Shown here: positions 1 to 36,066 of the stretch, one piece after another
Layout: each line of letters opens with the position of its first letter
Position numbering within the stretch: the first letter of the stretch is position 1
Origin: a virus
Virus record (IMG/VR): IMGVR_UViG_3300032245_000576
Coordinates: 1-36,066 of that record
Reading direction: 5' to 3' (one strand)
DNA length: 36,066 nt
Made by a program: the position numbers and the translations under genes
Notes under the pieces: generated by a model
Database searches by the model: none
Seen by the model: the letters and a program-made list of their open reading frames with translations, nothing else
Told to the model about the DNA's origin: nothing

Positions 1-221
1 ATCAGTCGCTATGCACAGTTGAACACACAGATCAATCGTGCCACACTCAAAGCCAACACTGGTGGTGGTGGCGTGAGCAATGCAGAACAGGCAGCAAACA
101 AAGCAGCCAACATGACCAACATTGGTGATCTAACACCATTTGCCGCACTCAATGGCCTGGGACGCAGACAGTACCAAGGCGACTTGACACAAGAAAAAGC
201 CGCAATGATGGCCACAGGACA
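1..221. repeat. Left copy of the 221-bp near-identical window ends
   Basis: Bases 1-221 match 35846-36066 with six differences, at left-copy positions 90, 93, 100, 101, 130 and 132. Three of the four affected codons besides AAA/CGA are silent, and AAA/CGA is a Lys to Arg change. Differences confined to silent or conservative codon changes look like natural variants, not sequencing error. The simplest reading is a circular genome whose contig ends come from two closely related strains. Confidence 0.9.
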
Positions 222-507
222 ATACCAAACACGCAGTCAATTTGACCAAGCCTGGCAAAAGACCGAAGATCAACGCATTCGACAATACGATGCAATCTAT
301 CGTGAACGCTTGAACTTGATCAAACCTTTTGCAGAAAAAGCCAATGCCAATCCCAACGATGCACAGGCACAACAGCGTTATCGTGATGCTGCCATACACT
401 CATTCCGTGTGTATCCCAACCCCGAATACACAGCAGGTTCAGGATGGTCATTCAAGACCAAACAAAGCAAAATGGCTGCTATGGCCGCAGTGGCAGGAGA
501 TAGATAA
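1..507 (+). CDS. C-terminal part of the wrapped internal virion protein (5' end lies at the right edge of the window)
   Basis: The reading frame is open from base 1 to the TAA at 505-507. Its first 221 bases repeat the last 221 bases of the window in the same frame, so this is the end of the gene that starts at 33632. Joined, the protein would be about 906 residues (738 codons before the overlap plus 168 here). This part is polar, rich in Ala, Asn and Gln, with a Gly run (GGGG) near residue 20 and no recognisable catalytic motif. A TTG at 19 could be called as a start, but the continuity makes that unlikely. The stop overlaps the next start as TAATG, typical of translational coupling in a virion gene cluster. 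The gene belongs with the ejection (internal core) proteins. Sure of the frame, moderately sure of the role. Confidence 0.85.
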   Translation: MSRYAQLNTQINRATLKANTGGGGVSNAEQAANKAANMTNIGDLTPFAALNGLGRRQYQGDLTQEKAAMMATGQYQTRSQFDQAWQKTEDQRIRQYDAIYRERLNLIKPFAEKANANPNDAQAQQRYRDAAIHSFRVYPNPEYTAGSGWSFKTKQSKMAAMAAVAGDR

Positions 508-1259
508 TGGATCCAAGAATAGAAAAACTCAAAGCCGCTGGTTTTAGTGATGACGACATTAAAGAATATCTAGCATCAAGCCCACCTCCTGGTGGTGCTG
601 ATCAACAATCTGCCGGAGCCGAACCACCCAGTGTGAACATGGAAGTGCCGCCAACAGAAGCCGCAGCCGTGCCACCCGAAGCCAATTGGATGGAAAAAGG
701 TGTCACTGCTGCCAAGGCCATTATACCTGACAATCCCATGGATGCCTTGGTCAAAGTCGGTGAAGGTGCTTTGGCCTACAAAGGATTACAGGCTTGGAAA
801 CAAAGCAGCCTGGCCAGTCAAGCCAGAGCCGCTGCCGAACAGGCTGCTGAAGCCGGACGACAAGCAAGATTCAATGCAAAATTTCCTGCACCAACAACTG
901 TAGCCGCTCCACCAGTTGCTCCACCAGTTGCTCCACCAGCGGCTCCTCCTGCCGCACCTGCTGCCGCACAACAATCTGGTATCATGCAACGCGGTATGGA
1001 TTATGCACGCCAAATGCAACGAGTGGCTGCTGACAAAGTCATGCAAGGCGCAAGAGCAGTTGCCCCATATGCTGAAAGTGCGGCAGGTGCTGCCAGATCC
1101 ATAGCACCAGCAGCCATTGGATTGACTGCGGCATTGATGCCTGGTAATGCCAACCAGAACTATCCTGTGCCACAAAAAGGTCCATATCGCGGCATGGAAA
1201 TCAATCCCAACACACGCAGACCTTGGACCGCACAAGAACTTGCACAAATCAACAGGTAA
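507..1259 (+). CDS. Ala/Pro-rich putative virion (ejection) protein
   Basis: A 250-residue protein of unknown function. It starts with a short charged segment (IEKLKAAGFSDDDIKEYLAS), followed by a Pro/Gly-rich low-complexity stretch, an Ala-rich helix around residues 95-125, and a Pro-Val-Ala linker around 130-155 encoded by tandem 15-bp units near 905-945. A second Ala-rich region with a mildly hydrophobic patch (IAPAAIGLTAALM) follows around 205-217. The start ATG overlaps the previous stop (TAATG), and the Dps-like gene follows after 3 bp, so it sits in the ejection-protein operon. Composition and position suggest a minor internal virion protein; no enzyme motif is visible. Confidence 0.75.
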   Translation: MDPRIEKLKAAGFSDDDIKEYLASSPPPGGADQQSAGAEPPSVNMEVPPTEAAAVPPEANWMEKGVTAAKAIIPDNPMDALVKVGEGALAYKGLQAWKQSSLASQARAAAEQAAEAGRQARFNAKFPAPTTVAAPPVAPPVAPPAAPPAAPAAAQQSGIMQRGMDYARQMQRVAADKVMQGARAVAPYAESAAGAARSIAPAAIGLTAALMPGNANQNYPVPQKGPYRGMEINPNTRRPWTAQELAQINR

Positions 1260-1262
1260 TAT

Positions 1263-1694
1263 ATGAACACAGTAGAACAACTAACCCAAGTATTCAATGA
1301 CAACTTTGTGGCATATTTCCGCAGCCATTCTGCACACCTAAATGTAGTGGGCAGAAACTTCCGCAGTGATCACAAGTTGTTGCAGGGTGTTTATGAACGA
1401 CGCCAAGCACAAATTGATCAGATAGGTGAACTGATTCGTAGTTTAGGTGAGTCGGCACCGCGTAGCATAATGGAGATATTAAATGACAGTGAAATTGATG
1501 ATGACGAAGTTGCAGGAGACAGTGAAGACCTATTGGGCACGGTTCGTGACAACTTGGAAAGCCTCAAAGGCTGCTATGAAGAACTCATGGCAGTTGCTAC
1601 TGCAGAAGGTCACGAAGAAATAGCCAATTACGCACAGGATCAAATCCTGGACTTGGCCAAATCAATTTGGATGTTGGACGCTACACTGGACTAA
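1263..1694 (+). CDS. dps: Dps/ferritin-like protein with intact ferroxidase residues
   Basis: A 143-residue protein, a little shorter than typical bacterial Dps (150-170). The spacing of ligands matches Dps exactly: His25 (in HLNVVG), His37 (in SDHKLL), Asp52 and Glu56 (in IDQIGE) correspond to the two His, the Asp and the Glu of the inter-subunit ferroxidase centre (H+12, +15, +4). The rest is helical and acidic (DDDEVAGDSED around 88-98), consistent with a four-helix bundle; the N terminus lacks a Lys-rich DNA-binding tail. In the family these proteins oxidise and store iron and protect DNA from peroxide. It lies 3 bp after a virion gene and is last in the plus-strand late operon, so it may be packaged or made late. 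The family call is solid; virion location is inference. Confidence 0.85.
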   Translation: MNTVEQLTQVFNDNFVAYFRSHSAHLNVVGRNFRSDHKLLQGVYERRQAQIDQIGELIRSLGESAPRSIMEILNDSEIDDDEVAGDSEDLLGTVRDNLESLKGCYEELMAVATAEGHEEIANYAQDQILDLAKSIWMLDATLD

Positions 1695-1732
1695 GGTTAA
1701 CACATTAGGACACCATCAAGAACCCAGGGATT

Positions 1733-2272
1733 TTATGTGTTTCTAACTGGGGCATCAAGGGAATTGGCAGGCCCACTTGTACCGTGTTCAAGTCTACGAT
1801 AGCAATAACTACCACGAACTGAGTAGCCAGCGCGGCGATGCAGTTCCAAGAAGCCTGCTTGTTCGTGTCGCATTGTGGTTGAGCACACAATCTTTATACC
1901 ATAAGCACCACACCAAGTTTCTTGTATCGCAATCATGTCCTGTACCAATCGTACTCGTGTGCGGCCAGGCAATGACATGTCCAAGTGAATCATGCGTGTC
2001 ATTGACATTTCCTCATCCGACCAAGGTGCTCGTTGGTTGCGTATTGTCCACAGATAGGCCAAGATACAGCCAGTATCATTGGATTTAGCAACTGTTATCA
2101 GTTCCGACCCTGGTGTGTAAAACTGATTCACCACTGCCTGTGCCACATTGCGTGAATAGGCAATGGGGTCTGGAGTAAAGATATCATCTATCTCGTTTTG
2201 AAAATGTGTTTGTGCGATTGTGACTATGGGCACAATGTCAGTGCCTGCTGCTGGATGCCATGTGTATTTCAT
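1733..2272 (-). CDS. GNAT-like acetyltransferase, predicted leaderless
   Basis: A 179-residue protein starting MKYTWHP. The pattern of central strands, a basic loop LPGRTRVRLVQDM (about residues 105-117, resembling the acetyl-CoA pyrophosphate loop and following helix) and a C-terminal F-x-E-L-H-R-R-A-G-Y segment resembles GNAT N-acetyltransferases; many phages carry such orphans with unknown substrates. I chose the ATG at 2272 over an upstream ATG at 2305 because an AATAAATA octamer begins exactly 13 bases before it and no Shine-Dalgarno is present. Using 2305 would place the start codon upstream of that promoter. It is convergent with the Dps-like gene (38-bp gap) and divergent from the HNH gene. 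Family assignment is moderate. Confidence 0.65.
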   Translation of the reverse strand: MKYTWHPAAGTDIVPIVTIAQTHFQNEIDDIFTPDPIAYSRNVAQAVVNQFYTPGSELITVAKSNDTGCILAYLWTIRNQRAPWSDEEMSMTRMIHLDMSLPGRTRVRLVQDMIAIQETWCGAYGIKIVCSTTMRHEQAGFLELHRRAGYSVRGSYCYRRLEHGTSGPANSLDAPVRNT

Positions 2273-2277
2273 GCTTT

Positions 2278-2285
2278 TATTTATT
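2278..2285 (-). promoter_or_regulatory. T4-late-like promoter octamer (AATAAATA) for the acetyltransferase
   Basis: On the minus strand AATAAATA begins at 2285, 13 bases before the ATG at 2272. In T4 late promoters the octamer spans about -13 to -6, so the transcript would start on the A of the ATG. It forms one half of a perfect palindrome with the plus-strand octamer at 2289-2296. Confidence 0.6.
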
Positions 2286-2288
2286 AGC

Positions 2289-2296
2289 AATAAATA
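2289..2296 (+). promoter_or_regulatory. T4-late-like promoter octamer (AATAAATA) for the HNH gene
   Basis: AATAAATA begins 28 bases before the ATG at 2317. The predicted start near 2302 leaves a 15-nt leader carrying AAGGAGA (2304-2310). The same 28-base spacing recurs at 3688 and 11807, and the first 11 bases (AATAAATAACA) are shared with 3688. Confidence 0.65.
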
Positions 2297-2316
2297 ACAG
2301 CACAAGGAGAACTAAC

Positions 2317-2682
2317 ATGGCCGGAAGACCCAGAACAGAACTACGCACAAAAATATTTGACATTTGGACCAACCTAAACTACATCAATCGTCATCAGCAG
2401 TCAGGCACCAATGGTTGTGTGGAATGGACAGCAGGCAAGCATCGTCAAGGCTATGGCATGGTGGGTGCTTGGAGACTGGATGGCACCAAGATAATGACCA
2501 CAGTGCATCGTGTGTTGGGACGCATCAAATATAATCGTGCTCTTGCTGAAGATGAATACATTGTGCATACCTGTTCAAACATGAGTTGTGTAAATCCTGA
2601 TCATCTTGTGCTGGGTGATCGAAGCACCATACATCAAGTCATGCGGCAGAACCGACGCGGTAAACACTACCAAGACAAATAA
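2317..2682 (+). CDS. HNH homing-type endonuclease
   Basis: A 121-residue protein. The core is VHRVLGR (His64), then VHTCSNMSC (His84, Cys86, Cys91) and VNPDHLVLG (Asn93, His96), the Zn-knuckle HNH_3 arrangement C-x4-C with N-P-x-H-L seen in free-standing phage HNH nucleases. The family cuts DNA and often spreads itself or neighbouring sequence between phages. The ATG at 2317 has an excellent AAGGAGA 6 bases upstream and a late-type octamer 28 bases upstream. A strong bidirectional terminator follows 3 bases after the stop, so it is a monocistronic unit. Directly beyond lies the structured-RNA region, a typical insertion neighbourhood for mobile nucleases. Confidence 0.88.
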   Translation: MAGRPRTELRTKIFDIWTNLNYINRHQQSGTNGCVEWTAGKHRQGYGMVGAWRLDGTKIMTTVHRVLGRIKYNRALAEDEYIVHTCSNMSCVNPDHLVLGDRSTIHQVMRQNRRGKHYQDK

Positions 2683-2685
2683 AGA

Positions 2686-2709
2686 AAAAGCCCCAGTCGA
2701 GGGGCTTTT
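2686..2709. terminator. Bidirectional intrinsic terminator
   Basis: A perfect 9-bp stem, AAAAGCCCC (2686-2694) with GGGGCTTTT (2701-2709), has a 6-base loop; both strands end in a U tract. It closes the HNH transcript on plus, and on minus it lies 20 bases after the end of the 2730-2898 structured RNA. Confidence 0.88.
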
Positions 2710-2729
2710 CTGTATCACAACCAAAGGAT

Positions 2730-2898
2730 GTCAGGGCTGAAGAGCGGGACTAGGACAGATACCATGGCAACGGCATCAACTTGAAAAGGACCTCAATGAA
2801 CTCCTAACACTTTACCTTTAGGATATAGAGGGGTCTGCCCACTTCAGACTGCGTTTATCACTCATGTCGCGATTGATATGAGATCCTTCAGTCCTGAC
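2730..2898 (-). ncRNA. Candidate 169-nt late structured RNA, family unknown
   Basis: Read on the minus strand, GTCAGGACTGAAG (2898-2886) pairs with CTTCAGCCCTGAC (2742-2730): 13 continuous pairs, one of them G-U, closing a 143-nt interior. Inside are hairpins at 2861-2865/2878-2882, 2833-2837/2845-2849 and 2802-2807/2818-2823. A CATAAATA octamer on the minus strand (2911-2904) begins exactly 13 bases before base 2898, so by T4 geometry the transcript starts on the first base of the closing stem. The bidirectional terminator at 2709-2686 would end it, giving about 213 nt. There is no ORF of note inside. It begins just after the DUF3820-like stop codon. I do not recognise it as 6S, tmRNA or RNase P. 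Confidence 0.6.
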
Positions 2899-2903
2899 AA
2901 TTT

Positions 2904-2911
2904 TATTTATG
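2904..2911 (-). promoter_or_regulatory. T4-late-like promoter octamer (CATAAATA) for the 169-nt RNA
   Basis: Minus-strand CATAAATA starts at 2911 and overlaps the TAA stop (2909-2907) of the DUF3820-like gene. Thirteen bases on is 2898, the first base of the RNA stem. No start codon with a Shine-Dalgarno follows, so it serves an RNA and not a protein. Confidence 0.6.
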
Positions 2912-3116
2912 CTGACTTTTGAATAGTGCTGTTTTCACGGCGTAAACTGGGATATCTGCGTTGCAGTTCAATTGAAAACATGTCCGCAGTGGCCCTGTCC
3001 TTGCAGTTCAACACACCCCATTTGAGATATCCATCTGGAACTTCTTTGAGATATTTGCCTTTGTGAACGCCAAAAGGCATTCGTGTGTATGCGTAAACAT
3101 TATACCAATTTTTCAT
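2907..3116 (-). CDS. DUF3820-like small protein
   Basis: A 69-residue protein. Residues 13-34 carry the hallmark of the DUF3820 (QSregVF) family: MPFGVHKGK followed by LKEVPDGYLKWG. The family is common in phages and at the end of some exonuclease proteins, but its biochemical role is not settled. The ATG at 3116 is preceded by AAGGAGA at good spacing and by a TATAAT-like -10 box (3139-3134), so it has its own vegetative-type promoter, unlike the late genes. It lies between the two structured RNA candidates on the same strand, and read-through from the late promoter at 3632 would also cover it. Confidence 0.78.
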   Translation of the reverse strand: MKNWYNVYAYTRMPFGVHKGKYLKEVPDGYLKWGVLNCKDRATADMFSIELQRRYPSLRRENSTIQKSA

Positions 3117-3133
3117 TTGATTCTCCTTGAACT

Positions 3134-3162
3134 ATTATACAACCTCTTGAGATCTCTTGCGA
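3134..3162 (-). promoter_or_regulatory. Sigma70-type promoter for the DUF3820-like gene
   Basis: Minus-strand TATAAT lies at 3139-3134, about 18 bases upstream of the ATG. The -35 region (about 3162-3157) matches poorly and falls inside the GAGATCT arm of an inverted repeat, which may mean an activator or repressor acts here. Confidence 0.5.
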
Positions 3163-3190
3163 GATCTATTGAGTGTCTTCGCCACTCAAT
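3150..3190 (-). other. Two adjacent hairpins upstream of the DUF3820-like gene
   Basis: AGATCTC (3150-3156) and GAGATCT (3161-3167) form a perfect 7-bp inverted repeat; on the minus strand the loop is GCAA, a GNRA tetraloop. Next to it ATTGAGTG (3168-3175) pairs with CACTCAAT (3183-3190) around a 7-base loop. They may be the 3' end of the large minus-strand RNA candidate, an operator over the promoter, or both. On plus, the second hairpin is followed by GTTTTCTTTCTT and could end antisense transcription. Confidence 0.55.
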
Positions 3191-3199
3191 GTTTTCTTT

Positions 3200-3619
3200 C
3201 TTGATTGATGCCTGGGCGATGTTGGAGTCAGAATCACGCTGTCCGAGCAGCGTGACAGTGATGGGCAGCCATCATCAGATCCTAATAAACACACCATCTC
3301 TGGCTGGGCAGGTTTTGCTATCTCCCATTTCAGTGTCGAACATACGCAAGCAACAGCAGAATTAGGACTCTGAACTCTGTTGCTTTGTGGGGTACCTTGC
3401 GGCGTGTTATCCCACTCACTTTGAACCTGTACGATTGAGCAAACAGTTTGACTTCACAGTCGTTGTTTAGGGCATCCTCTCGGGTAGTGCTCAAAAGCCC
3501 CAGTAGCATCTGGGAACTGGCTACCGTCACACATCAGAACGGATTCACCAACGGTATTACAATCGGCCCGTCAACCTTTGTTGCTATTAGTATTTTTTGG
3601 ATTTACAAGATCCTTTTCA
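3200..3619 (-). ncRNA. Candidate large multi-branched structured RNA
   Basis: This stretch has no credible gene but is dense in helices: 3234-3241/3248-3255 (8 bp), 3259-3264/3269-3274, 3349-3356/3377-3384 extended by 3357-3360/3369-3372, 3387-3394/3408-3415 (8 bp with one G-U), 3441-3445/3464-3468 with 3450-3453/3458-3461, and 3483-3487/3521-3525 enclosing 3499-3503/3510-3514. Long-range pairs 3309-3314/3424-3429 and 3207-3212/3471-3476 nest these without conflict into a multi-branch fold. On the minus strand the terminal loops at 3454-3457 (GTGA) and 3397-3400 (GCAA), and the neighbouring loop at 3157-3160 (GCAA), are GNRA tetraloops; on plus they are not. A minus-strand ACTAAATA at 3632-3625 predicts a start near 3619. 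The fold resembles ornate phage RNAs such as GOLLD or ROOL only in general style; identity is unproven. Confidence 0.5.
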
Positions 3620-3624
3620 TACTG

Positions 3625-3632
3625 TATTTAGT
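3625..3632 (-). promoter_or_regulatory. T4-late-like octamer (ACTAAATA) upstream of the large RNA candidate
   Basis: Minus-strand ACTAAATA begins at 3632; a start 13 bases on falls at 3619. An ATG at 3620 opens only a five-codon frame, so the transcript is probably non-coding. A small hairpin (3613-3599) would form at its 5' end. Confidence 0.5.
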
Positions 3633-3640
3633 GCAATGAC

Positions 3641-3678
3641 AAAAAAGCCAAGATTTTCCCTTGTGATTTGGTTTTTTT
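3641..3678. terminator. Intrinsic terminator or insulator between divergent late promoters
   Basis: AAAAAAGCCAA (3641-3651) pairs with TTGGTTTTTTT (3668-3678), with one G-U pair; the T8 run at 3672-3679 follows the stem on plus. It lies between the minus octamer at 3625-3632 and the plus octamer at 3688-3695, so it would stop plus-strand read-through just before the new promoter. Confidence 0.65.
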
Positions 3679-3687
3679 TGGTATTCT

Positions 3688-3695
3688 AATAAATA
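3688..3695 (+). promoter_or_regulatory. T4-late-like promoter octamer (AATAAATA)
   Basis: AATAAATA begins 28 bases before the ATG at 3716. The predicted leader near 3701-3715 contains AAAAGGAG. Spacing and flanking bases copy the HNH promoter at 2289. Confidence 0.65.
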
Positions 3696-3715
3696 ACAGT
3701 ACAAAAGGAGTTATC

Positions 3716-4138
3716 ATGGCTGAATTCAAATACAAACGCAAGCAGGAAATGGAACCTCGCCCCGGGCAGAAGTTTGCCACAGTTTATATCAAGCAAACTG
3801 ATTTAGAACACGCAAGGTTGAGAAACTGGTTGGTGCAAGTGGCAGAACATATTTTGGGTGTGTGTGAAATCAATGCCAGCATGGCTGAATGGTTCAGTTC
3901 ACCACACAGAGACTTCAAGAAAAGTGTGCGTGGTGAATTCTACACACCCGAAGATCTCTTGACAGACATGATCAATCAGTTGGCACTGGGTCGCGATTTG
4001 CCGGAAGCAATGTTGAATCGTTGGAATCGCTTGGTGGAGTCAACGCCCTGGGAGATCCAAATGATTCCAGAAGCCGAACGCAGGGTTCAGGCAGGGGCTC
4101 GTGGTAAAGACTCTTTTCGAGCCATATTCCACGCTTGA
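3716..4138 (+). CDS. Unknown 140-residue protein with its own late promoter
   Basis: I do not recognise this protein. It starts MAEFKYKRKQEME, is mixed charged and mostly helical, and has several Trp residues (NWLVQVAEHIL, AEWFSSPH, NRWNRLVES, TPWEIQM), suggesting a compact folded domain. No signal peptide, membrane segment or metal motif is seen. The ATG at 3716 is chosen over one at 3668 because AAAAGGAG lies just upstream and the earlier ATG falls inside a terminator and ahead of the promoter. It is monocistronic: promoter at 3688, and a hairpin at 4172-4188 between it and the convergent minus-strand gene. It may be a late accessory factor. Confidence 0.75.
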   Translation: MAEFKYKRKQEMEPRPGQKFATVYIKQTDLEHARLRNWLVQVAEHILGVCEINASMAEWFSSPHRDFKKSVRGEFYTPEDLLTDMINQLALGRDLPEAMLNRWNRLVESTPWEIQMIPEAERRVQAGARGKDSFRAIFHA

Positions 4139-4171
4139 CGCTTCTTTGATAGACTTGAGTTGATTTGATCA

Positions 4172-4188
4172 CGCAGTATTTAACTGCG
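4172..4188. terminator. Hairpin between convergent genes, probable weak terminator
   Basis: CGCAGT (4172-4177) pairs with ACTGCG (4183-4188) around ATTTA, between the ends of the convergent genes at 3716-4138 and 4180-4338. The flanking T tracts are short. The minus strand also contains GTTAAATA here, which could instead be a promoter; I favour the hairpin. Confidence 0.45.
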
Positions 4189-4338
4189 CACTTTACTCTT
4201 GACAGGTTGTTTTCTTACCAGTTCTATTTCCACTGCTTGAGCAATGATTTCTTGTGCTACATCTTGCCCGTGTTCGCGTATGAGTCGCTGTATAAGGCCT
4301 TGCATGCGCAATCTATCCAATAACTTGTTGAGGTTCAT
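4180..4338 (-). CDS. Small helical protein, predicted leaderless
   Basis: A 52-residue protein starting MNLNKLLDRLRM, amphipathic and basic, probably all helical, with no known motif. An upstream ATG at 4416 would add 26 unrelated residues and run back through a terminator, so I use 4338. TCTAAATA on the minus strand begins 13 bases before this ATG, so the transcript is predicted to start on it; no Shine-Dalgarno exists. It lies downstream of the methyltransferase operon but is separated from it by a terminator. Confidence 0.6.
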   Translation of the reverse strand: MNLNKLLDRLRMQGLIQRLIREHGQDVAQEIIAQAVEIELVRKQPVKSKVRS

Positions 4339-4343
4339 AATAG

Positions 4344-4351
4344 TATTTAGA
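4344..4351 (-). promoter_or_regulatory. T4-late-like promoter octamer (TCTAAATA), leaderless class
   Basis: Minus-strand TCTAAATA starts at 4351, 13 bases before the ATG at 4338. It is the same geometry as at 2272, 6253 and 28363. Confidence 0.6.
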
Positions 4352-4361
4352 CAAAAGAAAC

Positions 4362-4438
4362 AAAAAAAGGTGGTGGGTTCGTCAGGCCTGCCCACCGTCA
4401 GGTTCGGAGTGCTCAAATGTCACTAAAAGCACCCTGAC
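4362..4438 (-). terminator. Structured 3' end and terminator of the minus-strand methyltransferase operon
   Basis: On minus, GTCAGG (4438-4433) pairs with CCTGAC (4402-4397) and the adjacent GTGCT (4432-4428) with AGCAC (4413-4409). The terminator proper follows: GGTGGG (4396-4391) with CCCACC (4377-4372), then a T7 tract (4368-4362). It lies just after the stop at 4443. Confidence 0.72.
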
Positions 4439-4442
4439 TATT

Positions 4443-5081
4443 TTATATCACTTGCACAGCCACAGGCTGATAGTTGCCGCCTGACACCCAACCTATGTAT
4501 CTGTAGTCAGTGCGTTCTTCTTGCCAGGCACGGAACTCGTGTTGCTGCCATCCAGGATAGTTCCAGTATTCATCAAACACAATGATGGTGCCAGGTTGGA
4601 TTCGATCACGCAGGTGTGCAAACACATCTCGTGTGGCCTGATACAGGTCGCAGTCAATGTGTATCAAACTTGCTGGACCCGGGTGTTGAGCACACCAATC
4701 AGGCAGGGTTTGGTCAAAGCGTCCCACCACCAAGTGAACATTGGCAGGCACTGCAGGAGGTTTCTGTGCAAAGTGTCCGGCTTTCATGCCATTCCAGTCT
4801 TCGTAAATGCCTTCAAAGCCATCAAAGCCGTAAATGTCATGCGTGGGAAACAGTTGAGCCCAGTGTCTGATGCTACGCCCAGTGGCCACACCAAACTCCA
4901 AGATGTATCCACCTTGTAGCACCTGCCGACTCACTGCCTGGTGCAATCGCAAATCACTGTGGTATGCAGGCACTGCCGCCATGTGTTGCTGTCGATACAG
5001 TTCACTGTCCGCTGTCCGCTGTGGCCGGGGTGCATTGCGATAACGCCAGGCCTGCTGGATGTCGTCTAGGATGTATTTCAT
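4443..5081 (-). CDS. TylF/MycF-like SAM-dependent methyltransferase
   Basis: A 212-residue class I methyltransferase. The SAM-binding loop is LEFGVATGRS (61-70), followed by an acidic strand end GFDGFEG (85-91), HIDCDLY (141-147, likely metal and substrate side) and IVFDEYW (167-173). This order matches the macrocin O-methyltransferase (TylF/MycF) family, whose members methylate sugar hydroxyls using Mg2+; phage members probably act on glycans or nucleotide sugars, but the substrate is unknown. I take the ATG at 5081, which overlaps the upstream stop as ATGA, instead of 5126, which would overlap it by 49 bases. It is last in the operon led by the promoter at 5791-5819, and a terminator follows. 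Confidence 0.8.
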   Translation of the reverse strand: MKYILDDIQQAWRYRNAPRPQRTADSELYRQQHMAAVPAYHSDLRLHQAVSRQVLQGGYILEFGVATGRSIRHWAQLFPTHDIYGFDGFEGIYEDWNGMKAGHFAQKPPAVPANVHLVVGRFDQTLPDWCAQHPGPASLIHIDCDLYQATRDVFAHLRDRIQPGTIIVFDEYWNYPGWQQHEFRAWQEERTDYRYIGWVSGGNYQPVAVQVI

Positions 5082-5410
5082 TCTGCGGCCTCTTCGTAGT
5101 CTGGTTCTAATCCCAAGCGATTGCACATATCAAGCGCAATGAGTTCTGGTAGACTGCCAACTGCTTTTTCGCAACCGCCCCATTCGTCATCTTTCAGCAC
5201 CTGACCATTGAAGTGTTCTTCAATCCACCAATAGCCATTGCCATTGTTATCACGCCAGGTAATCTCTACCGAGTTGCCGTCATCATCTTCGCCATAAGCG
5301 TGTTCGCCTATTTGGTCATAGCAAAGATAATCCAACAACAGTTTTCTTGCTGTGTCGGGATCAATGTGTCCGCGTAAGATATCAAAAGATTGTTGTGATT
5401 CTGCTTTCAT
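5078..5410 (-). CDS. Unknown acidic 110-residue protein
   Basis: I do not recognise this protein. It is strongly acidic (ends DYEEAAE; EDDDGNSVEITWRDNNGNG in the middle) with an aromatic patch (YWWIEEHF around residues 61-68). The ATG at 5410 is chosen because GGAG lies about 7 bases upstream; a longer frame to 5512 would run through a GC-rich hairpin region. Its stop overlaps the methyltransferase start (ATGA), so the two are translationally coupled. Small acidic phage early proteins are often DNA mimics or host-protein inhibitors, but nothing here proves that. Confidence 0.7.
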   Translation of the reverse strand: MKAESQQSFDILRGHIDPDTARKLLLDYLCYDQIGEHAYGEDDDGNSVEITWRDNNGNGYWWIEEHFNGQVLKDDEWGGCEKAVGSLPELIALDMCNRLGLEPDYEEAAE

Positions 5411-5440
5411 TTTGGCACTCCAAAAAAAGTTAAAAAGTTT

Positions 5441-5498
5441 GGGGGTTCCGGGCACCTGCCCCCAGGTCAGGCTAAGTTGCCGGGAGGAAAAGCCCGGC
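5441..5498 (-). other. GC-rich hairpin cluster in the operon leader (possible attenuator)
   Basis: Between 5512 and 5410 on minus lie GCCGGG/CCCGGC (5498-5493/5484-5479) and ACCTG/CAGGT (5467-5463/5458-5454). A competing GGGGG/CCCCC pair (5463-5459/5445-5441) is followed by AAACTTTTTAAC and T7. Mutually exclusive stems ahead of U tracts resemble an attenuator or partial terminator tuning the downstream genes. Confidence 0.4.
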
Positions 5499-5511
5499 TG
5501 CCCCGATAGCA

Positions 5512-5748
5512 TTAGTCCACCTGGGGTTCGGTGGCTTCAACTGCTCGTTGCACACGCTCGATATGGCGTGTGGCAATCATTAGTGTGTCGCAAGCGTCAC
5601 GCAGGGCAATACGCATGCTGAACAATGCATCGCTATCTAACACCTCATCACGCAACAGGTAAAACTTTGACTCTACAATGTTGCGCACCTCCTCCAACAT
5701 CTCAAGTGCCTGGGCTTCGTCGTGTTCTTGTGTGTGTGTATCTGACAT
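5512..5748 (-). CDS. Unknown small acidic helical protein, first gene of the early-type operon
   Basis: A 78-residue protein, highly acidic at its start (MSDTHTQEHDEAQALEMLEE) and predicted almost fully helical, with a heptad-like spacing of Leu, Ile and Val that could form a coiled coil or dimer. No known domain is seen. AGGAGA sits 7 bases before the ATG, and a good sigma70-type promoter with an overlapping palindrome lies upstream (5768-5819). First position in a promoter-operator unit would suit a regulator, but there is no recognisable helix-turn-helix and the charge argues against DNA binding. Confidence 0.72.
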   Translation of the reverse strand: MSDTHTQEHDEAQALEMLEEVRNIVESKFYLLRDEVLDSDALFSMRIALRDACDTLMIATRHIERVQRAVEATEPQVD

Positions 5749-5767
5749 TTTGTATCTCCTAAAAACA

Positions 5768-5819
5768 GTAGCAATATCGCTACAAAAACAAGTATAACAT
5801 CAACGCCATTATTGGTCAA
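5768..5819 (-). promoter_or_regulatory. Sigma70-type early promoter with overlapping palindromic operator candidate
   Basis: On the minus strand TTGACC (5819-5814) and TATACT (5796-5791) are separated by 17 bases, each matching the consensus at five of six positions. GTAGCGATATTGCTAC (5783-5768), a 16-bp near-perfect palindrome, covers the expected start site and could be an operator or a leader hairpin. This is the best vegetative-type promoter in the window and would be read by host polymerase on entry. Confidence 0.7.
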
Positions 5820-5838
5820 TGTAGTACAAAGTATTACT

Positions 5839-6195
5839 TTAGGCTGTAGGGTCTTTTGCTAGGTCAAAACGCATGACACCACAATGTGGCAAGTGCAAAC
5901 TGTTGCTTGAAACCCACACTTGATCTCCCTGTGGTTCCAAACTGTGTCGATCCACTGCCGCCGCAGGCACACGCAACACCCACACACTATCTGTGCGTTG
6001 TGTGCGTGTTCTGTAGTCTGTGTCTGCGATCTCTGGTGTGGCACTCAAGTAAATGTATCTGCGTCCTGACACAGCACCTGTGAGTGGGTTTATGGTCACA
6101 CGCTGGCTCACTTCAATGCGACGACTGTGTTCAAAGTCGTGATATTCTTTTGCGTCTAATGCTGTGTAGAATGCTTTGAGTTTGGGTATTTTCAT
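5839..6195 (-). CDS. Unknown 118-residue protein
   Basis: I do not recognise this protein. It begins MKIPKLKAFYTALDAKEYHDF and is rich in beta-prone segments (YIYLSATPEI, VWVLRVPAAAV, VWVSSNSLHL), suggesting a small beta-sandwich or barrel; no catalytic motif is visible. The ATG at 6195 has AAAGGA 6 bases upstream, and the minus strand has GTTAAATA beginning 27 bases upstream, like the leader class of late promoters. It ends 19 bases before the early promoter of the next minus-strand gene, so it is probably a separate unit. It is divergent from the small-terminase candidate. Confidence 0.7.
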   Translation of the reverse strand: MKIPKLKAFYTALDAKEYHDFEHSRRIEVSQRVTINPLTGAVSGRRYIYLSATPEIADTDYRTRTQRTDSVWVLRVPAAAVDRHSLEPQGDQVWVSSNSLHLPHCGVMRFDLAKDPTA

Positions 6196-6214
6196 TTCAA
6201 TCCTTTTACAGGTG

Positions 6215-6222
6215 TATTTAAC
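6215..6222 (-). promoter_or_regulatory. T4-late-like octamer (GTTAAATA)
   Basis: Minus-strand GTTAAATA begins at 6222, 27 bases before the ATG at 6195. It faces away from the plus-strand octamer at 6240, with 17 bases between them. Confidence 0.45.
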
Positions 6223-6239
6223 GGGTTCTACGCCAAACC

Positions 6240-6247
6240 ACTAAATA
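6240..6247 (+). promoter_or_regulatory. T4-late-like promoter octamer (ACTAAATA), leaderless class
   Basis: ACTAAATA begins exactly 13 bases before the ATG at 6253, predicting a transcript that starts on the start codon. No Shine-Dalgarno is seen. Confidence 0.65.
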
Positions 6248-6252
6248 TCCAT

Positions 6253-6624
6253 ATGCTAACGGAAACAAAATCAGATCAACCCGTGAAGAAGCCTCGCAAG
6301 AAGGCACCCAGTCGCGGTGGCGCACGACCAGGATCTGGTCGACCCAAAGGATCTACCACCAAGATCCGGATTGAAGACCTCATGGCACAGATTGAATTGC
6401 AAAGCGGAGAGTCATACGACCAACTGCTGGCCAAGAACTATGTGTCAGCCATACAACGCAGTGACTGGAATGGTGTGCGTGATTACGACAAAGCATTCAT
6501 GAACAAGATGATTGCTGACAAATCAGAGGTGACCACTGTAGAAAGCACCGAACAGATTGAGCACAAGCAAGCTGCTTTTGCAGAAGCCATACGCCAAATC
6601 ACCGGTATAGCCACCAAGGACTAA
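6253..6624 (+). CDS. Small terminase subunit candidate, predicted leaderless
   Basis: A 123-residue protein. The N terminus is very basic (KKPRKKAPSRGG) and runs into the G-A-R-P-G-S-G-R-P-K-G motif, common at the front of phage small terminases and other DNA-binding phage proteins. A helical region with YDQLLAKNYVSAI and a C-terminal helix containing QAAFAEAIRQ follow. Size, the basic front and position (start of the packaging and head module) fit TerS, which binds viral DNA and recruits the large subunit. However, the large terminase is 2.8 kb away, and the sequence alone is not decisive; the 9159-9473 gene directly before terL is an alternative. Its stop overlaps the next octamer. Confidence 0.55.
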   Translation: MLTETKSDQPVKKPRKKAPSRGGARPGSGRPKGSTTKIRIEDLMAQIELQSGESYDQLLAKNYVSAIQRSDWNGVRDYDKAFMNKMIADKSEVTTVESTEQIEHKQAAFAEAIRQITGIATKD

Positions 6625-6627
6625 ATA
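6620..6627 (+). promoter_or_regulatory. T4-late-like octamer (ACTAAATA) overlapping the upstream stop codon
   Basis: ACTAAATA contains the TAA stop of the preceding gene and begins 16 bases before the ATG at 6636, giving a predicted leader of only 3 nt. Confidence 0.5.
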
Positions 6628-6635
6628 ATAACATT

Positions 6636-6815
6636 ATGCCATTAGACAAATCCAAATCCCCTAAAGCGTTCCAAAAGAACATCAGCACCGAAGTCAAGGC
6701 CGGTAAGCCCGTGAAACAGGCTGTGGCCATTGCCTACGCTGTGGCAGGCAAAAAGAAACGCACTGGCGAAAAGATTTCAGCCACCATGCGTAAAGACTCA
6801 AAAGGAAAAAAATAA
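6636..6815 (+). CDS. Small basic phage protein (59 residues)
   Basis: A 59-residue protein. It starts MPLDKSKSPKAFQKNISTEV, contains KQAVAIAYAVAG in the middle and ends in a Lys-rich tail (MRKDSKGKK). The pattern S-K-x-A-F-x-K-N-x-x-T-E followed by G-K-P-x-K-Q-A-x-A-I-A-Y is a widespread small conserved phage protein of unknown function, usually lying among head or packaging genes. Its charge suggests nucleic-acid or capsid-interior contact. The stop overlaps the next start as TAATG. Confidence 0.78.
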   Translation: MPLDKSKSPKAFQKNISTEVKAGKPVKQAVAIAYAVAGKKKRTGEKISATMRKDSKGKK

Positions 6816-7300
6816 TGAAACCAGCAGGAACACAAACCGACAAGAACATGGACTTTGATGGCATGGCTCAAACAGGCACAGGCCGTGTGAACCAAAAGAT
6901 GCATACCAATGCCTGGAGTGGCCACATGAACGATGGTCGCCTTGTGAACAAAGGCCGTGGTCCAACTACAGGCAACATGGGCTGTGGTGCTCCTGGACAA
7001 AAAGGTGCAACAGCCAGTGTCACAAAAGACTCATTCCGTGCAGCACCAACTTCGTCAACACCCGCAGTACCAAAACAAGGTTCAGTGCGTGACAACATCA
7101 ACCGTGGTGCACAGGTTCGCAATCCTGGCGGCACAAGAGATTGGATGCCAAGTGCAGGACAAAATTACAAAGGCAACCCAGACAAGATTCGCATTGGTCA
7201 AGGTGGTGGTCCTGCTTATGGACTCACTGAAAAAGGCAGCCGTCCCAGCACAGCAGCCGGACAAAGCAGTTTCAACTACGGTCCCAAGAAACAATATTAA
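6815..7300 (+). CDS. Disordered Gly-rich protein with a GRGPTTGN motif
   Basis: A 161-residue protein, low in hydrophobic residues and rich in Gly, Asn, Gln, Thr and Pro, so mostly disordered. It carries GRGPTTGNMG around residues 48-57, the same motif found as RGPTTGN and GRGPTKGN in the 8039-8305 product. Tyr/Gly-rich ends (SFNYGPKKQY) are also present. No enzyme motif is seen. It is coupled to the upstream gene (TAATG) and lies 10 bp before the next gene. The repeated motif suggests docking to a common partner, perhaps a capsid or DNA, but that is inference. Confidence 0.75.
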   Translation: MKPAGTQTDKNMDFDGMAQTGTGRVNQKMHTNAWSGHMNDGRLVNKGRGPTTGNMGCGAPGQKGATASVTKDSFRAAPTSSTPAVPKQGSVRDNINRGAQVRNPGGTRDWMPSAGQNYKGNPDKIRIGQGGGPAYGLTEKGSRPSTAAGQSSFNYGPKKQY

Positions 7301-7310
7301 GGTCTAGACA

Positions 7311-7676
7311 ATGACAACAGCATTTAGACCCAACGCCAATGGCAGTGAATATATTTTTATCACTGATGACTCAACCAATTACACCTTGATCCTGGACCAA
7401 TTCACTGGTTCATATGGTAATGCCTTATGGGTCACCAACTCAGAACCATATGGTGGCAATGTGGTCTATGTCACAGCAGGTTGGGATGAGTTTGACACAG
7501 CAGCCATTGTGCCCGCAGTGGGCTCACCAGGACAGGGTTTACCTGTGGTGCCTCAGAGCAGTGTGATACTCAGTGTGAATACCACACAACAAGCCATACC
7601 CAATTCACCCTTGTATTTTGCCGCAGCAGTAACAGGCAATGCCAATGTGATAGTAGTTCAAGGAAGTGTAGAATAA
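7311..7676 (+). CDS. Small beta-rich structural protein A (head decoration candidate)
   Basis: A 121-residue protein composed of alternating hydrophobic beta strands (YIFITDDST, YTLILDQF, NALWVTN, VILSVNTTQQAI, ANVIVVQGSVE) without catalytic residues. It has the look of a small beta-sandwich virion protein such as a capsid decoration or fibre attachment protein. The next gene product (7678-8028) has a similar length and the same strand pattern, especially the final I-x-V-x-G ending, so the two may be diverged duplicates. AAGG lies about 10 bases upstream of the ATG. Function is inferred from pattern and position only. Confidence 0.7.
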   Translation: MTTAFRPNANGSEYIFITDDSTNYTLILDQFTGSYGNALWVTNSEPYGGNVVYVTAGWDEFDTAAIVPAVGSPGQGLPVVPQSSVILSVNTTQQAIPNSPLYFAAAVTGNANVIVVQGSVE

Positions 7677-7677
7677 C

Positions 7678-8028
7678 ATGAGCACTGTATTAGGACCATT
7701 TATCCCTACCACACCCACTGTGGCCCTGGAATGTCTTGCTGGTTCTGTGAATTCACCCATCAGTCTCACAGCATTGAGTGCTGACAATTGGCCATCAACT
7801 TTTTTCTGTACCAATGTGGGCGCTGCAGGTTCATTTCTTGCCATTGCCACTCCAGACTACCTGGCCAATGCAAGTCCCACTACCAGTGCATTTTTGCTGC
7901 CAGGCGAAACAATGATATATCAAGTGGATGCACCTGGACAAAGTCAGATCACAGGCACTGCTTTGGTAGCAGCCACATATGGCTTTGGTGCCACAACAAT
8001 CACTGTCACTGGCGGTGTAAACCAATAA
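7678..8028 (+). CDS. Small beta-rich structural protein B (likely paralogue of A)
   Basis: A 116-residue protein, Thr/Ala-rich, with strands such as SFLAIATPDYL, MIYQVDAPGQ and a final ATTITVTGGVNQ. It starts one base after the stop of the similar protein at 7311-7676, and the shared layout suggests tandem duplication followed by divergence. No Cys pair, metal motif or enzyme motif beyond two isolated cysteines. It is probably a virion surface protein such as a decoration protein; there is no direct evidence for the exact place in the particle. Confidence 0.7.
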   Translation: MSTVLGPFIPTTPTVALECLAGSVNSPISLTALSADNWPSTFFCTNVGAAGSFLAIATPDYLANASPTTSAFLLPGETMIYQVDAPGQSQITGTALVAATYGFGATTITVTGGVNQ

Positions 8029-8038
8029 GGAAAACAAA

Positions 8039-8305
8039 ATGATTTCAACCAAGAACCCACAAAGCAAAAGCGTGAACCAAAAGCGTGGACCCACAACAGG
8101 CAATGCCAATCCAGGTGGCAAGCGCACAGAATTCATGGCTGCCAAATCCAAGTCAGGGTCAGAACGATCAGCCCTGGCCAACATGGTCACCGACGCTGTG
8201 GCTGCTAGAGGCCGTGGCATGAAAGGCTTCCGCGACGCCGCTGTGGAAGGGCTGCACTCCAACACCAATGTCGGACGCGGACCCACAAAAGGCAACAAGG
8301 CCTAA
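8039..8305 (+). CDS. Small disordered basic protein with two RGPT(T/K)GN motifs
   Basis: An 88-residue protein with strong AAGGAAAA upstream. RGPTTGNANPGG appears near residue 17 and GRGPTKGNKA forms the C terminus, flanking a helical Ala-rich middle (ALANMVTDAVAARGRG). The same motif occurs once in the 6815-7300 product. The protein is basic and mostly disordered. A strong terminator follows, so this ends the first head-region transcript. Function unknown. Confidence 0.75.
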   Translation: MISTKNPQSKSVNQKRGPTTGNANPGGKRTEFMAAKSKSGSERSALANMVTDAVAARGRGMKGFRDAAVEGLHSNTNVGRGPTKGNKA

Positions 8306-8318
8306 ACAGCCTTTTCTT

Positions 8319-8350
8319 ACTCCACACGCACAGGGTGTGTGGAGTTTTTT
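8319..8350 (+). terminator. Strong intrinsic terminator
   Basis: ACTCCACAC (8319-8327) pairs perfectly with GTGTGGAGT (8337-8345) around a 9-base loop, followed by T6 (8345-8350). It ends the 6253-8305 gene group. Confidence 0.9.
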
Positions 8351-8373
8351 GATTTGTTATGAAAGGAAATGAC

Positions 8374-9162
8374 ATGAACAAAACCACACCCTCACCTGAC
8401 GCCAATCCCTGGGCTGATGAACCACAAGCAGTAACACCCACCCGACCCCGAACCCCCAAAGCAGAAAAAGACATCAAGATTGTTCGCGAGGCAACCTCAC
8501 CTGAATACGATACGGAAGGCTTGATGACTGACTTTCCCACTGCCACAGACTTGGAACGCTTTGTGTTTGATGAAACCGGCGTTGTGCTCAGCCTCAAAGG
8601 TCGTGCCAACAAACTCAAGTACCAAGTGGCCATGGATGTGCTCAATGGTGCACAAGTTGATCCCAAGTTCATTGGCACAGGCAACCCCTACCTGGACAAG
8701 ATGGACATGGTGCCTGAAGAGCCCATGAAGGAACTGCCACCACGCTCACCAGAAATCCCCAGTCGTGATCATTTGCAGAATGAATTCTTCACTGCGTTTG
8801 TGCCACATTCGGATGCAGAGTATCATGCTCGTGGCGTCAAAATGCACTGCACATTCCGCAAGTACAACAATGGTTGCATCACTTATGAAGTGTTGGGACC
8901 CATCGAACCCAAGCCAGTTGGTGAAAAGATTGACAAGTTTGGCCGTGTTCGCCCAGAGATCATCAAATGGGTGGATCCACGAACTGGCGAGCAAATCGTC
9001 CAGCGTGAGGACGGAACGCTTACTCCTATAGGACGCAGACTCCGAGCCATGATGCAGACCATGAAGTATAATGACTCCAATCAATGGGTACGCTACATTG
9101 ATAGAGACTTTATCTCCCTGGATCAACGAGCAGCAGCCAACCCTTGGGACCTTGAAGAATGA
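8374..9162 (+). CDS. Unknown 262-residue protein upstream of terminase
   Basis: The protein begins MNKTTPSPDANPWADEP, with a Pro-rich disordered front, then a mixed folded region (residues about 40-240) with VVLSLKGRANKLKYQVAMDV, FGRVRPEIIKWVDPRTGEQI and a C-terminal WDLEE. I do not recognise a family. The ATG at 8374 is preferred over 8359 because AAAGGAA sits 5-11 bases before it, within the would-be extension. Its stop overlaps the next start (ATGA), and the following gene is coupled to terL, so it belongs to the packaging operon and may act in head assembly or DNA packaging. Confidence 0.72.
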   Translation: MNKTTPSPDANPWADEPQAVTPTRPRTPKAEKDIKIVREATSPEYDTEGLMTDFPTATDLERFVFDETGVVLSLKGRANKLKYQVAMDVLNGAQVDPKFIGTGNPYLDKMDMVPEEPMKELPPRSPEIPSRDHLQNEFFTAFVPHSDAEYHARGVKMHCTFRKYNNGCITYEVLGPIEPKPVGEKIDKFGRVRPEIIKWVDPRTGEQIVQREDGTLTPIGRRLRAMMQTMKYNDSNQWVRYIDRDFISLDQRAAANPWDLEE

Positions 9163-9473
9163 CACAGGACCACACCATTAGAGACGGTATGATCAATTCA
9201 GCAGTGGAAACACGGCGTGCTGATGAAACCAAGATCATGCAGAAAGTAAATGCTGTGAACCGTGAAGCATTTACTCAACGCTTTCCTGGCCACATTGAAC
9301 ACAGCATGCGACTGATCTCTGAACGCCTGCAGAACTGCCTCATCAAGCCTGGTGAGATGGACCTTGCCAATCCTGACACCTGGCCTGCCACAGCCGGTGA
9401 GATTGAAAGTCTTGCTGGCGCATTGTGGAGCCTGGAACAGGTACGACACTACTGGCCCACACAAGGCAAGTAA
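9159..9473 (+). CDS. Small helical protein directly before terL
   Basis: A 104-residue protein, nearly all helical and rich in Arg, Glu and Ala (AVETRRADETKIMQKVN, HIEHSMRLISERLQNCL, AGEIESLAGALWSLEQVR). It overlaps the upstream gene by 4 bases (ATGA), and its stop abuts the terL start (TAA-ATG). Position immediately before the large terminase and the helical make-up would suit a small terminase subunit, competing with the 6253-6624 gene for that title. It has no basic DNA-binding front. No confident family. Confidence 0.7.
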   Translation: MTQDHTIRDGMINSAVETRRADETKIMQKVNAVNREAFTQRFPGHIEHSMRLISERLQNCLIKPGEMDLANPDTWPATAGEIESLAGALWSLEQVRHYWPTQGK

Positions 9474-11087
9474 ATGATTGATCCCACAGTGCTCATGCGG
9501 CGTGCTGTGCGTTGGGTCTGCGATGAACACAATCTCAAGCCCGACAGCCTTGCCCAGTTTGATCATGCCACACAGGAACAGTTTCGCGACCTTGCCATCA
9601 CAGTGGCAGATGACATGCGTTACAATGAACTGCGTTACTTTAGACCTTTTGAACACCAACGCAGTTTCTTTAAGACCATAAGTGATCGCAGAGGCATTCT
9701 TGCTGCCAACCGAATTGGTAAAACAGTAAGCACCTGCTATGAAACTGCCATGCATTTAACTGGCATCTATCCCGACTGGTGGGAAGGCAAACGCTACGAT
9801 CGACCCATCACTGCCATGGTGGCTGGTGAAGGTTGGAGCCAGGTTGCCTTGGTGTTGCAGAATGAATTGCTGGGCACACCAGATATCAAACTGCGAGACA
9901 ACATTGGATCGGGTGCCATACCCCTGGTGTGCATTGATTTGGACACCATGCGCAGTGATGGTGCCAACTGCATAGGCATTGAAATACGCCACAAGTCGGG
10001 TGGCAAGAGTTATTTGCTGTTTGCCAACTACACACAAGAAGTGCGGCAACTGCAGGGTTTCAAATTGAACCTTGCTGTGTTTGATGAGCAGCCACCAGAT
10101 GATTTCTTTAGTGAGATTGTCACGCGAACTGCCACCACACAAGGCATGGTCATGTGTAGTTTCACACCACTCAAAGGTCTCAATGGCCTGGTGTCAAAAT
10201 TTTGGAACCGTGAACAGGGTTATGACTTCATTAGAGTAAGTTGGGCGGATGTGCCTGAATACGATCCCTGGGGTGAACCATTCCTGTTGAATTCAACACG
10301 CCAACAACTAGAACGCGATTACCTGCCACACGAACGCGATGCCCGCATCCAGGGCAAACCCATCATGGGCAAGGGTGCTGTGTTTCAACTGCGCGATTGG
10401 CCCACATACAAGTCAGGAGATGTACCATTCCATGAAATGCGCAACATCTCGAGAGTTATTGCACTTGACCTGGGCCTGGTCAATGACAAAACAGTTATCA
10501 GTTTGATGTACTGGGATCCATATGAAAAGTCTGCATGGTTGCATAGACAAATTGTTGTGCAGGGCATAGAAGAAGCAGTGCCCACACAGTACATCAATCA
10601 CTTGCTGCGTCCCGAAGTATATGGCACACCCATTGTGTTGCCTGCAGATGCTTCAACTGCTGGACGCTACACCATGTCAAGCACCAGCATACGCGAACTG
10701 TTTGAACAGTATGAACTCAATGTTGTGCAAGGTGCCATCATGAATCCACCTGACCCACAAGGGCGTGTGACAAACCACAAAAGTTATGGTATAAACCAAA
10801 TGCGGCAAATGCTGGAAGTGGGCAGCCTCATGGTCAACGAGAACTGTGTGGAGTTCCTGCGTGAAGCACAGAACTACTATGTGGACACACAAGGCCGATT
10901 CTCAGACCCGGATGACTGCATTGACTCAGCCAGGTACGCATTGCTGGCATGCCTGCAAGGCATTGCTGAACCCTGGGACAACCTTTCACCACAAGAACGC
11001 ATGCGGCGTCAACGCGGCCAGTTATACAGACCCAGAGATGAAACCAACTTGCCTGCTTGGAAAAAATCACACAACCCTGCTGGATAA
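9474..11087 (+). CDS. terL: Terminase large subunit
   Basis: A 537-residue packaging motor and nuclease. The ATPase domain has Walker A AANRIGKT (77-84) and Walker B NLAVFDE (198-204, catalytic Glu204), with a coupling-motif-like CSFTP at 227-231. The RNase H-like nuclease domain begins with IALDLGLVND (Asp331), followed by LPADAS (Asp391) and DDCIDSARYAL (Asp482), the three acidic metal-binding positions. Length is normal for the family. The enzyme cuts concatemeric DNA and pumps it through the portal, which is encoded 2.4 kb downstream. The start abuts the upstream stop, and the next gene begins one base after this stop. Confidence 0.95.
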   Translation: MIDPTVLMRRAVRWVCDEHNLKPDSLAQFDHATQEQFRDLAITVADDMRYNELRYFRPFEHQRSFFKTISDRRGILAANRIGKTVSTCYETAMHLTGIYPDWWEGKRYDRPITAMVAGEGWSQVALVLQNELLGTPDIKLRDNIGSGAIPLVCIDLDTMRSDGANCIGIEIRHKSGGKSYLLFANYTQEVRQLQGFKLNLAVFDEQPPDDFFSEIVTRTATTQGMVMCSFTPLKGLNGLVSKFWNREQGYDFIRVSWADVPEYDPWGEPFLLNSTRQQLERDYLPHERDARIQGKPIMGKGAVFQLRDWPTYKSGDVPFHEMRNISRVIALDLGLVNDKTVISLMYWDPYEKSAWLHRQIVVQGIEEAVPTQYINHLLRPEVYGTPIVLPADASTAGRYTMSSTSIRELFEQYELNVVQGAIMNPPDPQGRVTNHKSYGINQMRQMLEVGSLMVNENCVEFLREAQNYYVDTQGRFSDPDDCIDSARYALLACLQGIAEPWDNLSPQERMRRQRGQLYRPRDETNLPAWKKSHNPAG

Positions 11088-11088
11088 T

Positions 11089-11805
11089 ATGACCTATCAA
11101 CTACACCAACAAGACTGCATTGAGTGGATGAAATCACAGCCCGCAGAATCAGTGGACATTGTGCTGACATCACCGCCCTACAACTTTGACATGCCATATG
11201 GCACATACCTGGACAACATCACAAACTACCGATCCTGGACACAGGCCTGGATTTCTGAAGTGGGTCGCATACTCACACACACTGGCAGATTCATAATCAA
11301 CATACAGCCCAGGTTCAGTGAAAGAGAACCTTACCATCACTGGGTGCATCATGCCGCAGAATCAGCAGGATTGCTATGGTATGGTGAACGCATATGGCAA
11401 AAGAACACCATCAGCGGCTATCGTGGTGCTGCTGGCTCAATGGGCATACCCTCAAAGATATATCTTTGGTATTCAACAGAGTATGTGCAGTTCTTCAGCA
11501 AAGGTGATATCTATAGACCCACACGCCGAGATCAAAGTTTGATTACCATGCCTGAACAAACTGCCTGGGCTCGAGAACATGTTTGGTCAATAGCACCAGC
11601 ACGCCAAAAAGACCATCCAGCACAGATGCCAGAACAACTGGCTGAACGCTGTCTGAAACTGTTTGCTCGTCAAGGTGATGTTGTGTATGATCCATTTGCT
11701 GGTGCTGGCACAACCATGGTGGTGGCCAAACAACTGGGTCTGGACAGTGTAGGCACCGAACTGGATTCAAATTATTGTGATCTTATACACCAGCGAATGA
11801 TATGA
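11089..11805 (+). CDS. DNA methyltransferase of the N4-cytosine/N6-adenine class
   Basis: A 238-residue protein. The catalytic motif TSPPYNF (27-33) comes first and the SAM motif DPFAGAGTT (201-209) last, the permuted (beta-type) order. The S-P-P-Y form is most often linked to N4-methylcytosine, while N6-adenine enzymes usually have D-P-P-Y, so m4C is the likelier product. The target-recognition part lies between the motifs. There is no matching restriction enzyme nearby, so it is an orphan, probably protecting phage DNA or marking it. A longer in-frame extension to 10846 would run inside terL and is rejected; the ATG at 11089 lies one base after the terL stop. Confidence 0.9.
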   Translation: MTYQLHQQDCIEWMKSQPAESVDIVLTSPPYNFDMPYGTYLDNITNYRSWTQAWISEVGRILTHTGRFIINIQPRFSEREPYHHWVHHAAESAGLLWYGERIWQKNTISGYRGAAGSMGIPSKIYLWYSTEYVQFFSKGDIYRPTRRDQSLITMPEQTAWAREHVWSIAPARQKDHPAQMPEQLAERCLKLFARQGDVVYDPFAGAGTTMVVAKQLGLDSVGTELDSNYCDLIHQRMI

Positions 11806-11806
11806 T

Positions 11807-11814
11807 AATAAATA
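11807..11814 (+). promoter_or_regulatory. T4-late-like promoter octamer (AATAAATA)
   Basis: AATAAATA begins exactly 28 bases before the ATG at 11835, with GGAAAGGA in the predicted 15-nt leader. It is the third copy of this spacing, after 2289 and 3688. Confidence 0.65.
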
Positions 11815-11834
11815 ACTGCATGGAAAGGACAACA

Positions 11835-12431
11835 ATGAAAACACTACGACAAATTTATGATGACTTGGTTGCTGAACACGCCACAAACATTGCTGGCGAA
11901 ATGGTCACTGTATTCAGCGACAAAGGCACCATGCACAGTTACATTGAATACTATGAGCAGTGGTTTGAACCCAGGCGTCATGATCCTGTGCAACTGCTGG
12001 AGATTGGTGTTATGACTGGTGGATCAATGCTGATGTGGCAACGCTACTTCGATGATGTCATGCTGGCTGGCATTGACTTGCGTGAGGGCTTTAACCAAAC
12101 ACTGCCATTTCAACAAGAAATTCTGTGCATGTGGCGTTGGTCTGTAGACTCTACAGACCCCAAGCGTGTGCCTGCATTGGGTCAATATGACTTCATCATA
12201 GATGACGGAGCACACGATGCCTCAAGTCAGATTGAAACATTCAAGAACTACTGGCCCCATGTGGCTGACGGTGGCACCTACTTTATAGAAGACATTGAAA
12301 ACGACAGCAGTCTGCAGACCATTTCCATGTTCTTGCTGGATTACTTGAAAGATCAGCCACATCACAAAGACTACTATCGCGGATTTGCCCACCGAGCGGA
12401 CGATAGAATACTGGCAATAACCCGGGAATGA
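11835..12431 (+). CDS. CmcI/MycE-like SAM-dependent methyltransferase
   Basis: A 198-residue class I methyltransferase. The SAM loop is LLEIGVMTGGS (54-64), then AGIDLRE (78-84), IIDDGAHDASSQ (121-132) with the D-D-x-x-H metal and substrate signature, and FIEDIE (150-155). The K-G-T-x-H-S-Y-x-x-x-Y front (30-40) is characteristic of the group that includes MycE and cephalosporin hydroxylase-like proteins, which methylate sugar hydroxyls with Mg2+. With the adjacent glycosyltransferase it probably decorates a glycan; the acceptor is unknown. The ATG at 11835 has GGAAAGGA upstream and is preferred over 11802, which lies upstream of the promoter octamer. Confidence 0.82.
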   Translation: MKTLRQIYDDLVAEHATNIAGEMVTVFSDKGTMHSYIEYYEQWFEPRRHDPVQLLEIGVMTGGSMLMWQRYFDDVMLAGIDLREGFNQTLPFQQEILCMWRWSVDSTDPKRVPALGQYDFIIDDGAHDASSQIETFKNYWPHVADGGTYFIEDIENDSSLQTISMFLLDYLKDQPHHKDYYRGFAHRADDRILAITRE

Positions 12432-12432
12432 T

Positions 12433-13149
12433 ATGAAAAATTATGTAGTATGGACCAACTGCGAGATACGCGAAAAACAAGGACAGTTTGGAATTGAATC
12501 AGCAGGCTCACCCGAAGTGCGTGAGAGTTATGATGACATGTTCAAGGCGTCAAGAGACAGTGCCCGAGCCATGTTGCGTGGCAACTGGCAGGAGATTGTG
12601 TTTGATGAACCAGCAGAAAGCCGCATTGACATGTTTCAAAAGAACTGGCGCCGGATATCAGACCTGTGGCATTCGGAACCCTGCAACATCTTGTACTTGG
12701 ATTCGGACACTGTCATGGTCAAGCCCGTGGAGATCTTTGGACGCTGGCCAGAATATCGACTGTTCAACTGGACCACACCACCACAGCACGAACAGTTTCC
12801 CAACTATTTCAATGCTGCCGTGCGTTATCATCCTGCACACATGAGCGAGCGTGTGTGGCAAATAGGAGAAGAGATTGCACAGAACTGGCGCCTGGACATT
12901 TGGGATCAAGAACAGATCATTTTCAACAAGATGTTCTGGAGTCAGAATCTAACATTTGAAGATGCACACCATCCCGAACTAAACTGGCAAGCCGAATCAG
13001 GATTGAAATTGCCTGAACTGGCACAACATGGACAATTCAACACCATGCCCATTGAACATGCTAGAATCATACACTATCATGGCACACGCAGTCACCGTCG
13101 CGGCAGTTTTCTAGCCAACATGTTCTTGATGGCTGCAGGCATACGATGA
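12433..13149 (+). CDS. Glycosyltransferase, GT-A fold with DxD motif
   Basis: A 238-residue protein. NILYLDSDTVMVKP (85-98) is a typical GT-A nucleotide-sugar site with the metal-binding D-S-D at 90-92. YFNAAVRYHP and WDQEQIIFNKMFW follow, the latter like the substrate region (W-x-D/x-Q-x-x-x-N) of GT8- and GT32-type transferases, and there is a late HYHG (HYHGTRSH). It starts one base after the methyltransferase stop, so the two are coupled. It probably transfers a sugar to a phage or host surface molecule, or to modified DNA; the donor and acceptor cannot be read from sequence. Confidence 0.8.
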   Translation: MKNYVVWTNCEIREKQGQFGIESAGSPEVRESYDDMFKASRDSARAMLRGNWQEIVFDEPAESRIDMFQKNWRRISDLWHSEPCNILYLDSDTVMVKPVEIFGRWPEYRLFNWTTPPQHEQFPNYFNAAVRYHPAHMSERVWQIGEEIAQNWRLDIWDQEQIIFNKMFWSQNLTFEDAHHPELNWQAESGLKLPELAQHGQFNTMPIEHARIIHYHGTRSHRRGSFLANMFLMAAGIR

Positions 13150-13349
13150 GTGAGGGTACACATCTTGTGGTGTTGCGTGAAGGCACCACAGTGCTGTGCC
13201 CAGCACACGCCAGCGCCATGCGGCTGATCTCACAAGCAGCCGATGTTGAATGTGACATATATATTTTACCCGAGGATGAGGAGCCCATACGCTGCCAAGC
13301 CTGTTTGCTGGCAGAAGTAAACCCTGATCCACAACAACTACCACATTAA
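13146..13349 (+). CDS. Small protein with a putative zinc-binding Cys/His set
   Basis: A 67-residue protein. CPAH near residue 18 and CQAC near residue 50 could bind one zinc ion in a small ribbon-like fold. The rest is acidic (LPEDEEP). It overlaps the glycosyltransferase stop by 4 bases (ATGA), so it is last in the cassette starting at 11807, or coupled to the portal leader. No family recognised. Confidence 0.68.
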   Translation: MSEGTHLVVLREGTTVLCPAHASAMRLISQAADVECDIYILPEDEEPIRCQACLLAEVNPDPQQLPH

Positions 13350-13358
13350 GGAACACCC

Positions 13359-13481
13359 ATGAGCAAAGGATCAAACCCCAGACCATTCAATGTACCCAAG
13401 GATCAATTTAGAAACAATTGGGATCAGATATTTGGCAAGAAGCCTGCTAAACCACCTGAGAAACAGCCACCCGCTAAATAA
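13359..13481 (+). CDS. Small conserved phage protein (40 residues)
   Basis: The frame reads MSKGSNPRPFNV, then FRNNWDQIFGKK and a Pro/Lys-rich tail ending PPAK. The pattern S-K-G-S-x-x-R-P, then F-x-x-N-W-D-x-I-F-G-K, is a small conserved phage protein of unknown function found in many tailed phages. AAGG lies 8-10 bases before the ATG. The stop codon lies within the GCTAAATA octamer of the portal promoter. Confidence 0.78.
   Translation: MSKGSNPRPFNVPKDQFRNNWDQIFGKKPAKPPEKQPPAK
13473..13480 (+). promoter_or_regulatory. T4-late-like octamer (GCTAAATA) for the portal gene
   Basis: GCTAAATA begins 29 bases before the portal ATG at 13502, and TTAGGAAA lies in the predicted leader. It overlaps the stop of the small gene upstream. 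Confidence 0.6.
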
Positions 13482-13501
13482 CATATTATTAGGAAATCCC
13501 A

Positions 13502-15781
13502 ATGCTGGACATCAAAAATATTCCCGTTACAGACATCAACCAAACAAAAAAGATCAACGCAAACTTTGTGCGTTTGAAGAACTTGATGGATGTAAAGATG
13601 GCAAGTTATCTACGCTATCTTGGTACCAAAAACGCAGTAAACCGTGCCAGTGATTACCACTACTTGTGCCTGGCTGTGACAGATTCCACAGCACCTGTCA
13701 ACGGCATAGACTACATTCACCCCAGTGTAAAGCCTGTGGTGGATTATGCCACTGCTGTGATCACCAAAGGCCTGGCTCCCAATGGCGAAATCAATTTTGA
13801 ATTTGTTGCTGACGGTGAAGATGATGAAGAAGCAGCACGCCAGGCGAGTGAAATGGTATCGCATGTTGTGAACGAAATGAATGACCCGCACTTTATATTA
13901 GAGCGTTGGGTCATGGACGCCAACATGCACAAAAATGGCATGATGATGATTATGCCTGTGCGTGAACCCATCACACGCTATGTTGAAACACAAGGCACTG
14001 CTGATCAATTACAAGCATTTGAACAGCAGGCCAGTGATTCAGGACTCACAGCACTGCGTCAAAGCCGCAGACGCCTCAATGTGGACATGGCCAATGTCAT
14101 GAAAGAAGTGCAAATGCTCATGGGCGAGGAAACTGCTGCGGTGAGTCAAGGAATCATTGACAGTCACATTGCTGGACTTGCTGAATTGCCTGAACAAGAA
14201 GATGATACCTTGAACCTGGAGCGTGAAGAAATGTTGTCTGGTCACCTGGACACACAACAAGAGATCCTGGATGAAGCCATCCGACGCAACACCATCTACT
14301 CAGCCAAGTACAAACTAACTGGCTACAACATTCGCATCAAATTTCATCCTATTGCACAGCACTTTTGGATCTGTGATCCCACTGTGCCTGAAATGCGTGA
14401 TCAACCTTTCTGCGGTTACTATGATCCCATGACAATCCAAGAAGCAGTGGAACTGTATCCTGGCATTGTGCTGGATGAATTCGAACGCTTTGCTGAATAC
14501 AACATGAACGGTGCATACCAAGCAGGTTCAGTGCTCAACAACTTGGCCATTCACGCCAGAGATTCAGTGCCTATCATGGGTATCCCAGTTGATAGTGCCG
14601 CCAGTGCAGACCCAGACAGCCGCCAAGTGTCGATTGTCACAGTATGGAACAAGTTTGACATTGATGGTGATGGTGAATTGGAACTGGTAGAAATCATCTA
14701 CTCCGGACAGTACATTATTTCAGCCAAGGAAGTGGAGTTCATTCCTGTGGCCAACATGTGTCCAAAGCCATTGCCAGGCAACTTCTACGGCATGAGCATT
14801 GCAGAGTCAGTGATTCCCATGCAGGAATACAACACATCAGCAGCCCGTGCAGAAATTCAATTGGGCTTGCTCACAGCCACACCAAGAATTGGTGTCAAAC
14901 CAGATCGCCTGGACTTTGAAATGCTGCAGGATGGTGAGTCAGCAATCTTTATTCTTGATAGCAAATTTGATCCTGCCAAAGACATCTATCAACTGCCTCC
15001 TCCTTCAGGCAACCTGCAGTTCTTGGAAGTGGCCATGAACCGCATCCAGCAAGACACCATGGCCATGGTTGGTATGACCACTCCACAGGATGTGTTCAAC
15101 CCCGAAGTCATGGCACCTGGCAACTCAGGTATCAAACTGCAGATGGCCCTGACACCAAATCAGATCATTCAAGACAACACTGTGCGTAATGCAGCAGATG
15201 GTTTGAAAGAAGCCTTGTGGTTGGTATGGCGTACTCTTATTCAGTATGGTGATGACTACGGTGTCAAGAAACTGGCAGCCAAATATCACCCCTACGGCAA
15301 GCCTGAGTTTATTGATTACCTGGCCTGGGACGACATGAACTTCTGTGATCGCAAGCACATTCAGATTGAATTGGCTCTGGGCATGATGAGTCAAGAGAAC
15401 GCCCTGGGTCGACTGCAGATTATTCAGAAATGTCAGACAGATTTGTATGGCCTGGTACAAGGCATGGCAGCGTCTGGAACACTCACACCTGAAGTGTATC
15501 ACAAAGTCAAGAAGCCTTTTGCTGATACCTTGTATGTGTTGGGCGTGAAAGACTCAGACACTTACTTGCCTAGTGATGATGAAGTCAAGACCATGATTGA
15601 AGCCGGTCAGGCTGCTGCCAAGAGCAAAGAACCTTCACCTGCTGAAAAGAAAGACCTGTCAGTGGCAGCACTCAATGCTGTCAAGGCTGAACAAATCCAG
15701 GCAGAAGTGCAGGGTGTTGACAGTGAAAGCCAGTTGGACTACATGGCCATTGCTGCAGGAAACCCCAAAGTTTACAGTTGA
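13502..15781 (+). CDS. Portal protein (P22-like family)
   Basis: A 759-residue protein, the size of P22-type portals. The N-terminal part has the DYHYLCLAV and HPSVKPVVDY segments typical of portal wing and stem regions. The middle carries KFDIDGDGELELVEI around residue 383-397, the D-x-D-x-D-G loop common in podoviral portals, followed by MCPKPLPGNFYGMSIAE and PPPSGNLQFLEVAM. The C-terminal third is helical with a charged end, suited to a barrel. The portal is the dodecameric DNA gate at one vertex, binding terminase during packaging and the tail afterwards. Order terL, (cassette), portal, scaffold, capsid supports the call. Confidence 0.92.
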   Translation: MLDIKNIPVTDINQTKKINANFVRLKNLMDVKMASYLRYLGTKNAVNRASDYHYLCLAVTDSTAPVNGIDYIHPSVKPVVDYATAVITKGLAPNGEINFEFVADGEDDEEAARQASEMVSHVVNEMNDPHFILERWVMDANMHKNGMMMIMPVREPITRYVETQGTADQLQAFEQQASDSGLTALRQSRRRLNVDMANVMKEVQMLMGEETAAVSQGIIDSHIAGLAELPEQEDDTLNLEREEMLSGHLDTQQEILDEAIRRNTIYSAKYKLTGYNIRIKFHPIAQHFWICDPTVPEMRDQPFCGYYDPMTIQEAVELYPGIVLDEFERFAEYNMNGAYQAGSVLNNLAIHARDSVPIMGIPVDSAASADPDSRQVSIVTVWNKFDIDGDGELELVEIIYSGQYIISAKEVEFIPVANMCPKPLPGNFYGMSIAESVIPMQEYNTSAARAEIQLGLLTATPRIGVKPDRLDFEMLQDGESAIFILDSKFDPAKDIYQLPPPSGNLQFLEVAMNRIQQDTMAMVGMTTPQDVFNPEVMAPGNSGIKLQMALTPNQIIQDNTVRNAADGLKEALWLVWRTLIQYGDDYGVKKLAAKYHPYGKPEFIDYLAWDDMNFCDRKHIQIELALGMMSQENALGRLQIIQKCQTDLYGLVQGMAASGTLTPEVYHKVKKPFADTLYVLGVKDSDTYLPSDDEVKTMIEAGQAAAKSKEPSPAEKKDLSVAALNAVKAEQIQAEVQGVDSESQLDYMAIAAGNPKVYS

Positions 15782-15802
15782 TTTTTTAAGTTAGGATATG
15801 AT

Positions 15803-16150
15803 ATGATAGAAGCAGAAACAGTTGAAAGTTTCAACACACGCCTTACGGTGGATACTAGTGACATCAAGCGGTTGACACCCGCACAGCGTGACACCATCAA
15901 GCACTATGGATCACAAGCCGAGGCCCTGCTTAAAAACAGGGACTTGGCCATGTTTGTGCATCACTACAAGTTTGAACTTGCAGACAACTTGACCAACATA
16001 ACCGGACACACTGAAATAGACAACATCACAAGGATTGCACAGGCCAACTACCTGGCAGGCATTGATGGTTTTGTCACCAGTCTCAAGCGAGCAGTGTACC
16101 AGAAAAACAAAATTATCGCTTGGGAGAATCGGCCACAACCCAATCAATAA
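15803..16150 (+). CDS. Unknown helical protein between portal and scaffold
   Basis: A 115-residue protein with helical segments (LTPAQRDTIKHYGSQAEALL, DLAMFVHHYKFELADNL, ITRIAQANYLAGIDGFVTS) and no recognised motif. TTAGGA lies about 6 bases before the ATG at 15803; an ATG at 15798 ends at once. Followed by a hairpin and then a perfect T4-type late octamer, it ends the portal transcript. Its place suggests a head-assembly helper. Confidence 0.72.
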   Translation: MIEAETVESFNTRLTVDTSDIKRLTPAQRDTIKHYGSQAEALLKNRDLAMFVHHYKFELADNLTNITGHTEIDNITRIAQANYLAGIDGFVTSLKRAVYQKNKIIAWENRPQPNQ

Positions 16151-16151
16151 T

Positions 16152-16170
16152 ACCACCTTTTGACGGTGGT
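16152..16170 (+). terminator. Hairpin after the 15803-16150 gene
   Basis: ACCACC (16152-16157) pairs with GGTGGT around TTTTGAC just after the stop codon. There is no long U tract, so it may be a weak terminator or an RNA-stabilising 3' hairpin. Confidence 0.45.
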
Positions 16171-16172
16171 GT

Positions 16173-16180
16173 TATAAATA
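16173..16180 (+). promoter_or_regulatory. Perfect T4-late octamer (TATAAATA) for scaffold and capsid
   Basis: TATAAATA is identical to the T4 late consensus. The predicted start near 16186 leaves a 39-nt leader containing a T7 run and TAGGAA before the scaffold ATG at 16225. The only exact match stands ahead of the genes needed in the largest amounts. Confidence 0.7.
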
Positions 16181-16224
16181 GAACACCAAGGTAACCTTCG
16201 GGCCCTTTTTTTATTAGGAATTTT

Positions 16225-17364
16225 ATGACAACTGAGATCACGCCTAATGCCCCAGCAGGCACGGCCAATGACACACCTGCAGTTCCAAGTATGGACTCAA
16301 TTGCCGAGAAAATGGCCGCAATGCGTAACCAAGTTCAAGCAACCAGACAAACTGCACCAGGAGCAGATACATCGGCGGATGAATCAAGCCCTGCAGTCCC
16401 AGAAGGACTGGAAGATGAAACCGACTATGATCAAGATGTAACGGCAACTGAAGAGGACTACGCCCAGGATGAACCTGTAAGCGACCCAGACGCAGAAAGC
16501 ACAGCAGAAGAACTCATAGACTTTATTGAATTTGCGGAGACCAATCCCAACGCCAAGTTCAAGTTTACCCGAAATGGTAAAGAAGTCGTGATTGATGCTA
16601 AAAAAGCCGCAGCCATTTTGGGTCAAGGAGGTGCCATACACGAAGAAGCACGCCAGTTAAAAGTGGAGCGAGCCGAGTTTGATGAATATCTCAAAGATAC
16701 TCGGGAACGCCAAGAAGGTTTAACCCTGGCAATGGAGTTCACAGTCCAGCCGCAACTTCAGAAAGCATATGATGAGATCTTGAAAACTCAAGGTTATCAA
16801 ACTGTTTTCCAGCAACAACTTGCGCAGGCGCAAGATCCCGGTGTCCGAGCCCGGATCGAAGCCAGCATGAGACAGAATGAGCAATACATTCAAACTCAAC
16901 AAGGTGTTATTGGACAGTTGAAACCCGCAGTGGATCAGTTCAGAGACATACGCCGACAACAAGTTGCAGAAGTATTGGAGCGAAACCGCAAGGCATTTAC
17001 AGACAAAGAGTTGAAAAACGAATATGTGTACAATGAACTGCGTGACAAAGTCGCAAAGATATGGCCTGAAGCCCGTGCCGAGATTATACCTGGTGTACCC
17101 AACATTGATTTGATATCATCAGATGAACATTTGTTAGGCCTGGTGCGAGATGGTTTGAAATACCGCAACGCAGCCAAGCCCAAAAGTGCAGGTTCAAGCA
17201 TAGCACAATTAACTCAGCGTAGAGGCAACACTCAGTCTGGTCGTAATTCAGACGGTAGCATCCAAAAACTTCGAGAGCAAGCCAAAGCCGGTGATAAAAA
17301 AGCCGGAGACAACCTTTTGGTGCAGCGACTACAACAAATACGCGGCACACGAGGTGGTAGATAA
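16225..17364 (+). CDS. Capsid scaffolding protein
   Basis: A 379-residue acidic protein lying directly before the capsid gene. The front 110 residues are disordered and acidic (SDPDAESTAEEL). The middle has FKFTRNGKEVVIDAKKAAAILGQG, a recurring segment in podoviral scaffolds, then long helices of coiled-coil character rich in Gln, Glu and Arg (about 130-270), and a basic C-terminal tail (QIRGTRGGR) suited to binding the capsid. Scaffolds guide procapsid assembly and leave before or during packaging. TAGGAA precedes the ATG; the promoter is the perfect octamer at 16173. Confidence 0.85.
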   Translation: MTTEITPNAPAGTANDTPAVPSMDSIAEKMAAMRNQVQATRQTAPGADTSADESSPAVPEGLEDETDYDQDVTATEEDYAQDEPVSDPDAESTAEELIDFIEFAETNPNAKFKFTRNGKEVVIDAKKAAAILGQGGAIHEEARQLKVERAEFDEYLKDTRERQEGLTLAMEFTVQPQLQKAYDEILKTQGYQTVFQQQLAQAQDPGVRARIEASMRQNEQYIQTQQGVIGQLKPAVDQFRDIRRQQVAEVLERNRKAFTDKELKNEYVYNELRDKVAKIWPEARAEIIPGVPNIDLISSDEHLLGLVRDGLKYRNAAKPKSAGSSIAQLTQRRGNTQSGRNSDGSIQKLREQAKAGDKKAGDNLLVQRLQQIRGTRGGR

Positions 17365-17390
17365 TAGCCTAATATTCAAGGAGAATTAAA

Positions 17391-18563
17391 ATGGCAGAAA
17401 TTACAACCAGTCAAATTGGTAATGGTACCACAGCATACGGCAGTGATATTGTTGTCAAGGACTTAGACTTAGATGTTTCCAATCGTGTAAAAGACGATAC
17501 CCCCGTGCTCAACATGTGTATGAGCAAAAAGCGCAAGGTCAATTCAACATTGCCACTGTGGACAGACGATATCTATCGTTTGCCTAGCGCACAAGCCGTG
17601 CAAGAAGGTGCAGCAGTTTCAACAGCCAATGCTGATTCAAACACTCGCTACAACCTGGGCAACTACACCCAAATTTTCCAAACCACAATCGCTGCTTCCG
17701 GCACAGCCCGTGCTGTTATGCAAGCAGGTGGTGACCCTCAAGCATACCAAGAAGTCAAGCAATTGATTGAATTGATGTTTGATGTGGAACAACAATTGGT
17801 TCGTGCTGACCAAATCGGTACACAATACTCAGGTCAAAGCGGTACTGCTATCACCAACCCTGGCACCAGCCAGACAGGTGGTCGTCGTATGGGTTCATTG
17901 AGTGCCTTTGCAGGTACATTCAGTTTCAACCCCAGCGGTTCAGCAGCAGCCAACATCACCACAAACACCAACAACGCATCAAGCGACAGTTCAACTGCCA
18001 ATGTGGGTAACTTGGTGATCAACAGCAATGGTACACAGTTCTATACTGGCACATTTACAAACCAAGTGTTTGCACCTGTGACTTACAAGCAATTGGTTAC
18101 AACTGCTGAACAACGCTACAATGCAAAAATCCGTACCATGGTTGTTCCAACTAGCCTGCGTACAATGATTTCTGACAACATTGTTAACTCTAACACTTCT
18201 ATCAACCGTAGAAATGTTGAGCGTGGTGACACAATCCAAACTTACGAAGGCGACTTCAACTACACTTACGAAATCTATGATTCTTGGATCATGGACCAGT
18301 CAGGTGTCAGCAACCAAATCTACTTCTTGAACGAAGATGTGTTGCAGTGGGGTTCACTCCGCGATCTAGGACCCAACAACGAAGTATTCAGCAATGCTGA
18401 CGCTTCATTGGATCAGTTCTTGATGGAAGGTACATTGATTGTGCGTAACCCAGCAGGTGTGGGCGTTCTTGCCAACATCTCTACAACTGGTGCAGCAGTC
18501 ACTGGACCACGCAGTTCTACATTTGTGTCTCGCACAAATGCAGGCAGTGGCGACACTTACTAA
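17391..18563 (+). CDS. Major capsid protein, SU10/DUF5309 family
   Basis: A 390-residue protein. The opening contains DDTPVLNMCMSKKRKV followed by PLWTDD, then NYTQIFQTTIAASGTARAV, the signature of the SU10-like (DUF5309) HK97-fold capsids. MVVPTSLRTMISD, YEGDFNYTYEIYDSW and a C-terminal ASLDQFLMEGTLIVRNP segment complete the pattern. No protease or cleavage site is obvious. AAGGAGAA stands 5-12 bases before the ATG, the strongest Shine-Dalgarno of the head genes, as expected for the most abundant protein. A strong terminator follows. Confidence 0.92.
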   Translation: MAEITTSQIGNGTTAYGSDIVVKDLDLDVSNRVKDDTPVLNMCMSKKRKVNSTLPLWTDDIYRLPSAQAVQEGAAVSTANADSNTRYNLGNYTQIFQTTIAASGTARAVMQAGGDPQAYQEVKQLIELMFDVEQQLVRADQIGTQYSGQSGTAITNPGTSQTGGRRMGSLSAFAGTFSFNPSGSAAANITTNTNNASSDSSTANVGNLVINSNGTQFYTGTFTNQVFAPVTYKQLVTTAEQRYNAKIRTMVVPTSLRTMISDNIVNSNTSINRRNVERGDTIQTYEGDFNYTYEIYDSWIMDQSGVSNQIYFLNEDVLQWGSLRDLGPNNEVFSNADASLDQFLMEGTLIVRNPAGVGVLANISTTGAAVTGPRSSTFVSRTNAGSGDTY

Positions 18564-18589
18564 TCAGTCACAACTGTTTGGTAAAAAAG

Positions 18590-18609
18590 AAAAGGGCTTC
18601 GGCCCTTTT
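18590..18609 (+). terminator. Strong UUCG-capped terminator after the capsid gene
   Basis: AAAAGGGC (18590-18597) and GCCCTTTT (18602-18609) pair perfectly around a UUCG tetraloop. It ends the scaffold-capsid transcript. Confidence 0.93.
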
Positions 18610-18641
18610 CCTATGGAGTTAATGGCGTATTTGCTGGAGTC

Positions 18642-18649
18642 ACTAAATA
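18642..18649 (+). promoter_or_regulatory. T4-late-like octamer (ACTAAATA), leaderless class
   Basis: ACTAAATA begins 12 bases before the ATG at 18654, so the transcript would start on or within a base of the start codon. It restarts transcription after the capsid terminator. Confidence 0.6.
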
Positions 18650-18653
18650 CAAG

Positions 18654-19247
18654 ATGAGCGATGATTTAAACCAACCCGAATACCTCTCTGACTCTGATCC
18701 AGAGAAAAACTACGATTACCTGCGTCAAGATTACGGCGGCACCATTACAAATCACAATGGTGTGGCAGATCAACTGCTGAAAAACAATGATTTGTACAAT
18801 GCAATGAAAGGTGATTGGAGCCGCACTGCATGGAATGGTAGCAACAACATCAAGACCACCACAGGACGCGAAGACGGCAAGTTTTACATCCGGCGTGAAC
18901 AAATGAACGCAGAAGCAGTGGCTGAACGCTGTAGACTGTATCGTGAAGCAGCCGAAGCAGGACACCCTGATCCACTTGCACCTGTCATGCCTGATGGCAA
19001 ATTAGGTTACAAATGGATGGACTTGCCCAATGTTGTCAGCATCCGCATCAGTGATCAATACTTTGGTGGCATGCCCTGGGCAGCACTCAAAAATGATCGC
19101 ACACTCAAAGCACAGTTTTATAGAGTTGTGCAACAAGAATACCCGCAGTATGTTTGCTACCCTGGTGGCCGACTGCCTATCCCCATTGATGTGCCTTACC
19201 CATCAAAAGTGGGACAACAAAAGTTCTTTAAGGGACATACACTATGA
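18654..19247 (+). CDS. Putative head-completion or connector protein
   Basis: A 197-residue protein, hydrophilic, starting MSDDLNQPEYLSDSDPEKNYDYLRQDYGG. The body has GKFYIRREQMNAEAVAERCRL helices and a Pro-rich end (YPGGRLPIPIDVPYP). I do not recognise the family. It is the first gene after the capsid, coupled by a 4-base overlap (ATGA) to the adaptor candidate at 19244, so a connector or head-completion role is likely. No Shine-Dalgarno is seen, consistent with the predicted leaderless start. Confidence 0.7.
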   Translation: MSDDLNQPEYLSDSDPEKNYDYLRQDYGGTITNHNGVADQLLKNNDLYNAMKGDWSRTAWNGSNNIKTTTGREDGKFYIRREQMNAEAVAERCRLYREAAEAGHPDPLAPVMPDGKLGYKWMDLPNVVSIRISDQYFGGMPWAALKNDRTLKAQFYRVVQQEYPQYVCYPGGRLPIPIDVPYPSKVGQQKFFKGHTL

Positions 19248-19990
19248 GTTTCCAAATCCCCACAGGCGATGATTTAGTAGATTTTTTGAAAGACTTCACA
19301 GGATCCAGCGATGATGCTGAAATCAAAAAATGTATCTACATGGCCGAACTGTCAATGCGCAATATTGAACTGCCTGCCCTGCGCAGTGATCCATATGCCG
19401 CAGAAAACATTGGCGTAGCAGACGCACAAGGACGCATTCCTATCCCAGCAGACATGAACAAGCCCATCCTGTTCTTCAAACAAGGACAACCTGGTGGCAA
19501 TGAAAGTTCGCCTACTGGTCCTTGGATTGTGTATGACCGAATTGGTGACAGAGACATCATCACACAAGGCATGATTGCACAGTTGTATTTGAGTCCTGTG
19601 AATGTGCCTGCTGTTATTCGCGGCAAGTTTTCTGAAGTCTATGATCAATATCAGTTCCTGCCTTGGATTGGCGAAGGTGCCTTGATCAACTTGTATTACT
19701 ACAAAGCATGGCCCTTGTTGTTCTCACCTATCGCAGGTGGCACACCTGGTGAAACAGTGCAAACCAATGCTGTGTTGCAGACCTGGGCTGAAGGTTATGT
19801 GTATGCCAGCCTGCGTGAATACTACATCAAGCGTCACAATAGTGAAGATGCTGCCATCTATCAACAAAAATACACTGATGCTTGGAACATTGTGGAAGAC
19901 CAAAACAACCTTGGCAAATGGTCAGGTGGTCACACAAGATTGACCTCAGTATGGCAGCCAAGACAATACCGCCAGTACAACATCAAATAA
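19244..19990 (+). CDS. Head-to-tail adaptor protein candidate
   Basis: A 248-residue protein with helical N and C termini around a beta-containing middle. The early helix set (DDAEIKKCIYMAELSMRNIEL), the PIPADM and FFKQGQPGG segments and the C-terminal YASLREYYIKRHNSEDAAIYQQKYTDA-like helix (split here as YASLREYY and AAIYQQKYTDAW) resemble podoviral adaptor proteins that form a ring below the portal. Position after capsid and connector and before the fibres supports this. Overlaps the upstream stop by 4 bases. Confidence 0.7.
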   Translation: MSFQIPTGDDLVDFLKDFTGSSDDAEIKKCIYMAELSMRNIELPALRSDPYAAENIGVADAQGRIPIPADMNKPILFFKQGQPGGNESSPTGPWIVYDRIGDRDIITQGMIAQLYLSPVNVPAVIRGKFSEVYDQYQFLPWIGEGALINLYYYKAWPLLFSPIAGGTPGETVQTNAVLQTWAEGYVYASLREYYIKRHNSEDAAIYQQKYTDAWNIVEDQNNLGKWSGGHTRLTSVWQPRQYRQYNIK

Positions 19991-20000
19991 GGAATCAGCC

Positions 20001-22445
20001 GTGGCAACAACAAGTTCTTCAAATTACACCAGTCTATATGGAGCCAATGGCAGTCCAGTAGTACCATCAATTCCATATGGCAATGCCAATGTTGTGAGTT
20101 TGCTGGCCACATCAACTGATGGATCAAACACCATTGGCAACATCAGTGCCACCGGCAATATTTCGGGCAATTATTTTATTGGTAATGGTAGTTTGCTCAC
20201 AGGCATTGCTGGAGGCGGTGGCAATTATTCAAACGCCAATGTGGCTGCTTTCTTGCCCACATTTGGTGGCAATGTCAATGCCACCACAGTGTTCAGCACA
20301 ACCAACATAGCCCTTCAAGGTCAAACCTGGACACAATTACAATATGCACCTGGTGGAGCACCAACAGATCAAACCAATATTGGCAATGGATCTTGGTTTT
20401 ATTTAGACAACAGTGGTGCTGCATTTGAATCAAACACCACAGGCACAGTTCGATCAGTATCCTTTGACAACAGCGGCAATATCAGTGCTGTGGGCAATAT
20501 CAGTGGTTTTAACTTTTTTGGTAATGGTGCAGGGCTAACAGGTATCACAGTCACAGCCGGCACACAATTGATCAATGGCACAAGCAATGTGAGTGTTGCA
20601 CTCAATGGCAATACCACAGTTGTTGCTGGTGGTACTACCATTGCAACTTTTGCTCCTGCAGGTGAATATGTCACAGGCGTGATTTCAGCCACAGGCAATA
20701 TTACCGGCAATTACATACTGGGCAATGGTAGCCAATTAACAGGTTTGCCAGCCACATATGGCAACGCCAATGTTGTGTCATTGTTGGCTGGATTTGGTAG
20801 CAATACCATTAGCACCACAGGCAACATCACCAGTGGCAACATGCTGAGTGCAGTGTTCCAAGCAGTGAATTCAGGTGGTGGTACATTGAAAAATGCTTCA
20901 GGTGCCAGTCAATTGCAATGGGGTGGCGGTGGCGGCAATAATGTCACAGTAAGTGTTGCTACCAATATTACCCCAGCCAATGCTGCTGTGGCCATCAGTC
21001 CCACAGGCACAGGCACAGTGGCAATTGCTCCTGTAGGCGGTGGCGCAATTAACAACATGGTCATAGGCAATGTCACACCTGCAGAAGTAAATGCCACCAC
21101 GGTGAGTGCAAGTGGCAACATCACCGGCAGTTATTTTATTGGTAATGGTTCGGCACTAACAGGTATTGCAGCCAATTATGGCAATGCCAATGTGGCCACA
21201 TTCTTGGCCAATTTTGGTGCCAACACTGTGAGTACCACAGGCAACATAACCGGTGGCAATGTAATTGTACCCAATGTGTTTGGACAATATTTGTACACCA
21301 ACAAAATTAGAAATAACAGTGCCACTGATACCATGGGAATTTATGGTTTTGATGGATCATATGGAACTGTCACAGCCGGCAATGTGAACACAGTGTATGC
21401 CATGAGTGCCACAGGCAATATCATCAGTGCTGGCAATGTATCTGGTGGTAATTTAATTGCTGGCGGCGGTGTTATTAGTCAAGCAACCATGAGTGCTGCG
21501 GGCAACATAACCGGTAGTTATTTTATTGGTAATGGATCAACTTTAAGTAATTTAACAGGTGGCAATGTTGTGGGTGCAGTAGCCAATGCCACTTATGCTA
21601 CCACAGCAGGCACAGCAACCACAGCAGGATCAGCAACAACTGCTGTGACTGTGACTGGTAATGCACAAGCCAATATTACTTCAGTTGGTATATTGACCTC
21701 ACTCAGTGTTAGTGGCAATGTGACCGGTGCTAATTTAAACGCTGCTGGATTGAGTTTGAGTAGCAATGTTATAAGTGCATTAAATTCAACATCAAACATC
21801 ACAACAACTGCCAATGTATCTGGTGGCAACCTGATCACCAGTGGATCAGTTGGTAATATTACCGGTGCAAATTATATCACTGCCAACTACTTTGTGGGTA
21901 ATGGAGCATTGCTGACCAATGTGACCAGCAGTGGCACTTCTATAACCAATGGTACTAGCACTGTGGCAATTGGTGTTAGCGGAGGCAATGCTAATATCAC
22001 AATTGGCGGTACTTCAAATGTGGCTGTGTTTGCTACCACAGGATTGACTGTGACAGGCACTGCCAGTGTCACTGGCAATATCACTGGTGGCAATATCACT
22101 GGAGTTAGCGGCAGTGTTGCAACAGGTATAATCAACTACAAAGATTATGTTTACACCATTACCTATGCGTCAACCATTACTCCTGACACAGCCAATGGAT
22201 CAATACAACAAGTCACACTCACAGGCAACATGACATTGAACGCATTTGGTGGCACACCACAAGCCGGTCAGAGCATGGTAATCAAGTTTATTCAAGATTC
22301 AACAGGTAGTCGCACACTGTCAAGCACAATGAAATGGGCTGGTGGCAACAAAACACTCAGCACTGCGGCCAACGCAGTAGACATAGCCAGTATCTTCTAT
22401 GATGGAAGCACTTACTATGCGTCATTAACCACAGCCTACGCCTAA
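20001..22445 (+). CDS. Long tail fibre with repeated GNxTGxYFIGNG units
   Basis: An 814-residue protein with a GTG start and AAGGAA 7-12 bases upstream. At least six units of the pattern G-N-I-x-G-x-Y-F-I-G-N-G-x-x-L-T-G occur, near residues 50-70, 165-180, 225-255, 370-395, 505-520 and 620-640, separated by Thr/Ser/Gly/Val-rich beta repeats such as STTGNITGGN. This is the build of a trimeric beta-helical fibre. The last 100 residues (YKDYVYTITYASTITP and FIQDSTGSRTLSS) form a distinct end domain, probably for trimerisation or receptor contact. It is the first of three fibre or adhesin genes in a row. Confidence 0.85.
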   Translation: MATTSSSNYTSLYGANGSPVVPSIPYGNANVVSLLATSTDGSNTIGNISATGNISGNYFIGNGSLLTGIAGGGGNYSNANVAAFLPTFGGNVNATTVFSTTNIALQGQTWTQLQYAPGGAPTDQTNIGNGSWFYLDNSGAAFESNTTGTVRSVSFDNSGNISAVGNISGFNFFGNGAGLTGITVTAGTQLINGTSNVSVALNGNTTVVAGGTTIATFAPAGEYVTGVISATGNITGNYILGNGSQLTGLPATYGNANVVSLLAGFGSNTISTTGNITSGNMLSAVFQAVNSGGGTLKNASGASQLQWGGGGGNNVTVSVATNITPANAAVAISPTGTGTVAIAPVGGGAINNMVIGNVTPAEVNATTVSASGNITGSYFIGNGSALTGIAANYGNANVATFLANFGANTVSTTGNITGGNVIVPNVFGQYLYTNKIRNNSATDTMGIYGFDGSYGTVTAGNVNTVYAMSATGNIISAGNVSGGNLIAGGGVISQATMSAAGNITGSYFIGNGSTLSNLTGGNVVGAVANATYATTAGTATTAGSATTAVTVTGNAQANITSVGILTSLSVSGNVTGANLNAAGLSLSSNVISALNSTSNITTTANVSGGNLITSGSVGNITGANYITANYFVGNGALLTNVTSSGTSITNGTSTVAIGVSGGNANITIGGTSNVAVFATTGLTVTGTASVTGNITGGNITGVSGSVATGIINYKDYVYTITYASTITPDTANGSIQQVTLTGNMTLNAFGGTPQAGQSMVIKFIQDSTGSRTLSSTMKWAGGNKTLSTAANAVDIASIFYDGSTYYASLTTAYA

Positions 22446-22446
22446 C

Positions 22447-23229
22447 ATGTTTGCAGCACGATTTGCTTTTCAATCACCACAGGCTGCTGCGGTTGCTAAT
22501 GCTAGACGCACTGGCTCAGCGTCAACCAATGCCAGTCAAAGTTGGGCTGCGAATGGTGCAGTCACAAGCACTGCACAATACCAATTTGGCACAGCCAGTG
22601 AATATGTGTCTACATCAAGTCAGGACATTTATACCAATTCAGGTTCACCAACATTCATGAACTATGGCACTGGTGAATTCACAATTGAATGGTGGATCTA
22701 CATTCCAAGCCTGGCAAGTCATTCAGCCAGTTGTGATTTGTTATCAAACGATGTCAGTGGTGGATTTGGTATCAGACTGGCTCAAAGTTATAATACCAAT
22801 GGATTGAGTTCTGGTTCACCACAATATATCAACATCTTTGCTCGAGCACAGGCTGACCTGGATTATTGGACATTGCCTACTAATTGGCCCACAGGTCAAT
22901 GGAATTTTTGTGCCTTGCAACGCAAAGGAACCACAATGAGTTTTTGGCTGAATGGTACATTGTGTACAAATACACCCAATGGCGGTGGCACAAGAAACTT
23001 TTCTAGCAATAGTTCAAACAATATTCGCGTGGGCACAGCAGACAGCGGAAATGGTGTAGGCTCAGCCTATATTGATGAATGCTGTTGGTCAAACACTTAT
23101 CGTTATACAGATACCACAGCAGCAATTCCTGTGCCCACAGCGGCATTCACAGTGGATTCATATACCACACAGTTGATGCACATGGATGGCACCAACGGTG
23201 GTACTACATTTACCAATGCAACAAGTTAA
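22447..23229 (+). CDS. Concanavalin/LamG-like lectin-type tail protein
   Basis: A 260-residue protein. After a disordered Ala/Ser-rich front come the core strands of a laminin-G/concanavalin-like jelly roll: YGTGEFTIEWWIYIPSL (about 75-91), FGIRLAQSY, WPTGQWNFCALQRKGTTMS (about 155-173) with FWLNGTLC, NNIRVGTAD, and AYIDECCWSNTYRYTD. In phages this fold binds carbohydrates at fibre ends. The gene begins one base after the long-fibre stop. It probably contributes to host attachment. Confidence 0.8.
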   Translation: MFAARFAFQSPQAAAVANARRTGSASTNASQSWAANGAVTSTAQYQFGTASEYVSTSSQDIYTNSGSPTFMNYGTGEFTIEWWIYIPSLASHSASCDLLSNDVSGGFGIRLAQSYNTNGLSSGSPQYINIFARAQADLDYWTLPTNWPTGQWNFCALQRKGTTMSFWLNGTLCTNTPNGGGTRNFSSNSSNNIRVGTADSGNGVGSAYIDECCWSNTYRYTDTTAAIPVPTAAFTVDSYTTQLMHMDGTNGGTTFTNATS

Positions 23230-23237
23230 GGATTGAT

Positions 23238-23522
23238 ATGTTTTATAGATTGAGTTGTATCACAGCAGATGGCACACACCGCGGTTATCAATGGCGTGAA
23301 ATCTCCATCAATGATTTTGTAAACATTGCCACTGGTCAACGCTTGCTGGGTGACGCGGATGCACAACTACGCAACAGCCCAGAGGTAGACGCCACACATG
23401 ATGGATCCGCAGTATGGTATGGACATGTATGGCAGGATGGTACAGGTTGGATTACCAATGTTGATTCTGCCACTGCAGAACAATTGTATAACACAGTGGG
23501 TCGCGAGACCCCAGGAGCATAA
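23238..23522 (+). CDS. Small fibre-associated protein of unknown function
   Basis: A 94-residue protein starting MFYRLSCITADGTHRGYQW, mixed polar, with WYGHVWQDGTGWITNVD. The ATG at 23238 is used, since AAGGA lies just upstream; a longer frame back to 23079 is antiframe to the lectin-like gene. It is compactly placed between the lectin-like and glycine-rich adhesin genes, so it may be a fibre chaperone or small tail protein. No family recognised. Confidence 0.7.
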   Translation: MFYRLSCITADGTHRGYQWREISINDFVNIATGQRLLGDADAQLRNSPEVDATHDGSAVWYGHVWQDGTGWITNVDSATAEQLYNTVGRETPGA

Positions 23523-23524
23523 AC

Positions 23525-24412
23525 ATGGGAATCACAGTTGGTGGTGGTATTACAATAGGTCCAGGAATTTCTGTTGGCAATATTGCATTGCCTTCTCCCA
23601 GCGGAGGAACTATTACCACAATTACTGATGGCGGCAACACTTATAAATTACACACTTTTACAGCCAACAGCAGTTTTATCACATATGAAAACACTCTGAA
23701 TGTTCAATATTTTTTAGTTGGTGGCGGCGGTGGCGGTGGCAATGGAGTTGGTGGCGGAGGCGGAGGCGGACAAGTTTTAAGTGGCAATGCCACTATTGGT
23801 CCTGGATCATTTACTGTAATAGTTGGCAGTGGCGGCATTACTGATAATAATAGCAATCGAAACGGTGGCAACAGTAGTGCCCTAGGCCTAATCAGTCTTG
23901 GTGGTGGTGGTGGTGGTGCTGGTAGCAATGGCTCTGATGGTGGATCAGGTGGTGGTGCGTCTGCTGGTGCAGCAACTGCTCAAAATAGATTTGGTGGCAC
24001 CAGCAATGCCACTCCCGCAGCATACAATGGTGGCAATTCATCCGCAAGCATTTATGTTGGTGGTGGCGGGGGCGGTGCTGGTGGCAATGGATTTGCTGGT
24101 GGCGGATCTTTGACCAGTCCCAGTGGTGGCAATGGTGGTGCTAGTTTACTGTCAAGTTTTTCTGGCACATCAACATATTATGCAGGAGGTGGCGGTGGCG
24201 TCACTTTTAAAGGGTCAGGAACTTACCGCACATATGGTAATTTAGAAGCCGGTGGTGGCAATGGTGCCACCGGCAATAGTTCTGGTGTTGCATTTACTTC
24301 CACAGCAGGTGCAAACAATTCTGGTTCTGGCGGTGGTGGTGGATACAGCAGCGGCAGCGGTTCTGCATCAAATGGTGGCAGTGGAATTGTAATGATTAGA
24401 TATATTGCGTAA
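23525..24412 (+). CDS. Glycine-rich adhesin or tail tip protein
   Basis: A 295-residue protein. A short front (TVGGGITIGPGISVG) and NTYKLHTFTANSSF lead to VQYFLVGGGGGGGNG (about 60-74), after which runs of 4-8 glycines recur to the end, interrupted by Asn, Ser and Ala, ending NGGSGIVMIRYIA. The F-T-x-x-x-x-F...V-x-Y-x-x-V-G-G-G-G lead-in and the I-V-x-I-R-Y end match the phage glycine-rich domain type, which packs as polyglycine II helices at receptor-binding tips. It is probably a host-recognition tip; the repeats also favour recombination. Confidence 0.82.
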   Translation: MGITVGGGITIGPGISVGNIALPSPSGGTITTITDGGNTYKLHTFTANSSFITYENTLNVQYFLVGGGGGGGNGVGGGGGGGQVLSGNATIGPGSFTVIVGSGGITDNNSNRNGGNSSALGLISLGGGGGGAGSNGSDGGSGGGASAGAATAQNRFGGTSNATPAAYNGGNSSASIYVGGGGGGAGGNGFAGGGSLTSPSGGNGGASLLSSFSGTSTYYAGGGGGVTFKGSGTYRTYGNLEAGGGNGATGNSSGVAFTSTAGANNSGSGGGGGYSSGSGSASNGGSGIVMIRYIA

Positions 24413-24433
24413 TAATACCGAGGTAAACAACAA

Positions 24434-26119
24434 ATGGCACAGATAAAGAGCGTATTAACAGAAGTAAAAACTCCGTTTACAAACATGAGTTATACTCCTG
24501 ACATTCCCAGCACCAATCTTGGAGCACAGGAATACAATTCAGGCTACAACATTGAAACAGACATTCGTGGCATTAGATCCGTGCTGGGCGAAGAAAAAAT
24601 ATTGAGTGCATTGCCTTCAGGACAAACTCCCATCTATGTCACTGGTGGTTACAGAGCCAACAATGTGTGGTGGTTTGTTGTGGCCACCAGTGCAGGCAAC
24701 TGGTATGGTATCAATGATTCTGGTATAACCAATTTAACTCCCAACGGAACTCCTATCTCTGGATACAATGATGATACCAATATCACAGAAGCCTGGAATG
24801 GTACCACGCTGTTTATCAATGCTGTGGATTTGTCAAATACCAATACCCTACCACCTCCCATGTATCTAACTGCCACAGCCACTGAGTTTGTAAATTATTC
24901 AAACAATCCTGGTGGTCCAGGTTACATCTGGAACTACAATCCTGCTTGGTCAGCACTCACAGCCGGATTCATGCGACTGTACAACACACCCAATGTGGGC
25001 TCAATCTTGATTGCTGGTAATTTATCAGCGACTGATGCTATTTCAAGTATTGTCACAAACTATCCCACCACAGTGCGTTGGAGTCAGGCATTTGGTCTTA
25101 ATGATGGTCCCACAACCTGGGCACCCACAACTGTGAACATTGCCAACGAAGTTGAAGTTCCTGTGCGCGGTGCTGTGGTGGATGGATTCCCCAGCAATGG
25201 CAATTTCTTTGTGTGCAGTTACTGGGACACTGTGGTGTTCAGTCCTATCAATTATCAAGGCACCAACAATCCTGTACTGGGTATCAAACTGTTTAATCAA
25301 GGACGCGGCCTGCTCAATGCCAACTGCTGGGCCAATGCCGACAATGCTGTGTATGGCCTAGATGCCAGAGATATCTGGGTATTTGATGGCAGCAACTTCC
25401 GAGGTCTGGGCAATCAGCGTGTGAAGAACTGGTTCTTTGACAACCTCAATCCCACATACTCCGATCGTGTGTACATTGTAAACAACACCAGCAAAAGTCA
25501 AATTGAAATTTATTTTCCTGATCTGACCAGCACAGGTTGGTGCAACAAGATGTTGAGTTATAGATATGATCTAGATGTGTTCAATGCACCTAGAAATGTA
25601 GATTCTGGAAGTCATGCCACAGAAGCACCTGTGTATGAAGAATTTCCAGATTCAAGCATGGGATTCAATCCTGCCAGCCGCACAGTGGTTTACAGTCGCG
25701 GTATCCCTAGTTCGCAACTGGTACAAAAAGATCGTGGACATGAGTTTGTGTCAAACACAGCCAATGTGGCCATTAGTAGCCAGTTCAGCAGAGACAATAT
25801 CCATCTGTTGCCCAACTACAGTGAACAACTCCTGGTGCACCGTATACTTCCAGAAGTCAACAATCTGGATCAAAAAGGTCTGCCCACAATCAGCACAGGC
25901 ACTATCACAATTCAAGTGGGTGGTGCTGACAGTGTGGGACAGGTTCCCACTTACAAGCCTGCTGTCACAATTGATATTGACACTTCCAATCCTTGGACAC
26001 AGATCAATCAGAATGTGTACAGATTAAATTCCATCCGAATTTCTAATACCAGTAGTGTAGATACCTGGATTTGTCCAGGCATCACTTGGCAATTCACACC
26101 CACACAGGACAGCCGTTAA
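24434..26119 (+). CDS. Tail nozzle or tail hub structural protein candidate
   Basis: A 561-residue beta-rich protein. The body repeats strand pairs with Trp and Gly turns (VWWFVVATSAGNWYGI, NGTTLFINAVDL, DARDIWVFDGSNFRGLG, YSDRVYIVNNTSKSQIEIYFPD, WCNKMLSYRYDLD), the look of a beta-propeller as found in P22 gp10-like and similar podoviral nozzle proteins. GAGGT lies about 11 bases before the ATG. It lies between the fibres and a second repeat-rich fibre, and its stop overlaps the next start (TAATG). Nozzle is the best guess; closure of the propeller was not tested. Confidence 0.72.
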   Translation: MAQIKSVLTEVKTPFTNMSYTPDIPSTNLGAQEYNSGYNIETDIRGIRSVLGEEKILSALPSGQTPIYVTGGYRANNVWWFVVATSAGNWYGINDSGITNLTPNGTPISGYNDDTNITEAWNGTTLFINAVDLSNTNTLPPPMYLTATATEFVNYSNNPGGPGYIWNYNPAWSALTAGFMRLYNTPNVGSILIAGNLSATDAISSIVTNYPTTVRWSQAFGLNDGPTTWAPTTVNIANEVEVPVRGAVVDGFPSNGNFFVCSYWDTVVFSPINYQGTNNPVLGIKLFNQGRGLLNANCWANADNAVYGLDARDIWVFDGSNFRGLGNQRVKNWFFDNLNPTYSDRVYIVNNTSKSQIEIYFPDLTSTGWCNKMLSYRYDLDVFNAPRNVDSGSHATEAPVYEEFPDSSMGFNPASRTVVYSRGIPSSQLVQKDRGHEFVSNTANVAISSQFSRDNIHLLPNYSEQLLVHRILPEVNNLDQKGLPTISTGTITIQVGGADSVGQVPTYKPAVTIDIDTSNPWTQINQNVYRLNSIRISNTSSVDTWICPGITWQFTPTQDSR

Positions 26120-27915
26120 TGACTACATTTGCAATCACCAGCACAGATCAAGTGTTAGATTCAGTGAATTATTTGCTGAGCAATCTTGGCCAAACTGGCA
26201 ATGCCACCGGTAACATCAGCATCCCCACCGGCACCTTGGTTGGCAATACCACCACTGGTGAAGTTGTAAAATACAACACTGGTGGCAATGTTTATGGATA
26301 TTTGTATCAGTATATCAATCTTCGATATGCCAACAATGCCACCGGTAGTTCAGGATTTAGTACTGTGCCCACCAATTCAAATTATTTTGGTGTGTATAAT
26401 TCAGTGACATCTACAGCCAGTTTGAATCCCACAGATTATTCATGGAATCAGGTGGCAGGTGGATTTGGCACAACCAAAACCATTTATTACAGTAGTCTTG
26501 GTGGCAGACAAGTGTTGTTTGCTGCTGCAAGTTCACCGCCTAGTTCAAACTATGTAGTTTCAACTGCCAATGTGGCCATTGATCTAGATGTTGTGACCAC
26601 AGCAGCAGGTACCCCTGGTGAACGCGGACCCATTCCCATGGGCTATGTTATTACCACAGCAGATCCCACAAGTGTTAGTTCAGCCACACTCACAGGTTGG
26701 TTTTCCAGCAGTCGCACCAATTCAGTGCCACCTATTGGTACTGGATTGACTCCAGTGGCAGGCGACACAGCATATTTTGCTTATCCCACAACAGGTGTCA
26801 GTGAAACATACACATTCAATGGCAGTGCTTGGAACACAGCAGTGGGTCAAGTTGTGTCAGGCAACACTATTGCAACCAACACAGCACCAGGCAATGTTGT
26901 TATTGCCAACACCCTGCCAGCAACTGCTGTGGTGTATCAGAGTCTGACCAATGATCAGATTGCAACCAATACCATTATTGCAAGAAATATTGCAACCAAC
27001 ACCATTACTGGCAACAAGATTGTTTCTAATACCATAACTGGTGATTTGATTGCTGCCAACACCATAACAGCAACAAACATTCAGACCAATACCATAACAG
27101 CCAATCAGATTGCTGCTGATACTATAACTGCTGGTCAGATTGCAGCCAATACCATTACTGCCACACAAATCAGCACCAGTTATCTATACACTGGCAACAT
27201 TGTGAGTTTTGGTGCAACCATCAACAACAACTCCAGCCCAGGATATTGGTTAAACTACACCACAGGATCAGCAAGATTTGGTGGCAATGTCAGCATTGGC
27301 AACAATGCTGTAATTGGCAGCAATGTCACAGTAGGTGGCAACTTGCAAGTTGGCAGCAATGCCACCATTGGCAGCAATCTCAGTGTTGTAGGCCTGGTCA
27401 CAGCAGGTGCCTTAATTGCCAACACTGTGCAAACTACCACAGTTGTTCCTGCATCAATCAGTACCAATATTTCAGCATCACGCAACAGCAATGTCACCAT
27501 TGGTGTGCAGGTCAATAATTCATATCCCACTTATGGTTATGTGTTGGCAGGTCCAGTCACTGTGGCAGTCACTACGCAAAATAACACCATTTATGTAAGC
27601 GGTGCAGCCAGTGTGTACGCTACCTGGACCATTGGCAATCCCACACAGAGTTTTCAATATACTTTGTTTAGAAATGGACCTGGTGATCCTCCTGGTGCAT
27701 ATTCAACAGTGTATACCTATCTCAGTCCTGCCTATGCTCCTGCCATTGCTCAAGATTTTTCTACCATAAGTTATGTTGATTCAAATGTGGTGGCCGGCAA
27801 CAGTTATACCTATTTTTGGAGTGTACACATGGTAGTAGTCAGTGGCTCTAGCACTAGAACCACAACAATATCAACTGCTTATAACAATCTGATTGGACAG
27901 GTGCTAAAACGATGA
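26119..27915 (+). CDS. Second tail fibre with N-T-I-T repeat units
   Basis: A 598-residue protein; the ATG at 26119 overlaps the upstream stop (TAATG). A front with QVLDSVNYLLSNLGQ may be the virion anchor. Residues about 275-355 hold some ten units of about 10 residues of the type A-x-N-T-I-T-A-x-x-I, as in ANTITATNIQ, NTITANQIAA and DTITAGQIAA, a common fibre stalk repeat. Then a VGGNLQVGSNATIGSNLS beta-helix-like stretch follows, and an immunoglobulin-like end domain (AASVYATWTIGNPTQSF, SYTYFWSVHMV). It probably binds the host. The next gene, a fibre assembly protein, is coupled by ATGA. Confidence 0.82.
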   Translation: MTTFAITSTDQVLDSVNYLLSNLGQTGNATGNISIPTGTLVGNTTTGEVVKYNTGGNVYGYLYQYINLRYANNATGSSGFSTVPTNSNYFGVYNSVTSTASLNPTDYSWNQVAGGFGTTKTIYYSSLGGRQVLFAAASSPPSSNYVVSTANVAIDLDVVTTAAGTPGERGPIPMGYVITTADPTSVSSATLTGWFSSSRTNSVPPIGTGLTPVAGDTAYFAYPTTGVSETYTFNGSAWNTAVGQVVSGNTIATNTAPGNVVIANTLPATAVVYQSLTNDQIATNTIIARNIATNTITGNKIVSNTITGDLIAANTITATNIQTNTITANQIAADTITAGQIAANTITATQISTSYLYTGNIVSFGATINNNSSPGYWLNYTTGSARFGGNVSIGNNAVIGSNVTVGGNLQVGSNATIGSNLSVVGLVTAGALIANTVQTTTVVPASISTNISASRNSNVTIGVQVNNSYPTYGYVLAGPVTVAVTTQNNTIYVSGAASVYATWTIGNPTQSFQYTLFRNGPGDPPGAYSTVYTYLSPAYAPAIAQDFSTISYVDSNVVAGNSYTYFWSVHMVVVSGSSTRTTTISTAYNNLIGQVLKR

Positions 27916-28343
27916 AATATACCACATACAATGTTCAGACTGGTCAGGTTGACTTGGTTTATGATATTGCTGACCCAGAACAAATTGCAGCAAATCTCGC
28001 AGGTCGTGATTGGATCCTGGGAGATTATGGCACAGGATACTATATTGAAAATAATCAACCTGTTGTGATGCCTGCTGATCCCAGCACTGTGTTGGCTCCA
28101 CATGAATTTGATTATGTTACCAAGTCTTGGCAATTAAATCATTCAGCCGCAGAGTTTGTGAATCGATCGGAACGAAACAAATTATTATCTGACATTGATC
28201 GTGTAAATGCCATTTGGTATGCCAGTCTTTCAACAGACCAACAACAACAACTAATCACATACCGACAGGCATTGTTGGATGTTCCTCAACAGTCAGGGTT
28301 TCCTGCCGCAGTGAATTGGCCGGCTAAACCCACCTGGTTATAA
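27912..28343 (+). CDS. Tail fibre assembly protein (chaperone)
   Basis: A 143-residue protein. The C-terminal half has RNKLLSDIDRVNAIWYASL followed by YRQALLDVPQQSGFP and NWPAKP, the Y-R-Q-x-L-x-D-x-P-x-x-x-x-F-P...W-P-x-K-P signature of phage tail assembly chaperones (phage_tail_APC/fibre assembly type). These help fold or trimerise the fibre encoded next door, here the 26119-27915 protein to which it is coupled by a 4-base overlap. The front (QTGQVDLVYDIADPEQ) is a small beta domain. Confidence 0.85.
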   Translation: MKYTTYNVQTGQVDLVYDIADPEQIAANLAGRDWILGDYGTGYYIENNQPVVMPADPSTVLAPHEFDYVTKSWQLNHSAAEFVNRSERNKLLSDIDRVNAIWYASLSTDQQQQLITYRQALLDVPQQSGFPAAVNWPAKPTWL

Positions 28344-28349
28344 GGTACC

Positions 28350-28357
28350 ACTAAATA
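28350..28357 (+). promoter_or_regulatory. T4-late-like promoter octamer (ACTAAATA), leaderless class
   Basis: ACTAAATA begins exactly 13 bases before the ATG at 28363. There is no Shine-Dalgarno between them. Confidence 0.65.
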
Positions 28358-28362
28358 TTACT

Positions 28363-31300
28363 ATGGCCACATTTACACTACCAGATCCCAACACTGCAAC
28401 CACCAAAAGTATCATTGGTACAGATGGAAGATATTATTATCTACAACCAGCGCAACCTGCCATTGGCGTGGCTGCTGCCTGGTATGGCAGTGCTGACAAG
28501 GGCAAAACACTGTATCCTGTGGCTAATCCCACAACTGCACCTGAGTTGGACAACAAACAGCCCTCACTGACACAGGCCAAGTTGACCACATTGGTGAGTC
28601 AGCAAGCAGCACAAGCCAAACAGGCTGTGGCCACACAAACTGCACAGTTTGCCTCAGAACTGGCCAAAGTAACCACAGCAGAACAACTGGCGGATGTTCA
28701 AGCACGGGCAAAAGCCGCTGGCATTACTTTGGACACCACTCGTGCCAACACCATTGTTGAACAAACTGCTGCTCGGGCAGCAGCCGTGGCCAAAGCACAA
28801 GCAGAAGCACAGGTTCGTGAACAAGCCAAAGCCCAAGCAGCCGCAGAAGCACAAGCCAAAGCAGACGCAGAAGCCAAAGCAGCCGCAGATGCTGCCGCAG
28901 CACAAAAAACAGCACAGGCTCAAGCACAAGCAGATGCCAAGGCCAAAGCAGCCGCAGATGCTGCCGCTCAAGCCGCACAAATAAAACAACAAACAGAATT
29001 TACCAATCAGATTATCAATACTCAGGGGTTGACCACAGAAAAATTAAACAGTATTCTGCAGTCTGCACGAGATGCTGGTGTGGTATTGCCACAATCAACT
29101 ATTGACACTTTTACTAGAAAAGCACAAGCCGCTGATGCTGATGCTGCTCAACAAGCACAGGCTGAAGCACAAAGAAACATCACCAATCAATTCATCACAG
29201 CCGGCAATGCTGGAGAATTGACCACAGCCAAATTCAACAGCATTGTGCAATCTGCACGAGATGCTGAAGTTGTATTGCCACAAACAATTATTGATCAATA
29301 CAATACCAAAGCACAAGCCACAGATGCTGGTATCGCCGCACAGGCACAAAGACAAGCAGAAATTCAAGCGGCACAAACCAAACGCGATCAAGCCGCGTAT
29401 GCCGAAGCAGCCAAACTACCCGTTCCCACACAAGGTGGTAACAAGTTTATCAATGATTACAATTTTGAAGCCGTGCCTGATGACCCCACCACACCTGAAA
29501 ATGAAGCAGGTTGGTACACACAAACTGCTCAAGGCTTACAAAAAGTAGGGTCAGATGGTCAACTCACAGGTCCTGTGATTCCTGATTACGAATCATTCAA
29601 CAAGATTCGCAGCACCATACAGAACAACACACAGGAATATTTGACTCAGCAAAAACAATTGGCTGCAGACGCATCGGCTGCTGAAAAGGCCAAATACTAT
29701 GCTGATATTGAAGCCAACTTACCTGATCCAAATTCAATACCTGCTGGCACAACAAAATATGTTGATGGTGGTGTAACCTATTATCTCACACCAAAGAATC
29801 AACAAACTGGTGAAGCCGGTCGTTGGATCAAACTGGATGAAAACCTACAGAACACTGATGTAGCCACTGGCAAAGCCATTGGCAGCATGACAGACTACAA
29901 CAAAATGGTTGGGCAAATTACTGATGCCAACACACAAGTTGCCATACAACAACGCAAAGACCTAGCAGCACAACAGGCCAAAGCCAAAGAAGGCATGAGT
30001 CTTGAAGATTTTGGTAAGATCCTGGCTGTGATGGCTGTGGGATCATTGCTGATCAATTCAGGTGTGTTTTCAGCATTTGGCGAAGCAGCCAGTGCCACTG
30101 ATATCAGTGCCGCTGCCAACACCCTGGCTGGCGAAGGTATGAGTGCCGCAGATATTGCCAGCGAATTGTCAAGTACATTTGGTATTGATGCTGGTGCCGC
30201 AGAAACTGCTGCTAATCTTGCTACAGAAATCTCAACAGGTGCCATGGATGCTGCCAGTTTCCTTCCAGAAACAATCACCGAAGACATGCTGTTGGATGCC
30301 GCTGCCACAAGTGACCCATTGGCCGCATTGAATGCGTCAGCAGGCTGGGGTGCCAGCGATGTGGGATACCTACAAAGCATTGGTGCAAGTCCAGACTTGA
30401 TTGCCACAGCCGGTGTCAACAACATTGCACTGGGATATGATGCATATGGATTGAACATACTTGATGCCGCACAAACTGCAGATTTGTTAAGTGGAGTTGA
30501 TCCTAGTTTTATTAACTTTTTAACAGAAGAAGCCACAGGATCAGCAGCCGCTGATGCACTGGGCTCTGGATTGACCATGGGCAGTAGTGGTCTTGGAATG
30601 ACAGCAGGCACTGTGCCTGGACTGGCCAGCATGGGCGGTGCAGGTGGCTTGACCACTGCAGCCGCTGGTGGCGGTATACTGAGTGAACTGGGTGTGTTCT
30701 TCCCAGGTGCTCTTGCTCTTGCTACCATTGGTGGCGGCCTGGGTGCTGGTGCTGCTGCTGCCGGAACTGCCGCTGCTCCCAGCAGTGTCGCTCCTGTAGA
30801 AGCAGTGGGACCTCCTGCTCCTGTAGAACCACCCCCTGCTCCCACAGAACTTGGTGGATTTAAACCTGGTACAGCACCTGGATCAAACACTCTTGGCCTA
30901 AATGCTGGCACAGGAGTGCCTGGTATTGCTGAAATGGGTGGTGCCAGTGGATTGACTACGCCTGCCGCAGGTGGTGGTATACTCAGTGCGGGTGGTGTCA
31001 CAGCCGCTGGTGCTGGTGGTGCTGCTTTGTTAGGAAATCTTGGTCAAGGTGCTGCTGCTGCCGGTGTTCCTGCTGGCACAATTACAGAACCTGTAGCACC
31101 TGCACCAGCACCCAACTTGACAGACATGGGTGGTGGCAAAGGATTGAATCCTGCTGCTCCTGCTGAAACAGGACTCACAGGTGGTACAGGTGCTGCCAAT
31201 GTACCAGAAATGGGTGGAGCCCAAGGCTTGACCACACCTGCTGCTGGAGGCGGAACACTTACACAAGCCGGTGTTGCCGCTGGTGCTGGCGCTGGACTAA

Positions 31301-31860
31301 CAGGCAGTTTAGGCACAGCAAGTGAAGCAACAGCAACTGGATTGCCTAGCAACACTTCAGTACCTACAACATCTGGTGCTGTGAGTCCAGGTCCAGAAGT
31401 CATAGACCGTGCTCCTGATTATGTAAATCCCAATCCTACACCAGACAAATCAGTATTGCAACAAGTCAAAGACCTTACTGGTGCCAGCAATCTAGATTTG
31501 TTAGGTGCTGGTGCTGCCGCAGTTGGTGCTATCACAGCACCCAAACCACCAGAAGCAAAAGGTTATGGTCCCATAAACTATTTGCCATTTGCCAGTTTAG
31601 AAAGTCTTACACCACCTGGTGCCAATCCTGGTTTGTTTGTAAGACCAGACACATTCTACAACACCACAAGTCCAGTACAAAGTCAATATTACTGGGGACA
31701 ACATCCATATCAAACAGGTAGCACATTCAGTCAGAATCAATATAATAATGTGCCTAACGCACCGGCTGTGCCATTTGGTCTACAGCAGATGTACACACCT
31801 ACTGATCTCAACGCATACTTGACTCAATTGACCGCAGGTCCTGTGGCACCAAGAATTTAA
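28363..31860 (+). CDS. Large Ala/Gly-rich ejection (internal virion) protein, predicted leaderless
   Basis: At 1165 residues this is the largest product. Residues about 85-220 form a TolA-like Ala/Lys/Gln coiled coil. Three units of about 40-45 residues with L-T-T-x-K/Q-L-x-x-I/V-x-x-x-A-R-x-A-G/E occur near 100, 225 and 285. A hydrophobic helix (ILAVMAVGSLLINSGVFSAF, about 551-570) could cross a membrane. From about 745 to 1000, Gly/Ala segments containing E/S-M-G-G-A-x-G-L-T-T-x-A-A-G-G-G repeat three times. This make-up fits proteins stored in the head and ejected to form a channel across the host envelope. The C-terminal 100 residues are Pro/Tyr-rich. The large minus-strand frame opposite is a composition effect. 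Confidence 0.78.
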   Translation: MATFTLPDPNTATTKSIIGTDGRYYYLQPAQPAIGVAAAWYGSADKGKTLYPVANPTTAPELDNKQPSLTQAKLTTLVSQQAAQAKQAVATQTAQFASELAKVTTAEQLADVQARAKAAGITLDTTRANTIVEQTAARAAAVAKAQAEAQVREQAKAQAAAEAQAKADAEAKAAADAAAAQKTAQAQAQADAKAKAAADAAAQAAQIKQQTEFTNQIINTQGLTTEKLNSILQSARDAGVVLPQSTIDTFTRKAQAADADAAQQAQAEAQRNITNQFITAGNAGELTTAKFNSIVQSARDAEVVLPQTIIDQYNTKAQATDAGIAAQAQRQAEIQAAQTKRDQAAYAEAAKLPVPTQGGNKFINDYNFEAVPDDPTTPENEAGWYTQTAQGLQKVGSDGQLTGPVIPDYESFNKIRSTIQNNTQEYLTQQKQLAADASAAEKAKYYADIEANLPDPNSIPAGTTKYVDGGVTYYLTPKNQQTGEAGRWIKLDENLQNTDVATGKAIGSMTDYNKMVGQITDANTQVAIQQRKDLAAQQAKAKEGMSLEDFGKILAVMAVGSLLINSGVFSAFGEAASATDISAAANTLAGEGMSAADIASELSSTFGIDAGAAETAANLATEISTGAMDAASFLPETITEDMLLDAAATSDPLAALNASAGWGASDVGYLQSIGASPDLIATAGVNNIALGYDAYGLNILDAAQTADLLSGVDPSFINFLTEEATGSAAADALGSGLTMGSSGLGMTAGTVPGLASMGGAGGLTTAAAGGGILSELGVFFPGALALATIGGGLGAGAAAAGTAAAPSSVAPVEAVGPPAPVEPPPAPTELGGFKPGTAPGSNTLGLNAGTGVPGIAEMGGASGLTTPAAGGGILSAGGVTAAGAGGAALLGNLGQGAAAAGVPAGTITEPVAPAPAPNLTDMGGGKGLNPAAPAETGLTGGTGAANVPEMGGAQGLTTPAAGGGTLTQAGVAAGAGAGLTGSLGTASEATATGLPSNTSVPTTSGAVSPGPEVIDRAPDYVNPNPTPDKSVLQQVKDLTGASNLDLLGAGAAAVGAITAPKPPEAKGYGPINYLPFASLESLTPPGANPGLFVRPDTFYNTTSPVQSQYYWGQHPYQTGSTFSQNQYNNVPNAPAVPFGLQQMYTPTDLNAYLTQLTAGPVAPRI

Positions 31861-31871
31861 GGAACAATATC

Positions 31872-32834
31872 ATGAGCATGAGCACAAATAACAACACAAA
31901 CAATTCTGGAAAATCAACCAGTGCCCCTGGCACTACTCCAGCATTGACTACTGATCAACTAAATCAGATTATGTCACAAAACAACATGTTCACCAACACC
32001 ATTGCGGGGCCAACAACTGACAGTGGAACTATAGATCCAATTACTGGACAGTATACTTCATTCATGAATTCTCAACCCAGTGACCATGTGTATTCAGGAC
32101 TGGAACAACAATATCTTAATCCAGGCATGGTATCATCTGAATTAATGAGTCAAGGGACAAATTATCAATATGATCCAACCACAGCCTATTCACCAGGCAT
32201 GGCCAGTCCTGGCAGTTTTCGAACTCCTGAACAAACATTTCAACAATACATGGCCAACAATGTTTACAGTCCAGAATATGGTGGTACTCCAGAATTGTTC
32301 AATGAATACAACACATTAATGGGCAAAGCCGTATCTGGTCTGGGTGGTAATTATACAGAAATTCCAGAATGGAACGACTGGTTAAGTCAACATGGAGGCA
32401 CACCCCCTGCTGCTTCAACTCCACCCAGCCTGGCAAATCCTGAACAAACATACAATCAATATGCGTCGGCCATGCCACCTGCAGCAGCACCTGCTCCAGC
32501 ACCTGCTCCAGCACCTGCTCCAGCACCACAGCCACCTGCACCCATCACACAACCTGTACCACAGCCCACACAATCACCACCTACCACCACGGCTGTGAAC
32601 AAACTGGTGCAGGCTATTCAGAAGCCCACTACACCTGTGGCCCGGCCTGCACCTAAACCTGCCCCAATTCCTGCACCTAGACCAGCACCCAAGCCTGTGG
32701 CCAAGCCTGTGGCCAAACCAGCACCCAAGCCTGTGGCCAAGCCTGTGGCCAAGCCTGTGTTCAAACCCATGGCAACATCAGTAAACAAGGTCAATCCACC
32801 ATTACGGTCAGCACCACCATTACGGTTAAGATAA
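31872..32834 (+). CDS. Pro-rich putative virion protein
   Basis: A 320-residue protein with AAGGAA 8-13 bases before the ATG at 31872. The first 180 residues are Asn/Ser/Thr/Gln-rich (MSMSTNNNTNNSGKST), with no known motif. From about 200 the sequence turns into Pro/Ala runs and then P-K-P-V-A-K repeats ending PPLRLR, a rigid basic extension likely to span a compartment or bind acidic partners. DNA is made of 12-bp tandem units there. It lies between two ejection proteins, so a minor internal or tail protein is likely. Confidence 0.72.
   Translation: MSMSTNNNTNNSGKSTSAPGTTPALTTDQLNQIMSQNNMFTNTIAGPTTDSGTIDPITGQYTSFMNSQPSDHVYSGLEQQYLNPGMVSSELMSQGTNYQYDPTTAYSPGMASPGSFRTPEQTFQQYMANNVYSPEYGGTPELFNEYNTLMGKAVSGLGGNYTEIPEWNDWLSQHGGTPPAASTPPSLANPEQTYNQYASAMPPAAAPAPAPAPAPAPAPQPPAPITQPVPQPTQSPPTTTAVNKLVQAIQKPTTPVARPAPKPAPIPAPRPAPKPVAKPVAKPAPKPVAKPVAKPVFKPMATSVNKVNPPLRSAPPLRLR
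32489..32527 (+). repeat. 12-bp tandem repeat (GCACCTGCTCCA units)
   Basis: Just over three units of GCACCTGCTCCA encode Ala-Pro runs. A second 12-bp family (AAGCCTGTGGCC, encoding Lys-Pro-Val-Ala) follows at about 32691-32757 with five near-exact units. Both are prone to length change by slippage. Confidence 0.7.
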
Positions 32835-32864
32835 CCAGACAAAAAGGGCATAAAACATGAATAC

Positions 32865-32872
32865 ACTAAATA
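32865..32872 (+). promoter_or_regulatory. T4-late-like octamer (ACTAAATA)
   Basis: ACTAAATA begins 30 bases before the ATG at 32895, and GCAGGAGAA in the leader gives a good ribosome site. It belongs to the leader class. Confidence 0.58.
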
Positions 32873-32894
32873 TTAAATCAGCAGGAGAAGCACA

Positions 32895-33620
32895 ATGAGT
32901 TTTGGAAAATCAGGTGGTACCACAGTACAAACACCACAACTAACAGATGAACAGCGTCAACAGATTGCTGCTCAAAATCAATTCTTTACAGGAACCATTG
33001 CTCCCACATACGAACAAGCAGTCAAAGGTGCCACAGATCTTTACAAAGCAAGTGCACCAGGTGCCACTTATGCTGCACAAAATCTAGCAGGTGCTGCTGG
33101 TCAAGCACAAAGCACACTTGGTCAAACAGGCGAATCAGCCTTGCGTAGTGGTATCACAGGTTTGCAAACATTGTTTTCACCAGATTATGAGCGTCAACAA
33201 CTAGATGCTGCATTGATGCCTGCACAACAACAATACATGCAAAACTTGGCCAATCAACAGGCAGCATTTGGTGGTGCTGGCAACTTGGGATCAGCCCGCA
33301 GTGCGCTGGCACAACAAGCCTTGGCAGGACAAACACAAGCAGCACAACAAGCAGCCGCTGCTGGCATACTCAAAGACATTGCTGCTCAACGAGCATCAGT
33401 AGGTTCAACACTGGCACAACTGGGCCAAGGCGGTATTGGTCAAGCCTTGGGTGCTGCTGGTCAAGGTATTACTGCTGCCATGGTGCCACAAGACTTATAC
33501 AACAAATATTCATCAGTGATCTTTGGTACACCAAGTGCCAGTTATAACCTGGGCCCAACAGGCACCAGCACAACCTCAAGCAACTATGACAGCAAACTTG
33601 GTTTTGGTATTAAATTTTAA
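32895..33620 (+). CDS. Internal virion protein (ejection protein) candidate
   Basis: A 241-residue protein, Ala/Gln/Gly-rich and mostly helical (QNFFTGTIAPTYEQAV-like front, then AGAAGQAQSTLGQTGESAL, LMPAQQQYMQNLANQQAAF, SARSALAQQALAGQTQAAQQ). The amphipathic, low-charge helices with many small residues are typical of short internal core proteins like T7 gp14 in general style, although I see no direct homology. AGGAGAAG stands 7 bases upstream of the ATG. It precedes the transglycosylase-carrying protein, so the two probably work together during genome entry. Confidence 0.75.
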   Translation: MSFGKSGGTTVQTPQLTDEQRQQIAAQNQFFTGTIAPTYEQAVKGATDLYKASAPGATYAAQNLAGAAGQAQSTLGQTGESALRSGITGLQTLFSPDYERQQLDAALMPAQQQYMQNLANQQAAFGGAGNLGSARSALAQQALAGQTQAAQQAAAAGILKDIAAQRASVGSTLAQLGQGGIGQALGAAGQGITAAMVPQDLYNKYSSVIFGTPSASYNLGPTGTSTTSSNYDSKLGFGIKF

Positions 33621-33631
33621 GGTATAACACA

Positions 33632-36066
33632 ATGGCTTACGACACAATGGGAAACTACACAGGTGATTACACTGCTGTTGATCCTTACGCAACTGAAACA
33701 GAAGAAGAAAAGCGATTGAGACTTCAGCGTGAGGCTGATGAGGCTGCTCGCGCTCAAGCCGCTGCTACTCCTGTAAAAGAAACCAGAATCATTGATCCAC
33801 GCACAGGCGAAGTCAAACTCAAAATTGAAGGCAATGAGCGTGATCTCACTGCTGCCAACCCAGTCACACCCACTGTGGTCAAACCAGGCGATTACAACGC
33901 CTATACAGCACAACAAGAAAGCGGAGCCAACCCCAACATTGGATATCACTATCCTGCCAATGCACAAGGCCAACGCAAGAGTTCAGCATATGGCACATAT
34001 GGTATCACTGCCAATGCCTACAAAGACATTCAAGCAGCCAATCCTGCATTTGCCAATCGTCCATTGGAATCACTAACCCAAGAAGAACAAACACAGGCCA
34101 ACAACACATATCGTGGCGTGCTGGCACAACAACTGCAGGCAAAAGGTGTAGATCCCACAGAAGAAAACACACGCTTGGCACACTTGCTGGGTGCCACTGG
34201 TGCTGCAAGATATTTGCAAAACAAGACTGTAAGTGCTCAAGCAGCCGCTGCCAATGGTGGTCCAGAACGACTAAAACAAATTGCCGAAGCACGCCGTGCT
34301 GGACAACCTGCTCCTGCATCAGGTGCTGCTGTGGCACAACAACCACCAGCACCGCCAGCACCTGCTGTGCCTGTGCAGCCACAAATGCAACAACAACCAG
34401 CACCTGCTGCTCCTGTAAATCCAGAACAGGCTTTGGCACCTGGCAGTGCATACAGCCTAGCACAAGGTCAACCCACTACAGGTATTCAAGTACCTGGTAT
34501 GAACACAGTGCCACTCACACAAGGTGAGCAGTTGCCCATGGCACAACAACGCTTTCAACAAATTCAAGACAATCCACAAGAACTGTTGGCCATGCGTAAT
34601 GACACCAGCATGCCTGAACACCTGCGTAAAAGAGCAGGAGAGCGTGCCTATGAACTGTTGAACAACGAGCGTCAACGAGCCGCTGCTGAACAAAAGTTTC
34701 AAGAAATGGTTGCCGCAGGTGATGGCAAAGCCATTGCCAATGCTGTGCAAGGACGCGGAGCCAAAGGCGAAGAAGGCAGTTTCCTAAAAATGATTGCCTT
34801 GGGTTTTATCTCCCCTGAACTGGCTGGTGCTGAAGCAATCAAACTGGGCCTTGGTCCTACCAAATACGAACAATCAACCATTGCCAATCCTGATGGCACA
34901 CAAACTGCCATTGAAATCAAGAAAAGCAGCGATGGTCGAATCCAAGCCGCTTACCGCATGGATGGCACACCACTGACCAGTCAAGAACTCAACAGATTAA
35001 ATTCTGGTGTGAACCTGGACATTGTGGGTGGCAGTTATGTCAATGACCGCACTGGTGAAATAGGACGCTTGGTCAGTGACAAGAAAACTGGACAAAGTTA
35101 TATTCAAACTGATACTGGTCGCAAAGGCATGACTGGTTTCCGCCCACAAAGCAGTGGCGGATCATTGGATATGCAGCGTGTGGCACAAGTGCAACAACAA
35201 AATATCAAACTGGCTGGCGACTGGGCCAAACTGCAAATGCAAGTTCAAAGTGCTGCTCCAGAAGCAGCCAACAAGTTCCTTGGCCAGTTCAATGCTGAAC
35301 ACGGAACCAACTACACATTGAGTCAGTTGGGCGGATCAGCACCGCAGATCAGTTTGGAAACTGGTCAACTGACTGCCGCTCCAGTACCCGCTCCAGTACC
35401 ACAAGTGACTGCTCCTGCTCCAGCACCTGTACAACAAGCACCTGCACCACAAGTGACTGCTCCAGCACCTGCTCCAGCACCTGCAATACCTAGTGCTTCT
35501 ACACCAGCAAATGTAATAGCAGGCAAAGAAGCAGCCAAAGAACAACGCACAGCAGATGTAAAAGTCAGCACTGCTGAACGCGAAGAATTTGTCAAACACA
35601 AAGCCACAGTACAAGATGCTGCCGAAGCCGGACGCCAAGTGGCACAGGTCACACGCACACAGATCAATGACTTGATGAATGATCCTGCTATTATTGGTAT
35701 CATGAATGGCACAGGCACACAATACGCTGCTGCTGGCAAACTGATTCGTGAAATGGCTGCTGGTGCTTACAGTGAAGATGAAAGCGGCAAACGCCTGGCT
35801 GATGACATTCGTGGATTGAGCATTAGCCAACCACAAAAAGACGCTATCAGTCGCTATGCACAGTTGAACACACAGATCAATCGTGCCACACTCAAAGCCA
35901 ACACTGGTGGTGGTGGCGTGAGCAATGCAGAACAAGCCGCAAACCGAGCAGCCAACATGACCAACATTGGTGATTTGACACCATTTGCCGCACTCAATGG
36001 CCTGGGACGCAGACAGTACCAAGGCGACTTGACACAAGAAAAAGCCGCAATGATGGCCACAGGACA
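33632..36066 (+). CDS. Internal virion protein with lytic transglycosylase domain (runs off the right end, continues at base 1)
   Basis: Open from ATG 33632 to the window end with no stop; 811 codons are seen, and joining at the terminal overlap gives about 906 residues. Residues about 88-195 form a lytic-transglycosylase-like domain: QQESGANPN (94-102, likely catalytic Glu96), SAYGTYGIT (118-126) in place of the usual A-x-G-L-x-Q-I, and LAHLLGATGAARYL (182-195). Such domains open peptidoglycan locally during DNA entry. A Pro/Ala linker lies about 240-270 and another around 580-620 (encoded 35370-35500). The rest is helical and polar. AAGG lies about 9 bases before the ATG. This is the only cell-wall enzyme in the window. 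Confidence 0.85.
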   Translation, partial: MAYDTMGNYTGDYTAVDPYATETEEEKRLRLQREADEAARAQAAATPVKETRIIDPRTGEVKLKIEGNERDLTAANPVTPTVVKPGDYNAYTAQQESGANPNIGYHYPANAQGQRKSSAYGTYGITANAYKDIQAANPAFANRPLESLTQEEQTQANNTYRGVLAQQLQAKGVDPTEENTRLAHLLGATGAARYLQNKTVSAQAAAANGGPERLKQIAEARRAGQPAPASGAAVAQQPPAPPAPAVPVQPQMQQQPAPAAPVNPEQALAPGSAYSLAQGQPTTGIQVPGMNTVPLTQGEQLPMAQQRFQQIQDNPQELLAMRNDTSMPEHLRKRAGERAYELLNNERQRAAAEQKFQEMVAAGDGKAIANAVQGRGAKGEEGSFLKMIALGFISPELAGAEAIKLGLGPTKYEQSTIANPDGTQTAIEIKKSSDGRIQAAYRMDGTPLTSQELNRLNSGVNLDIVGGSYVNDRTGEIGRLVSDKKTGQSYIQTDTGRKGMTGFRPQSSGGSLDMQRVAQVQQQNIKLAGDWAKLQMQVQSAAPEAANKFLGQFNAEHGTNYTLSQLGGSAPQISLETGQLTAAPVPAPVPQVTAPAPAPVQQAPAPQVTAPAPAPAPAIPSASTPANVIAGKEAAKEQRTADVKVSTAEREEFVKHKATVQDAAEAGRQVAQVTRTQINDLMNDPAIIGIMNGTGTQYAAAGKLIREMAAGAYSEDESGKRLADDIRGLSISQPQKDAISRYAQLNTQINRATLKANTGGGGVSNAEQAANRAANMTNIGDLTPFAALNGLGRRQYQGDLTQEKAAMMATG
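35846..36066. repeat. Right copy of the 221-bp near-identical window ends
   Basis: It matches 1-221 with six differences and in the same reading frame. See the left copy for the sites. It marks where the circle was opened. Confidence 0.9.

Follow-up and report, generated by a model that had tools for sequence, protein, structure and literature searches.

Does the gene-free stretch at positions 3117-3715 of a viral DNA encode a structured RNA, and if so, to which class does the RNA belong? In the window (the whole stretch of 36,066 nucleotides analyzed, from IMG/VR record IMGVR_UViG_3300032245_000576), this region holds no gene according to an ORF survey. On its left lies a gene for a small 69-aa protein (2907-3116, minus strand) with a partial match to PF12843 (QSregVF_b; Pfam 25 bits against a cut-off of 22; PHROG 3628), and on its right a divergent 140-aa gene (3716-4138, plus strand), whose N-terminus resembles those of genes near the RNA in contigs L017, L218, and L228. 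The first-pass annotation had described many nested helices in a gene-poor stretch here, an observation borne out by the survey, and had proposed a large multi-branched RNA of the minus strand, either GOLLD or ROOL or a new one. Large structured RNAs without a known job are rare.

Conserved structure of the minus-strand RNA

Fold energy, which had been suggested as a check, did not settle the matter: the minus strand differs little from shuffled sequence (z = -1.63 for 3117-3640 and -0.61 for 3200-3619), and the plus strand equals or betters it (-2.05 for 3117-3640). Single-sequence folding was thus rejected as proof because it is not significant. Homologs were found through the downstream protein: in two viral contigs reached in this way, the DNA upstream of its gene shares 78-79% identity with the window over ~650 nt, a span that includes the RNA. 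Further relatives were collected by patterns made from the conserved core and a 24-nt motif, and chance matches were removed. The main alignment consists of seven window-like viral RNAs, namely, the window RNA and six viral relatives. Its RNAalifold consensus has 94 pairs, 23 of which show compensatory change. In a hand-drawn model with 86 pairs, 22 pairs are changed on both sides among the seven RNAs, against 7.9 +/- 2.0 after shuffling (none of 500 shuffles reaches 22) and at most four when the partners are slid by 1-3 columns. In the 5′ domains of 21 diverse window-like sequences, 12/20 pairs are compensatory (vs. 6.3 +/- 1.0). The first covariance model, made from a mixed alignment, gave seven pairs and was left unused.

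A structured minus-strand RNA at 3150-3586 is therefore real, and most of the local helices drawn at first pass are upheld by compensatory change. It is hardly tenable that a non-coding stretch folds by chance here or that a coding region is hidden in it: the insignificant fold energy of the single sequence would fit chance folding, but the covariation above all shuffles and slides refutes it, and hundreds of relatives exist. A conserved protein frame, named beforehand as a sign against the RNA, was sought in all six frames, and no open frame is conserved across the seven homologs, every one of which has stops in all six.

The strand was also assigned correctly at first pass, since G-U pairs, whose complements could not pair, are retained among relatives, and since matches to RF01718 (Polynucleobacter-1; see below) and to its relatives have the same orientation. 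Judged from the seven-RNA alignment, the whole conserved RNA has ~437 nt, from a 5′ end at ~3586 to the terminal hairpin P13 ending at 3150, ~50 nt past the 3′ limit drawn before. A late-type octamer at ~3632-3625 had been taken as a promoter with a start at 3619; a sigma-70 scan of the minus strand recognized no promoter, and the conserved RNA begins at ~3586. No terminator was recognized on this strand, P13 being followed by no U run. As the 140-aa gene is divergent from the RNA, a putative promoter of the RNA's own is implied between 3586 and 3716, from which it would be transcribed.

From the 5′ end (all positions on the minus strand), the RNA starts with UAGCA (3582-3586), the 5′ strand of pseudoknot PK1, and hairpin P1 (3550-3572; 3572-3568 with 3554-3550) follows, with 5/5 pairs compensatory in the 21 window-like sequences. 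The 24-nt motif UGAAUCCGUUCUGAUGUGUGACGG (3524-3547) includes hairpin P2 (3542-3539/3527-3524), and its degenerate form, TGAATCCRYTCTGAWRTGWGRYGG, occurs in 108 IMG/VR contigs, 53 of which are a blast cluster of RF01718-type RNAs. Hairpin P3 (3499-3514; 3514-3510 with 3503-3499), again with 5/5 pairs compensatory in the 21 sequences, carries in its loop the 3′ strand of PK1, UGCUA (3504-3508). Stem P4 (3435-3494; 3494-3489 with 3440-3435) shows compensatory change and encloses P5, P6, and the core CACUACCC..AGGAUG (3489-3473), which defines the superfamily. Hairpin P7 (3387-3415) with its inner helix P7b (3403-3401/3396-3394) has two compensatory pairs and, in most relatives, a GNRA loop; hairpin P8 (3350-3383; 3383-3377 with 3356-3350) has four such pairs; and P9 (3305-3327) contains the conserved GGAGAUAGCAAAACCUGCC, common to the chromosomal copies described below. 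Hairpin P11 (3234-3255) forms in the window and is weak in the seven-RNA alignment, where 51% of cells are paired and RNAalifold favors a shifted register with 10 pairs. Hairpin P12 (3168-3190), with four compensatory pairs, is followed by P13 (3150-3167; AGAUCUC-GCAA-GAGAUCU), the 3′-terminal hairpin of the 86-pair model.

PK1, which covaries, pairs the P3 loop with the segment that directly precedes AAGG. The mean longest Watson-Crick run between its strands is 5.57 in window-like RNAs, against 4.17 +/- 0.20 with partners permuted. The corresponding values are 6.83 vs. 5.22 in the RF01718 type with the 24-nt motif and 5.35 vs. 4.09 in a third type; the remaining RF01718 type shows a small excess, 4.04 vs. 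3.77. In each of these groups, the observed value exceeds the permuted maximum. Two long-range pairs were proposed at first pass. Conservation refutes 3207-3212/3471-3476, of which relatives retain between 0 and 5 of the 6 base pairs; 3309-3314/3424-3429 is doubtful, its GGUU/AACC core being kept and the remainder not. The three GNRA loops are conserved in part: that at 3394-3403 is GCAA or GAAA in 5/7 RNAs, and the other two vary.

Kinship with Polynucleobacter-1 and comparison with ornate RNAs

A cmscan of the window against GOLLD, ROOL, and the rest of Rfam, as the first-pass annotation had advised, gave no family at threshold. With relaxed limits, the best E-value belongs to RF01718 at 3432-3576 on the minus strand (20 bits; cut-off 37), corresponding to the 5′ domain. 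The match spans model positions 1-141 of 141, with E = 0.035 (all Rfam, 524 nt) and E = 5.7e-4 in a single-family search of the whole record. Two viral relatives score better than the window (27.4 and 25.1 bits), and scanned members of the 53-contig RF01718-type cluster reach 59.5-79.8 bits. These intermediates link the two ends of the series: PK1 is found in both, and the 24-nt motif, by occurring in the RF01718-type cluster, bridges the window RNA to Polynucleobacter-1. Because its score is below the Rfam cut-off, the window RNA is not a member by Rfam's criterion and is classed as a variant; within the Polynucleobacter-1 superfamily, it forms a divergent branch. In the relatives that were scanned, the only Rfam families above threshold were RF01718, tRNA, tmRNA, and, at another place, one leader with a marginal score.

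The two branches, which align across the full 141 positions of the model, agree in how their 5′ elements are ordered and have the same CACUACCC..GGAUG core, the same pseudoknot between the 5′ end and the P3 loop, and a covarying 3′-terminal hairpin, whereas their middle and 3′ sequences are strongly different. When 84 RF01718-type RNAs were aligned over ~500 columns, 49/102 pairs covaried, and the consensus energy was -170.6, compared with -36.0 +/- 4.9 for column-shuffled alignments. A covarying pseudoknot, AGCG loop with CGCU, was found in this alignment by the G-test. The structure extends to the 3′-terminal hairpin, ~450 nt from the 5′ end, which covaries in all of its eight pairs. Therefore, the Rfam model, which stops at 141 nt, covers only the 5′ third: both branches are ~430-450 nt long, and what Rfam files as an “sRNA” appears to be a part of a large pseudoknotted RNA. 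Weinberg et al. (2010) listed it as probably cis-regulatory (PMC2864571). In our literature search, RF01718 was named only in that discovery paper, and no functional paper was found. In columns 318-333 and 371-386 of the RF01718-type alignment, two GGAUGAU-like copies change in step, from GG..G to AG..A. The concerted change may be a clade marker, reflecting a single clade split, or may point to a shared trans partner; it was set aside as evidence for the former reason.

The first-pass annotation named the right rivals in GOLLD and ROOL. The RNA is neither, and as a Polynucleobacter-1 branch, it is not wholly new either. GOLLD identity is excluded by direct model search: in a dedicated search with RF02032, 0/20 superfamily records matched at E <= 10, and the Rfam scan of the window showed no GOLLD match that reached the gathering score. 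ROOL gave no gathering-level match in the window or the scanned relatives and no weak match in 2680-3720, and this identity was rejected. Both are recently solved phage classes and form RNA-only cages (PMC12286853). Like the ornate classes, the window RNA is large, multi-branched, pseudoknotted, and conserved in structure. It resembles GOLLD as a large, ornate, phage-borne environmental RNA without known function, some of whose relatives lie near tRNA or tmRNA genes; GOLLD differs in size. ROOL is likewise large, multi-branched, and pseudoknotted; it occurs in phages and prophages and is frequently located close to tRNA islands (PMC12286853). The window RNA has another genomic context. OLE is also a large ornate non-coding RNA, but again no Rfam match connects the two, and OLE is a separate, dimer-forming class (PMC12286853).

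Relatives in phages and bacterial chromosomes

At least 248 IMG/VR contigs fall into connected groups or carry the motif, comprising at least 178 RF01718-type, 25 window-like, 25 third-type, and smaller groups; some of these contigs are 300-370 kb long. Thus, a widespread ornate RNA has so far been known only as a fragment. Among the 18 phage records searched, RF01718 matched in 16 at E <= 0.1, with 15 over the cut-off and the largest record being 372 kb. Relatives number in the hundreds; their carriers are large phages, most of them uncultured, and some bacteria with small genomes. The phage records G013, G007, and G488 carry two or three distinct subtypes each, the additional ones elsewhere in the contig, and L318, L319, L320, and L328 are single large phage contigs with two or three different subtypes. 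A blastn search of INPHARED phages with the window region and two related RNAs gave nothing. For some relatives, a tRNA or permuted tmRNA gene is located only a few kb away; for example, phage tmRNAs of the permuted (betaproteobacterial) type are found at 2297-2683 of L209 and 11505-11828 of L027, a few kb from a superfamily RNA.

In chromosomes, RF01718 was found in 4/399 genomes from the order to which the named Betaproteobacteria MAG L045 belongs, and in 6/61 genomes of the genus of G052. A window-type covariance model, for which the 5′ domains of viral window-like RNAs were the sole input, matched in 23/101 genomes of this small-genome genus, which falls in the order of the MAG and is probably one of Burkholderiales (best E 3.6e-24, from a short calibration). 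In a class-wide sample, it matched in 1/369, the already known G052, under strict filters and with few candidates scored per genome. In a first pattern scan of genome contigs, 14 matches were discarded, as their surroundings were unlike the RNA. Alignment of eight chromosomal and six phage RNAs reveals shared blocks along most of their length, e.g., AAAGTGAGTGGG, TGCGTA, and GGAGATAGCAAAACCTGCC. The window RNA is homologous both to the RF01718-type RNAs and to the chromosomal copies. The host of the phage is probably a freshwater member of Burkholderiales, as suggested by the Rfam description and the kinship search.

The surroundings of the chromosomal copies are uniform in one respect. All 11 copies from the RF01718 search, and 11/12 examined copies of the window type, are divergent from a gene with a DUF6641 motif, which was confirmed by Pfam as PF20346 for three neighbor genes. 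Just 3′ of the RNA, a gene resembling tyrosine recombinases (PF00589-like) is present for six copies or more. The region 8534-9273 of L297, among other chromosomal copies, shows the conserved divergent RNA/DUF6641 pair, followed 3′ of the RNA, in some islands, by a tyrosine recombinase of ~200 aa. In host chromosomes, the partner or regulator of the RNA would most likely be the DUF6641 protein. Chromosomal copies in small genomes, this candidate protein, and a clear structural model make a tractable system.

Leader, mobile cassette or stand-alone RNA

Is the RNA a part of an mRNA? With no promoter or terminator recognized on the minus strand, it may belong, as the 5′ portion, to the mRNA of the 69-aa gene, whose start codon lies 33 nt beyond the end of the RNA, acting as a riboswitch-like leader in its 5′ UTR. 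A PF12843-type gene is detected by motif downstream of at least 7/25 window-like RNAs, and further ones by eye, so that a cis role in this subgroup is possible, and the 2010 view of Polynucleobacter-1 points the same way. Nevertheless, a leader is quite improbable. In the other groups, no PF12843-type motif was found close to the RNA. In 37/83 informative cases, the gene that follows an RF01718-type RNA lies on the other strand, so that these RNAs are not leaders; downstream genes differ among them and among the chromosomal copies; and at 437 nt and with its pseudoknots, the window RNA is big for a leader. A constant place upstream of one gene class on the same strand was not found. In phages, RF01718-type RNAs often adjoin a co-oriented GIY-YIG gene (SegE, PF19835), and the upstream genes of window-like RNAs are variable; PF12843-like and SegE genes were both dropped as universal partners, being absent from other groups.

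A mobile cassette of the RNA and DUF6641, joined by the recombinase in some islands, might also be considered, serving as a selfish, defense or addiction element from which the phage copy was captured or against which it acts. The divergent gene pair, the recombinase, the patchy distribution, and the SegE gene beside many phage copies would all suit such an element. However, no DUF6641 match is over the cut-off in 20 phage records carrying the RNA, several DUF6641 loci are without a recognized RNA, and no toxin-like or known defense domain was seen, which makes the cassette an unlikely explanation.

Since the neighbors differ between phage groups, the locus is best read as encoding an ornate RNA that acts in trans. 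We consider it reasonably probable that the locus encodes a stand-alone large structured ncRNA of the Polynucleobacter-1 branch, in a phage probably of freshwater Burkholderiales. After transcription from its own promoter, the RNA would fold into a particle with many branches and with pseudoknots, closed at its 3′ end by P13, and would act in trans, presumably being expressed during infection. Its job might be that of an RNA scaffold or compartment, or a host-takeover factor, like GOLLD and ROOL; scaffolding, cage formation, and oligomerization are suggested by analogy to these two (PMC12286853). A broader picture is tentative and rather doubtful: the superfamily may be a widespread ornate phage RNA class, with the Rfam motif as its 5′ third, whose two or three subtypes in a large phage assemble into a possibly hetero-oligomeric particle for infection, and the RNA and DUF6641 of host islands may be a competing or exploiting element.

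Elsewhere in the window, an HNH endonuclease gene (2260-2682, plus strand) is followed by a GC-rich stem with a T run at ~2686-2710, which looks like a terminator, and a methyltransferase-like gene (PHROG 6608) is found at 4443-5126 on the minus strand.
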